Shown one piece after another: positions 1-64,000 of a stretch of 64,000 bases of DNA (positions within the stretch are counted from its first letter, which is position 1; each line of letters opens with the position of its first letter). Source of the DNA: Alphaproteobacteria bacterium (GTDB taxonomy: Bacteria > Pseudomonadota > Alphaproteobacteria > UBA8366); the NCBI GenBank assembly GCA_028281325.1, contig JANQKC010000010.1:62001-126000 (forward strand), written 5' to 3'. The notes under the pieces were generated by a model that was not told the DNA's origin, did not search any database, and saw nothing but the letters and a program-made list of their open reading frames with translations. Made by a program: the position numbers and the translations under genes.

Positions 1-2
1 TC

Positions 3-311
3 GCGCCGGGATGGGGCTTGACGCTCGGCGTTGGACTGTCCGCCGCGCTCGGCGTTACCATCGCATCCTATGCACCGCTGATGCAGACCATGGCGACCGA
101 GGCGGTGCCGACGCACCTGACCGGATCGGCGGTCGGCTACAACATGGTCGGCACGTCGATCGGCAGCATCGTCGGTCCGCCGCTCTTCGGCGCGGCCATC
201 GACGTCACCGGCACTTTCGAGAGCGGCTGGCTGCTCTGTTCGATCCTCGTTGCGGCCGGCGTGACCCTGCTGGCCTTCGGGTTTCGCGAACGGGGCGCGG
301 CAAAGGAATAG
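3..311 (+). CDS. MFS transporter, C-terminal fragment (gene runs off the left edge)
   Basis: This open frame enters from the window edge and ends at a TAG at 309-311, so only about the last 102 residues are visible. They contain a hydrophobic helix, a loop with TEAVPTHLTGSAVGYN, a second Gly-rich helix (GTSIGSIVGPPLFGAAID) and a last helix before a charged tail (FRERGAAKE). That pattern is typical of the last two or three membrane spans of major facilitator transporters, in particular those for organic acids. The substrate cannot be told. It lies 18 bases before the dehydrogenase on the same strand, so the two may be co-transcribed. Confidence 0.75.
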   Translation, partial: APGWGLTLGVGLSAALGVTIASYAPLMQTMATEAVPTHLTGSAVGYNMVGTSIGSIVGPPLFGAAIDVTGTFESGWLLCSILVAAGVTLLAFGFRERGAAKE

Positions 312-329
312 CGACTTGGGAGGAGAGTC

Positions 330-1220
330 ATGACAATCGGTTTCATCGGACTGGGCAACATGGGCAACCCCATGTGCGGCCGGTTACTCGACGCGGGACA
401 CCAGCTCGTCGTGCACGATATCGACGAAGACGCGGTCAAGCCGATGGCGGACCGGCAGGCGCGGGTGATGGGATCGCCGAAGGACGTGGCCGACGCCGCC
501 GACGTAGTCTTCGCCTCGCTGCCGACCAACGCGTCGCACCGGCAGGTCGCGCTCGGCGCCGACGGCATCCATGCGGGGGCAAAGGCGAAGATCTTCGTCA
601 ATCTCTGCACGGTCGGCGGCGCTTACATCCGAGAGATCGCCGACACGCTTGCGACATCGAACATCGCCACCATCGACTGCCCGATCAGCGGCGGTCCGCC
701 GGGCGCGGCGGCGGGCACCCTGTCGGTCATCGTATCGGGCCCCACAGACGCCTTCGAACAGGTGAAAGACATGCTCGACCGATTGGGCACGATCACCTAT
801 GCGGGCGAGGAGGTCGGCATGGCGCAAAGCCTGAAACTGGCCAACAACATCCTGTCGGCCACGGCGCTGGCCGCGACATCCGAAGCGCTGGTGATGGGCG
901 TCAAGGCGGGGTTGGACCCGGAGGTCATGCTGCAGGCGATCAATCTCGGCAGCGGCCGCAACAGCGCGACCCTGGACAAGATTCCCCGCGACGTGCTGAC
1001 CCACAACTTCGCCTTCGGGGCGGCGATGGACATCCTGCTGAAAGACATCGACATGGCGGTCGCCGAAGGCGAGGGCCTGGGCGTGCCGATGCGCGTATGC
1101 CAGTCGACGCGGCAGTTCTTCCGGTTGGTGCAGGCGCAGCTCGGCGGCGACGCCGACATCACCCGCGTCGCCGAATGGGTCGCCGGGGCCGCGAAAACGG
1201 AGATTCCGAAGACGCGCTGA
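330..1220 (+). CDS. NAD(P)-dependent beta-hydroxyacid dehydrogenase (3-hydroxyisobutyrate dehydrogenase family)
   Basis: The 296-residue product has the family's order: a Rossmann fold with GFIGLGNMGNPM at residues 4-15, the substrate-binding signature DCPISGGPPGAAAGT at about 116-130, and the catalytic lysine in SLKLANN (Lys169). Length fits 3-hydroxyisobutyrate, tartronate semialdehyde and related reductases, which oxidise a 3-hydroxy acid with NAD(P). The ATG follows GGAGAG at about 7 bases. It sits directly downstream of an MFS transporter, which suggests uptake and breakdown of a small hydroxy acid, but the actual substrate is not visible in the sequence. Confidence 0.88.
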   Translation: MTIGFIGLGNMGNPMCGRLLDAGHQLVVHDIDEDAVKPMADRQARVMGSPKDVADAADVVFASLPTNASHRQVALGADGIHAGAKAKIFVNLCTVGGAYIREIADTLATSNIATIDCPISGGPPGAAAGTLSVIVSGPTDAFEQVKDMLDRLGTITYAGEEVGMAQSLKLANNILSATALAATSEALVMGVKAGLDPEVMLQAINLGSGRNSATLDKIPRDVLTHNFAFGAAMDILLKDIDMAVAEGEGLGVPMRVCQSTRQFFRLVQAQLGGDADITRVAEWVAGAAKTEIPKTR

Positions 1221-1395
1221 CCAACCGCAAGCAAGCCGGTTACCGCCCGATTTTCCATAACGCCGACACTACCAGGGTGCGGCATTCAGAATTTCTAAAT
1301 TCCATGCTACGATAATCGAAAGTGAGTTTCGGGTTCGCCCCCTCCCGTCACTTTCCGACGCGCGGCGCGTGCCCTGGGAAATTGGGAGATTGCCC

Positions 1396-2253
1396 ATGCG
1401 ATTCGCCTTGATTGCCGTTTCCGCCGCCGTTTTTTCTCTTTTCACGACCGCCGGCGCGCAGGCCGCGCCGCAAACGCTGCTTCTGGTCGCCCAGGGCAAT
1501 GATTTGTATTTCACCTGCGTCGGGGAGCATTGCACGACCGAGGGAAGTTCGCTTTGCCTGCAGTACGAGCGCGCGAGCCCGACGCGGGGCACCCCGTATG
1601 AGCTGGTCAACGAAGCGCGCTATGGCACCGGTCGGCCGACCGGCCTGACGCTGATCGGGCAAACTGCGAGCGGATCGGAAAAGACCTTACCGCTCGACAG
1701 TATGAGCATCGCGTCCGAACGCGATCATATGGCGGTGCGGTTCCGTATCGATAAGGCGCTGCTCGCCGCCCATGGGGTCGAGTCCGCCAAGCTCCGCGTG
1801 ACGCACAATGTCGTCCTGGCCCCGGTGTGGCAGCTGGGAGACCCGAACCCGCAGCTCGAAGCCGATTACGAACTCTCGATGGGCCCGCTGCGCGCGGCCG
1901 CGGAGAGCACGCTGAAGCGGCAACAGACCGAAGTTCGAGTCGCTCATATCGTGCGCGACACGATGAACGCCTTGCCGCGCGGCCGCGTCGCGACGAAGGA
2001 AGAACGCAAGACGGCCTTCGATACGGCGCTGACCTTGCACGGCCAGAAGGCCGGCGGCATCCCGCAAGACGATGTGGATAAAGCCCGCAAGAACATCGCG
2101 TCCTGCGACTATATCGATGACCGCGAAATGTGGTTCCGCGGCTATTACGAGAAAGTCTCGCGCTATCGTGGCTGCCTCGGTCAACGCCATGACAACCTGA
2201 TGAAGGACGTGAACCAGCAGTATTGGGATTCCATGAAGGGCACGGGCAGCTAA
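1396..2253 (+). CDS. Secreted protein of unknown function
   Basis: The ATG at 1396 follows GGGAGA and opens a clear signal peptide of about 23 residues (MRFALIAVSAAVFSLFTTAG, cut after AQA). A GTG at 1369 in the same frame would add nine residues ahead of the signal and is less likely. The mature protein is about 260 residues with a Cys-containing N-terminal part (YFTCVGEHCT and SSLCLQY), which could form disulfides in the periplasm, and a polar, basic C-terminal half (REMWFRGYYEKVSRYRGC). I recognise no family. It converges with the J-domain gene across a GC-rich hairpin. Confidence 0.7.
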   Translation: MRFALIAVSAAVFSLFTTAGAQAAPQTLLLVAQGNDLYFTCVGEHCTTEGSSLCLQYERASPTRGTPYELVNEARYGTGRPTGLTLIGQTASGSEKTLPLDSMSIASERDHMAVRFRIDKALLAAHGVESAKLRVTHNVVLAPVWQLGDPNPQLEADYELSMGPLRAAAESTLKRQQTEVRVAHIVRDTMNALPRGRVATKEERKTAFDTALTLHGQKAGGIPQDDVDKARKNIASCDYIDDREMWFRGYYEKVSRYRGCLGQRHDNLMKDVNQQYWDSMKGTGS

Positions 2254-2267
2254 CGCGCCCGTCTTTC

Positions 2268-2289
2268 GGGGCGGCATTCAAGCCGCCCC
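2268..2289. terminator. GC-rich hairpin between convergent genes, possible bidirectional terminator
   Basis: GGGGCGGC at 2268-2275 and GCCGCCCC at 2282-2289 form a perfect 8-bp stem around a six-base loop. It lies between the ends of two convergent genes (2253 and 2311). Neither side has a T-run, so it may only stall RNA polymerase or protect 3' ends. Confidence 0.45.
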
Positions 2290-2310
2290 CACCCCCACAA
2301 GCGTGAATGC

Positions 2311-2958
2311 TTACGCGGCGCCCGCGCGCAGCCAGGTCATTGCCTGGTTGAGCTGACTCATCCGCCGATTGTCGCCGAAGGGCGCGTCGGGATGATGGAT
2401 CGTCGCCAGCATGCGGAAACGCGCCTTGATCTCGGCCTGGGACGGCTTCATGCCCGGCGCGAAGCCCAGCACGAACAAAGCCTCTTCGGAATTGCGCACG
2501 CCCTGCCGCAACGGTTCCTGGGCGATCACGGACATCGCCGCGCGCAGCCGCTCGATCTCGTCGTTCAACTCGCGGACCCGTTCCTTCGCCTTGGGGGCGC
2601 GGCCGTCTTCGAGCGTGACCGTGATCTCCTTCATGTCGATCGCCAACGCGACGCCGAAGGCCTTGCGGATATCCGTGACCTCGAACCCCTTCGGCAGGCG
2701 CGCCTGAAGGCGCGGCTTGCGACGCCACGGCTTGCCCTTGTTGGGACCGGATTTCAGGGTCACGGTCTCACGGTCCTTGGGACCGGGCTCACCGGGGTCG
2801 GGACAGGCGGAGATGATCTCGGCCGGAATCACAAGCATCACCGAGCGCGCGATATCGCCCACATTGACGTCGCGGCTCGCCGCGAGCGCCAGGACCGCAT
2901 CGCGGAAATCACTGGAACATGGAATCACATAGGAATGCTTGCGCACCTTCGCCGCCAT
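2311..2958 (-). CDS. Protein with a C-terminal J domain (DnaJ-type cochaperone)
   Basis: The start at 2958 follows GGAAGGGTCAAGAA; upstream codons in the frame lack a good ribosome site. The 215-residue product has a basic N-terminal half with a probable amphipathic helix (KERVRELNDEIERLRAAMSV, about residues 120-140). It ends in a J-domain-like segment: ALFVLGFAPGMKPSQAEIKA, then the hallmark HPD in TIHHPDAPFG, then a final helix. J domains stimulate the ATPase of DnaK-type Hsp70s. A J domain at the extreme C-terminus, without zinc or Gly/Phe regions, marks a specialised cochaperone rather than DnaJ itself. The client is unknown. Confidence 0.75.
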   Translation of the reverse strand: MAAKVRKHSYVIPCSSDFRDAVLALAASRDVNVGDIARSVMLVIPAEIISACPDPGEPGPKDRETVTLKSGPNKGKPWRRKPRLQARLPKGFEVTDIRKAFGVALAIDMKEITVTLEDGRAPKAKERVRELNDEIERLRAAMSVIAQEPLRQGVRNSEEALFVLGFAPGMKPSQAEIKARFRMLATIHHPDAPFGDNRRMSQLNQAMTWLRAGAA

Positions 2959-3130
2959 TTCTTGACCCTTCCCATCGCTTAGGACCGTTTGGACGGGACG
3001 ATCGCAAGCAAGGCGGGAAGTCGTTCCACACCGGAGATACAATCGGCCCTGCGCCTAGTCAACTGCCAGCGCAGTTAAAATTGTCTTAATCCGGTCCAAA
3101 ATAGCGCCGATTTGTGGGAATTAGGGGGAC

Positions 3131-5533
3131 TCAGCCGCGCAGGGTGCCGCCGGTGCGCTTCTCGACATTGGCGACGATCTTGGCGCTCACCGCCTCGATA
3201 TCCGCGTCGGTCAGGGTCCGTTCGGTCGGCTGCAAGGTCACCGAAATGGCGATCGACTTGCGCCCGTCGCCGAGGGATGCGCCTTCGAACAGGTCGAAGA
3301 CGCCGACCCGGCTGATCAATCCTTTGTCGGCCCCTTGCGCGGCCCGCACCACCGCGTCGGCGGCGACATCCGTATCCACGACGAAGGCGAAATCGCGGGC
3401 CACCGGCTGGAAGGGCGACGCATTCAACGCCGGCCGGGTGCGCCCGGCCTTCGCCTTCGACGTCGGCACATGGTCGAGGAACACCTCGAAGCCCACCGTC
3501 GCCGCCCCGGATCCGAGCCGCCGCAGGACAGCGGGATGCAGTTCGCCGAAATAGGCCAGCACGTTCGGGCCCAGCTGCAGCACGCCGGACCGACCGGGAT
3601 GGTAATAGCCCGGCGCATCGGTCGTGACCTGCAGCTTGTCCACCGGCGCGCCGGCAACGCCCAGCACCGCTTGCGCGTCGGCCTTCGCGTCATAGGCGTC
3701 GACGTCCCGCGCCGCCTGGTTCCAGTGCCGCGCGCCGCAGTTACCCTGCCGCAACCCGGCGGCGATCAAGTCCTGCCCATCCGGCGTATCGTCCCGCCAG
3801 GACGGGCCAACCTCGAACAGCGCCACATCGGGATACCCGCGATCGGCGTTCCGCGCCGCGGCGGTCAACAAATTCGCCAGAATCGACGGCCGCATAACGT
3901 CCAGGTCGGCGCTGATCGGGTTGGCGAGCGCCAGGCTGTCGGGCACGTCACTGAACAGTTCCGCCTCCTCGCGCCCCATGAAGGACCAGCTCACCGCTTC
4001 CATCATGCCGCGCCCGGCCAACACGCGCTTGGTCAGCGCCACGCGGCGCTGACCCGAGTCGAGCGCCGGTTGCGGCAGCGCGCCCGCATGGCGCATCGAC
4101 ACCGCCGGGATATCGTCATAGCCGTGGACGCGCAGAACCTCTTCCACCAAGCAGTGCTCGCCTTCCACGTCGGGCCGCCAGGACGGCACCGCCACCGCGA
4201 GCACACCGTCGGCGGCCGTCGGCGCGAATCCGAGACGGTCGAGAATCGATACCACATCACCCTCCGGCACCGAAACACCGCCGAAACTTTCCAGCCGCGC
4301 CAAGCGCAGGCTCGCCCGCCGCCGCCAGGCCGGCATGGACCCGGCAACGGTCGGCCTGCTGACCTCGCCGCCGCACAGGTCGAGGATCAAGCGGGCCGCG
4401 ACCTCGGCGCCCCATTCGGCGGATTGCGGATCGACGGACCGCTCGAAGCGGAAGCGCGCATCGGACTGGATGTCCAGTTTCCGGCCGGTCATCGCCGTGC
4501 GGATCGGATCGAACAAGGCGACTTCGAGGAAGACGTCGGTCGTCTCCTCGCTGCAGCCGGATACCGCACCGCCCATGACCCCGCCGATGCCCTGCACCTG
4601 GTTGGCGTCGGCGATCACGGTCATCCCGTCGTCGAGGGTATAGGTCTCGCCGTCCAGCGCCTCGACCTTCTCGCCATTGCGCGCGAAGCGCATGGTGAGG
4701 TCGCCGTCGATCTTCGCCATGTCGAAAACGTGCAGCGGACGGCCGAGGTCGAAGGTGACGTAGTTGGTGATGTCGACCAGCGCCGAGATCGGCCGCAGCC
4801 CGATCGCCTTGAGCCGGTCCTGCAGCCATTGCGGACTGGGCCCGTTCTTAACCCCCCGGAAGGCCCGGCCGACCACCATCGGGCAGGCATCCTGCGCGTC
4901 GTCGGGCAGGTCGCGCCGCCACTGTATCGGGCTGTCGAAACTGCCGGGCACCGGCGTCGCGTCGAACGGCTTCAAGGTGCCGAGACCCGCCGCCGCCAGA
5001 TCGCGCGCCACGCCATGCACGCCCAGGCAGTCGCCCCGGTTCGGCGTGATCGCCAGTTCGATGACCGGATCGTCCAAGCCGGCGATGTCGACATAGGATT
5101 TGCCCACCGGCGTGTCGTCCGGCAGTTCGATGATGCCCTCATGGTCGTCCGACAGGCCGAGTTCGCGTTCGGACAGCAGCATGCCGTTCGACTCGACGCC
5201 GCGGATCTTGGTCTTCTTCAGGTCGATCCCGGTGCCGGGGACATGCGTGCCCGACGGCGCGAAGACACCGGTCATGCCTGTCCGGGCATTCGGCGCGCCA
5301 CAGACCACCTGCACGGTCTCCGTGCCCGTATCGACCATGCAGACCTGCAGCCGGTCGGCATCGGGGTGCGGTTTCGCCTCGATCACCTTGGCCGCATGGA
5401 ACGGGGCGAACGCGGCCGCGGAATCCTCGATCCCTTCGACCTCGAGGCCGAGCATGGTCAACCGCTCGCCGATCTCGTCGAGCGAAGCGTCCGTATCCAG
5501 GTGGTCCTTGAGCCAGGACAGGGTGAATTTCAT
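3131..5533 (-). CDS. pheT: Phenylalanine--tRNA ligase, beta subunit
   Basis: The 800-residue product starts at MKFTLSWLKDHLDTDAS, the standard PheT N-terminus; the ATG at 5533 follows GGAGAAAAG. The domains are in the usual order: a tRNA-binding OB fold at about 40-150 (AKVIEAKPHPDADRLQVC), the B3/B4 editing region (ITPNRGDCLGVHGVARDLAA), the B5 DNA-binding-like region, a synthetase-like core, and the C-terminal anticodon-binding FDX domain (FDLFEGASLGDGRKSIAISV). With PheS it forms the alpha2-beta2 enzyme charging tRNA-Phe. Normally pheT follows pheS directly; here a PcfJ-like gene of about 1.45 kb lies between them. Confidence 0.97.
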   Translation of the reverse strand: MKFTLSWLKDHLDTDASLDEIGERLTMLGLEVEGIEDSAAAFAPFHAAKVIEAKPHPDADRLQVCMVDTGTETVQVVCGAPNARTGMTGVFAPSGTHVPGTGIDLKKTKIRGVESNGMLLSERELGLSDDHEGIIELPDDTPVGKSYVDIAGLDDPVIELAITPNRGDCLGVHGVARDLAAAGLGTLKPFDATPVPGSFDSPIQWRRDLPDDAQDACPMVVGRAFRGVKNGPSPQWLQDRLKAIGLRPISALVDITNYVTFDLGRPLHVFDMAKIDGDLTMRFARNGEKVEALDGETYTLDDGMTVIADANQVQGIGGVMGGAVSGCSEETTDVFLEVALFDPIRTAMTGRKLDIQSDARFRFERSVDPQSAEWGAEVAARLILDLCGGEVSRPTVAGSMPAWRRRASLRLARLESFGGVSVPEGDVVSILDRLGFAPTAADGVLAVAVPSWRPDVEGEHCLVEEVLRVHGYDDIPAVSMRHAGALPQPALDSGQRRVALTKRVLAGRGMMEAVSWSFMGREEAELFSDVPDSLALANPISADLDVMRPSILANLLTAAARNADRGYPDVALFEVGPSWRDDTPDGQDLIAAGLRQGNCGARHWNQAARDVDAYDAKADAQAVLGVAGAPVDKLQVTTDAPGYYHPGRSGVLQLGPNVLAYFGELHPAVLRRLGSGAATVGFEVFLDHVPTSKAKAGRTRPALNASPFQPVARDFAFVVDTDVAADAVVRAAQGADKGLISRVGVFDLFEGASLGDGRKSIAISVTLQPTERTLTDADIEAVSAKIVANVEKRTGGTLRG

Positions 5534-5654
5534 TCTTTTCTCCAGCCAACGCGGCGCGGCGGCGGTTACCGGCAAAACGCCGCGCCGCGCGGCTTATTCC
5601 ACATTTCCGAGGGCCGAGGCAAGGGGCAGCCCAGCCCGGCCGCTCACTATACCG

Positions 5655-7106
5655 TCAGATGACCATTTCCGCCCAGGACCCGTCGAGCAGACGGCGGAAA
5701 TCCCGATGCGCCGCGCTCACCGGCGCATGACGGCCGACCGACCGCGCCTTCCGCCGGTTGACGCGGTGCCGCAGCGCCTCGTGACGGCGGCGGATCGCCG
5801 GAAAAACGTCGAACGCGGTGTTGCTGACCACGTCCGCCGGCGTCACCCAGCCGGAACCGGATTCCAGTTCCCAGTATGCCACGCGCCCCAGCAGGAACAG
5901 CCGGTCGGGATCGTGCAGAGCCAAGGCGGCCAGCGCCCCTTCCGCGCGATCCCGCAGCATGGCGTAGCGCTCACGCACCCCATCGATGCCGTCGAACACG
6001 CCGTTCGACGCTAAGCTGAGCCAGGCGGCCGCCACCTCGACGCGGACCAGCGGCAAGGCATCGTCGTAGACGTGATACGCCCCAACCCGGCGCAGCCGCA
6101 CGGGATCGTCCCGCGGCGGCAGTAACAGGTCGTGCAGGATGCTGCGATCGTCCAGCGACAGGGATTCCGCGCGGTACATGATCGAACTGATCATCGTCAC
6201 CAGATCGGCGCGCCCGAGCGGATCATTGCGCGAGAAGACGAAACGGCGGAGTTGCCGCCGGCCATCGTCCGAGCGCAGATAGTTCCGCAGGACGCACATG
6301 GTGCCGACCGCCACCGGCTCGCCGATGTTCCAATGGTCGCCGCCGATGTCGTAACCGCGCGTGCGGATGAACGAGCGCACATGCCGGCGCGCTGCATCGG
6401 TGATGTCGCCGTTGGCGCGGCCCTTTACCTGCTCGACGCTCTTACCGCCCACCACTTCGATGGTCGCGCGCGACTTGTCCTTGGCATCCCGAAGCGAATA
6501 GATTTCGCACTCACCATTCTCCACGTCGAAGGCGTAACCTCCGGCGCAATGCGCCATGCGCTCGCCCTCGTCCACCAAACTGGCCGCCGACCGAAGCTGC
6601 ACGATCCGCACACCATCGCCGCCGCGATAGACCTGTCGGATACCGGCATGCCGCTGTTCCGTGGCCCACTGGTTGCCGCGCCAGATGCGCGTTGACCGTT
6701 GCGCGGCCTCGAAGCTCAAATCGTCGAGCTTACCGCCGTGCGCTTCGATACCCACGGCGTTGAAGTAGTCGACGATGCGACGGAGTTTCTTCTCCAGCGC
6801 GGCGCCGAGGCGTAGGTAGTGGACCTCGCGCCCGGCATCCAACGCCTTCCGGCACCATGCCGGTAACTCGGAGACGGATACACCGAGCCGCCGGCGCGGC
6901 GCCTCGGCGTCCGCCGGGTCGACAAGCATGACGGAACCGGCCGAGCGGTCGATCGCGAGGCGCAGAACATCCGGGTGCTCGGTGAGGATCCAATGGCGCG
7001 CGGTGCGGCGCAGCCATGTGTCGACGGCGTCCGACGATGCGTCGGCGGCGACCTGGTCGATTAGGTCTTCGACCTCGTCGACATTGAAGATGTTGCGCAT
7101 GGACAT
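5655..7106 (-). CDS. PcfJ-like domain protein inserted between pheS and pheT
   Basis: The 483-residue product starts at an ATG about 9 bases after GGGAG. Its centre resembles the PcfJ family: a segment with GERMAHCAGGYAFDV, then SLRD, then RATIEV, then VEQVKGRANGD. That is the family's spaced pattern of His-Cys, Gly-Tyr, Ser-Leu-Arg and Ala-Thr-Ile-Glu-Val. PcfJ was named from the enterococcal conjugative plasmid pCF10 and its biochemical role is unknown. The N-terminus has helices with WLRRTARHWILTEHP; the C-terminal 200 residues look helical and are unassigned. It is co-oriented with pheS (253-base gap) and pheT (121-base gap), so transcripts may read through all three. Confidence 0.72.
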   Translation of the reverse strand: MSMRNIFNVDEVEDLIDQVAADASSDAVDTWLRRTARHWILTEHPDVLRLAIDRSAGSVMLVDPADAEAPRRRLGVSVSELPAWCRKALDAGREVHYLRLGAALEKKLRRIVDYFNAVGIEAHGGKLDDLSFEAAQRSTRIWRGNQWATEQRHAGIRQVYRGGDGVRIVQLRSAASLVDEGERMAHCAGGYAFDVENGECEIYSLRDAKDKSRATIEVVGGKSVEQVKGRANGDITDAARRHVRSFIRTRGYDIGGDHWNIGEPVAVGTMCVLRNYLRSDDGRRQLRRFVFSRNDPLGRADLVTMISSIMYRAESLSLDDRSILHDLLLPPRDDPVRLRRVGAYHVYDDALPLVRVEVAAAWLSLASNGVFDGIDGVRERYAMLRDRAEGALAALALHDPDRLFLLGRVAYWELESGSGWVTPADVVSNTAFDVFPAIRRRHEALRHRVNRRKARSVGRHAPVSAAHRDFRRLLDGSWAEMVI

Positions 7107-7359
7107 GATTGAGGGCTCCCGCTTATCGAGGGTCCGTTGGTAACGCTAACGATGGGACGTCGCATCCAACGCATCGATAGAGCCTCATGTGTCATGCGGC
7201 GAAATCCCGCCGCGCCATCTTCAGGGTCCGGACTCCCGCCCGGACCGGGACAGGGGTATACGGAAACCCGCGGCGAACCGCAAGCCCGTTGAAACCCAAT
7301 CGGGTCGGTCCATGGGAAGTGTTGCGGCCGCATCACGCGGCCTCCGCCCGAGATCGGCG
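7107..7359. other. Gap between pheS and the PcfJ-like gene
   Basis: No gene is visible here. A short perfect hairpin (GGCCGC at 7326-7331, loop ATCAC, GCGGCC at 7337-7342) lies 18-34 bases after the pheS stop. Without a T-run it is at most a weak terminator for pheS. The rest shows nothing convincing. Confidence 0.4.
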
Positions 7360-8436
7360 CTAGGGAACGAGCCCCCGGATCAGCGTCGGGACTTCGAGCG
7401 GCAGGAAGCCGTAATGCTTGAGCCACCGCAGGTCGGACTCGAAGAAGGTCCGAAGGTCGGGAATGCCGTATTTCAGCATCGCCATGCGTTCGATGCCGAG
7501 GCCGAAGGCGAAGCCCTGGTATTCCTCGGGATCGATATTGCAGGCGGTCATCACATTCGGGTGGACCATGCCGCAGCCGCCGATCTCAAGCCAGTCGTCG
7601 CCCTTGCCGATCTTGAGCGTACCGCCCTCGCGCGAGCATTGGATGTCCACCTCCGCCGACGGTTCGGTGAAGGGGAAATAGCTCGGCCGGAAACGCAACG
7701 GCAAATCGTCGACCTCGAAATAGGCGCTGCAGAAATCCATCAGGCAGCCCTTGAGGTGGCCGAAATGCGTTTCCTTGTCGATGGCGAGCGCCTCGACCTG
7801 ATGGAACATCGGCGTGTGGGTCATATCGGAGTCGCAGCGATAGGCCCGCCCCGGCGCGATGATGCGGATCGGTGGCTCGGTCGATTCCATGGTCCGGATC
7901 TGGACCGGCGACGTATGGGTGCGCAGAACCTTGCGGCTGCCGTCCTCGGCCTCCGGCAGATAGAAGGTGTCGTGCATCTGCCGCGCCGGATGCTCCGGCG
8001 GGATGTTCAGCGCCGTGAAGTTATGGAAATCGTCTTCGATCTCCGGCCCTTCGGCCACCGCGAAGCCCATCTCGCCGAGGATCGCGATCGCCTCGTCGAT
8101 GGTCTGGCTGACCGGATGCAGCAGGCCCTGCTCCTCCGGCCGGATCGGCAGCGACACGTCGATGGCATCGCCGGCGAGCTGCGCTTCCAGCGCGATATCT
8201 TCCAGCGCCTGCTTGCGCGCCTCGATGGCGTCGGCGACCGCCGTCTTGACCTGGTTCAAATCCTGCCCGGCGGTCCGCCGTGCGTCGGGATCGAGCTTGC
8301 CGAGCCCCTTCATCAATTCGGTGATGCGGCCCTTCCGGCCGAGCGCGGACACCCGGACCGTATCCAGACCGGTCAGGTCCTCGGCCGCCGCGACCGCGCC
8401 CAGGAGATCGTCCCGCAATTGATCGAGATTTTCCAT
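7360..8436 (-). CDS. pheS: Phenylalanine--tRNA ligase, alpha subunit
   Basis: The 358-residue product has the N-terminal coiled coil that binds tRNA (about residues 1-90). The class II catalytic core follows: motif 2 ([11 protein letters not shown] and the following [17 protein letters not shown]) and motif 3 ([18 protein letters not shown]). The Phe-pocket region [10 protein letters not shown] and the GGCGMVHP segment are present. Length is normal. It follows rplT by 73 bases in the classic rpmI-rplT-pheS-pheT order, but its partner pheT is displaced downstream by the PcfJ-like gene. Whether alpha and beta subunits are then made in equal amounts is an open question. Confidence 0.97.
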
Positions 8437-8509
8437 ATCGTCCGCCCGATACGCCGAGATCCCGGGGCGCCGGACTGCGGTTATACGTGGACCGAGGCCG
8501 GCAGGCCCG

Positions 8510-8866
8510 TTACTTCAGCGCCGCTTGCGCCTGTTCCGCCAAAGATTTAAACGCCGCCGGTTCATGCACCGCGATGTCGGCCAGGACCTTGCGGTCCAGG
8601 TCGATCCCGGCCAGCTTCATGCCGTTCATGAAGACGGAATAGGTCATGCCGTTCTCGCGGGCCGCCGCGTTGATCCGCTGAATCCACAACGCCCGGAAGG
8701 TCCGCTTGCGGACGCGCCGGTCGCGATAAGCGTATTGCCCGTCCTTGTGGACGCGCTGAATGGCGGCGCGGAAGGTATTCTTGGCCCGGCCGCGCGATCC
8801 CTTCGCCTTGGCGATGACCTTCTTGTGCCGGGCATGGGTGGTGGTGCCGCGTTTTACTCGTGCCAT
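8510..8866 (-). CDS. rplT: 50S ribosomal protein L20
   Basis: The 118-residue, very basic product starts [20 protein letters not shown] and contains [17 protein letters not shown], both standard for L20. Length matches the family. L20 binds 23S rRNA early in large-subunit assembly and in E. coli also represses its own operon. The start follows GGAGGATTGAGAC. The gene is 14 bases after rpmI and they are surely co-transcribed. No obvious L20 operator structure was identified by eye. Confidence 0.97.
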
Positions 8867-8880
8867 GTCTCAATCCTCCG

Positions 8881-9081
8881 TCAGGTCATGCGCAGGAAGT
8901 TGCGCTTCACGATCTTGGCGTCGGAAGCCGCCATGATTTGCGTGCCGCGGTTGGTCCGCTTCATCTTCTGCGGGCGGCGGCGGAGCATGTGATTGAGCCC
9001 GGCGCTATTGAATCGCACCTTGCCTTTGGCGGTGAGCTTGAAGCGCTTCTTGGCGCTGCTCTTGTTCTTCAACTTGGGCAT
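8881..9081 (-). CDS. rpmI: 50S ribosomal protein L35
   Basis: The 66-residue product starts [20 protein letters not shown] and has the usual [14 protein letters not shown] segment, so it is L35 at normal length. It is the first gene of the rpmI-rplT-pheS run on this strand. In many bacteria infC lies directly upstream. Here infC is about 2 kb away, beyond two genes on the other strand, so rpmI needs its own promoter in the roughly 220 bases upstream of 9081; no strong -35/-10 pair stood out there. Confidence 0.97.
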
Positions 9082-9307
9082 TTTCTGGCCTCGTCTCTAT
9101 ATGGTCGATGCAGCGATGCTGCTGGCTTTTACGGACGGCAGGGCATACCCAACGGGCCCGGCGCGTCGCTGTGTCCCCGAAGCGGGACGCGGCGTTATAG
9201 CGCCACGGCTCGGGGGATGCAAGGGTGCCGCGCTTGACGGCGGCCCGGCATTACCGCCGGACTATGCGCCAAATCCGCATCACAGGGAAACCAGGGAGGA
9301 ATCGGCC

Positions 9308-9423
9308 ATGGAACGGGGCCTGGTAGCGAAAACCGCCATGGCCACCGGTATATCGTGAGCCTGCGCGCGTCCTGGGTGAACGGCGTCGTGCTACAGGTGG
9401 ATGGCGGCGACCATCTGCGGTAG
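9308..9423 (+). pseudogene. Remnant of a short-chain dehydrogenase/reductase with its centre deleted
   Basis: Two pieces of one SDR gene lie end to end. An ATG at 9308 after CAGGGAGGAAT encodes 16 residues ending KTAMATGIS, matching the start of an SDR up to the TGxxxGxG cofactor loop. Overlapping its TGA by two bases, in another frame, 22 codons from 9355 encode WVNGVVLQVDGGDHLR and a stop at 9421-9423. That is the classic SDR C-terminus (tGxxlxVDGG). About 200 codons between them, including the catalytic SYK residues, are missing. The good ribosome site and both authentic ends argue for decay by internal deletion rather than chance. Confidence 0.65.
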
Positions 9424-9464
9424 ACCTACCGTGCGGTAGACCTACTGTGCGGTAAACCTACCAA
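9417..9464. repeat. 16-bp tandem repeat, about three units
   Basis: Three consecutive 16-base units begin GCGGTAGACCTACCGT (9417-9432), then a copy with one change (9433-9448), then a more diverged copy (9449-9464). The first unit contains the stop codon of the SDR remnant and the array ends about 20 bases before the ribosome site of the next gene. It looks like replication-slippage expansion; no protein-binding role is evident. Confidence 0.75.
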
Positions 9465-9506
9465 CCGAACCGGAACCAGAAACGATCCCCCAGGAGAGAC
9501 ATAAGC

Positions 9507-10283
9507 ATGAGCGACGCCGGCGTTATCACCGAATTCGAGACCTGCGGCGACGGACGCTTGGCGCGGGTTACCCTGCAGAACGCCAAACGGGCCAACTGCC
9601 TGAGCACCGCCCTGATCAACCAATTGCGCGACGCGTTCCTGGCTTTGGCGGAGGACGACAGCCTGCGGGTCGCGGTGCTGACCGGCGCCGGCGAACGGTC
9701 CTTCATCGCAGGCGCGGACCTCAACGAACTCGGCACCGCCGACCCAGGTGCGGCACGCGCCTTCATCAGCGGGTTGCAGAGAATGCATCAGGCGATCCGC
9801 GACCTGCCGGTGCCGGTGATCGCGCGGATCAACGGCGCGTGTTTCGGCGCGGGCCTGGAAACGGCGGCGAGCTGCGACCTGCGGATCGCGTCGGACAACG
9901 CCAAGCTGGGCATGCCCGAAGTCGTTATCGACATCCCGTCGGTGATTGAGGCGGCACTGTTCCCCAGGCTGATCGGCTGGGGCCGAACGGCGTGGCTGCT
10001 CTATCGCGGCGACCCGATCGACGCGGCCACCGCCCTGGACTGGGGCTTGGTGGAGAAAGTCGCGAGCCCCGACGCACTGGACGACGCGGTCGACGAACTG
10101 GCCGGCGTGATCGGCCGCAACGGGTCGACCGGCATCCGCCTGCAGAAGAAGTTGATGCGCGATTGGGAGCGAATGTCACTGGACGACGGCGTCGCCGCGG
10201 GGATCGAGTCCCTTACCGAAGCCTACAGGAGCGGCGATCCCACCGGCTATATCGCCGCCTATCGCCAAGAAAAATCAGTGTGA
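9507..10283 (+). CDS. Enoyl-CoA hydratase/isomerase family protein
   Basis: The 258-residue product has the crotonase layout: oxyanion-hole segment FIAGADLNEL at about 71-80, then INGACFGAGLETAASCDLRI with the Glu of the first catalytic position, then LGMPEVVIDIP with the second Glu. These fit hydration of an enoyl-CoA or a related isomerase or hydrolase reaction. The C-terminus has the usual helical trimerisation region. The ATG follows CAGGAGAGACATAAGC. The gene lies with the following PPOX gene on the plus strand, inside an otherwise minus-strand translation block. It is typical of an accessory catabolic insertion next to an SDR remnant. Confidence 0.85.
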   Translation: MSDAGVITEFETCGDGRLARVTLQNAKRANCLSTALINQLRDAFLALAEDDSLRVAVLTGAGERSFIAGADLNELGTADPGAARAFISGLQRMHQAIRDLPVPVIARINGACFGAGLETAASCDLRIASDNAKLGMPEVVIDIPSVIEAALFPRLIGWGRTAWLLYRGDPIDAATALDWGLVEKVASPDALDDAVDELAGVIGRNGSTGIRLQKKLMRDWERMSLDDGVAAGIESLTEAYRSGDPTGYIAAYRQEKSV

Positions 10284-10319
10284 TAGACTTGCTCGGCCCG
10301 GAAACAGAGGACGCACGGA

Positions 10320-10937
10320 ATGCCCGATGATCGCGTAACGACGGAAAGCCAACTGCGGGAAACCTACAAGCAGCCCGCCGGCAACTCGGTCAAAAAAGAA
10401 CTGGATCACCTGGACAAGCATTGTCGTGCTTTCCTGAAACTGTCGCCCTTCTGCGTGCTCGCCACGGCGGACCCGGACGGCAAGGTCGACGCCTCGCCGC
10501 GCGGGGATCATCCGGGGTTCGTCGAGGCGGTGGACGAGCATACGGTGCTGCTGCCCGACAGGCCGGGCAACAACCGGCTCGACTCCCTGGGCAATGTCGT
10601 TGAGCACCCGGAAGTCGGAATGCTGTTTATGGTGCCGGGCTTCAACGAAACGCTGCGGATCAACGGCACGGCGGAGGTATTGCGCGAACCGGCGCTCTGC
10701 GCGCGCTTCGCGGTCGACGGGAAGCCTGCCCGGTCGGTGCTGCGCGTCCATGTGCGGGAGGTGTTCTTCCATTGCGCCAAGGCGTTCCTGAGGTCGCGGC
10801 TTTGGGACGCCGACGCCCAGCAGGACCGTAAGAGCTTTCCCAGTTTCGGGACGATCCTCTCCGACCAGACGAAAGGCGGCGAACCCGCCGAAATCGACGC
10901 CTATATCGAGGAACGCAAGAAAACGCACATGTGGTGA
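10320..10937 (+). CDS. Pyridoxamine 5'-phosphate oxidase-like flavoprotein (split-barrel family)
   Basis: The 205-residue product contains the split beta-barrel flavin-binding signature: FCVLATADPDGKVDASPRG at about residues 42-60, then VLLPDRPGNNRLDSLGN and GMLFMVPGFNETLRINGTA. This resembles the subgroup annotated in databases as MSMEG_1061-type PPOX flavoproteins, which bind FMN; some relatives in the wider superfamily use F420. Because the window also encodes F420 synthesis, the cofactor deserves a test. It starts 36 bases after the hydratase gene and is probably co-transcribed with it. The physiological substrate is unknown. Confidence 0.8.
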   Translation: MPDDRVTTESQLRETYKQPAGNSVKKELDHLDKHCRAFLKLSPFCVLATADPDGKVDASPRGDHPGFVEAVDEHTVLLPDRPGNNRLDSLGNVVEHPEVGMLFMVPGFNETLRINGTAEVLREPALCARFAVDGKPARSVLRVHVREVFFHCAKAFLRSRLWDADAQQDRKSFPSFGTILSDQTKGGEPAEIDAYIEERKKTHMW

Positions 10938-11033
10938 CGCCGCCGGCATGCGTTCAGCGGCGGTGCAGGCGCAGGTCTGAAATCTCGGCGGCGGGGCGTT
11001 GCGTCAGAAGTCGTCGAAGCCGGGAACGGCGCG

Positions 11034-11570
11034 TCAGCGCGGCGCCAGCACCATGATCATCTGACGGCCTTCCATGGTCGGCATCTGTTCGACCTTGGCC
11101 ATTTCCTCGGTCTCGGTGCGGACGCGGTCGAGCACTTTCATGCCCAGATGCTGATGCACCATCTCGCGGCCGCGGAACCGCAAGGTTACCTTGACCTTAT
11201 CGCCATCTTCGAGAAAGCGGCGCATTGCCTTCATCTTCACGTCGTAGTCGTGCTGCTCGATGTTGGGTCGGAATTTGACCTCCTTCACATCGATCGTCTT
11301 CTGCTTCTTGCGCGCTTCGCTCTTTTTCTTCTGGGTTTCGTATTTCAGCTTGCCGTAGTCGAGAATCTTGCAGACCGGCGGCGTTACGTTCGGCGCAACC
11401 TCCACGAGGTCCAGACCGACATCGCCGGCCTTTAAGATCGCTTCCCGGGTCGGGACGACCCCAAGCTGATTTCCATCCTGATCAATAAGGCGGACTTCAT
11501 CCACTCTAATGTCATCGTTGACGCGTGGTCCCTCCCGGACCGGCGGCGCCGTCATTGGTCGTCTGGCTAT
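11034..11570 (-). CDS. infC: Translation initiation factor IF-3, probable ATA start codon
   Basis: The product covers both IF-3 domains: N-terminal [20 protein letters not shown], a Lys-rich linker ([20 protein letters not shown]) and the C-terminal [13 protein letters not shown] region. IF-3 blocks subunit joining and checks the start codon. No well-placed ATG, GTG or TTG gives the family's usual N-terminus. An ATA at 11568-11570, about 7 bases after GAGGA, gives (M)[17 protein letters not shown], the usual alphaproteobacterial beginning and a 178-residue protein. An ATG at 11555 would lose five residues; an upstream ATG at 11609 adds thirteen atypical residues. Rare starts in infC are known to allow autoregulation by IF-3. 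Confidence 0.9.
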
Positions 11571-11632
11571 AGAACCATCCTCATCATTGTTGACGATAAA
11601 CGGGGGCACCCGCCCCGCATCGGCCGGCCAGT

Positions 11633-13585
11633 CTACCCGCCCGGCAGTACCGATTCCTTAACAAGTCTATGAATTGCTTCATCGAGCGCAAGAATTTCTT
11701 GCTGTTTTCCGCCGAGTCGGCGCACCGCGACGGTCCCTTCCTCGGCTTCCCGGTTCCCCACGACGAAGATCGCCGGGATTTTCGAATGGGAATGCTCTCT
11801 CACTTTATAGTTAATTTTCTCATTCCGCGTATCGATTTCCACCCGCAATCCCGCTTCCACACAGGCTTTCCGCACATCCTCGGCATAAGCGTCGGCATCG
11901 TTGGTGATCGTCGCGATGACCGCCTGCACCGGGGCGAGCCACATCGGCATACGGCCCGCGTAATGCTCGATCAGAACGCCCAGGAACCGCTCGAACGAGC
12001 CCAGAATCGCGCGATGCAGCATCACCGGCCGGTGTTTTTGCCCGTCTTCGCCCACATAACTCGCGTCCAGACGCTCCGGCAGCACGAAATCCACCTGCAG
12101 CGTGCCGCACTGCCAGTCCCGCCCGATGGTGTCGCGCAGCACGAATTCCAGCTTGGGGCCGTAGAAGGCGCCCTCGCCGGGATTCAGCGTGTAGTCGAGG
12201 CCCGCGGCCTCGGTCGCCTCCATCAGCGCGGCCTCGGCCTTGTCCCAGACCGCATCCTCGCCGGCGCGCACCTGGGGCCGGTCGGAGAATTTCACCACCA
12301 CGTCGTCGAAGCCGAAATCCTTGTAGATCGAGGTCAACAGTTCGCAGAAGGCCTGCGTCTCGCTGACGATCTGATCTTCGGTGCAGAAGATATGCGCGTC
12401 GTCCTGGGTGAAGGCGCGCACGCGCATCAGGCCGTGCAACGCGCCCGACGGCTCGTTGCGGTGGCAGGACCCGAACTCGGCCATGCGGATCGGCAGGTCG
12501 CGATAGCTCTTCAGTCCTTGCCGGAAAATTTGCACGTGGCAGGGGCAGTTCATCGGTTTCAGCGCGAGCGTCCGGTCGCCTTCGTCTTCCGCCGTGAACA
12601 TATGCTCGCGGAATTTTTCCCAATGCCCCGACTCTTCCCACAGCGTGCGGTCGACGAGTTGCGGCGTCTTCACTTCCTCATACCCGGCCTGCTCAAGCCG
12701 TTTCCGCATGTAGGTTTCCGCGATGCGGTAGAGCGTCCAGCCTTTCGGGTGCCAGAAGATGCTGCCGACCGCCTCTTCCTGGATGTGGAACAGGTCCATT
12801 TCCCGGCCGAGACGGCGATGGTCGCGCTTTTCCGCTTCTTCCAGGCGCCGCAGATAGGCCTTGAGTTCCTTGTCGGTCCGCCAGCAGGTGCCGTAGATGC
12901 GCTGAAGCTGCGGGTTGTTGGCGTCGCCGCGCCAGTAGGCCCCGGCCAGCTTCATCAGCTTGAACGATTTGCCGAGCTTGCCGGTGGACGCGAGATGCGG
13001 CCCGGTGCACAGGTCGAGCCAGTCGCCCTGCCGGTAGATCGAGATGTCCTCGCCCTCCGGCAGCGTCGCCACATGCTCGGCCTTGAAGGTCTCGCCAATC
13101 TTCTCGAAATGCGCCACCGCGTCGGCCCGGTCCCAGACCTCGCGCGTGATCGCCTCGTCCCGGTCGACGATCTCGGCCATGCGTTTCTCGATCGCCGCAA
13201 AATCGTCCGGCGTGAATGGCTCCTCGCGATGGAAGTCGTAGTAGAACCCGTCCTCGATCGCCGGGCCGAACGTGATCTGCGTGCCGGGGAACAGTTCCTG
13301 CACCGCCTCGGCCAGGACATGCGCGCAGTCATGCCGCAGCACTTCCAGCGCGTCCTCGCTGTCGCGGGTCACGATCTCGAGCGCCGCGTCGCCGGTAATC
13401 TCGTAGGACAGGTCGCGCAGCACGCCGTCCACCTTGACCACGAGTGCCGCTTTGGCGAGGCCCGGTCCGATGTCGGCGGCGATCTGACCGCCGGTCACGG
13501 CGCCGCCATACGTTCGCACGCTGCCGTCCGGCAACGTGATGGCGACCTGACCGTTTGCGGACCCCGCGGGAGCACTTTCCGACAT
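11633..13585 (-). CDS. thrS: Threonine--tRNA ligase
   Basis: The 650-residue product has the standard order: N-terminal TGS domain (about 10-75), the editing domain with the [16 protein letters not shown] segment (His-rich zinc-like site), the class II core with [35 protein letters not shown] and [20 protein letters not shown], and an anticodon-binding C-terminus starting near [12 protein letters not shown]. The start follows AGGAATAACG. Length is usual. It lies 62 bases before infC, the classical thrS-infC arrangement. Confidence 0.97.
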
Positions 13586-13640
13586 CGTTATTCCTGTTTC
13601 AAAATCAATACGCCCGCCGTCGCGCGGGCAGGGTCACCGT

Positions 13641-14561
13641 TTAACCCAAGCGCAGAACGGCTTCAACCTCATCGACAGCCAAACCGTCCAGCGACGGCCG
13701 GCGCAGAATGGTTACATCCGCGCCCCGTTGGGCGCAAAGGGACGGGTTCGAGGCGTCCGAGAACAACACGACCGACCGGCATCCGACCGCCGCCGCGATA
13801 TGCATCGGCCCGGTATCGTTGCCGACCGCCGCGACGGCGCGCCGCGCCAGACCACCGACCTGCAACAGCGACGTTCGGCCGATCAGACTGTAGCCGTCCG
13901 GACAATCCCGCAGGATCGCCGCCACCGCGTCCGCGTCTTCCGGCCCGCCGACGATGACCGGCCGCAGCCCTTGCTCTGCAAGTCGGTTCGCCAGCGCCGC
14001 GTATCGATCGGCCGGCCAGCGTTTCTCGGGGCGATGCGCAGCCCCACCGGGCGCGAACAACACGAACCGGCCGGAGACGCCCAGCCCGTCGACCGGCGCA
14101 TCGAACCAGGTCAAGTCGGGCGCGGGCACCGATGCAATCCCCGCCCGCGCCAATTGTTCGGCCTGCCGTTCGATCGTATGCATATGGTCGCGACCGGGGT
14201 TGGCGTGCGGATGCGAACATCCGGGCGCGATACCCGACCATTCCGGCCGCGCGCCGCGCATCAGGCGGAAGTACCAGCCGGACCGGTCGGAGGTCTGCAG
14301 GTCATAGACCCGAGAGAAGTCGGCGTCGATCAGTTTACGGCGGAACGCCCAGAGCCGACCAAGCGCGAAAACCGGCATGCGGTCATCGATCCAAACCGCA
14401 TCGACATAACCGCTCGCCTCGGCCAGCGGCCGATATGGCGGGGTGGTCAGCAGCGTGATCCGGGCATCGGGATGGTGCCGCCGGATTGCCTGCAACGGCC
14501 CCAAGGCTTGAACGAAGTCGCCCAGCGCGCCGAGCTTTATGACGAGGAGATTTTCAGCCAC
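13641..14561 (-). CDS. Glycosyltransferase family 9 (heptosyltransferase-like)
   Basis: The 306-residue product reads VIKLGALGDFVQALGPLQAI near the N-terminus and VGNDTGPMHIAAAVG in the C-terminal domain, both hallmarks of ADP-heptose:LPS transferases and related GT9 enzymes. An FAPGGAAHRPEKRWPADRY segment lies between them. Such enzymes add heptose or related sugars to the lipopolysaccharide core on the cytoplasmic face of the inner membrane. A GTG at 14561, four bases after the stop of the upstream glycosyltransferase, is chosen as start because it places the first strand directly at the N-terminus. The tight spacing implies translational coupling. Confidence 0.88.
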   Translation of the reverse strand: MAENLLVIKLGALGDFVQALGPLQAIRRHHPDARITLLTTPPYRPLAEASGYVDAVWIDDRMPVFALGRLWAFRRKLIDADFSRVYDLQTSDRSGWYFRLMRGARPEWSGIAPGCSHPHANPGRDHMHTIERQAEQLARAGIASVPAPDLTWFDAPVDGLGVSGRFVLFAPGGAAHRPEKRWPADRYAALANRLAEQGLRPVIVGGPEDADAVAAILRDCPDGYSLIGRTSLLQVGGLARRAVAAVGNDTGPMHIAAAVGCRSVVLFSDASNPSLCAQRGADVTILRRPSLDGLAVDEVEAVLRLG

Positions 14562-14565
14562 CGCA

Positions 14566-15762
14566 TCACGCCATGGCGCGGGCCTGTTCGACCGCCATTT
14601 CCGACAGAAGCTCGCGGTAGACGTCAAGCGTCTTCACGCACATCAGCTCGGTCGAGAAATTGTCCTGAACATTGCGGATCGCGGCGTCGGCCAGCGTCTC
14701 GCGCTGTCCGGTTTCCAGCGACAATGCATGGTCGAGGGCGATCGACAGCGAGTCCGCATCGCCGGGCTGGAACAACCAGCCCGTTTGATCGGGAATGACG
14801 AGTTCCCGGCTAGCGCCATGCCCCGCCGCGACAATCGGCTTGCCCATCGCCTGCGCCTCCACCATGACCCGGCCGAACGCTTCCGGGTCGGTGGAGGCCG
14901 ACACGACCACGTCGGCCAGCATGTAGGCGGCGGGCATATCCGTGCAATCGCCGACGAAATGCACGACGTTCTCCAGCCCTTTCGCCGTGACCCGGCGTTC
15001 CAGCTCGCGGCGATAGCCGCCGCCGCTCCGGTCCTCGCCCACGATCAGGCAGCGCACATTCGGGTTGTCGAGACGGCTTAACGCGTCGATCAGCAGCGCC
15101 TGCCCCTTCCAGCGAGTCAGCCGGCCCGGCAGCATCACCACCGGCACGTCATCCGGCAGCCGCCAGTCCGTCGCCAGCTTGATGACTCGGGCCGCCGGCA
15201 CGATGCGCGGGTCGAAATACCGCAAATCCGCGCCCCGGTGGATGACCCGGATACGCCGTTTCTCGACCTTGTAATGCCTCTCGATATGATCGGCGATGAA
15301 CCGCGAAATCGCGATGACCCGGTCGCCCTTGGTCATCACCGAGTTGTAGAACTTCTTGATCGGCGTCCGGAAGTTATAGGTGCCGTGAAAGGTGGTCACG
15401 AAGCGGGCCTTCATCCGTCGGCAGGCGTAATAGGCCGACCATGCGGGGGCGCGGCTGCGCGCGTGGACGATATCGACCCCTTCCGCCCCGATCAGCGCGG
15501 CGAGGGCATCGATATTGGCATGCATGATGATCGGATTCTTGGACTGCAGCGGCAGTTCGACATGTTCCGCGCCAACCCGCTGCAGGTCGTGTGCCATGCG
15601 GCCGCCGCGCGACGCGACCAAGGCCCGGCCGCCGGCCGCGACGATCGCCTCGGCTATGTCCACGGTCCCGCGTTCGACGCCGCCGGTATTCAGAGCCGGC
15701 AAGACCTGCAGAACCACGGGCGCGCGCGCCGATACGGCGCTGGTCTCCAGATTGTCGGCCAT
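14566..15762 (-). CDS. Glycosyltransferase family 4
   Basis: The 398-residue product is a GT-B fold enzyme: N-terminal glycine loop LQVLPALNTGGVERGTVDI, acceptor-domain segment VHARSRAPAWSAYYACRR, then the donor domain with LPGRLTRWKGQALLIDAL and the EX7E motif in EAFGRVMVEAQAMGKPIV. GT4 enzymes transfer sugars from nucleotide donors with retention. The ATG at 15762 follows GGAGGGA; twelve more in-frame codons upstream are not needed. With the GT9 gene immediately downstream it probably builds LPS core or another envelope glycan. Donor and acceptor are not visible. It is divergent from the hydrolase at 15815. Confidence 0.9.
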   Translation of the reverse strand: MADNLETSAVSARAPVVLQVLPALNTGGVERGTVDIAEAIVAAGGRALVASRGGRMAHDLQRVGAEHVELPLQSKNPIIMHANIDALAALIGAEGVDIVHARSRAPAWSAYYACRRMKARFVTTFHGTYNFRTPIKKFYNSVMTKGDRVIAISRFIADHIERHYKVEKRRIRVIHRGADLRYFDPRIVPAARVIKLATDWRLPDDVPVVMLPGRLTRWKGQALLIDALSRLDNPNVRCLIVGEDRSGGGYRRELERRVTAKGLENVVHFVGDCTDMPAAYMLADVVVSASTDPEAFGRVMVEAQAMGKPIVAAGHGASRELVIPDQTGWLFQPGDADSLSIALDHALSLETGQRETLADAAIRNVQDNFSTELMCVKTLDVYRELLSEMAVEQARAMA

Positions 15763-15814
15763 GATACGGTCCCTCCGGCAGCCACGACGGGCCTGCAAGG
15801 AAAGGACATATCGC

Positions 15815-16576
15815 TTGACGCGACCAGCGGCAACTCTGCAACGTGGCGACGGCGTGTCGATCGCGTATCGTCACACGCCGGGCCACAGCCCCGGCGTATT
15901 GTTCTGCACGGGTTTCAAGTCCGATATGACCGGATCGAAGGCGTTGGCGCTGGAAGCCTTCTGCCGCCAGAACGGCCAGCAATTCACCCGCTTCGACTAT
16001 CAAGGCCATGGCGAGTCGTCCGGCCGCTTCGAGGACGGCACGATCGGCGAATGGCTGGCCGATACGTTGGCGGTGGTCGACGAAGTTACCGAGGGGCCGT
16101 TGATCCTCGTCGGGTCGTCGATGGGCGGTTGGATCGGCCTGTTGACCGCGGTCGCGCGGCCGGACCGGATCAAGGGCTTCGTCGGCATCGCCACCGCAAT
16201 CGACTTTGTCCGGCGCATTTGGGACGGCATCGACGACGACACCCGCGCCTTGTTGGAAACCGAAGGCGTCTGGATGCGGCCATCCGAATACGACCCGGAC
16301 GGCTATCCGATCACCCTGACGCTGATCGAAGAGGGCCGCGACCACTTGCTGATGCCAGGGCCGATCCCGTTCAATGGCGTGGCGCGGCTGCTGCACGGCC
16401 AGCTCGACGACGCGGTGCCATGGCGCGGTTCGTTGGATATCGCCGAGGCGCTGACGAGCACCGACGTCACGGTGACCTGCATCAAGGATGCCGGGCATCG
16501 CCTGTCGCGCGATCAGGACATCGCCCGGATACTCGACGCCACGGCGGAGATCACGGAAGTCCTCAGCGCGCGCTAA
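15815..16576 (+). CDS. Alpha/beta hydrolase, ABHD10-like thioesterase type
   Basis: The 253-residue product has FCTGFKSDMTGSKALALE, FDYQGHGESSGRFEDGTIG, the nucleophile elbow VGSSMGGWIGLL (Ser at about 97), an acid near LDDAVPW and a late DAGHRLSRDQD supplying His. This combination is typical of the ABHD10-like family, known in mammals as mitochondrial acyl-protein thioesterases and common in alphaproteobacteria with undetermined substrates. The frame is open well upstream, but a TTG at 15815, eight bases after AAGGAAAGGA, best fits the family N-terminus. Its end overlaps the convergent SDR gene by four bases. Confidence 0.82.
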   Translation: MTRPAATLQRGDGVSIAYRHTPGHSPGVLFCTGFKSDMTGSKALALEAFCRQNGQQFTRFDYQGHGESSGRFEDGTIGEWLADTLAVVDEVTEGPLILVGSSMGGWIGLLTAVARPDRIKGFVGIATAIDFVRRIWDGIDDDTRALLETEGVWMRPSEYDPDGYPITLTLIEEGRDHLLMPGPIPFNGVARLLHGQLDDAVPWRGSLDIAEALTSTDVTVTCIKDAGHRLSRDQDIARILDATAEITEVLSAR

Positions 16577-17448
16577 GACGACAGCAACCCGCGCAACCCT
16601 TCGCGATAGGTCGGCCATTTCAGGGTCACGCCCAGTTCGTCCTTGATGCGCGCATTGGAGACGCGCTTGTTGTCGCGATAGAAGCTTTGCCCCATCGGCG
16701 ACAGGTCAGCCTGCTCGAAGGGGATTTCGGGCGGCGGATCGACCCCCAGCAGATCGCAGGCAAAAGTGATGACGTCCTGCGGCGGGGCGGCCTCGTCGTC
16801 GCACAGGTTATAGGCCGCGCCGGGATTGGGCGCCGCCATAGAGGCCCGCAAGGTTTGCGCGATGTCGTCACGATGAATGCGGCTGAAGACCTGTCCCGGC
16901 TTGACGACACGCCGCGCGCGCCCGGACCGGACGGTTTCCAAGGCATTGCGGCCGGGGCCGTAGATGCCGGCAAGCCGGAACAAATGCATCGGAACGCCAT
17001 GCCCGCGTCCTAGGGAGAGCCACCCGTCCTCCGCCCGGACGCGGCGCTCGCCGCGCGAACCCGACGGCTGCCGGTCTGACATTTCGTCGACCCAGTCGCC
17101 GCCCCGGTCGCCGTACACCCCGGTCGTCGAGAGGTAACCGGCCCATTCGAGACCGGAACAGGCGGCGATATCCGCGCCATGCAGGTCCAAGGCCGGATCG
17201 CCGTCCGCATCGGGCGGCGCCGACAGCAGCAGATGCGTGGTCCCGGCCAGGGCCGCCTTTGGATCGTCCATCGGCCGGGCGCGGTCGAACAGATAGGCAT
17301 CGATCCCATCGGCCTTGAGCGCCGCGTGCTTCTCCGCGCCGCGGCAGGTGCCGGCGACCGCCCAGCCCTCCGCCCGCACGATATCGACGAGCGCACGCGC
17401 CGAATATCCAAGTCCGAAACAGAAAAGGCGCGGTGGGACGTCGGTCAT
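16573..17448 (-). CDS. SDR-type NAD(P)-binding protein, YeeZ-like
   Basis: The 291-residue product starts with a Rossmann strand and glycine loop (FCFGLGYSARALVDIV). It continues with STTGVYGDRGGDWVDE, where the Ser-Thr-Thr and Tyr positions match extended SDR enzymes, and FRLAGIYGPGRNALE. This is the layout of the YeeZ group of atypical extended SDRs. The reaction is unknown for this group. It converges with the hydrolase (four-base overlap) and is divergent from the TPR gene across 83 bases, which must hold both promoters. Confidence 0.8.
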   Translation of the reverse strand: MTDVPPRLFCFGLGYSARALVDIVRAEGWAVAGTCRGAEKHAALKADGIDAYLFDRARPMDDPKAALAGTTHLLLSAPPDADGDPALDLHGADIAACSGLEWAGYLSTTGVYGDRGGDWVDEMSDRQPSGSRGERRVRAEDGWLSLGRGHGVPMHLFRLAGIYGPGRNALETVRSGRARRVVKPGQVFSRIHRDDIAQTLRASMAAPNPGAAYNLCDDEAAPPQDVITFACDLLGVDPPPEIPFEQADLSPMGQSFYRDNKRVSNARIKDELGVTLKWPTYREGLRGLLSS

Positions 17449-17531
17449 TCAAAGCCTGCCATCATGCAAGGGGTTGATCCTCAACCGGAAAAGACCAATT
17501 TTACGGGAAGCCGGACCAAAGAGACAATACG

Positions 17532-18305
17532 ATGCACCGCGCGGTCGCCCTGTTCCTGTTCGCAATGCTCGTGACCGGATCGCCGACATCGGCGTCGGCG
17601 AGAAGCGACATACCGTTGGATGCCGCCGGGCGCAACGACGATTATGCGGACTGCATGGCCCTCGCGCGGTCATCGCCCACGCAAGGCCTGGCCAAGGCGG
17701 AAGCCTGGCGAAAGCTGGACGGCGGGTTCAGCGCGAAGCACTGCGCCGCGATCGCGCGGGCCGAAATGGGCCAATACGGTATCGCGGCCGAGGCGTTGGA
17801 ATCCCTCGCCTGGGAACTGCCGGAAGCCACGACGGACCGGGTCCGGGCGCAAATCCTGGCGCAAGCGGGTCAAGTGTGGCTGGACGCCCGACAATCCGGT
17901 AAGGCCAACGCCCTGTTGACCACCGCCATCGAACTGGCGCCGAAGGATGCGGAAATCCGAATCGACCGCGCCATGGCGCTGGCCAGTATCGGCCGGTATC
18001 AGGACGCGATCATCGACCTCAGCGCGGCGTTGCTGCTGGACGACCGCTCGATCGATGCTCTCGTTCTGCGGGCCAGCGCATACCGCCACACCGACCGGCC
18101 GGAGCGCGCCATCGACGACATCGAACGCGCCCTCGCCCTAGCGCCGAACCATCCGGAGGCCTTGTTGGAACGCGGTTTGGTGCGGCGCCTGTTCGGGGAC
18201 GAAGCGGGCGCCCACGTCGATTGGCGGCGCATCATCGAGCTTCACCCGGACGCGCCCGCCGCGACCGTCGCCCGCGACAATCTCAACGCCGCGCCGCGGC
18301 GCTAG
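17532..18305 (+). CDS. Periplasmic tetratricopeptide-repeat protein
   Basis: The 257-residue product opens with a signal peptide (MHRAVALFLFAMLVTGSPTS, cleavage near SASA). From about residue 130 to 245 at least three helix pairs follow the 34-residue TPR spacing, with Ala-Gly-Tyr type positions in ALASIGRYQDAIIDLSAALL and ERAIDDIERALALAPNHPEA. The N-terminal half has weaker alpha-helical repeats. TPR proteins are scaffolds; no partner can be read from the sequence. It converges with the FzlA-like gene, with only 11 bases between the stops. Confidence 0.8.
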   Translation: MHRAVALFLFAMLVTGSPTSASARSDIPLDAAGRNDDYADCMALARSSPTQGLAKAEAWRKLDGGFSAKHCAAIARAEMGQYGIAAEALESLAWELPEATTDRVRAQILAQAGQVWLDARQSGKANALLTTAIELAPKDAEIRIDRAMALASIGRYQDAIIDLSAALLLDDRSIDALVLRASAYRHTDRPERAIDDIERALALAPNHPEALLERGLVRRLFGDEAGAHVDWRRIIELHPDAPAATVARDNLNAAPRR

Positions 18306-18316
18306 GGCCTTCGGCG

Positions 18317-18985
18317 CTAAAAGTCCAAGTCCGCATAGTGTTTCGGCGGCGGATAGCCGGGGATATGGTCGCCGAGAATGCCCCGAAAACTAGGCCGCGA
18401 CTTGACCCGGGCGTACCAGTCCTTGGCGCGACCGTGTTCGTCCCACGGCACGTCCCCGAGATAGTCGACGCAGGAAAGATGCGACGCGGCGGCAATGTCG
18501 GCGAGGCTGAAATCGTCGCCGCCGAGCCAACGCCGGTCCTCGGAGAGCCACGCGATATAGTCCAGATGAACGTGAATGTTCGCGTTGCCGGCACGGATCG
18601 CCGCCGAGTTCGGCTCGCCCAACGACAACAGCCGCTTGGTGATCTTCTCGTACACCAACAGATCGGTGACTTCGTAATGGAACTTTTCGTCGAACCAGCC
18701 GACAAGCCGGCGCGTTTCCGCGCGCACCGCCGGATCTCGGCCCAGCAGCCCCGGCTCGGGATGGACTTCTTCCAGATATTCGGTGATCGCCCAGGAATTC
18801 GACAGAACCGGACCGCTCGGCACCTCGAGAACCGGCACCGTCCCCGCCGGGTTAAGCGCCAGAAATTCGTCGCGTCGCTCCCATACCTTTTCGATACGGG
18901 GTTCCACGTCCAGTTTTTTCTCGGCCATCGCCACCCGGACCTTTCGGCAAAACGGCGATAGCCAAAGATGATAGAGCCGGTGCAT
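18317..18985 (-). CDS. fzlA: Glutathione S-transferase family protein, FzlA-like (FtsZ-binding)
   Basis: The 222-residue product has a thioredoxin-fold N-domain (LWLSPFCRKVRVAMAEKKLD, AGTVPVLEVPSGP, SNSWAITEYLEE) and an all-helical C-domain. Its tail, SRPSFRGILGDHIPGYPPPK followed by HYADLDF, closely resembles what I recall of FzlA, the Caulobacter GST-fold protein that binds FtsZ filaments and is needed for constriction. Neighbouring uppP and an NDUFA9-like reductase match the alphaproteobacterial fzlA neighbourhood as I know it. The start at 18985 gives the family N-terminus. The alternative is an ordinary GST; the C-terminal match makes FzlA more likely. Confidence 0.75.
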   Translation of the reverse strand: MHRLYHLWLSPFCRKVRVAMAEKKLDVEPRIEKVWERRDEFLALNPAGTVPVLEVPSGPVLSNSWAITEYLEEVHPEPGLLGRDPAVRAETRRLVGWFDEKFHYEVTDLLVYEKITKRLLSLGEPNSAAIRAGNANIHVHLDYIAWLSEDRRWLGGDDFSLADIAAASHLSCVDYLGDVPWDEHGRAKDWYARVKSRPSFRGILGDHIPGYPPPKHYADLDF

Positions 18986-19074
18986 GGCGCGACTATAGTC
19001 ATGCAGGAAGCGGCGGGAAACTGTCTTACGCTTCGGGGCGGCCGAAACCCCGACGGCGCGGCGAACACCCGCGC

Positions 19075-19218
19075 GAATAAAAGACCCCCGCCAGGAGGGG
19101 CGGGGGTCAGGGTGGCTTGCTGCAATAAACGCCAAGGAAAGGGTGCCCTTCAGAGGAAAGGACGGTCACGTTTCTGCAGGCTTGTGACGACTCGTCATCG
19201 TCAGGAAGGACTTTAACG
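19075..19218 (-). ncRNA. Candidate iron-responsive small RNA with anti-Shine-Dalgarno motifs
   Basis: On the minus strand a promoter-like pair (TTGCGA at 19256-19251, TATCAT at 19230-19225, 19-base spacer) overlaps a Fur-type palindrome. About 140 bases downstream a strong intrinsic terminator ends the unit, with no ORF between. The would-be transcript carries several CU-rich stretches (CCUUCCU, CCUUUCCUCU, CCUUUCCUUGG, CCCCUCCUGG) able to pair with Shine-Dalgarno sequences, a feature known from alphaproteobacterial sRNAs. The 5' end near 19218 is an estimate. The same bases read as purine-rich on the plus strand, so plus-strand use cannot be excluded. Confidence 0.45.
19083..19108 (-). terminator. 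Strong intrinsic terminator on the minus strand with no gene upstream of it
   Basis: GACCCCCGCC at 19083-19092 and GGCGGGGGTC at 19099-19108 form a perfect 10-bp stem with a six-base loop. Read on the minus strand the stem is followed at once by TTTTATTCG (19082-19074), the U-tract of an intrinsic terminator. On the plus strand no T-run follows. It therefore ends a transcript coming from the uppP side. Confidence 0.75.
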
Positions 19219-19233
19219 GGTCGGATGATAATT

Positions 19234-19254
19234 TGCAAATGATAATTATTCGCA
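19234..19254. promoter_or_regulatory. Fur-type palindromic box
   Basis: A 21-base near-palindrome in an A+T-rich patch has outer half-sites TGCAAAT (19234-19240) and ATTCGCA (19248-19254) around GATAATT. The symmetric pattern matches the general ferric-uptake-regulator site built on GATAAT repeats and the TGC-N-AAT type described for alphaproteobacteria. It overlaps possible -35/-10 elements on both strands. The minus-strand output would be the short terminated transcript; the plus-strand output would run into uppP. Confidence 0.6.
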
Positions 19255-19423
19255 AATTAATTTATTTTGGCTTCGATTTGGCGTTGAGCCTGTCGGGATT
19301 TCCGACTTCATATTGTCACGCATCGGCGGTACCTAAACGGCTGCAAAACCCATCCGATGGTGGTAGGCTGCCGCCGCTGTCCGGGCCTGCTCGGTCGCAC
19401 GGGGGATTCGCGGGGCTTTATTC

Positions 19424-20221
19424 GTGACGCTTTTTCAACTGTTCGTCCTGGCCGTCGTCCAGGGCCTTACGGAATTTTTGCCGATTAGCTCCTCGGGGCA
19501 TCTCGTCCTCACCTCGAACCTGCTGGGATGGCAGGATCAAGGATTGGTCATCGACATCGCTGTACACGCCGGCACCTTGCTCGCCGTCATGGTCTATTTC
19601 TGGCGGGACGTGTGGATGATCATCGCCGGGACGTTCAGCGCCCTCAGCGGCCGCCCGAATCAAGGTTTCCGGCTCCTGCTTTACCTGATCGTTGCGACGC
19701 TGCCGATCGTCGCCGCCGGTTACTTCGGCCTAAACTTCATTAAAACCACGATGCGCAGCGTCGAGTTGATTGCCTGGGCGACGCTGTTGTTCGGCATCCT
19801 GCTCGGCATCGCCGACTGGATGTGCATGACGGTGCGCCGGATGGAGCACCTGACCTATGGCGGCGTGTTGTTCATCGGCTTGGCCCAGGTTCTGGCGCTG
19901 ATTCCGGGAACCAGTCGGTCCGGCATCACGATCACGGCCTGCCGCATGCTTGGGATGGAACGGACCGACGCCGCCCGGTTTGCCATGCTGCTGTCGATGC
20001 CGGCGATCCTTGGCGCGGCGACCCTTGCGGGTCTCGATCTTTACGAGACGGGAGACCTGGCGCTCGGGATCGACGCGGCCATTTCGGTCGTGCTGGCCTT
20101 TGTCGCGGCGCTGATCGCGATTGCCGTGATGATGCGGTGGCTGACGCGCGCCACCTTCATGCCGTTCGTGATCTACCGCATCGTGCTCGGCGCGGGCCTG
20201 CTCTACTGGGTCTATAGCTGA
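19424..20221 (+). CDS. uppP: Undecaprenyl-diphosphatase
   Basis: The 265-residue integral membrane protein has the BacA/UppP signatures TEFLPISSSGHLVL near the N-terminus and PGTSRSGITITACRMLGM in the second repeat. Between them lie about eight hydrophobic helices. It dephosphorylates undecaprenyl diphosphate outside the membrane, recycling the lipid carrier for peptidoglycan and O-antigen and giving bacitracin resistance. The start is GTG at 19424; no strong ribosome site is seen. The 200-base upstream region contains the Fur-type box, so some iron effect on this gene is possible but not established. Confidence 0.95.
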   Translation: MTLFQLFVLAVVQGLTEFLPISSSGHLVLTSNLLGWQDQGLVIDIAVHAGTLLAVMVYFWRDVWMIIAGTFSALSGRPNQGFRLLLYLIVATLPIVAAGYFGLNFIKTTMRSVELIAWATLLFGILLGIADWMCMTVRRMEHLTYGGVLFIGLAQVLALIPGTSRSGITITACRMLGMERTDAARFAMLLSMPAILGAATLAGLDLYETGDLALGIDAAISVVLAFVAALIAIAVMMRWLTRATFMPFVIYRIVLGAGLLYWVYS

Positions 20222-20237
20222 CCCGCCCCTTCCGGCC

Positions 20238-21233
20238 CTAGGCCAAGTGCGTGACGCTGAACCGGCCGCCGCGCCGGAAGCGGTCCAGATAGGTCGGCAG
20301 AATCACCTCGGCGGCGGTCGGCTCGATCCCCAAATCCTTGAACGACGGTAAATCGCCGCCGACCACGTTGTCGGACTTGAGCAAGGCCACCTGGTCCCGG
20401 GTCAACGGCGGCACGGGCAGCAATTCCGCGAAGAACCCGATCAACGACCCGAGCCAGAACGGGATCGGCACGATCAAGCGCGACCGGCCGGTCTCCGCCA
20501 GAACGAGGCGCATGATCTCGACGAAACTATAGGTCTTCGGCCCGCCAAGCTCATAGGTCTCGCCGCGGCAAGACGGATCGAGGAGCCCTTTCAGCACCGC
20601 GTCCGCGACATCGCCGACAAAGACCGGCTGGAACCGCGAGCCGCCGTCGCCATACAGGTCGAGCCCGCCATTCTTGAACCGCGGCAGCGGACAACCGAAG
20701 GCCGGCAGGAAGGGCGAAAAGCGCGCCATGTCGGCGAACCGGTTGAAGAAGTCGTCCTGCGGCCCGAACACGACGCTCGGCCGCAACACGACGGCATCGG
20801 GAAAGGCCTTCTTCACGGCTTCTTCGCCCGCGGCCTTGGACCGCGCGTAGTGCGACGGCGACTGCGCATCCGCACCCAGCGCCGAGAGTTGCACCATGTC
20901 GCTGCATCCGGCCGCCGCGGCGGCTTTCGCAACCGATTCCGCGCCCTGCGTATGCACCGCATCGAACCGCTGGCGGCCGCCCTGATAGAGAATGCCCACC
21001 AGATTGATCACCGCATCGGCGCCGTCGACCGCGCGCCGCACGGCGTCCGCGTTGCGGATATTGGTTTGGATCGGCGTGATCTGTCCGACATCGCCCATCG
21101 GTTTCAGAAACAGCGCCGCATCGGGGTTCCGCACCGCCGCGCGGACCTGCATGCCGTTCTCCGCGAGCCGCTTCACGATATGCCGGCCAAGGAAGCCGGA
21201 CGCACCGAAGACGGTTACCAGCCGTGTTGCCAT
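20238..21233 (-). CDS. NDUFA9-like SDR (complex I-associated NAD(P)-binding protein)
   Basis: The 331-residue product has the atypical-SDR glycine loop VFGASGFLGRHIVKRLAENG, the segments INLVGILYQGGRQRFDAVHTQ and RSKAAGEEAVKKAFPDAVVL, and PSVVFGPQDDFFNRF. These match the bacterial counterparts of mitochondrial complex I subunit NDUFA9, which bind NADPH tightly but have no demonstrated catalytic role. The start at 21233 follows GGGGGTGAA; the frame stays open upstream without a better site. It converges with uppP across 16 bases, as in other alphaproteobacteria. Confidence 0.88.
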   Translation of the reverse strand: MATRLVTVFGASGFLGRHIVKRLAENGMQVRAAVRNPDAALFLKPMGDVGQITPIQTNIRNADAVRRAVDGADAVINLVGILYQGGRQRFDAVHTQGAESVAKAAAAAGCSDMVQLSALGADAQSPSHYARSKAAGEEAVKKAFPDAVVLRPSVVFGPQDDFFNRFADMARFSPFLPAFGCPLPRFKNGGLDLYGDGGSRFQPVFVGDVADAVLKGLLDPSCRGETYELGGPKTYSFVEIMRLVLAETGRSRLIVPIPFWLGSLIGFFAELLPVPPLTRDQVALLKSDNVVGGDLPSFKDLGIEPTAAEVILPTYLDRFRRGGRFSVTHLA

Positions 21234-21357
21234 TTCACCCCCACTCAAAATCACCGCCAGCCGATTACCGCTGGAATGAACCGCGCGCCGGACGACCCCT
21301 GCAACGCCGGCGCAGCATACATGAGAGCGCAGCGACAGAAAACAGCCGTTAATGCAG

Positions 21358-21386
21358 TTGACAAGAGCAGCGGCAAAGACCAATTT
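21358..21386 (+). promoter_or_regulatory. Likely promoter of the tRNA-Leu gene
   Basis: A perfect TTGACA at 21358-21363 is followed after 17 bases by CAATTT (21381-21386), a poor -10. This places the start of transcription a few bases before the tRNA at 21398. The -35 match and the position support it; the -10 is weak. Confidence 0.45.
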
Positions 21387-21397
21387 GCGCCCTCAAA

Positions 21398-21484
21398 GCC
21401 CAGGTGGCGGAATTGGTAGACGCGCAGGTTTCAGGTACCTGTGGGGGCAACCTCGTGGAAGTTCGAGTCTTCTCCTGGGCACCA
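21398..21484 (+). tRNA. tRNA-Leu, anticodon CAG
   Basis: The acceptor stem pairs GCCCAGG (21398-21404) with CCTGGGC (21474-21480), followed by discriminator A and an encoded CCA (21482-21484). The D-arm has GGCGGAATTGGTAGACGC, typical of tRNA-Leu. The anticodon stem CAGGT/ACCTG encloses loop TTCAGGT with CAG at positions 34-36, reading CUG codons. The long variable arm (GTGGGGGCAACCTCGT) confirms a class II tRNA. The T-arm has GTTCGAGTC. A T-run follows the CCA and may terminate the transcript. Confidence 0.97.
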
Positions 21485-21599
21485 TTTTTCACCGGGATAC
21501 GCCGGTGCCGTGACGGCGCGGAATAATGCGCACCCTCGGGATAATGCGCTCCCTAGGGATTCACGCACACGCGGTGCCAGCGCAGCCTGAGGAGGCAAG

Positions 21600-22214
21600 G
21601 TGAACGTCGACCTTTACCAGGGCGATCTGCCGGACGGGCTGGACCTGGGGCCTACGGTCGCCATCGATACCGAGACGATGGGCCTCGACCCGCACCGGGA
21701 TCGGCTCTGCCTGATCCAACTCTCCTCCGGCGACGGCAACTGCCACCTCGTCCAATTCGCGCAAGGCCAGTATGGCGCCCCCAATCTGAAGCGAATGCTG
21801 CAGGATGCCGGCGTCCTGAAGTTGTTTCATTTCGCCCGCTTCGATATCGCGATGATCAAAAAGTATCTCGACGTCGATTGCGCGCCGGTCTACTGCACGA
21901 AAATCGCATCCCGCCTCTGCCGCACCTATACCGACCGTCACGGTCTTAAGGACATCTGCCGCGAGTTGTTGGGAGCCGAGATTTCCAAACAACAGCAATC
22001 GTCGGATTGGGGTCGCGCCACGTTGAGCGAGGAGCAGTTGCAATACGCCGCCAGCGACGTGTTGTACTTGCACCAGCTCAAGCAGATTCTCGACGACATG
22101 CTCGACCGCGAGGGTCGCACCGAACTGGCGCAGGCGGCGTTCGATTTTTTACCGGCCCGCGCGGCCTTCGATCTGGCCGGATACGCCGACACCGATATTT
22201 TCGCTCACAGCTAG
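21600..22214 (+). CDS. rnd: RNase D-type 3'-5' exonuclease, short form
   Basis: The 204-residue product carries the DEDDy exonuclease motifs: VAIDTETMGLDP (Asp-Glu), FHFARFDIAMIKKYLD (Asp), and LQYAASDVLYLHQL (Tyr and Asp). It ends after the nuclease domain and lacks the HRDC domains of E. coli RNase D, as in many alphaproteobacteria. RNase D trims 3' ends of tRNA precursors; here it lies just downstream of a tRNA gene, though CCA is already encoded. The start is GTG at 21600 after GAGGAGGCAAG. Confidence 0.9.
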   Translation: MNVDLYQGDLPDGLDLGPTVAIDTETMGLDPHRDRLCLIQLSSGDGNCHLVQFAQGQYGAPNLKRMLQDAGVLKLFHFARFDIAMIKKYLDVDCAPVYCTKIASRLCRTYTDRHGLKDICRELLGAEISKQQQSSDWGRATLSEEQLQYAASDVLYLHQLKQILDDMLDREGRTELAQAAFDFLPARAAFDLAGYADTDIFAHS

Positions 22215-22220
22215 GGCAAC

Positions 22221-22234
22221 GGCCGGAAACGGCC
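22221..22234 (+). terminator. Small hairpin after rnd, weak terminator candidate
   Basis: GGCCG (22221-22225), GAAA loop and CGGCC (22230-22234) form a stable tetraloop hairpin seven bases after the rnd stop, followed by CGGTTT. The T-run is short, so termination would be partial. Confidence 0.35.
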
Positions 22235-22242
22235 CGGTTTCA

Positions 22243-22271
22243 TTGACCTTAACCATAGCGCGCTGCATACT
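22243..22271 (+). promoter_or_regulatory. Sigma-70-type promoter candidate for the lpt-rpoN operon
   Basis: TTGACC at 22243-22248 and CATACT at 22266-22271 are separated by 17 bases, matching the consensus at five and four of six positions. It lies between rnd and lptC on the coding strand of the operon. Confidence 0.4.
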
Positions 22272-22583
22272 TTTCCCTGCTTGGGGTGATCTATTCCTTA
22301 ACCCTGTGCGGGATATAGTATGTCGACAGTTCATCTTCCGGGCGACAACGGTCCTTCCTGGACCGACATCGGAACGGCATCTGAACGACGGCATTTGATG
22401 GCTAGAGGCATGACCCATCCCACCGCTGACTCGCACCGCCGAAACCGGAAATGGCCGAACACCGCCTCGACGCCGCGCATCTTGATGCGACACCCCGGCA
22501 ACACCAGCTTAGAAGCGGGGCATTCGGATCGCGATGACGGGGCGGCCATGCAGGTTTGCCGCTTGATGGGCGTTGTATAGACC

Positions 22584-23276
22584 ATGAAGGTGACCGTGAA
22601 CCAAGCGGACGAAAAGCCCTCGAGCGGGCGGAAGGCGCGCCAGCGGATCGCCTTTACCGCGCCGCGCAAGCCGCGGGTTTCGCAATCCTACGGCCGCTTC
22701 GTCGGGATCATGCGGATTTTGCTGCCGACGATCGCCACCGCGCTCGTCATTCTGGTCGCGCTTTGGCCGCAACTGTCCGATCAGCAGCGCCGCTTTTCCA
22801 TTACGCCGGCAAAGGTGAATCCCACCGATACGGAAACGGTCACCATGGTCAATGGAGTCTTTACCGGAGTCGACGAAAAACAGCGTCCCTTTACCCTGAC
22901 GGCGGATACGGTACAGCTCGCAAGCGCCGGATTCGCCAAGGTCGATATGGTCAGCCCCAAGGCCGATATCCTGATGCAGGACGGAAGCTGGATCGCCGTG
23001 ACCGCGGAGACCGGCAAGTACAACCGCGACGAAAAGATCCTCAACCTGGAAGGCGCGGTGAACCTGTTTCATGACAGCGGCTATGAATTTCGGACCGATG
23101 CCGCCACAGTCTACATGAATGCCGGGAACGCGCGCGGCAGCATGCCGGTCGAAGGCCAAGGCCCCTTCGGAAACCTGAAGGCCGAGGGCTTCGTCATCCA
23201 TAACCGCGGCGAGCGGATCGAGTTCACGGGCCGGTCGACGCTGATATTGCATCCAGGACAGACACCGGGCGGATGA
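22584..23276 (+). CDS. lptC: LPS export protein LptC
   Basis: The 230-residue product has a basic N-terminus, a single membrane helix (ILLPTIATALVILVALWPQL, about residues 44-63) and a periplasmic beta-jellyroll with FTLTADTVQL, DILMQDGSWIAVTAETG and LNLEGAVNLFHDSGYEFRTD. That is the LptC layout. LptC receives LPS from the LptB2FG extractor and passes it to LptA. The ATG at 22584 lacks a clear ribosome site; a GTG nine bases on (22593) is an alternative. Its TGA overlaps the lptA ATG, so the two are translationally coupled. Confidence 0.93.
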   Translation: MKVTVNQADEKPSSGRKARQRIAFTAPRKPRVSQSYGRFVGIMRILLPTIATALVILVALWPQLSDQQRRFSITPAKVNPTDTETVTMVNGVFTGVDEKQRPFTLTADTVQLASAGFAKVDMVSPKADILMQDGSWIAVTAETGKYNRDEKILNLEGAVNLFHDSGYEFRTDAATVYMNAGNARGSMPVEGQGPFGNLKAEGFVIHNRGERIEFTGRSTLILHPGQTPGG

Positions 23277-24175
23277 CGATGCCGACATTCCCCCACCGCG
23301 CCCGCCTTGTCGCCGCCATCGCCGTCGTGGTTCTGATGGCGTCGCCAGACGCCTTCGCACAGGGTCTGCTGTCGCAGGGCGGCGACGCGCCCGTAACGAT
23401 CAATGCGGACAACGGAATCGAATGGATCCGCGACGAGAAAAAATACATCGCGCGCGGCAACGCCAGCGCGAGCCGAAACAACGCCACCGTGAACGCCGAC
23501 ACGCTCACCGCCTTCTATCGCGAAAAGACGGAAGGCCAAGGGCAGGAAATCTTCCGCGTCGATGCCGACGGCAACGTCCGAATCACGACCGACGACCAGC
23601 AGGCCGTCGGCGACAAGGCCGTCTACCATGTGGACAAGGCGGTCTTCGTATTGGTCGGCGAGAATCTCAAACTCACCTCGAGTCAGGGTGTCCTGACCGC
23701 CCGCGACAGCCTCGAATACTGGGAGGAAAAGCGGCTGGCGGTGGCCCGCGGCGACGCCGTCGTCGTACAGGAAGGGCAACGCGTCCGCGCCGACGTCATG
23801 ACGGCGCATCTGGACGACGCCGCGGACTCGAGCGCCGAAAAGACAGCGGCGAAGAAGGAAAGCGCCGAATCGAAGAACGGGAATGGGCAAAATCCGCCGG
23901 GCGGAGAGCTTGGTTTCGGCGGCGCCGATTCGCAAATTCGTCAGGTCGACGCCTTCGGCAACGTCCATATCTCCTTGCAGAAAGCTATCGTCCGGGGGGA
24001 TACCGGCGTGTATGTTCCCTCACGCGGGGTTGCCACGCTATGTGGGAACGTGCGTATAACGAGTGGTCAGAACCAGTTGAACGGCAAATGCGCCGAGGTC
24101 AATTTACGGACGGGCATCTACAAACTCACCGGCCGGGCCAAGGGACTGGTGCAGCCGCGCCGGGAATCGCAATGA
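23273..24175 (+). CDS. lptA: LPS export periplasmic protein LptA
   Basis: The 300-residue product has a signal peptide (ending near DAFAQG) and the OstA-like jellyroll with repeated short strands: APVTINADNGIEWIRDEKKY, DTLTAFYREK, ITTDDQQAVGDKAVYHVDKA and NQLNGKCAEVNLRTG. LptA bridges the periplasm, passing LPS to LptD. It is longer than E. coli LptA (185 residues) because of a low-complexity insertion of about 40 residues (SSAEKTAAKKESAESKNGNG onward) that interrupts the fold at about residue 185. The ATG overlaps the lptC stop by four bases. Confidence 0.92.
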   Translation: MTMPTFPHRARLVAAIAVVVLMASPDAFAQGLLSQGGDAPVTINADNGIEWIRDEKKYIARGNASASRNNATVNADTLTAFYREKTEGQGQEIFRVDADGNVRITTDDQQAVGDKAVYHVDKAVFVLVGENLKLTSSQGVLTARDSLEYWEEKRLAVARGDAVVVQEGQRVRADVMTAHLDDAADSSAEKTAAKKESAESKNGNGQNPPGGELGFGGADSQIRQVDAFGNVHISLQKAIVRGDTGVYVPSRGVATLCGNVRITSGQNQLNGKCAEVNLRTGIYKLTGRAKGLVQPRRESQ

Positions 24176-24211
24176 CCGGCGGCGGCCGAACGAAGGGTGC
24201 GAGCGGATCGG

Positions 24212-25027
24212 ATGACTGAGTCGGAAAGCCAGGCGTCAGGCGGCCACGGTGATCATGACGGCAATAGCGACGGCAACGGTGAGGGGCCGCGGCTGATTGC
24301 CGAGAACACCGGACTGACCGCCCATAATCTGGGAAAACAGTTCAAGAAACGGCCGGTTCTGCGCGATGTCAGCATTTCCCTGCAACGCGGCGAAGCGGTC
24401 GGCCTGCTGGGGCCGAACGGCGCCGGTAAGACCACCTGCTTCTATATCATCACTGGGTTGATTGCGGCCGACTACGGCTCCGTCTACATGGACGGGCAGG
24501 ATATTACGGGGCTGCCGATGTATCGGCGCGCCCGGATCGGCATCGGCTATCTTCCGCAGGAACCATCGATCTTTCGCGGACTTTCGGTCGAACAGAATAT
24601 CCGCGCGGTCCTCGAATGCATCGAAAAGGATCAGGAGCGCCGCGAGTCGATCCTGGAAGCGTTGCTGGCCGAGTTTTCGATCACGCATCTGCGCCGGACG
24701 CCATCGCTGGCCCTGTCGGGCGGCGAACGCCGCCGCGTCGAAATCGCCCGCGCCTTGGCGTCGCATCCGCATTTCATCCTCCTGGACGAACCGTTGGCCG
24801 GCATCGATCCGATCGCCGTGCGCGACATCCGGGAACTCGTCATCCATCTCAAGGATCGTGGAATCGGCGTCCTGATCACCGACCACAACGTCCGCGAAAC
24901 CCTCGATGTCGTGGACCGCGCCTACATCCTGCATGATGGCCAAGTCCTGATGGAAGGCCGTCCGGACGAGATCGTCGCCAACTCCGAAGTCCGGCGCGTT
25001 TACCTCGGCGACCGATTCAGCCTTTAG
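24212..25027 (+). CDS. lptB: LPS export ABC transporter ATP-binding protein LptB
   Basis: The 271-residue ABC ATPase has Walker A GLLGPNGAGKTTCFY, Q-loop in IGYLPQEPSIFRGLSVEQN, signature LSGGERRRVEIARAL, Walker B FILLDEPLAGIDPIAV and the H-loop DHNVRETL. LptB powers LPS extraction with LptFG. An unusual N-terminal tail of about 35 residues rich in His, Asp, Gly and Asn (GGHGDHDGNSDGNGEG) precedes the core and is not part of the usual family length (about 241). It follows lptA by 36 bases and precedes rpoN by 17. Confidence 0.96.
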   Translation: MTESESQASGGHGDHDGNSDGNGEGPRLIAENTGLTAHNLGKQFKKRPVLRDVSISLQRGEAVGLLGPNGAGKTTCFYIITGLIAADYGSVYMDGQDITGLPMYRRARIGIGYLPQEPSIFRGLSVEQNIRAVLECIEKDQERRESILEALLAEFSITHLRRTPSLALSGGERRRVEIARALASHPHFILLDEPLAGIDPIAVRDIRELVIHLKDRGIGVLITDHNVRETLDVVDRAYILHDGQVLMEGRPDEIVANSEVRRVYLGDRFSL

Positions 25028-25044
25028 CGTCCGGGTAGCCACCG

Positions 25045-26640
25045 ATGGCCATAACCCCGCGCCTGGATCTCCGGCAATCGCAGTCACTCGTCATGACGCC
25101 GCAGTTGCAGCAGGCGATCAAGCTGCTGCAATTGTCGAACATCGAGCTGTCGGCCTATGTCGAAGACGAACTGCTGCAGAACCCGATGCTCGAACGGGAG
25201 GAAAGCAGCAACCCCGGCGACGATACGGCACAGCAAACGGCGGATGGCGGCGACGCCGAAGCCGACGACCTGTTCGAACCCGAATCGCTGGAACACACGG
25301 CGACCGAAACGATGCCGACGGACGGCGACAGCGCGTTGGATATCGATGGGGAAAGCGTTTGGACCGAGGATGGGCCCGGCGACGCGATCGCCGACAGCGA
25401 TGTCGCCGTCGATACCACGGGCGCGGTCGACGCGATCGATACGGTGGACAGCTCGGCCTTCGACAGCGCCGGCACGGGCGTCAGCAGCAGCGTCAGCGGG
25501 GGCAGCCGCGACTTCTCGGAACGCGTCGGCGACCTCGAAGCGACGCTGAGCGATGCGCCGACGCTGCGCGGTCACCTGACCGAGCAACTGCTCGTCGACA
25601 TCGCCGATCCGGGCGACCGCATGATCGGCGTCCAGTTGATCGAGACGCTCGACGAGTCCGGATGGATTTCCGAACCGCTGGAGCAGATCGCCGAGCGGTT
25701 GAGTTGCGGCACCGACCGGGTCGCATCGGTGCTGGACCAGTTGCAGCGTTTCGATCCGCCGGGATTGTTCGCCCGCGACTTGCGGGAATGCCTGGCGCTG
25801 CAGCTGCGCGACCTGGACCGGCTCGACCCGGCGATGCAGGCCCTGCTGGACAATCTCGACCTGCTGGCCAGGCAGGACAAGGCGGCGCTGCTGCGGGCCT
25901 GCGGCGTCGACGACGAGGATCTGACGGACATGGTCGCCGAGATTCGCGCCCTCAACCCGAAGCCGGCGCAGGCTTTCGACCAGGAAGTCACGATGACCGT
26001 GACGCCCGACATCCTCATGCGGCCGCATCCCGACGGCGGCTGGGCGATCGAGTTGAATCCCGAGACGCTGCCGCGCGTGCTGGTCAATGTCGACTATTTC
26101 GCCCGCGTGCGAAACGCGACGCGCAAGAAGGAAGAGCGCGAATACATCAACGAGTGTTTCCAGTCGGCGAACTGGCTGGTCAAGTCGCTGCACCAGCGGG
26201 CGACCACGATCCTGAAGGTCGCGACCGAAATCACCCGCCAGCAGGACGCCTTCTTCCGCAAGGGCATCGCGCATATGAAGCCGCTGGTGCTGCGCGATAT
26301 CGCGGAAGAGATCGAAATGCACGAAAGCACGGTCAGCCGCGTGACGACCAACAAATACATGCACACGCCGCGCGGCATATTCGAGTTGAAGTATTTCTTC
26401 TCGGCGGCGATCGCCAATACCGGCGGCGGCGAGGCGCATTCGGCCGAAGCGGTGCGATTCCGTATCAAGGCATTGATCGATAACGAATCGGTGACGGAAA
26501 TCCTCTCGGATGACCGGATCGTGGAGATCCTGAAGCAGGACGGCGTCGACATCGCCCGCCGCACCGTCGCGAAATACCGGGAAGCTCTGAAGATTCCATC
26601 GTCCGTGCAACGCAGGCGGCAGAAACGCCAACAATTATAA
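25045..26640 (+). CDS. rpoN: RNA polymerase sigma-54 factor
   Basis: The 531-residue product starts with the activator-interacting region I (LDLRQSQSLVMTPQLQQAIK, then LQLSNIELSAYVEDELLQNP). A long acidic region II follows (about residues 50-155, rich in Asp, Ser, Thr and Ala), then the core-binding domain, a helix-turn-helix (MHESTVSRVTTNKYMHTPRG) and the RpoN box ARRTVAKYREAL near the C-terminus. All needed parts are present. Sigma-54 directs transcription from -24/-12 promoters with AAA+ activators, commonly for nitrogen, flagella or stress. The lptB-rpoN-hpf-ptsN order is conserved across Proteobacteria. Confidence 0.97.
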   Translation: MAITPRLDLRQSQSLVMTPQLQQAIKLLQLSNIELSAYVEDELLQNPMLEREESSNPGDDTAQQTADGGDAEADDLFEPESLEHTATETMPTDGDSALDIDGESVWTEDGPGDAIADSDVAVDTTGAVDAIDTVDSSAFDSAGTGVSSSVSGGSRDFSERVGDLEATLSDAPTLRGHLTEQLLVDIADPGDRMIGVQLIETLDESGWISEPLEQIAERLSCGTDRVASVLDQLQRFDPPGLFARDLRECLALQLRDLDRLDPAMQALLDNLDLLARQDKAALLRACGVDDEDLTDMVAEIRALNPKPAQAFDQEVTMTVTPDILMRPHPDGGWAIELNPETLPRVLVNVDYFARVRNATRKKEEREYINECFQSANWLVKSLHQRATTILKVATEITRQQDAFFRKGIAHMKPLVLRDIAEEIEMHESTVSRVTTNKYMHTPRGIFELKYFFSAAIANTGGGEAHSAEAVRFRIKALIDNESVTEILSDDRIVEILKQDGVDIARRTVAKYREALKIPSSVQRRRQKRQQL

Positions 26641-26813
26641 TATGTTGGTTGAATTTTCCTTTGGCATGCCAACGCCGGCGACAGGCGCGGCCCCCGGTCA
26701 AGCCGGCCCTATTGACTCGTGTCGGCGCGCTCACTATGGTCCGGCCCTCGCATTCAGGCACCGGTTGTGGCACCCTTAATTTGTCTTGCGCGGCAAGGCC
26801 GAGGCAAGGACCA

Positions 26814-27419
26814 ATGCAGTTATCAGTGAACGGAAAACAGCTCGATATCGGGAGCTCCTTGAAAGAGCATATCGAGCGTCAGGTCCCCGTCATCGTCGAG
26901 AAGTATTTCGTCGACCCGACGGACGCGAGCGTTACGATTTCCAAGGAAGGATCGTCCTTCCGCACGGATGTCGCCGTCCATGTCGGCAAGGGCATCATGG
27001 TGCAGGGCCACGCCCTCTCGGGCGATGCGTATGGGTCCTTCGACGCGGCGTTGGAACACGTCGGGAAACGGTTGCGGCGCTACAAACGGCGGCTCCGCGA
27101 TCATCATCGCCGGCAAGGCGGCAAGACCGAGCGGTTCCCGGCCGCGCAGTATGTCCTGGCGCCGGAACAGGAAGAGGTTGCGGAAACGGATGTCGGCGAC
27201 GCCGGCGACGTCACCGAAAACGGCGACCAGCCGGTCATCATTGCGGAAATGCAGACCGATATCGAGACGCTGACCGTCAGCGATGCGGTCATGCGGATGG
27301 ACCTCGCGAATTTGCCGGCGATGATGTTCCGAAACCGCGCAAACGGGGCGTTGAACATGGTCTATGTGCGCCGCGACGGCAATATCGGGTGGATTGACCC
27401 GCAGGAAAATAAGTCCTAG
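26814..27419 (+). CDS. hpf: Ribosome hibernation promoting factor, long form
   Basis: The 201-residue product has an N-terminal S30AE fold (MQLSVNGKQLDIGSSLKEHI, AHVGKG-like AVHVGKGIMVQGHALSGDAY, FDAALEHVGKRLRRYKRRLR). A variable acidic linker of about 50 residues follows, then the C-terminal dimerisation domain (MRMDLANLPAMMFRNRANGA, then VYVRRDGNIGWI). This is the long HPF that forms 100S ribosome dimers in resting cells. The ATG at 26814 follows AAGGACC; an upstream in-frame ATG at 26649 has no ribosome site. A 12-base palindrome (TTGGCATGCCAA, 26661-26672) lies in the 173-base leader. Confidence 0.94.
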   Translation: MQLSVNGKQLDIGSSLKEHIERQVPVIVEKYFVDPTDASVTISKEGSSFRTDVAVHVGKGIMVQGHALSGDAYGSFDAALEHVGKRLRRYKRRLRDHHRRQGGKTERFPAAQYVLAPEQEEVAETDVGDAGDVTENGDQPVIIAEMQTDIETLTVSDAVMRMDLANLPAMMFRNRANGALNMVYVRRDGNIGWIDPQENKS

Positions 27420-27454
27420 GGATTTACCGCGGTACGAACGCGGAAGGGGTACCG

Positions 27455-27919
27455 ATGGATATCGTTAATCTGCTGTCGACCGATGGGGTCATTGCCAAGT
27501 TGCATGCCACGTCGAAGAAGCAGTCGTTACAGGAACTGGCGAAACATGCGTCGGCGATCACCGGCCTGCATGAGCGCACCGTCTTCGACGTCCTGTTGGA
27601 GCGCGAGCGGCTGGGCACGACCGGCGTCGGCAACGGCATTGCGATTCCGCACGGCAAGCTGCCGGGCATCGACCGGCTCTACGGTTTGTTCGCCCGCCTT
27701 GAGACGCCGATCGATTTCGAATCGATCGACGAGCAACCCGTCGACCTGATTTTCATGCTGCTGGCGCCGGAAGACGCGGGCGCCGATCACTTGAAGGCGC
27801 TGGCCCGGGTCTCGCGGCTGCTGCGCGACAAAACGATGTGCGAGAAATTGCGGGGATCCGACGAAGCGGACGCCCTGTTCGCGCTGTTGACCGAAACGGC
27901 GACGAGTCACGCCGCCTAG
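27455..27919 (+). CDS. ptsN: PTS IIA-like nitrogen regulatory protein
   Basis: The 154-residue product is EIIA-Ntr: GLHERTVFDVLLERERLGTT, then the phosphorylation-site region GNGIAIPHGKLPGIDRL with His at about residue 66, then DLIFMLLAPEDAGADHLKAL. The protein takes part in the nitrogen phosphotransferase relay (PtsP-NPr-EIIA), regulating potassium transport, nitrogen response and polymer storage rather than carrying sugar. It ends the operon, 35 bases after hpf. Confidence 0.95.
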   Translation: MDIVNLLSTDGVIAKLHATSKKQSLQELAKHASAITGLHERTVFDVLLERERLGTTGVGNGIAIPHGKLPGIDRLYGLFARLETPIDFESIDEQPVDLIFMLLAPEDAGADHLKALARVSRLLRDKTMCEKLRGSDEADALFALLTETATSHAA

Positions 27920-27949
27920 GTCGCCCCGCCCCTCAATCCTGGAGAAGGA

Positions 27950-28165
27950 TCAGTGCACGCTGACAGTGTAATAGCTGTGCTCGTGCGCCGCGACGATGGC
28001 CGCGTCGAAATCCTCGGCGACGGCGATCTGCCGGCCGTCCGCCGTGTTCACGGCGAAGACCAATTCGTCCGCGAGCATCAGCGGCCGCACATAGGCGAGG
28101 TCGTCCGCGCCGAGCTGGGCCAAGTCATTCTGCGAAATCTCGCGAAGCTTTTCGACGTTAACCAT
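27950..28165 (-). CDS. DUF1150 family protein
   Basis: The 71-residue product (from an ATG nine bases after AGGAG) contains LGADDLAYVRPLMLADELVF, then AVNTADGRQIAVAEDFDAAI and a C-terminal VSVH. This is the alphaproteobacterial DUF1150 pattern. An ATG at 28189 overlapping the hsp20 stop would add eight residues. The gene directly follows the small heat-shock gene, an association that recurs in alphaproteobacteria, so it is probably induced with it. Function unknown. Confidence 0.85.
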   Translation of the reverse strand: MVNVEKLREISQNDLAQLGADDLAYVRPLMLADELVFAVNTADGRQIAVAEDFDAAIVAAHEHSYYTVSVH

Positions 28166-28188
28166 CAGTAATGTCTCCTGTTGCGACA

Positions 28189-28653
28189 TTAGCGAGAGTC
28201 TAAGTCGAGCTTCGTTGCCGATTCCTTAACGCCGGAACGCTTCTGGGAACGGATTTCTACGCGCCGCACCCGGGTATCCGGTTCCGGTCGGGTAATATCG
28301 ATGTGCAACAGGCCGTTATCCAGCTCCGCGCCGGTCACCTCGATGCCGTCGGCAAGCACGAAGGCGCGCTGGAATTGCCGCGCCGCGATGCCGCGATGCA
28401 GGAATATCCGATGGCTGTCGTCCTGTTCCCGGTTGCCGTGGATGATCAGTTGATTGTCCGCGATTTCGACGGTCAGGTCGTCCTCGGAAAACCCGGCCAC
28501 GGCGAGGCTGATGCGGAGACGGTCCTCTCCGACCTGTTCGATGTTGTAGGGCGGGTAGCCGTCGGCGGCTTTCTTGGTGATCTGGTCGAGCCTTCGCTCG
28601 AAATGATCGAACCCAAGCAGCAGCGGGCTGTCGAATACGGACATGCGGGGCAT
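28189..28653 (-). CDS. Small heat-shock protein, Hsp20 family
   Basis: The 154-residue product starts MPRMSVFDSPLLLGFDHFER, typical for alphaproteobacterial IbpA-like proteins. The alpha-crystallin domain is at about 35-125 (YPPYNIEQVGEDRLRISLAV, QLIIHGNREQDDSHRIFLHR, FQRAFVLADGIEVTGAELDN, GLLHIDITRP). The ATG at 28653 follows AGAGGAGGA. sHSPs hold unfolded proteins for the Hsp70/ClpB system. A sigma-32 type promoter and a structured leader of about 110 bases lie upstream, so heat control at both transcription and translation is likely. Confidence 0.94.
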   Translation of the reverse strand: MPRMSVFDSPLLLGFDHFERRLDQITKKAADGYPPYNIEQVGEDRLRISLAVAGFSEDDLTVEIADNQLIIHGNREQDDSHRIFLHRGIAARQFQRAFVLADGIEVTGAELDNGLLHIDITRPEPDTRVRRVEIRSQKRSGVKESATKLDLDSR

Positions 28654-28763
28654 GGCGCAGCTTCCTCCTCTTCGCATGAGCGAGTAGCCGGGGCGCCCGA
28701 AGGCGCCTGGTTTTACCGGACCCGACAATCGGCACCCGGTGCGCCGAATCTCACGTCCCGACG
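28654..28763 (-). promoter_or_regulatory. Structured leader of hsp20, possible RNA thermometer
   Basis: The leader contains a strong GC hairpin (GGCGCC-TTC-GGGCGCC, around 28695-28715). Close to the start codon a UCGCU lies upstream of the AGGAGG ribosome site. ROSE-type thermometers of alphaproteobacterial hsp20 genes use a U(U/C)GCU paired to AGGA in this position. No folding program was run. Confidence 0.35.
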
Positions 28764-28770
28764 CCCTCTG

Positions 28771-28800
28771 CATATGGGAGGGAGGGCCTGCCGGTTCAAG
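28771..28800 (-). promoter_or_regulatory. Sigma-32 (RpoH) promoter of the hsp20-DUF1150 operon
   Basis: On the minus strand CTTGAA (28800-28795) is followed after 16 bases by CCCATATG (28778-28771), a close match to the heat-shock consensus CTTGAA ... CCCCATnT. It reads towards hsp20. Transcription would start near 28763, giving a leader of about 110 bases. Confidence 0.72.
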
Positions 28801-28810
28801 CAGGCGCGTT

Positions 28811-30238
28811 TTACGCCTTACCCCGCAGCAACTTGGTCAGTTCCCGGATCGGCCGGCCGTCCAGGCCGAGGATGGCGTCGCGCAGCATCGCCGCCCGGTC
28901 TTCGGGCACCGCCAACGTGGCGTTGGCCATGAATTTCTCCGCGATGGCGTCGCCGTCGAGGGCGCGGTCGCCCGCCCCGCTGTTCATCCGGACATGGCTG
29001 GTCAATTCCTCGCCGTTGCGCGTCGTCACCGCCACGCCGCCGGAGAAATAGGTCGGGAAGTCGGACTGCGGGTCCGCCACGCACTCGACCATGCGCGATA
29101 GCCGCAGGATTTCCTCGTCCCGCAACGCGTCGTCCTTCAATTCGGCCAACCCGAACCTGCCGCGCGCCAGACAGCCCGCGACCACGAATTGGGCGCTGAA
29201 CTTGGCGTCATACTCGTTCGCCGGCTCCTTCTTGTTGGCGATCGGTTCGGTCACGATCGGCAAGGTGTCTTCGGCGACGAAGGCGCGGATGCCGACGATA
29301 TCCTCGGGCGCGAAACTCCGCCGGTTGTACAGCTCGATCGCCGCGTCGGCGCATCCGTGGATGAAATGGCAGACCGGATAGGGCTTGATCGCCACGTTGG
29401 GAATCTCCCAGGTGTCGCCGAGCCCGTCGGTGATCGCCGCATAGTCGACCTTCTCCTCCAACGCCTGCAGATGCGTATGGAACAGCCCGTAGCGGCCTTC
29501 GTAGACGCGTTCCGGCGCTTCGAAGCCATGCTGCGCCAACCGCGCCGACGTGATGCCGCCGACCGCCGCCCAGCCGGGATGCAGGCGTTTGGTCCAGGCG
29601 CCGGATTCGAGAAAGACCTGGATCGCGGCCGCCGTGCTGCCGGACACGCCCTGCGCGGCGACCAGTTGATCCAGATCGAGGCCATACAACCGTCCGACGG
29701 CCAACGCCGAGGCGAAATGCGCGACGATGCCGGTCGCGTGGAACCCGACATGATGGAACCCGCCGTCGACCGATGCCCCGATCCGGATGCCCGCTTCCAT
29801 ACCGATGGCATAGGCGGTCAGGAAATCCTTGCCGCTCGCATCCAATTGCTCGGCGACGCCCAGGGCCGCCGGCAGGCAGGCCACGCTGGCATGCAGCAAC
29901 CCGGTCATATGCGTGTCGTCGAAATCCAGGCCATGCATCAGCACGCCGTTCATCATCACCGCATCGCGCAGAGCCAGCGGTCGATCCGAGCCGATCACCG
30001 TGCTGGCGCCGGGCCCGTCGGACAACGCCTCGACGCCGGCCCGCACCCGCGCCGCGAAGGGATAAGTGATGGACGCCAACGCGATGCCGAGCGAATCGAG
30101 GATGAGATACTTGCCGCGTTCGCGGACCGCTTCGGGAATGTCGTCGTAGGACAAAGACCGCGCGAACCGCGCCAGGCCGCGCGACGGGGCCTCCGTCAAC
30201 GCATCCGCCGAATCCGAAAGTTTCGCCGCGTCGCCCAT
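28811..30238 (-). CDS. MmgE/PrpD family protein
   Basis: The 475-residue product contains the family signatures: LILDSLGIALASITYPFAAR, MMNGVLMHGLDFDDTHMTGL with the His-Asp-Asp-Thr-His cluster, GVSGSTAAAIQVFLESGAWT, and IKPYPVCHFIHGCADAAIEL. Members include 2-methylcitrate dehydratase PrpD and cis-aconitate decarboxylase. The subgroup here is not clear and prpB/prpC are absent, so methylcitrate breakdown is not implied. The ATG at 30238 follows GGAGG. It runs opposite to the AtuA gene, with a small minus-strand gene upstream. Confidence 0.85.
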   Translation of the reverse strand: MGDAAKLSDSADALTEAPSRGLARFARSLSYDDIPEAVRERGKYLILDSLGIALASITYPFAARVRAGVEALSDGPGASTVIGSDRPLALRDAVMMNGVLMHGLDFDDTHMTGLLHASVACLPAALGVAEQLDASGKDFLTAYAIGMEAGIRIGASVDGGFHHVGFHATGIVAHFASALAVGRLYGLDLDQLVAAQGVSGSTAAAIQVFLESGAWTKRLHPGWAAVGGITSARLAQHGFEAPERVYEGRYGLFHTHLQALEEKVDYAAITDGLGDTWEIPNVAIKPYPVCHFIHGCADAAIELYNRRSFAPEDIVGIRAFVAEDTLPIVTEPIANKKEPANEYDAKFSAQFVVAGCLARGRFGLAELKDDALRDEEILRLSRMVECVADPQSDFPTYFSGGVAVTTRNGEELTSHVRMNSGAGDRALDGDAIAEKFMANATLAVPEDRAAMLRDAILGLDGRPIRELTKLLRGKA

Positions 30239-30350
30239 GCCCCGTCCTCCAATATGCCTGACCCGCAAGGTTGCGCGGCAAGCTTACAGGAAATGGCAAC
30301 CGGCTTCATCTCGGCCCAAAACGACATGGGCGTCCACCGAAGACGGCGAT

Positions 30351-30620
30351 TTATCGGATGTAGCGAACCGGACGCGGCAGGTCTTCGGGCCACTTGTCCA
30401 GGACCATGCCGGACGGCCAACCGATCGTGGCTTGCGATGACCCGTCCGGACCGCGGATACCGAAGCGGCCGCCGAAGGCGTCGTCCTGCACGGCGTCTAC
30501 CCGGTCGATACCGGCCGCGGGCGGTTTGAAGGGCTGACCTTCGTAGACCCAGCAGGTGACCGAAAAGACCGTCAACACGGTCGCGGCGGCGAAGGTGGCG
30601 GCGATGTTCAATTGTTTCAT
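30351..30620 (-). CDS. Small membrane-anchored or secreted protein
   Basis: The ATG at 30620 follows GGGAGCG and encodes 89 residues. The first 30 or so form one hydrophobic segment (MKQLNIAATFAAATVLTVFS VTCWV region), acting as signal peptide or anchor. The rest is polar with FGGRFGIRGPDGSSQATIGW near the middle. No family recognised. It lies alone between the MmgE/PrpD gene (same strand, 112 bases on) and the divergent AtuA gene. Confidence 0.6.
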   Translation of the reverse strand: MKQLNIAATFAAATVLTVFSVTCWVYEGQPFKPPAAGIDRVDAVQDDAFGGRFGIRGPDGSSQATIGWPSGMVLDKWPEDLPRPVRYIR

Positions 30621-30836
30621 GACACGCTCCCAAGTCGCGGAATGCGACAATGGCCAGCGTGCCGAGCCGTCAAGGCGGGATCGCGGAAGAGTCAGGGTGA
30701 ATCTTGGGAGAGAATCGGGCGATTCCAAGGCCCGACAACGTATTGATATTGAACGCGTATAGCGTGATCCGCGACGGTCGGCTATGGTCAATGCGTGAAT
30801 CGATTCCAGGAATTATCCCCTCACAGGAGGCAGACC

Positions 30837-32201
30837 ATGCCGGAAATGCGCATGATGGCGACCACGGGAATGCTCGGCTACGGCTATACCGAAGAAGCGT
30901 TTCGCCGCGGCTTGGCGCAAAAGCCCGATTTCATCGCCGCCGACGGCGGGTCGATGGACCCCGGCCCGTACTATCTGGGCGAGGGCATTCCCTTCGTGTC
31001 GCGCAAGGCGATGAAGCGCGACCTCGCCCTGATGATCGAGGCGGGCATCGAGCATAACATTCCGGTCCTGGTCGGTTCGGCCGGCGGCGGCGGCAGCGAC
31101 CCGCAGGTCGCCTTCGTCCGCGAGATCGCGGAGGAGATCGCCCGGGAGAAGGGCCTGTCCTTCCGCATGGCGGTGATCCACGCCGAACAGCCGAAGGACT
31201 TCATCAAACAGAAAATCGGCGAAGGCAAGGTCGCCCCGCTCGGCCCGATCGCGGACCTGACCGAGGAAGACGTCGATGAAAGCCATCGCGTGGTCGGCAT
31301 GATGGGCGTGGAACCGTTCCAGAAGGCGCTAGAGGACGGCGCTCAGGTGGTGATCGCCGGGCGCGCAACCGATGCGTCGATCTACTCGGCGATCCCGCTG
31401 ATGCGCGGCTACGACCCCGGCCTGGTCTGGCATCTCGCCAAGATCATCGAATGCGCGGGACAAGTGACGACGCCGCGCCCGGGCCAGGACTGCGTGCTGG
31501 GCACCTTGACCGACGATCACTTTCTGGTCGAACCAGGGCATCCCGACAAGCGTTGTACGCGTATGCGGATCGCCGCGCATACGCTGTACGAAAACCCGAG
31601 TCCCTATCATTTGGTCGAGCCGGACGGCACGCTGGTCACGACCGAGTCCGAATACGAACAGGTCGACCCCCGCGTCGTGCGGGTGCGCGGCAGCCGCTTC
31701 GAGGCGTCGAACCGCTATACCGTGAAGCTGGAAGGCGTGAAGGAAACCGGGTATCGCACCGTGTTCATCGCCGGCGTGCGCGACCCGGTGCTGATCGCCG
31801 GGATCGACGGGTTCATCGAGTCCTGCCACGAACGGGTGGCGGGCGAGATGGCCAATCTGGGCATCGGCCGCGAGAGCTACACGCTGAACATCCGCGTCTA
31901 CGGCAAGGACGCCACGATGGGCGTACGTGAACCGGTACGGCGTACGGCGGCGCATGAGATCGGCGTTCTGGTCGACGTGCTCGCCGACGACGAGGACACC
32001 AGCAAGGCGGTCATGGCGAAAGCGCGCTACGCGCTGCTGCACACCGACTTTCCCGGCCGCAAATGCATCTCGGGCAATCTCGCCATCCCGTTCTCGCCGT
32101 CCGACATGCCGGTCGGCATGACCTACGGCTTCAATGTCTGGCACACGATGGAACTGGACGACCCGCTGGCGCCCTTTCCCATCGACATGATCGACGTATA
32201 G
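30837..32201 (+). CDS. AtuA/DUF1446 family protein (acyclic terpene utilisation type)
   Basis: The ATG at 30837 follows CAGGAGG. The 454-residue product has ADGGSMDPGPYYLGEGIPFV, VLVGSAGGGGSDPQVAFVRE, VIAGRATDASIYSAIPLMRG and WHLAKIIECAGQVTTPRPGQ, typical of the AtuA family. AtuA is needed for citronellol/geraniol breakdown in Pseudomonas, but its reaction is not settled and many homologs lie outside terpene pathways. Without atuB-H neighbours here, terpene use cannot be claimed. It is followed after 10 bases by a DUF4387 gene, a pairing seen widely. Confidence 0.85.
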   Translation: MPEMRMMATTGMLGYGYTEEAFRRGLAQKPDFIAADGGSMDPGPYYLGEGIPFVSRKAMKRDLALMIEAGIEHNIPVLVGSAGGGGSDPQVAFVREIAEEIAREKGLSFRMAVIHAEQPKDFIKQKIGEGKVAPLGPIADLTEEDVDESHRVVGMMGVEPFQKALEDGAQVVIAGRATDASIYSAIPLMRGYDPGLVWHLAKIIECAGQVTTPRPGQDCVLGTLTDDHFLVEPGHPDKRCTRMRIAAHTLYENPSPYHLVEPDGTLVTTESEYEQVDPRVVRVRGSRFEASNRYTVKLEGVKETGYRTVFIAGVRDPVLIAGIDGFIESCHERVAGEMANLGIGRESYTLNIRVYGKDATMGVREPVRRTAAHEIGVLVDVLADDEDTSKAVMAKARYALLHTDFPGRKCISGNLAIPFSPSDMPVGMTYGFNVWHTMELDDPLAPFPIDMIDV

Positions 32202-32211
32202 GAGGCGGAGA

Positions 32212-32523
32212 ATGGCGAGACTGGTCGACCTGGCGCAGGTGCTGCGCTCGAAAAACGCGGGCGCGCTGCTCTGCACGCTCGACATGATGTTCGAGGACGA
32301 AGCGACGTACCGGCGCGTCCTCGACAGCGGCGCGATCAACGTGCAGCGCATCGCCGACCTGTACGGCGTGTCGGACAACGAAGTGTCGATCATCCCCTAC
32401 GACGTCGCCTATGCGATCAAGGTGACGATCCCACGTTTGGCGCGCTCGGGCGACCCAGCGGATTCCGATATCTACGGCGCGCAACAGCATGCGCCGCTGC
32501 TCGACATCGAGATTCCGGACTGA
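32212..32523 (+). CDS. DUF4387 family protein
   Basis: The 103-residue product (MARLVDLAQVLRSKNAGALL, then TLDMMFEDEATYRRVLDSGA and VSIIPYDVAYAIKVTIPRLA) matches DUF4387. This family usually sits next to, or is fused to, AtuA-type proteins, so the two probably form one enzyme. The ATG follows GGAGGCGGAGA. Function unknown. Confidence 0.85.
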   Translation: MARLVDLAQVLRSKNAGALLCTLDMMFEDEATYRRVLDSGAINVQRIADLYGVSDNEVSIIPYDVAYAIKVTIPRLARSGDPADSDIYGAQQHAPLLDIEIPD

Positions 32524-32608
32524 CCGGAGCACCGACGGCAACATCGCCCACCGTCATTGCCGCGCACCAGCGGAGTCTATCCACTGTACATCTTAGCGCC
32601 CATAATTA

Positions 32609-32690
32609 TCCTTCGACAGGCTCAGGATGAGGGTGTGTTTTGGGGTGGCGGCCAGCTCGTCGCCTCATGCTGAACCTGTCGAAGCATGAC
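32609..32690. repeat. Inverted pair of dispersed palindromic repeats (left of the HAD gene)
   Basis: One unit (CTTCGACAGGCTCAGGATGA type, 32609-32633) is followed 29 bases later by an inverted, slightly changed copy (32663-32690). Together they can form a stem of about 22 bp. The same unit recurs at 33533, 33587, 45937 and 46101. It resembles BIME-like intergenic elements. Confidence 0.85.
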
Positions 32691-32783
32691 GTTCCGCACT
32701 CCGCTGCCCTATCCTTCGCTTGACGACGGCAGCTTGGCGGTCCAACTCTGACCCAAGAAATCAACTTCACGGAATGGAATGAT

Positions 32784-33503
32784 ATGGCGGCACCGGAGAT
32801 CAAGGCGCTTACCTTCGACGTATTCGGTACGGTGGTGGATTGGCGCAGCAGCGTCGCGCGCGAGGCCGAGGCTTTCTTCGCCGAGCACGGCATCAAGGGC
32901 ATCGACCCGGTGGAATTCGCGGTCGAATGGCGCAAGCTCTACAACCCGTCGATGGAACGCGTGCGCAGCGGCGAAATCCCGTTCACCAAGCTCGACGTGC
33001 TGCACCGGATGAACCTGGACGACTTGCTGCGCCGCTACGGCATCGGCGGGCTCGCGGAGGACGATATCGACCACCTCAACCGCGCCTGGCACCGCCTGAC
33101 CCCCTGGCCGGATTCGGTCGAGGGGCTGACTCGGCTCAAGCAGCGCTTCATCATCGCGACCCAGTCGAACGGCAACATCGCGCTGATGGTCAACATGGCG
33201 AAGCACGCCGGGCTGCCGTGGGACGTGATCCTGGGGTCCGAGGTGGTGCGCCACTACAAGCCCTGCCCAGACGCCTATATCAACTGCGCCGACGCGCTCG
33301 GCCTGCCGCCGGAAAGCTGCATGATGACCGCGGCCCACAACAACGACCTCGTCGCGGCGCGCCAGCAAGGCTTCCGCACCGCCTTCGTCCTGCGCCCGAC
33401 CGAACACGGCCCGGACCAGACGACCGACACCAAGGCGGAGCACGACTTCGACTACGTCGCCGACAGCTTCACCGACCTCGCGGACCAGTTGGACTGTCCA
33501 TAG
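32784..33503 (+). CDS. Haloacid dehalogenase-like hydrolase, type II
   Basis: The 239-residue product begins with the nucleophile motif LTFDVFGTVVDWRSS (Asp12), where FDxFGTxxDW is the type II haloacid dehalogenase signature rather than the DxDGT of phosphatases. Motif II is in FIIATQSNGNIALM, Lys in VVRHYKPCPDAYI and the acidic motif near MMTAAHNNDLVAARQQGF. L-2-haloacid dehalogenase is the nearest named activity but the substrate is unproven. The gene is bracketed on both sides by inverted pairs of the same intergenic repeat. Confidence 0.88.
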   Translation: MAAPEIKALTFDVFGTVVDWRSSVAREAEAFFAEHGIKGIDPVEFAVEWRKLYNPSMERVRSGEIPFTKLDVLHRMNLDDLLRRYGIGGLAEDDIDHLNRAWHRLTPWPDSVEGLTRLKQRFIIATQSNGNIALMVNMAKHAGLPWDVILGSEVVRHYKPCPDAYINCADALGLPPESCMMTAAHNNDLVAARQQGFRTAFVLRPTEHGPDQTTDTKAEHDFDYVADSFTDLADQLDCP

Positions 33504-33532
33504 CGGCAAGACCCCCGACCGGCGTCAAACGC

Positions 33533-33613
33533 ATGCTTCGACAGGCTCAGCATGAGGCGGCGGTGAACGTGGCCGCCCCGACACGCCCTCATCCTGAGCC
33601 TGTCGAAGGATCA
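33533..33613. repeat. Inverted pair of dispersed palindromic repeats (right of the HAD gene)
   Basis: Unit copies at 33533-33557 and, inverted, at 33587-33613 match the pair left of the HAD gene. They could pair with each other over about 20 bases. Confidence 0.85.
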
Positions 33614-33643
33614 GTACGCGAGTCGATACCGGCGACGTTTGGG

Positions 33644-33714
33644 TTCCCGCTTTCGCGGGAATGACACCGGAACCAAAGCCGTCCCTTCATCGTCACGCCC
33701 GCGGAAGCGGGCGT
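33644..33714. repeat. Short hairpin repeats of the TTCCCGC...GCGGGAATGAC type
   Basis: TTCCCGCTTTCGCGGGAA (33644-33661) is a perfect hairpin followed by TGAC. A second hairpin, CGCCCGC-GGAA-GCGGGCG, lies near 33696-33713. The same type recurs at 45979-46005 and 46020-46045. They could also serve as transcription barriers between the HAD and the convergent peptidase gene. Confidence 0.75.
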
Positions 33715-33736
33715 CCATGCGCCGGGTCCGCAATCC

Positions 33737-34882
33737 CTATTCCAGCGTCTCCAGCAGCCGAATCCACATTTTGGCGCGCGGTTCCAGCGACGAAAAATAA
33801 ATCTGCTCGTGCTGCGCGTGCGCGCCGACGCCGTCCGCGCCGAGGCCGTCCAGCGTGGGAATGCCGAGCGACGCGGTGAAGCAGCCGTCGCTGCCGCCGC
33901 CGGTGTGCATGTCCTCCAGCTCGAAGCCGATCTCGTCGCACAACTCCTTGGCGTGGTCGAACAACGCCTGGATGCCCTCGTCCTTCTGATAGGGCGGGCG
34001 GTTGATGCCGCCGGTGATCTCCAGCTCCACATCCGGGTGATGCGACTTGAGGCCGAGGATCTTGGCCTCGTACTCGTCGGCGAGTTCCTGCGTCGGCACC
34101 CGCAGATCGATCTCCACGCGGCATTCATGCGGCACCACGTTGACGCCGGAGCCGCCCTCGATCATCCCGACATTCGTCGTCACGCCATGCGCGTAGTCGG
34201 TCATGTCCTCGACGGCGATGATCAGGTTCGCCATCTCGCGGATCGCGCTGCGGCCGTCGGCGTGGCGCGACCCCGAATGCGCCGCGACGCCGCGGGTCAC
34301 CGCCTCGAAGCGGCCGACGCCCTTGCGCCCGGTGACGATCTTGCCGCCCTCGCGCGCCGGCTCGGTCACCAGCACGTATTTATGCTTCTTCGCCTCTTGC
34401 TCGATCAGCGCGCGCGACGTGGGACTGCCGATCTCTTCCTCCGGGATGTACATGAAAGTCACGGGCAGCGGCGTCTGTTTCCCCATCCGCACCAGATGCT
34501 GATAGGCGTAGTAGGCAAGATACGCGCCGGCCTTCATGTCATAGATGCCGGGGCCGAACACGGAATCGCCCTCGCGCCGCCAGGGATTGTACTCCTCCTT
34601 GCTGCCGATCGGATGCACGGTGTCGAGATGGCTGAGCACCAGGATGCCCGGCCCGTCGCCGCCCCAGGGCGTGCGCGTCTTCAGGATGTCGCCGAAGCCG
34701 TCCTTGCCCGGGGTCCGGTCGATCTTCGCCCCCAGCGCCTTCATGCCCTCCTCGACCTCGTCGACGAGGACGTTCACCGCGTCGCCTTCATAGGTCGGCG
34801 TCTCGATCTCGACCCATTTCTGAATTCCCTCGAGGATTTCCTCGGGGTCGACCGTCGGAATATTGGAACTGCGTTCGGGCAT
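33737..34882 (-). CDS. M20 family metallopeptidase, glutamate carboxypeptidase-like
   Basis: The 381-residue product has the two-zinc M20 ligands in order: LSHLDTVHP (His and catalytic Asp), GIYDMKAGAY (bridging Asp), IPEEEIGSPTSR (general-base Glu and Glu ligand), VTEPAREGG (Glu/Asp ligand position) and GVGAHAQHEQIYF (final His). A lid domain lies in the middle. The layout matches carboxypeptidase G2 and similar cytosolic peptidases that remove C-terminal glutamate or act on N-acyl amino acids. No signal peptide is present. The ATG at 34882 follows GAAGGGAAAG. Confidence 0.9.
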   Translation of the reverse strand: MPERSSNIPTVDPEEILEGIQKWVEIETPTYEGDAVNVLVDEVEEGMKALGAKIDRTPGKDGFGDILKTRTPWGGDGPGILVLSHLDTVHPIGSKEEYNPWRREGDSVFGPGIYDMKAGAYLAYYAYQHLVRMGKQTPLPVTFMYIPEEEIGSPTSRALIEQEAKKHKYVLVTEPAREGGKIVTGRKGVGRFEAVTRGVAAHSGSRHADGRSAIREMANLIIAVEDMTDYAHGVTTNVGMIEGGSGVNVVPHECRVEIDLRVPTQELADEYEAKILGLKSHHPDVELEITGGINRPPYQKDEGIQALFDHAKELCDEIGFELEDMHTGGGSDGCFTASLGIPTLDGLGADGVGAHAQHEQIYFSSLEPRAKMWIRLLETLE

Positions 34883-34943
34883 CGTGCTTTCCCTTCTCGG
34901 ATTCGCAATTGTTGTATCGGGAGTCGCGGCGGCGGGATTGAAG

Positions 34944-35999
34944 TCACCACCGGACGGGCGCGCACCCCGGTTGGAGGCAGGGCAGTTCTTGCGCCAGGGC
35001 CTGTAGTATGGCGTTACTGCCCGGGTATTGGGAGACATTTTTCCAATCCCGGCCGTAAGGCCGGCGAACCTCGTGCAGCGCCTGCTCGATATGGAGGAAC
35101 CGGCCGGACGATTTCTCGGCCGAAACACGGCAAATGTCCGGGCTGCCGTTCAGGTCGCGGCCCTGCACCGTCGTCGCCGCGCAGAGCCAGCGCGTGCGGA
35201 TGCCGCGGTCGTTCGGGTCCTGGCAACTCACCGCGCGTTCCTTCTCCCCCAGTATCGTATGGATACGGTCGCGCAGCTTGCCGACCAGGGCCGTATCGCC
35301 GGGCCGCGATTCCTTGCTGCCGTCGGACATCACGAACCAGACCGAACTGCCGGAATTGTTGAACCCATGCATCTGGACCACGATGGACTCTTCCCAGCGC
35401 CGGGTGAGCGTGCGGTGCGCCACATGGAACAAGGTCGCCGGGTTATGCGACGGGTCGGACGTGCGGTAGGGCGCCGGCCCGCCGCCGCAAACGCCCGTCC
35501 TGCCGCTGCAGGGCGATTCGTCGCGCGCGGCGCAGCGATGCGCCCCGGCGACGATCAACGCCCGCGCGCCGAGCCTCAGGAACAGCACCGCCGCCTGCTT
35601 GTCCGTATGGCTGTCCTTCACCGGATGCGGCGCCTGGATGATGGCGTCTCGCGCTGGGGTCTTTGCAATGGCGACGACCGGCCGGACCGCCGCGCCGTCG
35701 CGCTCCAACAGGATGGCGTATTCCTTTCCTTCGAATTGCTTATCGACGATCCGGTAGCCCGCCGCCGCGGCGTGTCTATCGGCCGCGGCGCGGTCGCCGT
35801 CGACCACCGCGTTCAGCGCGGCGGTGAAGGGTTTTTCCACCGGGCCGATCGGCGGCATGGTGGACAGACTGTCCGGCGACCGGTGCGACAAATCGAGCAG
35901 AAGGTCGGCCGCGGTTTTGTATTCCGCCGGATCGGTCGTTTGGCACCCGGCCTGTAGAAGCGCGGCAAACCCGATCAGACAAACCCTCACCCACTGCAT
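34944..35999 (-). CDS. Lipoprotein of unknown function
   Basis: The ATG at 35999 follows a G-run and encodes a lipoprotein signal (CLIGFAALLQAGCQTT; lipobox LQAGC, Cys at about 19). The mature protein is about 333 residues. The centre has QAPHPVKDSHTDKQAAVLFL, then VAGAHRCAA, FHVAHRTL and VVQMHGFNNSG: conserved-looking His and Asp residues spaced as in a metal-dependent hydrolase. Six or more cysteines in pairs (CAARDESPCSGRTGVCGG) suggest disulfides. I recognise no family; a peptidase or amidase acting in the envelope is only a guess. Confidence 0.75.
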   Translation of the reverse strand: MQWVRVCLIGFAALLQAGCQTTDPAEYKTAADLLLDLSHRSPDSLSTMPPIGPVEKPFTAALNAVVDGDRAAADRHAAAAGYRIVDKQFEGKEYAILLERDGAAVRPVVAIAKTPARDAIIQAPHPVKDSHTDKQAAVLFLRLGARALIVAGAHRCAARDESPCSGRTGVCGGGPAPYRTSDPSHNPATLFHVAHRTLTRRWEESIVVQMHGFNNSGSSVWFVMSDGSKESRPGDTALVGKLRDRIHTILGEKERAVSCQDPNDRGIRTRWLCAATTVQGRDLNGSPDICRVSAEKSSGRFLHIEQALHEVRRPYGRDWKNVSQYPGSNAILQALAQELPCLQPGCAPVRW

Positions 36000-36170
36000 C
36001 GCGTCCCCCCGTGCAATTTGGCAGTTCACTGTTATGTTTGAATTGCCCGGCCGTGCCAAGCTACGCCGGCTTGAAATTCCATCACGCGATACGCAAATCG
36101 ACAGAGGGCGGCCACGCCGCGGCGCTGCCCGACACCACCACCAAGACCAAAACGCACAGGGAGAGAGACC

Positions 36171-36959
36171 ATGGGGGACACGATCAACGCCAACGGCATC
36201 GACATTGCCTACCGGTTCGACGGCCCGGCGGATGCGCCGGTCGTCATGCTGAGCAACAGCTTGGCCACGAACTACAGCATGTGGGACAAGCAGATTCCGG
36301 CGCTGTCCGAGTCCTATCGGGTGTTGCGCTACGACCAGCGCGGCCACGGCGGCACGCAGGCGACCGAACCGCCCTATAGCTTCGACATGCTGCGCCAGGA
36401 CGCGGTGGCGCTAATCGGCGCACTCGGCATCGACAAGGTGCATTTCTGCGGCCTTTCCATGGGCGGCATGATCGGCCAGCAACTCGGCGCGAAAAACCCC
36501 GAGGTACTGCACAGCCTGACCCTGTGCGATACGGCGAGCCAGTTGGGCGTCCCCGGCATGTGGGAGGAGCGCATCAACATGGCACGCGAAGGCGGCATGC
36601 CGTCGCTTGTCGAGCCGACGCTGGAGCGTTGGTTCACCGAAGGCTTCCGGGCGAAGAACGCCGCGGAACTGGCGCCGGTCGCCGACATGATCAAGGGAAC
36701 GCCGGTCGACGGCTTCGTCGGCTGCGGTATGGCGATCGACGCCATGGACCACGGCGACCTGCTGCCGCAAATCACGCCACCGACGCTGGTGCTGGTCGGC
36801 GCAGACGATCCGGCGACCACGGTCGAGCATTCCAAGATCATCCACGACGCCGTGCCCGGCTCCGATATGGTCGTGCTGGACGACGCGGCGCATCTGTCGA
36901 ATATCGAGCAGCCGGACGCCTTCAACGCGGCGGTGCTGTCGCATATCGGCAAGCACTAG
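36171..36959 (+). CDS. Alpha/beta hydrolase, 3-oxoadipate enol-lactonase-like
   Basis: The 262-residue product has MLSNSLATNYSMWDKQIPAL, LRYDQRGHGGTQATEPPYSF, the nucleophile elbow FCGLSMGGMIGQQLGAKNP, the acid in LVGADDPATTVEHSK, and the His in DDAAHLSNIEQPDAFN. These closely fit PcaD, which hydrolyses 3-oxoadipate enol-lactone in protocatechuate/catechol breakdown, but other ring-cleavage hydrolases share them and no other pca genes are near. It starts after GGAGAGAGACC and lies 34 bases before the F420 reductase, so it may belong to the same transcript. Confidence 0.85.
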   Translation: MGDTINANGIDIAYRFDGPADAPVVMLSNSLATNYSMWDKQIPALSESYRVLRYDQRGHGGTQATEPPYSFDMLRQDAVALIGALGIDKVHFCGLSMGGMIGQQLGAKNPEVLHSLTLCDTASQLGVPGMWEERINMAREGGMPSLVEPTLERWFTEGFRAKNAAELAPVADMIKGTPVDGFVGCGMAIDAMDHGDLLPQITPPTLVLVGADDPATTVEHSKIIHDAVPGSDMVVLDDAAHLSNIEQPDAFNAAVLSHIGKH

Positions 36960-36993
36960 ACACACGCAACGCAAAAAAGGAACCAGACGCATC

Positions 36994-37650
36994 ATGGCGG
37001 ACCAGAAACCAACCATCGCCGTGATCGGCGGCACCGGCGCGCTCGGCTCCGGCCTAGCACAACGTTGGGCCAGCGCCGGCTACGACATCATCATCGGCTC
37101 GCGCTCGGCGGAAAATGCCGAGAAGAAAGCGGCCGAAATGCCCGGCGGCGCGATCCGCGGGCTGGAAAACGGCGATGCCGCCGCAACCGCCGATATCGTC
37201 GTCCTGACCGTGCCCTTCGGGACGCATCAGGCGATGCTGGAGGCAGTGCGCGACGGGGCACAGGGAAAGATCCTGGTCGATGCGACCGTGCCGCTCGTGC
37301 CGCCGAAAGTCGCCCGCGTACAATTGCCGCCCGCCGGATCGGCGGCCAAGGCGGCGCAGGATTTCCTCGGCGACGGGGTCAAAGTCGTGTCCGCCTTCCA
37401 GAATGTCGCCGCCGACCTGCTGCAACAGCCGGACGCCAAAATCGACTGCGACGTGCTGGTCTGCGGCAACAACCGCGCGGCGCGGCAAAGCGTGGTCGAT
37501 CTCGCCGAGGCCGCCGGGATGACCGCGTGGCATGCCGGGTCGATCGACAATTCGGCGGCGGCGGAAGCGCTGACCTCGATCTTGATCTTCATCAACCGCA
37601 ACGATCTGGACCACGCGGGCATCCGCATCACGGGTGAGCGGAAGGCGTGA
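36994..37650 (+). CDS. npdG: NADPH-dependent F420 reductase
   Basis: The 218-residue product begins with a Rossmann loop (IAVIGGTGALGSGLAQRWAS), a GSRSAENAEKKAAEMPGG segment fitting the NADP phosphate pocket, DIVVLTVPFGTHQAMLEAVR, and a C-terminal SSIL-like SILIFINRN. This matches F420H2:NADP+ oxidoreductases (Fno/NpdG), which move hydride between F420 and NADP. The C-terminal GSIDNSAAAEALT also fits. Its stop overlaps the cofE start, tying it to F420 synthesis, so reduction of F420 by NADPH is the likely supply route for F420H2. Confidence 0.88.
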   Translation: MADQKPTIAVIGGTGALGSGLAQRWASAGYDIIIGSRSAENAEKKAAEMPGGAIRGLENGDAAATADIVVLTVPFGTHQAMLEAVRDGAQGKILVDATVPLVPPKVARVQLPPAGSAAKAAQDFLGDGVKVVSAFQNVAADLLQQPDAKIDCDVLVCGNNRAARQSVVDLAEAAGMTAWHAGSIDNSAAAEALTSILIFINRNDLDHAGIRITGERKA

Positions 37651-38413
37651 CGCCGCGCCGTATCGAAACCCTCGCCCTGCCCGGCATTCCGCTGGTTCAA
37701 CCTGGCGACGATCTTTCGGACCTGATTCTCGCGGCGCTGGATCGAACCGATGTGACGTTGCGGCGCGACGACGTGATCGTGGTGGCGCAGAAGATCGTCT
37801 CCAAAGCGGAAGGCCGCTACGCCACGCTGAGCGATGTCGCCCCCTCCGCCGAGGCCGAGGCGCTGGGGGCCGAAGTCGACAAGGACCCGCGGCTGGTCGA
37901 GTTGATCCTCGGCGAGTCATCGCGGGTGGTACGCCACCGGCCCGGCCTGCTGATCGTCGAACATCGCCTGGGATTCGTGCTGGCCAATGCCGGCATCGAC
38001 GCGTCGAACGTGGAACCGGCGAATGGCGCGGAGCGCGTCTTGCTGCTGCCGGAAGATCCGGACCGGTCCTGCAGGCGCCTGCGCGACGCCATCGCAACGG
38101 CGACCGGCACGGCCCCGGCGGTCATCATCAACGACAGCATCGGCCGGGCATGGCGGCACGGCACCGTCGGCACCGCGATCGGCGTGGCGGGCCTGCGCTC
38201 GCTACTCGACTTGCGTGGAGAGAAAGACCTGTTCGGCCGCGCGCTGCGCGTCTCCACCGTGGGGTTGGCCGACGAACTCGCGGCGGCCGCATCGGTGGTG
38301 CAGGGCGAAGGCGCGGAGGGAACGCCGGTCGCGCTGATCCGCGGCTTCGCGCCGGAAGCCGAGGATGGATCGGTCGGCGAATTGCTGCGCGGCGAGAACG
38401 AGGACCTGTTCCG

Positions 38414-38417
<4 letters not shown>
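37647..38417 (+). CDS. cofE: Coenzyme F420-0:L-glutamate ligase
   Basis: The 256-residue product (GTG start overlapping the npdG TGA by four bases) has DDVIVVAQKIVSKAEGRYAT, VRHRPGLLIVEHRLGFVLAN, GIDASNVEPANGAERVLLLP and VIINDSIGRAWRHGTVGTAI, the CofE signatures including the metal-binding and GTP-binding regions. It adds gamma-linked glutamates to F420-0. It lacks the C-terminal FMN-binding reductase domain present in mycobacterial FbiB, so the dehydro-F420 reduction step of the actinobacterial route is not fused here. Stop overlaps the cofD start. Confidence 0.95.
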
Positions 38418-39373
<956 letters not shown>

Positions 39374-39452
39374 GCGGACTGGCGCGCAATCTCGCCCCTT
39401 TGCTATAGTTCGTGCCTCATCAACGCGCTGCACCGTATTAAGGAAATCAAAG

Positions 39453-40127
39453 ATGTGGGCGGTTCTGCCGGCCAAGGACCTTGTCGACGCCAAACAGCGG
39501 CTGGCCGACGCGCTCGGCCCGCCGGAACGGCGGTTGCTGTTCCGCACCATGTACGAGGACGTGTTGTCGGTTCTGGCCCATGTTCCGGGCCTCGACGGCA
39601 TCGCGGTGATCACCCGGGACGAGGAAGCCACCGCCGTCGCCCGAAGCTATGACGCCCGCATCATCACCGAAGCGGAGAACCAAGGCCAGACAGCCGCGGT
39701 CGAAGCAGCGGTGGCGACGCTCATCGATGACGGCGTAACAAGCATCATGACCTTTCCGGGCGACGCGCCGCTGATCACGCGGGACGAGATCGAAACCGTT
39801 TTGGCGGCGCATGGCGACGCTCCGGCGATGACGATCGTACCGGCGCATGACCGGCGCGGCTCCAACTGCATCGCGCTGTCGCCGCCGGACCTGATCCCGT
39901 TCAGCTTCGGTAACGACAGTTTCAAACCGCATCTGGCCGCGGCGCGGGCGCGCGGGGTGGAACCGGTCATTCTCGACCTGCCAGGCATCGCCCTCGACAT
40001 CGACACGCCGGACGACCTGCGCCAGTTGATCCACCGTCCGGCGGACACCCGGACGCATGCCTATCTGGAAACCAGCGGAATCGCCGCGCGGCTGCGGGCG
40101 GCGACGGAATCGGCGAAAGGCGCATGA
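39453..40127 (+). CDS. cofC: 2-phospho-L-lactate guanylyltransferase (CofC/FbiD)
   Basis: The 224-residue product has the nucleotidyltransferase beginning WAVLPAKDLVDAKQRLADAL, then ITRDEEATAVARSYDARII, TFPGDAPLITRDEIETVLAA with the metal-binding Asp, and HDRRGSNCIALSPPDLIPFS. It activates a three-carbon phosphoacid (2-phospholactate, phosphoenolpyruvate or 3-phosphoglycerate) with GTP; which one cannot be read by eye. The ATG at 39453 follows AAGGAAATCAAAG. It starts 79 bases after cofD and its TGA overlaps the fbiC start. Confidence 0.93.
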   Translation: MWAVLPAKDLVDAKQRLADALGPPERRLLFRTMYEDVLSVLAHVPGLDGIAVITRDEEATAVARSYDARIITEAENQGQTAAVEAAVATLIDDGVTSIMTFPGDAPLITRDEIETVLAAHGDAPAMTIVPAHDRRGSNCIALSPPDLIPFSFGNDSFKPHLAAARARGVEPVILDLPGIALDIDTPDDLRQLIHRPADTRTHAYLETSGIAARLRAATESAKGA

Positions 40128-42559
40128 TGAACACACACCGCCCCTTGGACCACGCCACGGCCCTGGCCCTCGCCGACGAGCGGAACACCGCCGGTTTGGT
40201 GGACCGAGCCGGCGCGTTGTGCGCGATGGGGCATGCCAACGCCGTCAGCTATTCCCGCAAGGTGTTTATCCCGCTGACGCAGCTTTGCCGCGACGTCTGT
40301 CACTACTGCACCTTCGCGCATCCGCCGCGAAAGGGCGAAGCGGCCTATCTCACCGCCGACCAGGTTCTCGACATTGCGCGGGCCGGCGCGGCGGCGGGCT
40401 GCAAGGAGGCGTTGTTCACCCTCGGCGACAAGCCGGAGCTGCGCTACCGCGTGGCGCGCGAGGCGCTGGCGCGCCTGGGCCACGCCACCACGATCGACTA
40501 CCTCGTGGCGATGGCGCGGCTGGTGTTCGAGGAAACCGGCCTGCTGCCGCACGTCAATCCCGGTGTCATGACGCGGGACGAGATCGCGCGACTGCGCGAA
40601 GTCTCCGTTTCGCAAGGCATCATGCTGGAAAGCGCCAGCGCCCGGCTCTGCGAAAAGGGCGGCCCGCATTACGGATCGCCGGACAAGGATCCGGCGGTTC
40701 GGCTCGAATGCATCGATACCGCCGGCGAACTCGGCGTTCCCTTCACGTCCGGCATCCTGATCGGCATCGGCGAGACGCGGCGCGAACGGATCGACTCGTT
40801 GCTCGCGCTGCGCGACCTGCACGAGCGGCATGGCCATATCCAGGAAATCATCATCCAGAACTTCCGGGCCAAACCGGATACCAAGATGGCCGATGCGCCC
40901 GAACCGGACGGCGACGATTTGGTGTGGACGCTGGCCGTCGCCCGGCTGGTGTTCGGACCGAGCATGAACATCCAAGCGCCGCCGAACCTGAGCCCCGGCG
41001 CGCTGCGCCCGCTGATCGCGGCGGGGATCAACGATTGGGGCGGCGTGTCCCCGGTGACGCCGGACCACGTCAATCCGGAAGCGCCGTGGCCGCATCTCGA
41101 CGCGCTGGCGCGGGAGACCGCGGCGGCCGGCAAGACGCTGGTCGAACGGCTGGCGATCTATCCCAGCTATGCCCACGCCCCAGAGCGATGGCTCGACCCG
41201 GCGTTTCACACGCCGGTGCGGCGCGCCATCGATTCAGACGGTTTCGCCAAAACCGAAAAATGGAGCCCAGGCAGCACGGAAACGCCGCCGACCTTGTTCC
41301 ACCCCTACGAGGAGGCCGCGACCACCGGCGCGCTGAGTCCGATCCTCGACAAGGCGCGCGGCGGCAATGATCTCAGCGAGGCGGACATCGTGCGGCTGTT
41401 CCAGGCGCGCGGCGGCGAGATCGCGGAGGTCTGCGTCGCGGCCGACGCGGTGCGGCGCGAGACGGTCGGCGACACGGTGACCTACGCCGTGAACCGGAAC
41501 ATCAACTACACGAATGTGTGCTATTTCCGCTGCCAGTTCTGCGCCTTCTCGAAAGGCAAACTGAGCGAGAACCTGCGCGGCAAGCCGTATGACCTGGGGC
41601 TAGACGAAGTGGAGCGGCGCGGCCGCGAAGCCTGGAACCGGGGCGCCACCGAACTCTGCATGCAGGGCGGCATCCACCCGGACTATACCGGGGAGACCTA
41701 TCTGGACATCTGCCGCCGCCTGAAGGCGGTGCTGCCGGACATGCACCTGCACGCCTTCACGCCGTTGGAGGTATGGCAAGGGGCGAAGACGCTGGGCGTT
41801 TCCGTCGGCGCGTTCCTGGCGCAACTCAAAGAGGCGGGCCTGGGATCGCTGCCCGGCACGGCGGCCGAAATCCTCGACGACGAGGTGCGCGCCGTCATCT
41901 GCCCCGACAAAGTGAGCACGGAACAGTGGCTGTCGGTGATGGAGCAGGCGCATGCGATCGGGCTGCGCAGCACCGCGACGATCATGTTCGGCCATGTCGA
42001 CCGGCCGGTGCATTGGGCGCGCCACCTGCTGCGCCTGCGCGACCTGCAGAAACGCACCGGCGGCTTCACCGAATTCGTGCCGCTGCCCTTCGTCCCGATG
42101 GAAGCGCCGATCTACCTGAAGGGACGCGCCCGGCGCGGGCCGAGTTTCCGCGAAGCGGTGCTGATGCACGCGGTCGCCCGGCTGGCGCTGCATCCGCATT
42201 TCACCAATATCCAAGCCTCCTGGGTGAAGATGGGACCGGTCGGCGTGCGCGCCTGCCTCAACGCCGGGGCGAACGACCTGGGCGGCACCCTGATGAACGA
42301 GACCATCACCCGCGCCGCCGGCGCGTCGCATGGCGAGGAAATGCCGCCGGAAGCGATGGACCGGGTCATTCGGGGCCTGGATCGGACGCCCAGACAACGG
42401 ACCACCCTGTACGACGATGTGCCGCAGGACCGACAGAACGCCGCGTATGGAGCTGCCGAGTTGGACCCGGTACAATTGCCCCGGGCGCGCCGGTATGAAC
42501 GGCCGCCGTCGGCGGGTCCGAATTTACTCGTCCGGCCTGGATTAGACGCGGCGGACTAA
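40124..42559 (+). CDS. fbiC: Bifunctional FO synthase (CofG-CofH fusion)
   Basis: The 811-residue product holds two radical-SAM domains in one chain. The CofG half (about 1-380) has CRDVCHYC with Cys55, Cys59 and Cys62; the CofH half (about 410-790) has NVCYFRCQFCAFSKG with Cys466, Cys470 and Cys473. Together they couple tyrosine to the flavin precursor to make FO, the deazaflavin core of F420. Archaea and cyanobacteria use separate proteins, whereas actinobacteria use the fused FbiC form found here, with the same domain order. The ATG overlaps the cofC stop by four bases. Confidence 0.97.
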   Translation: MMNTHRPLDHATALALADERNTAGLVDRAGALCAMGHANAVSYSRKVFIPLTQLCRDVCHYCTFAHPPRKGEAAYLTADQVLDIARAGAAAGCKEALFTLGDKPELRYRVAREALARLGHATTIDYLVAMARLVFEETGLLPHVNPGVMTRDEIARLREVSVSQGIMLESASARLCEKGGPHYGSPDKDPAVRLECIDTAGELGVPFTSGILIGIGETRRERIDSLLALRDLHERHGHIQEIIIQNFRAKPDTKMADAPEPDGDDLVWTLAVARLVFGPSMNIQAPPNLSPGALRPLIAAGINDWGGVSPVTPDHVNPEAPWPHLDALARETAAAGKTLVERLAIYPSYAHAPERWLDPAFHTPVRRAIDSDGFAKTEKWSPGSTETPPTLFHPYEEAATTGALSPILDKARGGNDLSEADIVRLFQARGGEIAEVCVAADAVRRETVGDTVTYAVNRNINYTNVCYFRCQFCAFSKGKLSENLRGKPYDLGLDEVERRGREAWNRGATELCMQGGIHPDYTGETYLDICRRLKAVLPDMHLHAFTPLEVWQGAKTLGVSVGAFLAQLKEAGLGSLPGTAAEILDDEVRAVICPDKVSTEQWLSVMEQAHAIGLRSTATIMFGHVDRPVHWARHLLRLRDLQKRTGGFTEFVPLPFVPMEAPIYLKGRARRGPSFREAVLMHAVARLALHPHFTNIQASWVKMGPVGVRACLNAGANDLGGTLMNETITRAAGASHGEEMPPEAMDRVIRGLDRTPRQRTTLYDDVPQDRQNAAYGAAELDPVQLPRARRYERPPSAGPNLLVRPGLDAAD

Positions 42560-42570
42560 AATCTAACAAT

Positions 42571-43626
42571 ATGATTTCTTTAAGACCTCTCGGTGGCCAC
42601 ACATTAAGCCTGCGGAGTGTCATCACCGGTATCATCGCGACCATCGCGGTCGCCTTGTCGGCACCGGGCGCACGGGCGATCGACAAGCCGCTGGACACCA
42701 GTCAATACGTCACGTTCCAGTTCGACAACGACATGTTCGGCGGCACCGACCGGCATTTCACCAATGGCATGCGCGCGGCGTGGCTGTCGCCGGAAGGCGG
42801 CGCGCCCGAGGTTATCCGGGACGCGGCCTCGTTCGTGCCCTTCTTCAAGGCCACGCGGCGCATGCGGATGAGTTTCTCCATCGGCCAGAACATCTTCACG
42901 CCGGAGGATATCGACCGCGAAGACCCGCCGCGGGACGACCGGCCCTATGCCGGTTGGCTGTTCGCGGGCCTCGGCCTGGTCGCGCAAAGCGGATCGACGC
43001 TGGACAAACTGGAACTCGATATCGGTGTCGTCGGGCCGTACTCGTTGGCCGACGAAGTACAAACCGAATGGCATCGACTGATCGGCATCACCATACCCAG
43101 GGGCTGGGGCTCGCAACTCAAAACCGAGCCGGGCGTCGCGCTGTTCTTCGAACGCAGCTTCCGCAACTTCTATGAGTTGCCGTTGCACGACATCATTCCG
43201 ATCGAGAATCTGGGCATCGACCTCGTGCCGCATATCGGCGGCGCGCTGGGAAACGTCTTCACGCATGGCGCCGCCGGCTTCACCGTCCGGTTCGGCGACG
43301 ACCTGCCGAACGATTTCGGTCCGCCGAAGATCCGGCCGAATCTGCCGGGGTCAGACTTTTTCGTCCCCGACGACCGGCTCGGCTGGTATTTCTTCGCGGG
43401 CGCCGAAGGACGGGTGATCGGCCGCAACATCTTCCTCGACGGCAACACCTTCCGCGACAGCCGCAGCGTCGATAAGAAATACTTCGTCGGCGACGTGCAG
43501 ATGGGCGTCGCCATCACGTTTCTGCGCGCCCGGTTGGCCTTCACGCAGGTCTTCCGCTCCCCGGAGTTCGACGGCCAAGAGGGCTTCAACAGCTTCGGTT
43601 CGGCCGCGCTGTCGATCCGCTTCTGA
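42571..43626 (+). CDS. LpxR-like outer-membrane protein (lipid A deacylase family)
   Basis: The 351-residue product has a signal peptide (ending near APGARA). A beta-barrel-like sequence follows, starting YVTFQFDNDMFGGTDRHFTN, which carries the Asn-Asp and the TDRxFTNG signature of LpxR (DUF2219). PYAGWLFAGLGLV and the late RLAFTQVFRSPEF strand also match, and the chain ends in Phe (LSIRF), as outer-membrane barrels do. LpxR of Salmonella removes the 3'-acyloxyacyl group of lipid A. It begins only 11 bases after fbiC with no visible ribosome site, so its link with the F420 operon may be positional only. Confidence 0.82.
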   Translation: MISLRPLGGHTLSLRSVITGIIATIAVALSAPGARAIDKPLDTSQYVTFQFDNDMFGGTDRHFTNGMRAAWLSPEGGAPEVIRDAASFVPFFKATRRMRMSFSIGQNIFTPEDIDREDPPRDDRPYAGWLFAGLGLVAQSGSTLDKLELDIGVVGPYSLADEVQTEWHRLIGITIPRGWGSQLKTEPGVALFFERSFRNFYELPLHDIIPIENLGIDLVPHIGGALGNVFTHGAAGFTVRFGDDLPNDFGPPKIRPNLPGSDFFVPDDRLGWYFFAGAEGRVIGRNIFLDGNTFRDSRSVDKKYFVGDVQMGVAITFLRARLAFTQVFRSPEFDGQEGFNSFGSAALSIRF

Positions 43627-43640
43627 CCGCCGCCTTTTGC

Positions 43641-43793
43641 TCTAGCCGGCTGCTGAAAAAGTCATCGTGTTCGGTCTCTATGGTTCGAGACGGCGCTATC
43701 GCGCCTCCTCACCATGAGGCTTATGCTTGATCCTGAGGAGGGTCGGTAGGCCCGTCTCGAAGGATACAAATGACTTTTCAACAGCCTGCTAGA
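43641..43793. mobile_element. MITE-like palindromic element of about 153 bp
   Basis: Terminal inverted repeats of about 23 bases begin TCTAGCCGGCTGCTGAAAAA on the left and end TTTTCAACAGCCTGCTAGA on the right. A second inner inverted pair (TTCGAGACGG and CCGTCTCGAA) and a third (CCTCCTCA and TGAGGAGG) make the whole element one long imperfect hairpin. No ORF is inside. A CTAG at each outer edge may be a duplicated target or part of the repeat. The stop codon of the convergent monooxygenase gene (43789-43791) lies inside the right terminal repeat. Confidence 0.7.
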
Positions 43794-44805
43794 GTGCCTG
43801 CTTCACCTTCGGCATCACTTCCTCGGCGAAGAGATGCATGCTGTCCTGCACCTGGCTGTGCGGCATGCCGACCCAGTGCAGCCCGAGCACCATGTGGGTC
43901 ACGCCGAGTTTCTTCCGGTATCCGATGATCTGCTCGGCGACCTCGTCGGGCGAGCCGAACAGGAAGCGGTCGCGGGTCAGCTCGTCAAAGTCGAGACCCA
44001 GGTCGTCGTCGCCCTCGGGCATCGCCTTGTCCTGACCCCATTCGTGATAGACCTTGTACTTCTCTTCCAGGTAGGGCCGGGCGAGACGCGTGGCCTCCTC
44101 GCGCGAGCCGGCGACGAAAATCTCCCGCATCAACGGCAGTTCCGTCGGCTGCGGCTTGCAGTATTCGTCCAGCGCCGCCTTGTACACGTCCAACTGCCGT
44201 TCGATCGTGTCCATGCGCTGATGCGGGTTGATGAACCAGGTATCCGCCAGTTTCGCCGCCCGGCGCACCGCCGCATCGGCATTGGCGCCGAACCAGATCG
44301 GCGGCATCGGCTTCTGCACCGGCTTGAGCGACAAGGTGCAGTCGACGAGGTCGAAATGCGATCCCTTCATGTTGACGTTTTCTTCCGTCCACAGGCGTTT
44401 GATCGCTTCCAGGTTCTCCACCAGCCGCGGCACGCGCTCCTTCGATGTGGTCCCGAACCCCAGAAACTCGACATCGCGATAGCCAAGCCCGGCGCCGAAG
44501 ACCAGCCGGCCGTTCGACATGACGTCGATGGTCGACAACTGCTCGGCAATGTCGAGCGGCTTGTGCAGCGACAACAGGATGATGCCGGTGATGATGCGCA
44601 TGTTCGGCGCTTCGCCCATGATCCGCGACAGGAAGGGCAGGAGCTGGAACTGGCTGAGCGGGTAGCCGGCATAGTGCATGCCGCTGATCAGATCGGAAAA
44701 GCCCAACTCGTCGGCGAGCCGCGCCTGTTCCACCAATTCGTTGAACCGCGCGACCATGTCGTCGCCCTGCCGGTACTGCCCCCGAATGAAGAACCCGTAT
44801 TTCAT
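43789..44805 (-). CDS. Luciferase-like (LLM) flavin- or F420-dependent oxidoreductase, copy 1
   Basis: The 338-residue product begins MKYGFFIRGQYRQGDDMVAR and has LHKPLDIAEQLSTIDVMSNG, RLVFGAGLGYRDVEFLGFG, PPIWFGANADAAVRRAAKLA and FLFGSPDEVAEQIIGYRKKL: the TIM-barrel luciferase-family pattern with the GSPDEVAE cofactor-phosphate segment. The family includes FMNH2-dependent monooxygenases and F420-dependent dehydrogenases and reductases. The start follows GAGGCAGGCGAG. It is last of three tandem paralogs close to a full F420 operon. Its stop lies in the end of a MITE-like element, so the C-terminus may have been altered by insertion. Confidence 0.87.
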   Translation of the reverse strand: MKYGFFIRGQYRQGDDMVARFNELVEQARLADELGFSDLISGMHYAGYPLSQFQLLPFLSRIMGEAPNMRIITGIILLSLHKPLDIAEQLSTIDVMSNGRLVFGAGLGYRDVEFLGFGTTSKERVPRLVENLEAIKRLWTEENVNMKGSHFDLVDCTLSLKPVQKPMPPIWFGANADAAVRRAAKLADTWFINPHQRMDTIERQLDVYKAALDEYCKPQPTELPLMREIFVAGSREEATRLARPYLEEKYKVYHEWGQDKAMPEGDDDLGLDFDELTRDRFLFGSPDEVAEQIIGYRKKLGVTHMVLGLHWVGMPHSQVQDSMHLFAEEVMPKVKQAL

Positions 44806-44883
44806 CTCGCCTGCCTCCGCGTCTCGATGTTGTCGCCGTTTCCAGGAGCCTACCGCGCCCGCGGGGCCGCCGCCAAATCGCGA

Positions 44884-45909
44884 TCAAATACCCTCGCGGA
44901 CCTTGGGGAAAACCTCCTCGGCGAAGCGATGCATCGCCTCCAGGACCATGCTTTGCGGCATGCCGGGCCATTGCAGGCAGATGAGCATGTGGTTCACGCC
45001 AAGCTTCCGATGACATTCGATGATCCCTTCCGCCACCTCGTCCGGCGAGCCGAGGATGAAGCGGTTGCGCAGCAGGTCGTCGAAATCCTGCCCCAAATCG
45101 TCGTCGCCTTTCGGCATGACCTTGTCCTGACCCCATTGGTGATAGGCATCGTATTTGAGCCCCAGATGCGGGCGCACCATCTCGATCGCCTGCTCCCGGC
45201 TGTCGGCGACAAAGGTCTCGCGCCGGAACGGCATCTCCGCCGGGAAGGGCTTCCCGACCGCGTCCAATTCGCGCTTGTACAAGTCGATCTGCCGTTCCAG
45301 CGTATCGAGCCGGTGATGCGCGCTGATATACCAGCAGTCGCCCATCCGGGCCGCGCGCTTGATCGCCACGTCGGCATTCGCGCCGATCCAGATCGGCGGG
45401 CCGCCCTCCTGGACCATCGGCACCGAGATTCGCGCCCCGTCCAGTTCGAAATGCGAGCCCTTCATCGTGACCGGCTCGCCCGTGAACAGCCGTTTCACGG
45501 CTTCCAGGTTTTCCTCGAACCGCTTGCCGCCTTCGCCGCGTTTAACGCCGAAGGCCTTGTACTCCACATCGCGGTAGCCGAGCGCACAGCCGAAAACCGC
45601 CCTTCCCCCTGACATCAGATCGAGGGTGGCCATCTGCTCGGCAATGTCGAGCGGCTTGTGCAACGTCAGCAGGCTGATTCCGGTGACCATCCGCATCGTC
45701 GGCGCTTCCGCCATGGCGCGGGCGAGCAGCGGCATCTGCTGGAATTCATAGAACGGATCGCTGCTGAAATGCTGACCCTTCACGAAGGAGACGAAACCGA
45801 GTTTCTCGGCCAGCCGGACCTGCTCCATCAACTCCGCGAAACGGGCCGGAATATCCTCGTCGCGCCGGTACTGCGCCCGGGTCATGTAACCGAACTGAAA
45901 TGCCGCCAT
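44884..45909 (-). CDS. Luciferase-like (LLM) flavin- or F420-dependent oxidoreductase, copy 2
   Basis: The 341-residue product (MAAFQFGYMTRAQYRRDEDI) follows the same pattern as its neighbours: LHKPLDIAEQMATLDLMSGG, AVFGCALGYRDVEYKAFGVK, PPIWIGANADVAIKRAARMG, ILGSPDEVAEGIIECHRKLG. It differs most from the other two in the mid-region (KRGEGGKRFEENLEAVKRLF) and in the C-terminus, so substrate use has probably diverged. It lies 78 bases upstream of copy 1. The ribosome site is GGAGGAGCGAG. Confidence 0.87.
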   Translation of the reverse strand: MAAFQFGYMTRAQYRRDEDIPARFAELMEQVRLAEKLGFVSFVKGQHFSSDPFYEFQQMPLLARAMAEAPTMRMVTGISLLTLHKPLDIAEQMATLDLMSGGRAVFGCALGYRDVEYKAFGVKRGEGGKRFEENLEAVKRLFTGEPVTMKGSHFELDGARISVPMVQEGGPPIWIGANADVAIKRAARMGDCWYISAHHRLDTLERQIDLYKRELDAVGKPFPAEMPFRRETFVADSREQAIEMVRPHLGLKYDAYHQWGQDKVMPKGDDDLGQDFDDLLRNRFILGSPDEVAEGIIECHRKLGVNHMLICLQWPGMPQSMVLEAMHRFAEEVFPKVREGI

Positions 45910-45936
45910 CGATCTCGCTCCTCCCGCGCCGCCTCG

Positions 45937-46130
45937 CCCTTCGACACGCTCAGGGTGAGGCGGGTCTATAAAAATTCACGTCATCCCCGTGAAAACGGGG
46001 ACCCAGTCGCGCCGAAGCCTGGATTCCCGCGTTCGCGGGAATGACGATTTACATATGGAGAGTCGACACGGCAGCTTTTGCGGCTCACGGATGGTTCCCC
46101 ACCCTCATCCTGAGCTTGTCGAAGGATGAA
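45937..46130. repeat. Dispersed palindromic repeats between LLM copies 2 and 3
   Basis: Four elements fill this gap: a CTTCGACACGCTCAGGGTGA unit (45937-45960), a CCCCGTGAAAACGGGG hairpin (45979-46005), an ATTCCCGCGTTCGCGGGAAT hairpin (46020-46045) and an inverted CTCATCCTGAGCTTGTCGAA unit (46101-46130). The outer pair is inverted, like the two pairs around the HAD gene. Confidence 0.85.
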
Positions 46131-46143
46131 GCCGCGCACCGCC

Positions 46144-47166
46144 TTAGCCCTGCCGAACCTTCGGGAACACCTCTTCCGACAGCATGTTCAGGACATCGAT
46201 CACCATGCTTTGCGGCATGCCCGGCCATTGGACGCTCATGATCAGGTGGTTGATGCCGGTTTCCTTGTTCAAGCGGATCATCTGTTCCGCCACTTCGTCC
46301 GGCGACCCGACGAGAAAACGGTCGCGGACCAGGTCGTCGAAATCGAGCCCCAGATCGTCGTCGCCTTCGGGCATCGCCTTGTCCTGGCCCCACGCGTGAT
46401 AAGCCTCGTATTTGGCCGCCAGGAAGGGCTTGCACAGCCGCATCGCCTCCTCGCGCGTTCGGGCGACGAACACCTCGCGCCGCGCTGGGAACTCCGTCGG
46501 GAAAGGCTTGCCGCAGTCGTCGAGCGCCTTCCGGTAGACCTCGGTCTGGCGGATGATCGTATCGATCCGGTTGTGCGGGTTCACATACCAGCAGTCGCCG
46601 ATCCGCGCTGCGCGCCGGATCGCCGGGTCGGCGTTCGCGCCGATCCAGATCGGCGGGTACGGTTTCTGCACCGGCTTGGTGCCGAGCGCCGCGCCCTTCA
46701 ACTCGAAATGCGATCCGACCATATCGACCGACTCCTCGGTCCACAGCCGCTTGATCGCCTCCATATTCTCTTCGAGCCGTTTGACCCGCTCTTTCTGCGT
46801 CGTGCCGAAGGCGAGGAATTCCACCTCGCGGTAGCCGAGCGCCGCGCCGAAGATGACCTTGCCGCCGCTCATCACGTCGACGGTGGCGAGATATTCGGCG
46901 ACATCGATTGGCTTCAACAACGACAGCAGGATAATGCCGAAGTTGAGCCGCAGGTTCGGCGCTTCGGCCATGACCCGGGACAGGAAGGGAAGCTGCTGGA
47001 AATCCTGGAACGGTGCGCTGCTGTAATGCATGCCGTTGGTGATACTGGCGAAACCCAACTGGTCCGCAAGCCGCGCCTGTTCCATCAATTCCCGAAAGCG
47101 TTGCTGCATATCGTCTTCCGGGGGGAACTGCGCCCGCATCATCAGACCGAATTGCATATCCACCAT
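46144..47166 (-). CDS. Luciferase-like (LLM) flavin- or F420-dependent oxidoreductase, copy 3
   Basis: The 340-residue product (MVDMQFGLMMRAQFPPEDDM) is the first of the three tandem copies in transcription order. It has LKPIDVAEYLATVDVMSGGK, VIFGAALGYREVEFLAFGTT, PPIWIGANADPAIRRAARIG and LVGSPDEVAEQMIRLNKETG. It is closest to copy 1 in TTQKERVKRLEENMEAIKRL versus TTSKERVPRLVENLEAIKRL. The ribosome site is AAGGAGCAGGGA. The repeat-filled gap to copy 2 (234 bases) may break the transcript. Confidence 0.87.
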   Translation of the reverse strand: MVDMQFGLMMRAQFPPEDDMQQRFRELMEQARLADQLGFASITNGMHYSSAPFQDFQQLPFLSRVMAEAPNLRLNFGIILLSLLKPIDVAEYLATVDVMSGGKVIFGAALGYREVEFLAFGTTQKERVKRLEENMEAIKRLWTEESVDMVGSHFELKGAALGTKPVQKPYPPIWIGANADPAIRRAARIGDCWYVNPHNRIDTIIRQTEVYRKALDDCGKPFPTEFPARREVFVARTREEAMRLCKPFLAAKYEAYHAWGQDKAMPEGDDDLGLDFDDLVRDRFLVGSPDEVAEQMIRLNKETGINHLIMSVQWPGMPQSMVIDVLNMLSEEVFPKVRQG

Positions 47167-47383
47167 TCCCTGCTCCTTATGCGTTTTGCGGCGGGTACCC
47201 GAATCGAAAACTCGTCGGCGGAGCGGCCGCGCAGGCCGCCAGAGGCCGGTGGCCGCACATTACCCGGAATAGGCGACCGCTGTCATGCCGGCAGCATGAC
47301 TTGCGAAACCGGGATCGACACCGCATCTATAGGGGAACCGGGGCCGAAGGAGCCTTGCGACGGATCGATACTCACGGCGACCC
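47167..47383. promoter_or_regulatory. Divergent upstream region with an inverted repeat (47282-47300)
   Basis: GTCATGC (47282-47288) and GCATGAC (47294-47300) form a perfect 7-bp inverted repeat around CGGCA, 84 bases before the response-regulator gene and about 116 from the divergent LLM gene. It could be an operator for either side or a hairpin. OmpR-type regulators more often bind direct repeats, so autoregulation is not assured. Confidence 0.4.
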
Positions 47384-48061
47384 ATGCGACTTTTGCTCAT
47401 CGAAGACGACACCGAAGCGGCCGCCTTTCTGCGGAAAGGTCTCGAAGAGGCGGGCTACGTGGTGGACCACGCGGCGACCGGCCCGGACGGCCTGCATCTC
47501 GCCACGACCGAGGCCTATGCGGGCATGATCGTCGACCGTATGCTGCCCGGCATGGACGGCCTGCACATCATCGAACTGCTGCGCAAGGAAGGGAATACGA
47601 CACCGGTCCTGATCCTCAGCGCCATGGATCGGGTCGACGACCGGGTAAAGGGCCTGCGCGCCGGCGGCGACGATTACCTGACCAAGCCCTACGCGTTTTC
47701 CGAGCTGCAAGCCCGTCTGGAAGCGCTGATGCGGCGCGGGCAGGCCGCCCCCACCGAAACCGCGCTGACGCTGGGCGACCTGGAGATCGACCTGCTGGCC
47801 CGGACGGTCACCCGCTCCGGCACGCGGATCGAGCTGTTGCCGCGCGAGTTTCAGATTCTCGAATACCTGATGCGCCATTCCGGTCAGGTAGTCACCCGCA
47901 CCATGTTGTTGGAGAATGTGTGGAACTACCATTTCGACCCCAAGACCGGCGTGATCGACGTGCAGATCAGCCGGCTGCGGCAGAAGCTCGACAAGGATTT
48001 CGAGACGCCGCTCCTGCACACGGTGCGCGGCGCGGGATATTGCCTTCGTGTTCCCGAATAG
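47384..48061 (+). CDS. Response regulator, OmpR/PhoB family
   Basis: The 225-residue product has a receiver domain with acidic pair Asp8-Asp9 (LLLIEDD), phosphoacceptor Asp51 (MIVDRMLPGMDG), Thr/Ser position in LILSAMD and Lys101 (LTKPY). A winged-helix DNA-binding domain follows (ELLPREFQILEYLMRHSGQV, then KTGVIDVQISRLRQKL). It resembles the QseB/TctD or CzcR-like branch. The signal is unknown. Its end overlaps the kinase gene by 14 bases, so the two are co-translated. Confidence 0.95.
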   Translation: MRLLLIEDDTEAAAFLRKGLEEAGYVVDHAATGPDGLHLATTEAYAGMIVDRMLPGMDGLHIIELLRKEGNTTPVLILSAMDRVDDRVKGLRAGGDDYLTKPYAFSELQARLEALMRRGQAAPTETALTLGDLEIDLLARTVTRSGTRIELLPREFQILEYLMRHSGQVVTRTMLLENVWNYHFDPKTGVIDVQISRLRQKLDKDFETPLLHTVRGAGYCLRVPE

Positions 48062-49475
48062 ACTTTTCCGCACCTCGACCTTTCGCTACGCCATGCTCTA
48101 CATGGCGGTGTTCGGGCTGTCGGTCTGCGGCGTGCTCGTCTTCGTCTATTGGAGCACCGTCAGCGTCATCGACGCGCAGAGCGACGACACCATCGAGGCG
48201 GAGATTACCGGGCTCGCCGAGCAATACCGCGAGCGCCGCGTCGTCGGCCTGGTCGAGATCATCCGCCAACGCAGTTCCGGCGAAAGCGGCCGCCGCGGCG
48301 TCTATCTCTTGACCGATCCGTTTCTCACGCCGCTGGCGGGCAACCTGGCCGGCTGGCCCGAAGCCGCCAAGGGTCCGCCCGGCTGGGTCGACTTTCATAT
48401 CAAACAGGCGGCGCGGCCCGCGTTGCGGCCGCAAATCGCCCGGGCGCGCACCTTCGAACTCGACGGCGGGTTCCATCTGCTGGTCGGCCGCGACCTGACC
48501 GAACGCGCCGCCTTCCGTGAAACCATTACCAACGCGCTGATCTGGGCGTTGCTGGCGACCTTGGCGCTCGGCTTCGGCGGCGGGCTGTTGTTGAGCCGGT
48601 ACTTCCTGCGGCGGCTCGACGCGATAAACCAGGGCAGCCGGGCGATCCTGCACGGCGACCTGACGCAGCGCATGCCGGTGACCGGTTACTCGGACGAGTT
48701 CGACCGGCTGGCCGAGAATCTCAACGACATGCTCGACCAGATCGAACGGCTGATGGAGGGCATGCGCGGCGTCGCCGACAACATCGCGCACGACCTGCGC
48801 AGTCCGATCTCACGCTTGCGCAGCCGGCTCGAGGTCACGCTGATGGCGCAATCCGATCCGGAGGAATACCGAACCGCCCTGGCCAAGACGATCGAGGAAA
48901 CCGACGGTATTCTCGATACCTTCAATGCTTTGCTCGCCATTGCCTTGGCGGAATCGGGCGTGTTGCGTGACCGTTTCGAACGGCTCGACCTGGGCGCACT
49001 GGTGCGGGACGCCGCCGAACTGTATGGCGCGGCCGCGGAAGAGCACGGCCTGCGCCTCGACGTCGACGCGGCGGATGACTGTTTGATCGATGGCGACCGG
49101 AACCTGTTGTCGCAGGCGATCAGCAACCTGCTGGACAACGCGTTCAACCACACGCCGGAAAACGGATCCATCGCGCTCGCCGCCCGGCGGGGCCAGGATG
49201 GACGGCCGGAATTCTCGATCGCCGACACCGGACCCGGCATCGCCAAGGAAGAACGCCAGCGGGTTCTGGAACGTTTCGTCCGGCTCGACGACAGCCGCAG
49301 CACGCCCGGCAGCGGGCTGGGGCTTAGTCAGGTTGCCGCCACCGCGCGGCTGCATTATGCCGACCTGTCGCTGGAAGATAATGCGCCGGGCCTTCGCATA
49401 CGATTGCGCTTTCCGGCGACGGAGAAGCGATTGGAATCGCAAAAACGTCTTACTTACAATAACATGCAACAATAA
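48048..49475 (+). CDS. Sensor histidine kinase
   Basis: The 475-residue product (GTG start, 14-base overlap with the regulator gene) has two membrane helices (FRYAMLYMAVFGLSVCGVLV and ALIWALLATLALGFGGGLLL) enclosing a periplasmic sensor of about 125 residues. HAMP and dimerisation domains follow, with the phospho-His in GVADNIAHDLRSPISRLRSR. The ATPase domain carries the N-box NLLDNAFNHTPENG, G1 ADTGPGI and G2 SGLGLSQV. All catalytic parts are present. The sensed signal is unknown. Confidence 0.95.
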   Translation: MFPNRLFRTSTFRYAMLYMAVFGLSVCGVLVFVYWSTVSVIDAQSDDTIEAEITGLAEQYRERRVVGLVEIIRQRSSGESGRRGVYLLTDPFLTPLAGNLAGWPEAAKGPPGWVDFHIKQAARPALRPQIARARTFELDGGFHLLVGRDLTERAAFRETITNALIWALLATLALGFGGGLLLSRYFLRRLDAINQGSRAILHGDLTQRMPVTGYSDEFDRLAENLNDMLDQIERLMEGMRGVADNIAHDLRSPISRLRSRLEVTLMAQSDPEEYRTALAKTIEETDGILDTFNALLAIALAESGVLRDRFERLDLGALVRDAAELYGAAAEEHGLRLDVDAADDCLIDGDRNLLSQAISNLLDNAFNHTPENGSIALAARRGQDGRPEFSIADTGPGIAKEERQRVLERFVRLDDSRSTPGSGLGLSQVAATARLHYADLSLEDNAPGLRIRLRFPATEKRLESQKRLTYNNMQQ

Positions 49476-49531
49476 ATACATTTTGAATATGTGAATATTA
49501 AAATATACGTGAATTCTTAGTGTATTTATTG

Positions 49532-49551
49532 ACACCGTCCGTAGGCGGTGT
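49532..49551 (+). terminator. Terminator-like hairpin after the histidine kinase gene
   Basis: ACACCG (49532-49537) and CGGTGT (49546-49551) form a stem with an eight-base loop, followed by TATTTC. It is modest, and lies 56 bases after the kinase stop. Confidence 0.45.
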
Positions 49552-49641
49552 TATTTCATCCTTCAGCGCCGATTTGAGAAATCGTCAGATTGCGGGCGCT
49601 TAATAAATGCGGCTAAAGCGACTGGGGCTCCGCCCGGCTTT

Positions 49642-49661
49642 TCCGCCGCGGCGGATTTTTT
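49642..49661 (+). terminator. Intrinsic terminator candidate
   Basis: TCCGC (49642-49646), CGCG loop, GCGGA (49651-49655) followed immediately by six T residues (49656-49661). It would stop read-through from the two-component genes before the sulfite-reduction operon. Confidence 0.6.
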
Positions 49662-49674
49662 GTTGGGGTCGGTC

Positions 49675-49770
49675 CTTCCCCTTGAAAGGGCCCGCGGGAT
49701 TTGAACGGGCAGCTTGCGACCGCGTGACCAACCGCTAAAGCGCCACGGAGACGTGCTCCGTGGGCCCATA
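49675..49770 (-). other. tRNA-like remnant or structured leader element
   Basis: Read on the minus strand this stretch has a D-arm-like TTTAGCGGTTGGTCACGCG and a T-loop-like CGTTCAAATCCCG, but too few bases between them for an anticodon arm, no pairing T-stem and no matching acceptor. GGGCCC occurs at both ends. On the plus strand CCACGGAG (49743-49750) and CTCCGTGG (49756-49763) make a perfect 8-bp hairpin 32 bases before SUMT. It may be a decayed tRNA gene or a leader structure; evidence is weak either way. Confidence 0.3.
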
Positions 49771-49795
49771 TGGTCGATGGAAGGAGACACGTCTT

Positions 49796-50596
49796 ATGAC
49801 CGCTGATTTTCTGACTTTCCCCGTGCCCGCGGCACGCCCGCCCGGCACGGTGTTCATCGTCGGCGCCGGACCCGGCGACCCCGACCTTTTGACGCTGCGG
49901 GCATTGCGCGTGTTGCGCGACGCCGATGTGGTGGTCCATGACCGGTTGATCGGCCCCGGCATTCTCGACTTCGCCAAACCCGATGCGGAAGTCTTGTATG
50001 TCGGCAAGGCGAAGGCGAATCACAGCGTCCCCCAGGATGAGATCAACGCCCTGATGGCGCGCCGCGCGCGTGCCGGCAAACGCGTGATCCGGCTCAAGGG
50101 CGGCGATCCCTTCGTCTTCGGCCGCGGCGGCGAGGAAGTGGACTATCTGCTCGCCCGCGGTGTGCCGGTCGAGATCGTGCCGGGCATCACCGCGGCCACC
50201 GGCTGCGCCGCCTATGCGGGAATCCCGCTAACCCATCGGGACCATGCCACCGCCGTGACCTTCATCAGCGGCCACGCGAAGGACGGCGATCCGGACCTGG
50301 ATTGGGACGGCTTGGCGCGGGGGCGGCAGACCATCGTGGTCTATATGGGCATCTCGACCGCCGGGCGCGTCGCCGCGCGATTGATCGAAAACGGCCTCGC
50401 CCGGTCCACGCCCGCCGCGGTGGTCGAGAACGGTACGCTGGCGACACAGAAAGTCGCCACCGGCACCGTCGCCGAGTTGGAGAAGGTCATTCGAGACAAC
50501 CAAATCACGGGACCGGCGCTGATCGTGATCGGCGAGGTGGCGCGGTTCGCCAAGACGTCGGAACCCGAGCATTGGCCCTTGGCCGCCGCCGAGTGA
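49796..50596 (+). CDS. cobA: Uroporphyrinogen-III C-methyltransferase (SUMT)
   Basis: The 266-residue product has the methyltransferase signatures TVFIVGAGPGDPDLLTLRAL, VVVHDRLIGPGILDFA, RVIRLKGGDPFVFGRGGEE, PGITAATGCAAYAGIPLTHR and the late NQITGPALIVIGEVARFA. It methylates uroporphyrinogen III at C2 and C7 to precorrin-2, the branch point to siroheme and cobalamin. The oxidase/chelatase half of CysG is not fused. Directly followed by sulfite-reduction genes, it most likely serves siroheme. The ATG at 49796 follows AAGGAGA. Confidence 0.95.
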   Translation: MTADFLTFPVPAARPPGTVFIVGAGPGDPDLLTLRALRVLRDADVVVHDRLIGPGILDFAKPDAEVLYVGKAKANHSVPQDEINALMARRARAGKRVIRLKGGDPFVFGRGGEEVDYLLARGVPVEIVPGITAATGCAAYAGIPLTHRDHATAVTFISGHAKDGDPDLDWDGLARGRQTIVVYMGISTAGRVAARLIENGLARSTPAAVVENGTLATQKVATGTVAELEKVIRDNQITGPALIVIGEVARFAKTSEPEHWPLAAAE

Positions 50597-50610
50597 CGGA
50601 GGAACAGATC

Positions 50611-50919
50611 ATGACATCGCACGCCGTGACCGCGAACCGGTTGACCGACGGACAGGTCGTCTATCTGACGCCGGCCCGCACCTGGTCCGAAAAACTTCAC
50701 GCCAGCCAGCTTGCCGAAGCCGGCGACGACGCCAACGCATTGCTGCAATCCGCACAGGCGTCGGTCGAAGCCCGGCTCGTGGTCGAACCCTATCTGATCC
50801 CCGTCGACACCGATGCCACGGACGGCCAAACGCCCCGCGCCGTCGGCCGACGGGAAACCATCCGCGCCGCCGGCCCGAGCGTCCGCCTGGACCTGGGCCA
50901 TCAGGCCGCGCAGGAGTAA
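50611..50919 (+). CDS. DUF2849 family protein
   Basis: The 102-residue product (MTSHAVTANRLTDGQVVYLT, then WSEKLHASQLAEAGDDANAL) matches DUF2849, a small family found between SUMT and sulfite reductase in alphaproteobacteria. The ATG follows GGAGGAACAGATC, and the stop is 5 bases before the reductase start. A helper role in sulfite reductase maturation or electron delivery is an inference from this gene order. Confidence 0.88.
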   Translation: MTSHAVTANRLTDGQVVYLTPARTWSEKLHASQLAEAGDDANALLQSAQASVEARLVVEPYLIPVDTDATDGQTPRAVGRRETIRAAGPSVRLDLGHQAAQE

Positions 50920-50924
50920 ACGCC

Positions 50925-52580
50925 ATGTACCGCTATGACGAATTCGACCACACGGTGGTCGCCGAACGCGTCCTGCAATTCCGCGGTCAGGTCGCGCGCC
51001 GACTCTCCGGCGACCTGACCGAAGACGAGTTCAAGCCGCTGCGCCTGATGAACGGGCTGTATCTGCAACTGCACGCCTACATGCTGCGGGTCGCCATTCC
51101 CTACGGCATGCTGTCGTCGCGCCAGATGCGCAAGCTCGCCTTCGTCGCGCGGCGCTACGACAAGGGCTACGGCCATTTCACCACGCGCCAGAACATCCAA
51201 TACAATTGGCCGCGCCTGGATGAGGCCGCAGATATCCTGGACGAGTTGGCGACCGTCGAGATGCACGCCATCCAGACCAGCGGCAACACGATCCGCAACG
51301 TCACCGCCGACCCTTTTGCCGGGGTCGCGGCCGACGAGATCGAGGACCCGCGCATCTATGCCGAGATCATCCGGCAATGGTCGACGCTGCATCCGGAATT
51401 CTCCTTCCTGCCGCGCAAGTTCAAGATCGCCGTGACCGGCGCGCCGCACGACCGGGCCGCGATCAAGACACACGACATCGGCATCGCGCTCAAGCGCGGG
51501 CCGGACGGCGAGACCGGCTTCGAAGTCTTCGTCGGCGGCGGCCAGGGCCGGACGCCGGTGGTCGCTAAGAGCATCCGCGGCTTCCTGCCGAAGCGCGACC
51601 TGCTGTCCTATCTCGAAGCAATCCTGCGGGTCTACAACCAGCTCGGCCGGCGCGACAACATCTACAAGGCGCGGATCAAGATTCTGGTGAACGAAATCGG
51701 CGTCGAAAAGTTCACCGCGCTGGTGGAAGAGGAATGGCGGCACCTACGCGACGGCGCCCTTGCCCTGCCCGACGACGAGATCGCGCGGATCAAGGCGTAT
51801 TTCGCGTCGCCCGCCTATCTCGACATACCAGGCGACGTGCCGGAATTCGACAGCAAGCTGCTGACCGACCCGGCCTTCGGCAACTGGGTCGGCTCGAACG
51901 TGACCGAACACAAGGTGCCGGGCTACGCCATCGTGACCGTCTCGTTGAAGCCCGAGGGCGGCATCCCCGGCGACGCGACGGCCGAGCAGATGGAGGCCAT
52001 CGCGGACCTCGCCGACGCCTTCAGCTTCGGCGAACTGCGCGTCACCAAGGACCAGAACCTGGTCCTGGCCGATATCCGCAAGAGCGATCTGTTCGCCCTG
52101 TGGCAAGGCCTGCGGGCACACGGATTGGAGACGCCGAACGCGGGTCTGCTGACCGATATCATCGCCTGCCCGGGGTTGGACTACTGCAGCCTGGCGAACG
52201 CCCGGTCGATCCCGATCGCGCAACGCATCGGCACACGGTTCGGCGACCTGGACCGGCTGCGGGACATCGGCGACATCACGCTGAACATCTCGGGCTGCAT
52301 CAATGCCTGCGCCCACCATCATGTGGGCAATATCGGCATCCTCGGCGTCGACAAGAAAGGCACCGAATTCTATCAGGTCACGCTCGGCGGCAGCGCCGAC
52401 GAGAACACGACGATCGGCGACATCGTCGGCCCCGCCTTCGGCGAGGACGACATCGTCGACGCCATCGAGACCATCGTGGACACCTATCTCGGCCTGCGCA
52501 CGGACGGCGAAACCTTCATCGACACCTACCGCCGCGTCGGCCTAGCCCCCTTCAAGGAGACGCTCTATGCCGCTCGCTAA
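50925..52580 (+). CDS. Nitrite/sulfite reductase (siroheme, [4Fe-4S])
   Basis: The 551-residue product has the duplicated ferredoxin-type half domains, siroheme-binding arginines in the KGYGHFTTRQNIQYNW region, and the cluster cysteines in ACPGLDYCSLANAR and ISGCINACAHHHVG. Those two cysteine pairs bind [4Fe-4S] and siroheme. Reduction of sulfite to sulfide is the likely activity, because the neighbours are SUMT, DUF2849 and DUF934; nitrite reduction cannot be excluded by motifs. Its end overlaps the DUF934 gene by 14 bases. Confidence 0.93.
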   Translation: MYRYDEFDHTVVAERVLQFRGQVARRLSGDLTEDEFKPLRLMNGLYLQLHAYMLRVAIPYGMLSSRQMRKLAFVARRYDKGYGHFTTRQNIQYNWPRLDEAADILDELATVEMHAIQTSGNTIRNVTADPFAGVAADEIEDPRIYAEIIRQWSTLHPEFSFLPRKFKIAVTGAPHDRAAIKTHDIGIALKRGPDGETGFEVFVGGGQGRTPVVAKSIRGFLPKRDLLSYLEAILRVYNQLGRRDNIYKARIKILVNEIGVEKFTALVEEEWRHLRDGALALPDDEIARIKAYFASPAYLDIPGDVPEFDSKLLTDPAFGNWVGSNVTEHKVPGYAIVTVSLKPEGGIPGDATAEQMEAIADLADAFSFGELRVTKDQNLVLADIRKSDLFALWQGLRAHGLETPNAGLLTDIIACPGLDYCSLANARSIPIAQRIGTRFGDLDRLRDIGDITLNISGCINACAHHHVGNIGILGVDKKGTEFYQVTLGGSADENTTIGDIVGPAFGEDDIVDAIETIVDTYLGLRTDGETFIDTYRRVGLAPFKETLYAAR

Positions 52581-53118
52581 AGACGGACAGCTTATCGACG
52601 ATCCGTGGACCCTTGTCGCGGACGGCGCGGTCCCGCCAGCCGAGGGCGCCCTTCTCGTCAGCTACGCAACCTGGACCGAACACCGCGATGCCCTGTCGCG
52701 CCGCAACGCGCCGCTTGGCATCCGCCTGGACAGCGACCAATCACCGGCGCTGATCGCCGACGACCTCGACCGTTTCGATCTGATCGCCCTCGACATCCCC
52801 GTCTTCAAGGACGGCCGGGCCTACTCCTACGCCCGCCTGCTGCGGGAGCGCTACGGCTATGCCAAGGAGCTGCGCGCCGTCGGCAACGTCTTGCGCGATC
52901 AGTATCACTTCCTGCACCGCTGCGGGTTCGACACCTTCGAGGTGGCGACCGATGAAGCGGCCGACGCATGGTGGGAAGCGCTGTCGGAAATCTCGCACGC
53001 CTATCAACCGGCCGCCGACGCACGCCGTCCGATTCTGGCGCTGCGCCAGGCAAGAACGGAACACTCCGCGCCGCCGCGTCCAGACACCGCGACGGTCGCC
53101 GCCGGCTGGGCGTACTAA
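52567..53118 (+). CDS. DUF934 family protein
   Basis: The 183-residue product has LGIRLDSDQSPALIADDLDR, LIALDIPVFKDGRAYSYARL, LRERYGYAKELRAVGNVLRD and QYHFLHRCGFDTFEVATDEA, the DUF934 signatures. The family is linked to assimilatory sulfate reduction and is usually next to sulfite reductase and cysH. It starts inside the reductase gene. No cysH gene follows here, so the sulfate-reduction set is incomplete in this window. Confidence 0.92.
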   Translation: MPLAKDGQLIDDPWTLVADGAVPPAEGALLVSYATWTEHRDALSRRNAPLGIRLDSDQSPALIADDLDRFDLIALDIPVFKDGRAYSYARLLRERYGYAKELRAVGNVLRDQYHFLHRCGFDTFEVATDEAADAWWEALSEISHAYQPAADARRPILALRQARTEHSAPPRPDTATVAAGWAY

Positions 53119-53198
53119 AGGCATCGCAAATTTGCATGGCGTCCGGGTGTCCCGCCTATAATGGGATCGAACCGATCCGCGGGGGTCAACCCGACGCC

Positions 53199-54050
53199 AT
53201 GAGCTACGAGACCATCACCGTTGAGCCGATCGCCGGGGCGCTGGGCGCGGTAATCCGCGGCGCCGATCTGTCGCAACCGCTTGGCCAACAGCGTTTCGCG
53301 GAAATCCACGACGCCTTCCTCAAGCACCTCGTGATCTTCCTGGAGGACCAGGAGTTGACGCCGGACCAGTTGCTCGCCTTCGCCCGACGGTTCGGGCCGA
53401 TCGTCAACTATCCCTTCGTCCAGGACATGGACGGCCATCCCGGCATCACCGAGGTGATCAAGACGGAGACGGATACGCTGAACTTCGGCGGCCTCTGGCA
53501 TTCCGACACGACCTATCTACCGACGCCGCCGCTCGGCTCGGTCTTGTATGCCCGCGAGTTGCCGCCACGGGGCGGGGATACGCTGTTCGCGAACATGTAT
53601 CTCGCCTATGACGCGCTGTCCGACGGCATGAAGACCATGCTCGCCCCGCTGCGCGCCGTCTGCACGGCGGCGCTGCGCGCGCAGGGCAACGTCAACGCCC
53701 GCGAACGGCTCGCCGACCAGACCGGCAAGAGCCAGAACCGCGATATGCTGGATATGGAGGCCGACCATCCCGTGATCCGCACGCATCCGGAAACGGGCCG
53801 CAAGGCGATCTACGTCAGCAGCGCCCACACGTCGCATTTCGCCGGCATGACGCGCGCGGAAAGCGCACCCATCCTGCACTTCCTGTTCGAGCATATGAGC
53901 CGGCCGGAATTCACCTGCCGTTATCGCTGGAAAGTCGGCGCTCTCGCGCTGTGGGACAACCGCTGCGCGCAGCACTACGCCCTGAACGACTATCAGGGCT
54001 ACCGCCGGTTGATGCACCGGGTGACCATCGAAGGCGATACACCGGTCTAG
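53199..54050 (+). CDS. TauD/TfdA family Fe(II)/2-oxoglutarate dioxygenase
   Basis: The 283-residue product has the 2-His-1-Asp iron site in FGGLWHSDTTYLPTPPLGS (His-x-Asp) and the distal His in LWDNRCAQHYALNDYQGY, followed by the Arg that binds 2-oxoglutarate in RRLMHRVTIEG. Members cleave sulfonates (taurine), herbicides or sulfate esters, or hydroxylate other acids. Lying directly after a sulfite reductase operon, it could release sulfite from an organosulfonate; the substrate itself is not visible. The frame is open further upstream, but the ATG at 53199 gives the family N-terminus. Confidence 0.9.
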   Translation: MSYETITVEPIAGALGAVIRGADLSQPLGQQRFAEIHDAFLKHLVIFLEDQELTPDQLLAFARRFGPIVNYPFVQDMDGHPGITEVIKTETDTLNFGGLWHSDTTYLPTPPLGSVLYARELPPRGGDTLFANMYLAYDALSDGMKTMLAPLRAVCTAALRAQGNVNARERLADQTGKSQNRDMLDMEADHPVIRTHPETGRKAIYVSSAHTSHFAGMTRAESAPILHFLFEHMSRPEFTCRYRWKVGALALWDNRCAQHYALNDYQGYRRLMHRVTIEGDTPV

Positions 54051-54109
54051 CAGGCGGTGACGACGATCCCGCCCAACAGTGGTGTTGAGCGGCCGGAGGT
54101 TTTGGCGTT

Positions 54110-54308
54110 TAATCAATTCGTTGATGGTTCCCCGCAAGGGGAGGAAGAGGGAACACGGTCCGGTTCGCGCTGACCCGCGCAACTAGAACCCAAGCCGTGG
54201 CTGCCCCCGCAACTGTAGGCGACGAGCCTGCGTCCATGACACGCCACTGAGCGATCGCTCGGGAAGGCTGGACGCCAGGCGATGACTCGCAAGCCAGGAG
54301 ACCTGCCA
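54110..54308 (+). promoter_or_regulatory. Cobalamin (B12) riboswitch
   Basis: The stretch has the conserved blocks of the class I adenosylcobalamin aptamer in order: GGAAGAGGGAACACGGT, later AGCCGTGGCTGCCCCCGCAA then CTGTAGGCGACGAG, then CGCCACTG, GGGAAGGCTGG and the closing AAGCCAGGAGACCTGCC. It precedes btuB by about 245 bases, which would hold the expression platform. High cobalamin should therefore shut off the uptake operon. Confidence 0.95.
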
Positions 54309-54553
54309 TCAACTTCGTCACCCACCGGTGGGCGGGGCGCCCAGCGGGACGGATCTCCGTTGTGGTGGCGTGCGCGCAGGGATGGGCCACCGGGGAATGC
54401 GTCGATGGGTATCGACCGAACCACCTCTCCACACCTCCGCCAAACCATCGTCTCCGCGGTGGTCGTGCCGAGCTTTGGCGTGCCCGGCACAGGGCGGTTC
54501 CGGTCTGTCGCTCGCGCATTTGGCAGTAACAAATGCGAACGGAGCAGTTCTTC
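54309..54553. other. Expression-platform region between riboswitch and btuB
   Basis: No gene is visible. CU-rich segments such as CCACCTCTCCACACCTCC (around 54421-54438) could pair with purine-rich ribosome sites, and several GC-rich inverted repeats are present. Which one switches cannot be told without folding. Confidence 0.5.
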
Positions 54554-56521
54554 ATGTCTACTCACTCATCGAAAAAAACAAAGAGCCGAGGGCGTATCGG
54601 TACGCTCGCGCCCAGTCTGGCCGCCGCCATGCTAGCCGCCACGGCCGGCCTTGGCGGCGCGCCGGCGGCCTTCGCCCAGGGCACGACCTTGTTGCCCGAG
54701 ACGGTCGTCACCGCCACTGGCATCGAAACGCCGCGCGAACAGGTCGGCAGCGCGATCACCGTCATCTCCAGCCAAAAACTGCAGGAACAACAGGTCCGCT
54801 TCGTCTCCGACGCGCTGCGCACCGTGCCCGGCGTCTCGGTCAACCGCACCAGCGGCTTCGGCTCGTCGACCGACGTGCGCATCCGCGGCGCGGAGGCGAA
54901 CCAGACCCTTGTGCTGATCGACGGCGTCGAGGTGAACGACCCGGCGCTCAGCTCGCAGTTCAATTTCGGCAACCTCCTCGTCACCGAAATCGACCGGATC
55001 GAAATCCTGCGCGGTCCGCAAAGCGTGCTGTACGGCAGCGACGCGGTCGGCGGCGTCGTCAACATCATCACCAAGAAGGGTGTCGGCGAACCGACGGTCA
55101 CCGCCAGCGGCGAGTACGGATCCTTCAGTTCAGCGCAGACCAGCGCAGCCGTGCGAGCCGGTGGAAAGCATTACAACGTTGCGCTGAGCGGCACCTACTT
55201 CAAGACGGACGGCATCTCGGCGGCCAACGAGAAGAACGGCAATACCGAGGAAGACGAAAACAACAACAAGACGGTGCACGGCACGCTCGGGCTGCGGCCG
55301 GCCAACAACCTGGAAATCAATCTCACAGGCCGCTGGCAGCGCGCCGAGCTCGATACCGACGCGTTCACCACGGTCGCTACCGACGACGGCTCCTTCAGCA
55401 ACAGCCTTGAACAGTTCGGCCAGGCGGAGGTCAAACTCTCGCTGCTCGACGACCGCTGGGAGCATATCCTGTCCGGGTCGCTGTTCAGCAACACGCTGCG
55501 CAGCGGCGGCGGCGCATTCGGCGCCAGTTCGACCGAGGGAGACAAGCGTAAGATCGCCTATCGAACCAATCTGTCGCTGGAAACGACGGAGATCGCGCCG
55601 GCGACGCATACGATCAGCTTCGGGTTCGAGAACGAAAACGAGAAAGTGCTGTCGCAGAGCAGCTTCTCCACCGTCGACCGTGAATTGGATACAAGGTCGA
55701 TTTACGGCTTGTATCAGCTCGGCCTGTTCGACCGTCTGTTCCTGAGCGGCGGCGGACGGTTCGACGACAACGAAATCTTCGACAACAGCACCACGATGCG
55801 CCTGACGGCCGCGCTGGTCGTGCCGGAAACCGGCAGCAAGCTGCATATGAGCGGCGGCACGGCGGTCAAGAATCCGACGATTTTCGAACTGTTCGGTTTC
55901 ACCTCCACCTTCACCGGCAATCCCGACCTGCTGCCCGAGAAGTCGGAGTCCTTCGATATCGGGATCGAGCAGACCTTTCTCGACGGCAAGGTCGTCGGCG
56001 ACATCACCTATTTCAACAACCGGATCGAGAACCTGATCACGGGCTTCGGCGGCACGGCGACCAACCAAGACGGCGCCAGCCGGATCCAAGGCGTCGAGAT
56101 GACCGGCCGCGCCGAGATCATCGACGGACTCGACGTCACTGGCAGCTATACCTACATGACCACGCGCGACGCCAACGGCGCGCAACTGGTCCGCCGGCCG
56201 CAACATGTCGCCAGCGTCAACGTCAATTACGGGTTCCTGGAAAAGAAGCGGGCCAACGTCAACGTGGGCGTGCGCTACAACGGCGACCAGAAGGACGTCG
56301 CTTTCGGCCCGACACGCCGGGTCACCTTGGACAAATATGTCCTGCTTAACATCGCCGCTTCCTACAAGGTGAACGACCATGTCGAACTGTTCGCACGCGG
56401 CGAAAACCTGCTGAACGACGAGTATGAGGAAGTCTTTACCTTCGGCACGCCGGGCATCGCCGCGTATGGCGGGGTCCGCGTGCGCTTCCAGCCGTTGAAA
56501 CTGCTGACCGGAGAAAAATGA
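54554..56521 (+). CDS. btuB: TonB-dependent outer-membrane receptor, cobalamin (BtuB-like)
   Basis: The 655-residue product has a long signal peptide (to AAFAQG), a TonB-box region PETVVTATGIETPRE, and the plug domain (VSVNRTSGFGSSTDVRIRGA, VLIDGVEVNDPALSSQFNFG, IEILRGPQSVLYGSDAVGGV). A 22-strand barrel follows, with the C-terminal receptor end LFARGENLLNDEYEEVFTFG. Fold and length fit BtuB, and the cobalamin riboswitch upstream supports corrinoid as ligand. The ATG at 54554 follows GGAG. The stop overlaps btuF by four bases. Confidence 0.92.
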   Translation: MSTHSSKKTKSRGRIGTLAPSLAAAMLAATAGLGGAPAAFAQGTTLLPETVVTATGIETPREQVGSAITVISSQKLQEQQVRFVSDALRTVPGVSVNRTSGFGSSTDVRIRGAEANQTLVLIDGVEVNDPALSSQFNFGNLLVTEIDRIEILRGPQSVLYGSDAVGGVVNIITKKGVGEPTVTASGEYGSFSSAQTSAAVRAGGKHYNVALSGTYFKTDGISAANEKNGNTEEDENNNKTVHGTLGLRPANNLEINLTGRWQRAELDTDAFTTVATDDGSFSNSLEQFGQAEVKLSLLDDRWEHILSGSLFSNTLRSGGGAFGASSTEGDKRKIAYRTNLSLETTEIAPATHTISFGFENENEKVLSQSSFSTVDRELDTRSIYGLYQLGLFDRLFLSGGGRFDDNEIFDNSTTMRLTAALVVPETGSKLHMSGGTAVKNPTIFELFGFTSTFTGNPDLLPEKSESFDIGIEQTFLDGKVVGDITYFNNRIENLITGFGGTATNQDGASRIQGVEMTGRAEIIDGLDVTGSYTYMTTRDANGAQLVRRPQHVASVNVNYGFLEKKRANVNVGVRYNGDQKDVAFGPTRRVTLDKYVLLNIAASYKVNDHVELFARGENLLNDEYEEVFTFGTPGIAAYGGVRVRFQPLKLLTGEK

Positions 56522-57414
56522 CGCGGAACGAGCACCGCAGCGGAGGGACGCGCCGTCGCCTACACGGATTGGCGGCGGCGGTCCTGCTGTGCTGTTGTCT
56601 CGTTTCGCTTCCGGCTGCGGCCGCCCCGCAACGCATTGCATCGATCTCGCTCTGCGCCGATCAACTGCTGCTGTCGTTGGTCGACCGGCGACGGATCGTT
56701 TCCGTCACCCGACTGGCATCCTCCCCGTCGATATCCAACGTGGTCGACGCGGTCGCCGAGATTCCGCGCAACCGCGGCTCGGTGGAAGACATCCTGCCGC
56801 TCGATCCCGACTTGGTCGTCGCCGGCGAGTACACCCGGCCCAGCACCAAGGCCTTGCTCCGGAAGTTCGAAATACCGCTGCTCGACATTCGCGTGGCGAC
56901 CAGCTTCGACGACGTCCGCGAGAACATCCGGCGCATCGCCGCCACAGTCCGAGCCGAAGCCAAGGCCGAGCGCATGGTCGAGGCCCTGAACCGACGGCTG
57001 GCGGCCGCCGCCCACGCACCCGATCCTGCGCCGTCGCTGCTGTTCTACCGGGTCGGCGGCTATTCGCAGGGCCAACACACGCTGTTGGACGAAATCATCC
57101 GCCATGCGGGTTTCGTCAATCATGCGGCACGGGCGCTGCCGGGGGTCGGACGGATTTCGCTGGAGACGGTCGTGATAACGCCGCCGGATGTCATCGTCCT
57201 GGGCTCGGGTCATGGCCCGCGCAGTTCGCGCGCCGCCGAATACCTGTCCCATCCCGCTTTTCGGCGGTTGCAGGACAAGATCCCGTCGGTCACGCTACCG
57301 GACCGGCTATGGGTCTGCGGCCTCCCTTCAAGCGTCGAGGCCGTCGAGCTGCTGGCCAAGTTCCGCCGCGGCCTCGCCCCCCTTTCGCGAAACCCTGCGG
57401 CGGTCACGCCATGA
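56518..57414 (+). CDS. btuF: Periplasmic cobalamin-binding protein of an ABC transporter (BtuF-like)
   Basis: The 298-residue product has a signal peptide (VLLCCCLVSLPAAAA) and the class III binding-protein fold: ASISLCADQLLLSLVDRRRI, ILPLDPDLVVAGEYTRPSTK, then RVGGYSQGQHTLLDEIIRHA and GRISLETVVITPPDVIVLGS. FeuA/BtuF-type proteins bind siderophores, haem or corrinoids; operon position makes corrinoid likely. The ATG overlaps the btuB TGA and the stop overlaps the btuC start. Confidence 0.9.
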   Translation: MTRNEHRSGGTRRRLHGLAAAVLLCCCLVSLPAAAAPQRIASISLCADQLLLSLVDRRRIVSVTRLASSPSISNVVDAVAEIPRNRGSVEDILPLDPDLVVAGEYTRPSTKALLRKFEIPLLDIRVATSFDDVRENIRRIAATVRAEAKAERMVEALNRRLAAAAHAPDPAPSLLFYRVGGYSQGQHTLLDEIIRHAGFVNHAARALPGVGRISLETVVITPPDVIVLGSGHGPRSSRAAEYLSHPAFRRLQDKIPSVTLPDRLWVCGLPSSVEAVELLAKFRRGLAPLSRNPAAVTP

Positions 57415-58430
57415 CCGCGCTGGACCTCCCCGCCCGCCACGCCCGTCCCATGGGCCTGTTCGTCCTGCTCGGCGGCGGGACCATGGCGGCCTTTATCCTG
57501 TCGCTGGCGGTGGGACCGACGGCGGTCGGGCCCGGCGACCTGCTGCGCGCCTTCCTGGGCACGGCGGACGGTTCGACCACCTTGATCGTGTGGGAGTTGC
57601 GGTTGCCGCGCGCCTTGCTCGGCCTGACGATCGGCGCAACGCTCGGCCTGACCGGCGCGGCGCTGCAGGGCCTGTTCCGCAACCCGTTGGCCGAGCCCGG
57701 GCTGATCGGCGCGTCGTCGCTGGCCGCCTTCGGGGCGGTCGTGGCGATGTATTTCGGGCTCTACGCGCTGTTCGCCGCCGCCTTGCCGCTGTCCGCCATG
57801 GTCGGCGCGGTCACGGCGGTGATGATCCTGCATCTGCTGGCCGGCCGGGACGCGAGCGCACTGACCATTATCCTCGCGGGCGTCGCGATCAGCAGCCTCG
57901 GCGCGGCCCTGATCGCGCTCGCCATCAACCTGTCGAACAACCTTTTCGCGGTGACCGAGATCGTCTTCTGGCTGATGGGATCGCTCGCCGACCGCAGCAT
58001 GGATCACGTGTGGCTGGCCGCGCCCTTCATTGCGGCGGGATGGCTGTTGGTCGGCAGCACCGGACGGGCGCTCGACGCCTTGGCCTTGGGCGACGACACC
58101 GCCATGAGCCTGGGCGTCGACCTGCGGCGGACGCGGTTGAAGCTGATCCTGGGAACGGCGCTGTCGGTCGGCGGAGCGGTCGCCGTATCGGGCACGATCG
58201 GGTTCGTCGGGCTGGTGGTGCCGCATCTTCTGCGCCCCTTCGTCGGATACCAGCCGAGCGCCTTATTGCCGGCCAGCGCGCTCGGCGGTGCAATCCTGCT
58301 GCTGCTCGCGGATGTGGCGGTTCGCGTCGTCCCGACCGACGCGGAACTTCGCCTCGGCGTGTTGACCGCGTTGATCGGCGTGCCCTTCTTCCTCGGCCTG
58401 ATCTTCAAGACGCGGCGGGAGATGGCCTGA
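57411..58430 (+). CDS. btuC: FecCD-family permease of the cobalamin ABC transporter (BtuC-like)
   Basis: The 339-residue product has about ten membrane helices and the family segments WELRLPRALLGLTIGATLGL, ALQGLFRNPLAEPGLIGASS, VFWLMGSLADRSMDHVW, ALALGDDTAMSLGVDLRRTR (coupling region contacting the ATPase) and IGFVGLVVPHLLRPFVGYQP. It carries corrinoid across the inner membrane as a dimer. Start overlaps btuF by four bases. Confidence 0.94.
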   Translation: MTALDLPARHARPMGLFVLLGGGTMAAFILSLAVGPTAVGPGDLLRAFLGTADGSTTLIVWELRLPRALLGLTIGATLGLTGAALQGLFRNPLAEPGLIGASSLAAFGAVVAMYFGLYALFAAALPLSAMVGAVTAVMILHLLAGRDASALTIILAGVAISSLGAALIALAINLSNNLFAVTEIVFWLMGSLADRSMDHVWLAAPFIAAGWLLVGSTGRALDALALGDDTAMSLGVDLRRTRLKLILGTALSVGGAVAVSGTIGFVGLVVPHLLRPFVGYQPSALLPASALGGAILLLLADVAVRVVPTDAELRLGVLTALIGVPFFLGLIFKTRREMA

Positions 58431-58431
58431 C

Positions 58432-59223
58432 ATGCTCCAGCTCCGCGGTCTTTCCGTTTCGCGCGGCCGCCGGCCGGTGCTGCACGACATTGACCTAACC
58501 ATTCAGGCCGGCGAGGTTCTCGGCATCGTCGGGCCGAACGGCGCCGGTAAGTCGACGCTGATGCGCACGGCCGCGGGGTTGACGCCGCCGACCGCCGGCG
58601 CCGCGACCCTGGACGGCGAGCCCATCACGCGGTTGAACCGGACCGCGCTGGCCCGGCGCATCGCCTATCTGCCGCAGAACGCGGATTGCCATTGGCCGAT
58701 GACCGTGGCCCGCGTCGTCGCCCTGGGGCGGCTGCCGCACCTCACGCCGTGGCAGGGCCCGACGGCGGCGGACGCGCGGGCGATCGACCGGGCGATGGCG
58801 ATGGCCCAGGTCGGTGACCTGTCCGACCGGCGGATCGACAAGCTTTCGGGCGGCGAGAAGGCCCGCGTTCTGTTGGCACGCGCCCTGGCCGGCGACCCGG
58901 CGCTGCTGCTCGCCGACGAACCGGTGTCGGACCTGGACCCCTATCACCGGCTTGACGTGATGAGCCATCTGCGCCGCCTCGCCGATGACGATATGGCGGT
59001 CGTCGTGGTGCTGCACGATCTGTCCTTGGCGATGCGGTATTGCGACCGGCTCGTGTTGATCGACCGGGGCCGCATCGTCGCCGACGGTCCGCCGGACGCC
59101 ACGCTGTCGCCGGACCGGTTGTCGGACGTCTTCCGGATCACCGCCCTACGCGGCGAGTGCGAGGGATATCCCTATCTGTTGCCGTGGACGCACGATAGCG
59201 CAGGGCCGGGAAAACGCCGATGA
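58432..59223 (+). CDS. btuD: ATP-binding protein of the cobalamin ABC transporter (BtuD-like)
   Basis: The 263-residue product has Walker A GIVGPNGAGKSTLMR, Q-loop AYLPQNADCHWPMTV, signature LSGGEKARVLLARALAGDP, Walker B LLLADEPVSDLDPYH and H-loop VVLHDLSLAMRYC. All ATPase motifs are intact. It begins one base after the btuC stop region and its end overlaps tonB by four bases. Confidence 0.95.
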   Translation: MLQLRGLSVSRGRRPVLHDIDLTIQAGEVLGIVGPNGAGKSTLMRTAAGLTPPTAGAATLDGEPITRLNRTALARRIAYLPQNADCHWPMTVARVVALGRLPHLTPWQGPTAADARAIDRAMAMAQVGDLSDRRIDKLSGGEKARVLLARALAGDPALLLADEPVSDLDPYHRLDVMSHLRRLADDDMAVVVVLHDLSLAMRYCDRLVLIDRGRIVADGPPDATLSPDRLSDVFRITALRGECEGYPYLLPWTHDSAGPGKRR

Positions 59224-60137
59224 GCGCGTCCATCGCCCGGCCCTTCCTGTTGATCAAGTCGGCCCTCCGCGAGCCGATCTGGCTCGCGGCCACAGTGTCG
59301 ACGGCCCTACATGTCGGGGCGATCGCCTGGATCATATCGCCCGACCCCGCACCGCGCGAGATCAAGGTCGCCGGCGGTCAGGTCGCCATCGAGGTGACGC
59401 TGGTCGAGGGACCGGAACGGCATGCCGGCGCGGACAGCGGCGACGACCGTGGCCGCCGGTCACCCGGCGCCGCCCCGGCCCGCGCCGCCGCGCAACCGGA
59501 TCGCGTCAAAACGGCGGACCGGGTGCCGCACCGGATGATGGATCGGGCCATCGATCGGACCACCGATCCCGTCATGATCCCGGACGAGACGGCCTTTTCC
59601 GAGGAACCCGCGCCAACGACGCAAACCGCCAAATCGCCCATGGCCGCCGCGCCGTCGGAGTCCTCGGCCCTTGCCATATTTCAAGCGCCACCGCCGCCAC
59701 CGACCAAGCCGTCGCCGCCCGATCCAACGCCGGTCGCGCTCCCGCCGGTGCAGCAGGCATTACCGCGCCCTCAAACCGATGCCGCCGACGGAACGGATGC
59801 GCACTCCACACCAGCCGCCGACGGGGTTCCGGCCCGGGCCGAGCCGGCCGCCCATCGCGGCGGCACACAGGGCGCCGCACCGCGCGGCGACAATCCGAAA
59901 CCGATATACCCGTTCGTCGCGCGAAAAAATGGCTATCAGGGACGGGTGATCCTACGGGTGGACGTTCTGCCGGACGGGACCGCCGCCAGTGTCGAGCTAA
60001 CGTCGTCCAGCGGTTATGACAGCCTGGACGCGGCCGCGGTGCGCTCGGTGCGGCAGTGGCGTTTCGTGCCGGCTCGCCGCAACGGCGTGCCGGTCGCGGC
60101 GGCCGTGGCCGTGCCGGTCCTGTTCAAACTGCATTGA
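59220..60137 (+). CDS. tonB: TonB family energy transducer
   Basis: The 305-residue product has an N-terminal membrane helix (IWLAATVSTALHVGAIAWII). A Pro/Ala/Asp-rich periplasm-spanning region follows (about 60-215, with ALAIFQAPPPPPTKPSPPDP). The C-terminal TonB domain has PIYPFVARKNGYQGRVILRV, SGYDSLDAAAVRSVRQWRFV and PVAVPVLF-like ending VAVPVLFKLH. It couples proton-motive force, through ExbB/ExbD encoded elsewhere, to BtuB. The dedicated position in the operon suggests a TonB specialised for corrinoid uptake. The gene converges with the next one and overlaps it by 14 bases. Confidence 0.93.
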   Translation: MSASIARPFLLIKSALREPIWLAATVSTALHVGAIAWIISPDPAPREIKVAGGQVAIEVTLVEGPERHAGADSGDDRGRRSPGAAPARAAAQPDRVKTADRVPHRMMDRAIDRTTDPVMIPDETAFSEEPAPTTQTAKSPMAAAPSESSALAIFQAPPPPPTKPSPPDPTPVALPPVQQALPRPQTDAADGTDAHSTPAADGVPARAEPAAHRGGTQGAAPRGDNPKPIYPFVARKNGYQGRVILRVDVLPDGTAASVELTSSSGYDSLDAAAVRSVRQWRFVPARRNGVPVAAAVAVPVLFKLH

Positions 60138-60795
60138 GATCGACGGCCGGTGCCGCCGTGCCGAAGATGCGTTGCGCTTCGCTGCGCCAAAGATCGCCAT
60201 AGCGGCAGGGATTGTCATTGCCTTGCCACGGCCGGCTCTGCGCGAATTCGATCGCCTTCGGTGGCAGCGCCGGATTGGATTGTCCGTCCCGCCAATTCCA
60301 TTCCTCGGGCAGCCGGCCGCGCAACCCGTCATGCAGCCAATCGAAACGGCAGAGCCCGGTTCGGTCCGACCGCAATGCGTAATCCAGCGTCAGCGCCCGG
60401 TTCGCGGGATGACCGCAATGCCACAACAACAACGAGGGCAAACGATCGCAGGCGGACGCCCGGTCGGCATCTTTATCGTCATGCCAAACGCCCATGACGG
60501 CGCAGCGCTCATCACGGAGTCGCCAAAGCTCGTAAATGTCCGCTTGAAACAACGTGTCGCGCGTGACGAACGCAGCCCACCCCTTGAACCCGTTCAGCGC
60601 CGGAATCAGGAATCGCATGCGCCCGGCCAGATCGTCGTCGGAGATACCCAACGGGCCGAGCGACGCCAGGGCGGTGCGCTTCAGAGGGGAGATTTCCACC
60701 AAATCGGAGGCGCGGCGCTGGATGGCGTAGAGGCATACATCCAACGCCCGGTCTTCGCGGCAACCGCCACCGACGTAGATCTTGGGATGGTCCAT
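60124..60795 (-). CDS. Glycosyltransferase-like protein with a degenerate DxD motif
   Basis: The start is uncertain (60795 chosen because MDHPKIYVGGGCREDRALDV aligns with the usual beginning YVGYDPREDxAxxVC of a GT8-like family; upstream in-frame starts at 60810 and beyond also lack good ribosome sites). The 223-residue product has RFLIPALNGFKGWAAFVTRD, ADIYELWRLRDERCAVMGVW, LPSLLLWHCGHPANRALTLD and RLPEEWNWRDGQSNP. At the place of the nucleotide-sugar metal site (normally D-x-D) it reads TRDT, so activity is doubtful. Its 3' end overlaps tonB by 14 bases. Confidence 0.6.
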   Translation of the reverse strand: MDHPKIYVGGGCREDRALDVCLYAIQRRASDLVEISPLKRTALASLGPLGISDDDLAGRMRFLIPALNGFKGWAAFVTRDTLFQADIYELWRLRDERCAVMGVWHDDKDADRASACDRLPSLLLWHCGHPANRALTLDYALRSDRTGLCRFDWLHDGLRGRLPEEWNWRDGQSNPALPPKAIEFAQSRPWQGNDNPCRYGDLWRSEAQRIFGTAAPAVDLNAV

Positions 60796-60864
60796 TGGGG
60801 CGTTATCCATCTGCTTGAACGATGTGGCGGACAGGCCCCTCCAGTCCATCCGCCACATCCCCAA

Positions 60865-61246
60865 AATGGCATAGGACCCGTCGATACTGCGGCCGAAAAA
60901 GGTGTAGACCGATGGCGATTTCGGAGTATGTCCCGGAGATTCGACGTTTCAGGCCAATAGTTTACGCAGTAATTCATCCCGGCTGCCCGCATCTCGTGGA
61001 TTTAGAGGGTATTTTCACCGAATCATTGCAGTTGCCTACGGCCGAAACAGGCCTTTAAATAGCGGTTGTAAACTATGTGGCATGGACCATTTGAGCTTTC
61101 TAAGGTCACTCAACTCGTTGGCGTATCTAGTTAGTTACCGCGATGCCTAGCCTAGTTACTCCTGCAATTGTTGGTGCCACGATACGGACGCCGTCCTGTG
61201 CGACAGTGTAGCGCGGTGTCAGCCAAGTCCATGGAAAGGAGTAATC
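60865..61246. other. Region upstream of the cold-shock gene
   Basis: About 380 bases hold no convincing ORF. The part from 60960 is A+T-richer than the genome, and cspA-type genes usually have a long regulated 5' leader, so the promoter and leader of the cold-shock gene are expected here. No clear -35/-10 pair or cold-box could be assigned by eye. Confidence 0.4.
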
Positions 61247-61456
61247 ATGGCGACTGGAACAGTGAAGTGGTTTAACCCGACCAAGGGGTATGGTTTCATT
61301 CAGCAGGATGACGGCGCAAAGGATGCGTTCGTGCATATCTCGGCGGTCGAGCGGGCAGGTCTGGACACGCTTCGCGAAGGACAGAAAGTCGAGTTCGAGT
61401 TGGTGACGGGCCGCAACGGCAAGTCCGCGGCGGAAAACCTCACCGTCCTCGACTAA
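61247..61456 (+). CDS. Cold-shock protein, CspA family
   Basis: The 69-residue product ([20 protein letters not shown]) has RNP1 [10 protein letters not shown] and RNP2 DAFVHISAV, the single-stranded nucleic-acid binding motifs of cold-shock domains, and the usual C-terminal [14 protein letters not shown]. Length is standard. It acts as an RNA chaperone. The ribosome site is AAAGGAGTAATC. Expression on cooling is likely but the paralog cannot be identified from one gene. Confidence 0.96.
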
Positions 61457-61549
61457 CCGTTTCTCCCCGACGACCGGGCGCGGCGCCCTCCGGGCGGCGA
61501 CCGGTGACGTATGGCCCACGCCGGCCCATCCGGCCGCTATGCGAGCCGA

Positions 61550-63136
61550 CTAGGCGGTTGGCCGAACGGCGGCGAAGGCCGACCCTTGAAGACACAGGCG
61601 GCCGAGGTCGTCCTGCCATAACGCATCGTCTTCATGCAGCACGCCGATGGCGCGCGTTACCGCCTGAAACCCTTCCTCCTCGAACATCTCGGTCAACTGG
61701 GCGAAGTATTTCGGCTCCGCCTCGATGATGTCCCTGATCCGGCCCGCCAGGGCCGCAATATCGGCGTCGCCCAGCGATGCCGGGGCCGCGTCGCCATCGC
61801 CGAGGTAGTCGGCCAACGTCACCTCGTCGGCGTAGGCATAGGCGATGCGCTGGAACCGTTCCCGCGGCACATCGTCCGAGATGGTCGCGTCGATCCCCAT
61901 CTTCGCGGTGGTCGGCACCTTGCCCGGAACGGTGACGAGGCTGGGATCGAGCGGTTTCGCCCGCGCGTTGGATACGATCATGACGTCCCGGTCCGCCTGC
62001 ACCCGGGTGGCGACCGCCCACTCCACATCGACGGCGTCGAACACGTCGATCTCGTCGTCGACCACCGTGACATGCTTCATGTCGGCGACCGACAGGGCGG
62101 CCATCATCGCGTTCTTGCCGTCGCCGGTATGCGGTTTGATGGCGATCGTCGCATGCCAATGGCAGCAGCCGCCGGGCGTGATGTTGACCGCGGTGACCTG
62201 CACGCCCGCTTCCTTGCAAGCGCGCCGGACGGCGGCTTCGTAGATCGGCCCGGACGGCCAGATATTCTCCCACGGCATATGCAGCGCGTAATAGACCGCG
62301 TCCCGGCGCATCGACACCGCCTTGACCCGGACCAACGGGTTCCAATGCAGGCCGCCCATCAGGCGCGTGAACTCGCCGAACCGGCCTTCCGGGCGGGTCC
62401 AGCCGGTCGGCAATATCTCCGCCTCCAGGACGATTTCCGCATTCGCCAGGCACGGCACATCGACGGTGCGGCAGGGCGTCATGTCGACCGCGCCGCCCAT
62501 CATGCCGCCGGCGATGGCGACCTCGTTCGTCCCGATCGGCGCCTTGTAGGTGGCCGCGATGATCTCGCTCGGGTGCGCGCCGATGTTGATCGATATCGGC
62601 AACGGCTTGCCCACCTTGTAGGCCTTCTCGGCGAAGTTGCGCATGTTGTTGGGCGTGACGATATCGATCCCGGTTGTGTTGCGGTCCTTCACCAGGAAAC
62701 GGTAGATGCCGGCGTTGAGGCCGTGTTCCACATCCTGCGCCAAGGTGATGCCGGCGGTGATCATGGGCCCGCCGTCGAGCACCGAGAAGAGCGGGATCGG
62801 CAAGCGGAACAGGTCGACGTCGTCGCCTTCCTGGATCACCGCGCGCACCGGCCCGGCATTAACCGTGTTGGGATCGACCGGTCGATCGAGCCCCCGCCGC
62901 ACGCGCGCCTCGATCTCGTCGAAGGGGCAGTCCATCGCGATCGACAGCCGCCGGCGGCTGTTCAGCACGCCGGACACCACCGGCATGTCGTAGCCGATGA
63001 CATTGGTGAACAGCAACGCGGTCTCGGCCTGGTCCACCAAGGCGGCGATATATCGGATATCGACGGGCTTGGATATCTCGACCAATTCGCCGGCAGCGCG
63101 CAGATCGTCAAGCAGTTGCCGAAAAGTAGCGGTCAT
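61550..63136 (-). CDS. UbiD family decarboxylase
   Basis: The 528-residue product has the UbiD layout: N-terminal alpha/beta domain, the prenylated-FMN and metal site in GLNAGIYRFLVKDRNTTGID, PISINIGAHPSEIIAATYKA, IAGGMMGGAVDMTPCRTVDV, the catalytic Glu region CLANAEIVLEAEILPTGWTR, and the C-terminal VDDEIDVFDAVDVEWAVATR. These enzymes reversibly decarboxylate aromatic or alpha,beta-unsaturated acids with prFMN made by UbiX. The substrate could be 4-hydroxybenzoate-type (ubiquinone) or a catabolic acid; no ubi neighbours decide it. Confidence 0.92.
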   Translation of the reverse strand: MTATFRQLLDDLRAAGELVEISKPVDIRYIAALVDQAETALLFTNVIGYDMPVVSGVLNSRRRLSIAMDCPFDEIEARVRRGLDRPVDPNTVNAGPVRAVIQEGDDVDLFRLPIPLFSVLDGGPMITAGITLAQDVEHGLNAGIYRFLVKDRNTTGIDIVTPNNMRNFAEKAYKVGKPLPISINIGAHPSEIIAATYKAPIGTNEVAIAGGMMGGAVDMTPCRTVDVPCLANAEIVLEAEILPTGWTRPEGRFGEFTRLMGGLHWNPLVRVKAVSMRRDAVYYALHMPWENIWPSGPIYEAAVRRACKEAGVQVTAVNITPGGCCHWHATIAIKPHTGDGKNAMMAALSVADMKHVTVVDDEIDVFDAVDVEWAVATRVQADRDVMIVSNARAKPLDPSLVTVPGKVPTTAKMGIDATISDDVPRERFQRIAYAYADEVTLADYLGDGDAAPASLGDADIAALAGRIRDIIEAEPKYFAQLTEMFEEEGFQAVTRAIGVLHEDDALWQDDLGRLCLQGSAFAAVRPTA

Positions 63137-63340
63137 GCCGAGTCTCTCCCCCCTTTTTAGGGAACTGATTGAAACAGATTGAATTTTCGGGCGTCACCAG
63201 CGGGCTGGCAAGGCCGAGGGAAAGGCTTTGCCAATCCGATACAAACGCTCATTCGACGGACGACTTGCTGCTATACTAACGTTAGACCCGCATATTTGTC
63301 AGATCGACCGTCGGATTGCGGGCCGAGGATGGGGACACGA
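63137..63340. other. Divergent promoter region between ubiD-like and GNAT genes
   Basis: About 200 bases separate the divergent genes. The in-frame extension upstream of the acetyltransferase start is not supported by a ribosome site. No operator was recognised. Confidence 0.35.
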
Positions 63341-63907
63341 ATGCAGATTGAACGCTACGCGCCGACTTGGCACAGGAAGGTTGTCGACCTCGCAAAGGAG
63401 GCATTCGGCGAGGGTTATTTCTCGAAGCCCGGCGAGATCGCCGGCGACCCGGACACCATCATGCTGGTCAGCACGGAAACGGACGACCAGCTTCTTGGCT
63501 TGGTCCAGGGCCGTCTACTGCCCGAAAACGCGCTTGCCGACTATCTCGAACACAAGGTGAGCGACGTGCCGAACGAAGTCGCGGCGGCGGACCGCGACGG
63601 GGCGCTCGGCGTGATCGAGATCGTGGCGGTGGCCAAGGCGCAGCGGGGCACCGGACTTGGCACGCGGTTGATCAGCGCCATGCATGACGCCTTGATCGGG
63701 CACGGCGCCGACAAGCTGATCGTCAGCTTCAAACACGGGCCCAGCGCGTCCCGCGTGGACGGTCTGATGAAAAAGCTAGGGTTCGAGCCCTGGACGCGCC
63801 TGCCGTCCTATTGGCAAGCGGAATGCGACGCGGGCGAGTTCAAATGCGTGGACCGGACGGACCACTGCACCTGCGAAGCGCTGCTGTACCGGAAATCGGT
63901 GTATTGA
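63341..63907 (+). CDS. GNAT family N-acetyltransferase
   Basis: The 188-residue product has the acetyl-CoA binding motif A region GVIEIVAVAKAQRGTGLGTR (Q-x-x-G-x-G/A pattern in QRGTGLG) and a late KKLGFEPWTRLPSYW. These are typical of small GNAT acetyltransferases; the substrate (amine, antibiotic or protein) is unknown. The ATG at 63341 follows GAGGATGGGG; an ATG at 63329 is the alternative. The C-terminus is unusually Cys-rich (ECDAGEFKCVDRTDHCTCEA), which may bind a metal. Confidence 0.85.
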   Translation: MQIERYAPTWHRKVVDLAKEAFGEGYFSKPGEIAGDPDTIMLVSTETDDQLLGLVQGRLLPENALADYLEHKVSDVPNEVAAADRDGALGVIEIVAVAKAQRGTGLGTRLISAMHDALIGHGADKLIVSFKHGPSASRVDGLMKKLGFEPWTRLPSYWQAECDAGEFKCVDRTDHCTCEALLYRKSVY

Positions 63908-63914
63908 GCAGGGG

Positions 63915-64000
63915 TTAGGCCGGCATCGAGATGGCGGCGGGCGTTTTCCAAGGCCCCATCAGCGCGTGCGCCATGGCGCGGAATCCATGGTCCGCTTCCC
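63915..64000 (-). CDS. C-terminal end of an unidentified gene, cut by the window edge
   Basis: On the minus strand a frame open from the right edge ends at a TAA (63915-63917) with the peptide EADHGFRAMAHALMGPWKTP then AAISMPA. The composition looks coding and the stop is close to the convergent acetyltransferase. Too little is visible to name it. Confidence 0.4.
   Translation of the reverse strand, partial: EADHGFRAMAHALMGPWKTPAAISMPA

Follow-up and report, generated by a model that had tools for sequence, protein, structure and literature searches.

Introduction

Does the gap between the divergent genes uppP and fzlA of an alphaproteobacterium hold a small RNA (sRNA) gene of its own, and would the product of such a gene act when iron is scarce? 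Small RNAs directly under the control of Fur are known as a class that includes RyhB, PrrF, NrrF and FsrA (PMC3751524, PMC11005374). Fur is thought to have been kept as the global iron regulator in Alphaproteobacteria outside the Rhizobiales and Rhodobacterales, and an earlier microarray study speculated that a larger transcript might be processed into Fur-repressed sRNAs (PMC3751524). RusT is a characterised alphaproteobacterial iron-starvation sRNA in the open-licence literature (PMC11005374); in Caulobacter, the Fur regulon has no sRNA assigned to it, and iron-induced sRNAs are without a recognisable Fur box (PMC11005374, PMC6120978). In this report, we argue that the unit between uppP and fzlA is probably a stand-alone, Fur-repressed sRNA gene whose product would be an iron-starvation regulator with a CU-rich seed directed against Shine-Dalgarno sequences (anti-SD). 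If this is true, it provides a concrete and testable case of a Fur-box sRNA in alphaproteobacteria.

Results

A candidate Fur-boxed unit in the uppP-fzlA gap

The feature lies within a 64-kb window (the whole stretch of DNA that was analysed) of a 5.1-Mb draft genome in 41 contigs. The genes uppP and fzlA are divergent, and the candidate sRNA unit sits on the minus strand in the gap between them, where the initial annotation had noted no gene and where no open reading frame has the look of a plausible gene on either strand. The unit was compared with its counterpart in a sister species (G003), the only other genome of the genus. The elements of the locus, in window positions, are as follows.

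18317 to 18985, minus strand: fzlA, the downstream neighbour of the sRNA, beyond the terminator
19083 to 19108, minus strand: Rho-independent terminator, a perfect 10-bp stem and then UUUU, kept in the sister
19079 to 19203, minus strand: predicted sRNA of ~125 nt, with its putative start ~7 nt past the -10, near 19203, and its end at the U-tract
19210 to 19215, minus strand: -10 element TAAAGT, 17 nt from the -35; TACTAT in the sister, also with a 17-nt spacer
19233 to 19238, minus strand: -35 element TTGCAA, overlapping the Fur box; TTGCAT in the sister, with equal spacing
19234 to 19254, palindromic: Fur-type box TGCGAATAATTATCATTTGCA (minus-strand reading), a perfect match to the consensus TGCRAATRATWATYATTYGCA
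19424 to 20221, plus strand: uppP, the divergent neighbour

The Fur-type palindrome noted earlier on the minus strand held up well. TGCGAATAATTATCATTTGCA, read from 19254 to 19234, is the sole site at up to three mismatches in the 64-kb window, where its chance expectation was 0 (100 dinucleotide-preserving shuffles), and also the sole site at fewer than three mismatches in the 5.1-Mb genome, where the reversed-pattern control gave 0; the sister has the box TGAGAATAATTATTAATTGCA in the same place. The palindrome had further been said to overlap both -35-like and -10-like elements. It does lie over the -35 of the unit's own promoter, in both species, but the -10 is not overlapped. The promoter was assigned from the arrangement common to the window and the sister (-35 of TTGCAA or TTGCAT, 17 nt, -10 of TAAAGT or TACTAT) and was compared by hand, as automatic alignment misplaces it; a simple sigma-70 scan did not list the TTGCAA/TAAAGT promoter, whose -10 is weak in the window. 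The sister promoter reads TGAGAATAATTATTAATTGCAT-N17-TACTAT, with box, -35, spacer length and -10 kept and the spacer sequence changed. Thus, box and spacing are retained over altered spacer bases, as would be expected of a regulated promoter.

At its other end, the minus-strand unit, whose sequence is TTTGCGAATAATTATCATTTGCAAATTATCATCCGACCCGTTAAAGTCCTTCCTGACGATG, closes with the perfect 10-bp terminator stem and U-tract that had been described, located at 19108-19083. No other terminator of its class occurs in the window, and none arose in 40 first-order Markov simulations.

Two further features of the window were observed. A strong cobalamin riboswitch (120 bits) at 54108-54324 on the plus strand precedes a protein, at 54533, with the look of a TonB-dependent receptor, an ordinary case of vitamin B12 uptake control. 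By eye, the region ~37600-47200 of this alphaproteobacterial host holds genes for the biosynthesis of coenzyme F420 (CofE/CofD/CofC-like and a CofG-CofH fusion), with several luciferase-like oxidoreductases after them.

Conservation in the sister species

The comparison is one of two species. The sister carries the whole unit between the same genes, with box motif, promoter spacing, terminator and RNA core, and the two RNAs are identical at 116 of 127 aligned columns. Only 2 differences fall in the 76-nt core (CTGCAG to CTGACCC) and 5 in a wider core of 81 nt, and four-fold degenerate sites in fzlA and uppP differ at 43/111 and 44/138 (~35%). At the four-fold-site rate, five or fewer differences in 81 nt would have P ~1e-9 under simple binomial neutrality with a uniform local rate assumed. 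Identity in 40-base windows follows the limits of the unit, with 35-40 matching bases inside the RNA, 8-19 from the box region to the uppP side and 21-26 from the terminator to the fzlA promoter. As judged from the two sequences, the RNA is a noncoding unit with its own terminator and is under selection, in agreement with its initial description as an orphan transcript under a Fur box with CU-rich stretches of anti-SD type; its box and terminator are indeed conserved in the nearest relative.

The same comparison bears on two other explanations. It is hardly credible that the box serves uppP, or that it is a chance AT-rich palindrome beside a stretch conserved for some other cause. The box is intergenic and lies 170 nt upstream of uppP; however, the minus-strand unit is conserved but the bases separating the box from the conserved uppP-proximal sequence have diverged, the sister still has the box motif at an unchanged distance from the -10, and the chance expectation is nil. 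It is also very improbable that the transcript encodes a tiny protein, namely the product of a 20-codon GTG frame on the minus strand at window positions 19107-19169, which would be MTVLSSEGHPFLGVYCSKPP here and MTALSSDGHPFLGVYCSKPP in the sister. Both species keep this frame open up to a shared stop just before the terminator, but its two substitutions (GTC to GCC and GAA to GAT) are nonsynonymous and none is silent, in a neighbourhood where ~35% of four-fold sites differ, and a 1-nt indel shifts longer frames between the species; this combination makes a peptide unlikely. Moreover, no Shine-Dalgarno sequence precedes the GTG, and conservation is just as high in the helix arm upstream of the frame.

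Predicted fold of the RNA

In both species, the noncoding RNA is predicted to take the same fold, with a hairpin at the 5' end, a central helix of 12 bp, an inner hairpin, the open ACCCUUUCCUUGG loop and the terminator. The elements upstream of the terminator, all on the minus strand, are as follows.

19185 to 19203, minus strand: 5' hairpin UGACGAU-GACGA-GUCGUCA, predicted in both species; an A-U pair becomes G-U in the sister and the pair is kept
19120 to 19179, minus strand: central helix CUGCAGAAACG (19179-19169) / CGUUUAUUGCAG (19131-19120), enclosing the seed region, predicted in both species
19154 to 19161, minus strand: first CCUUUCCU repeat, anti-SD-like, partly in the inner hairpin, invariant between the two species
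19132 to 19144, minus strand: second repeat, ACCCUUUCCUUGG, predicted to be essentially unpaired in each species, with no base change between them

The arms of the predicted 12-bp central helix are invariant between the two species, and exchanges between G-U and Watson-Crick pairs occur in the 5' stem and the inner stem. Compared with shuffled sequences, the fold of the whole RNA has z = -3.9, and the fold without the terminator is not clearly better than the shuffles (z = -1.4, 15/200). Several CU-rich anti-SD stretches had been proposed for the transcript; these stretches are real and the two internal CCUUUCCU repeats are conserved, but the CCUCCU of the terminator loop is not, being CUUACCC in the sister. 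In the predicted structure, the ACCCUUUCCUUGG loop is most likely the seed.

Distribution beyond the genus

When the RNA was compared by BLASTn with 43 genomes from the order and a sample of 385 from the class, only the own genome and the sister matched, with nothing convincing in the 41 others of the order and nothing in 384 others of the class, and a covariance model built on the two sequences gave nothing convincing across the order (41 other genomes); two extra matches to the model, with E of 0.2 and 0.5, were treated as chance. The seed-loop 18-mer had 5 exact matches in a scan of 84,980 species genomes that may have left out the window's own genome; one of these was in an alphaproteobacterial MAG (OFTM110), and the others, in other groups, were judged to be chance. 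The expectation that the pair of box and terminator would be conserved in close relatives is therefore borne out within the genus, in the sister, but not outside it.

The locus itself differs in the same way. The uppP-fzlA gap measures 438 bp here and 406 bp in the sister, versus 120-189 bp in 14 relatives (those whose fetched fzlA locus also shows the adjoining uppP), and none of these 14 short gaps has a Fur-like box (best 6-11 mismatches). In many relatives within the order, the fzlA ATG is immediately preceded by promoter-like sequence. In the window, a -10-like TATAGT lies at 18997-18992 on the minus strand, with a predicted start on the ATG itself; its place beside the ATG suggests that the fzlA mRNA may be leaderless.

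We also considered whether the stretch from box to terminator is a leader or attenuator of fzlA that would place cell division under iron control by read-through. The unit is on the same strand, and its terminator is ~100 nt upstream of fzlA; nevertheless, fzlA has its own -10-like element by the start codon, with similar elements in many relatives that lack the RNA, the stretch from the terminator to the fzlA promoter is poorly conserved, and no alternative antiterminator helix was noticed. We regard such a leader as quite improbable. Since the relatives have a short gap, no box and a promoter-like sequence of fzlA's own, the unit is best seen as a genus-specific addition of ~250 bp that is independent of fzlA. 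The short-gap relatives without the RNA thus suggest that the sRNA arose in, or came into, this genus.

Iron regulators and other Fur-type boxes

The genome encodes four FUR-family proteins, one Fur-like, one IrrA and two Zur-like. The Fur-like protein (L083) has the ferric iron uptake regulator as its best NCBIfam match, at 110.6 bits and below the cut-off of 146; IrrA is above its model cut-off, and the other two match Zur best, below the cut-off. By this assignment, the host encodes Fur. Fur-type cores AATRATWATYATT at up to two mismatches number 72 per strand in the genome versus 41 for the reversed control, and some of these cores adjoin a TonB receptor (L044), a pair of an ECF FecI-type sigma factor and FecR (L045) and a pair of a TonB receptor and a PepSY protein (L046). 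A perfect Irr-type box TTTAGATTCATTCTAAA, immediately preceded by a Fur-like core GATAATTATTAGT, was seen at L084:1907-1923, between irr and a gene read as rubrerythrin; the Irr-type TTTAGATTCATTCTAAA looks quite unlike the Fur box TGCGAATAATTATCATTTGCA.

The full box consensus recurs in other genomes of the family, where reversed-pattern controls gave 0-1, and one such box stands next to a FUR-family gene at L097, where a ferritin-like gene also lies close by. At four further family loci (L104, L105, L106 and L107), Fur-type boxes, often paired, lie between two divergent small proteins (boxes at ~1500), and ferritin-like or peroxiredoxin-like genes are near some of them. The small proteins of L104, the one of these loci that was scanned, had no Pfam match, and the divergent pair is possibly an unstudied iron-linked pair.

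Target prediction

Targets were sought at 363 gene starts of the own genome, called heuristically by a simple script over ~0.46 Mb. Seed energies at these starts were no better than those of shuffled seeds (mean -14.3 versus -14.8 kcal/mol), and duplex energies computed without restriction gave no information. In both species, AGGAAAGG is retained at just three orthologous start sites, those of dihydrolipoyl dehydrogenase and of two genes read as gatB and gamma-glutamyltransferase, and no classical iron-sparing target is among them; conservation of SD-like sequences is expected in any case. By seed energy, narH ranked 5th of the 363, its stretch having been included because its AGGAAAGG site was noticed, and a rubrerythrin-like gene ranked 10th.

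The sequence AGGAAAGGG, which is complementary to the sRNA loop, occurs just before the start codon of narH in the own genome (L135) and of a gene for a formate-dehydrogenase-type alpha subunit in the sister (L114). The latter gene has AAGGAAAGGG before its start and no close counterpart in the own genome. These two sites recall, as an anecdotal likeness, two targets of IsrR, nitrate reductase and formate dehydrogenase (PMC9410917).

It is here that another job for a Fur-controlled sRNA has to be weighed, either the remodelling of outer-membrane receptors, as with RusT and SisA in Caulobacter, or service as a sponge for another sRNA. RusT mostly targets outer-membrane transporters (PMC11005374); the single-stranded UUUCCUCCCU core of alphaR8 resembles the UUUCCU found here, and SisA targets include TonB receptors (PMC12559287); and a signal from iron enzymes is absent from the target prediction over 363 starts. 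On the other hand, iron sparing is no less compatible with the strong Fur box, and support from targets is likewise nil for the other job. We hold this alternative to be possible, though on the doubtful side. For the RNA as an iron-starvation regulator, an iron-sparing role, on which target prediction gave no signal, is what we infer.

Discussion

Several elements of the proposed circuit can be read directly at the level of sequence, namely the box, the promoter arrangement, the terminator, the Fur gene and the selection on the RNA. Because the sister has almost the same gene, this is very probably a real iron-starvation regulator, as far as a comparison of genomes can indicate.

Its transcription, iron response, base-pairing and target class we infer as follows. 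When iron is plentiful, Fe-Fur would sit on the box and cover the -35, and the gene would be silent. When iron is scarce, Fur would leave, and an RNA of ~125 nt that would act in trans would be made and stopped at the terminator. Its conserved CU-rich loop ACCCUUUCCUUGG, together with the second motif CCUUUCCU, would most likely pair with ribosome-binding sites of the AGGAAAGG type. Such pairing would prevent a group of mRNAs from being translated, the most plausible being those for iron-using enzymes or outer-membrane receptors.

We see about an even chance that this sRNA under direct Fur control forms a separate RNA family that originated in a single genus between uppP and fzlA, as an independent invention of the RyhB and IsrR solution. 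If the Fur-box sRNA is real, its confinement to one genus would suggest that the iron sRNA circuit is re-invented and not inherited.

Comparison with known systems

The lack of sequence similarity to known sRNAs that had been asserted at the outset held against Rfam, where no family scored above its gathering threshold and RyhB gave no match even under relaxed conditions. At E <=5, the best Rfam match was rnk_pseudo, with 23.5 bits versus the 55 needed, and the relaxed matches probably fall on the terminator hairpin. By its sequence features, the RNA is of the functional class of Fur-repressed sRNAs and lies outside the RyhB, RusT and alphaR8 sequence families. It resembles RyhB of Enterobacteria, PrrF, NrrF and FsrA as a presumptive Fur-controlled sRNA, here with its own Rho-independent terminator; it differs from the RyhB class in being confined to one genus and in giving no RyhB covariance match, its targets and iron response being predicted.

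Two of the systems for comparison come from Caulobacter. RusT is likewise alphaproteobacterial, is of similar length (118 nt), is reported in close relatives and is induced by iron starvation, an induction that would be expected here as well; however, RusT lies at the lolA-xth locus, is driven by NtrYX and is without a recognised Fur site, whereas the present RNA lies between uppP and fzlA and has a Fur box (PMC11005374). Locus and described control therefore set the two apart. The alphaR8 RNAs, SisA-D, share a single-stranded, CU-rich UUUCCU core that could pair with purine-rich sites, but the RNA described here has only UUUCCUCU and UUUCCUU and not the full 10-mer UUUCCUCCCU, and the accessible part of the alphaR8 report describes no Fur box (PMC12559287).

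IsrR of staphylococci, although from an unrelated organism, offers a further likeness: it is controlled by a Fur box, as the RNA here is predicted to be, is conserved in its close relatives only, has C-rich single-stranded anti-SD seeds and is no ortholog of RyhB (PMC9410917). It differs in its length of 174 nt, its three C-rich regions, its two Fur boxes and its proven Fe-S enzyme targets (PMC9410917).
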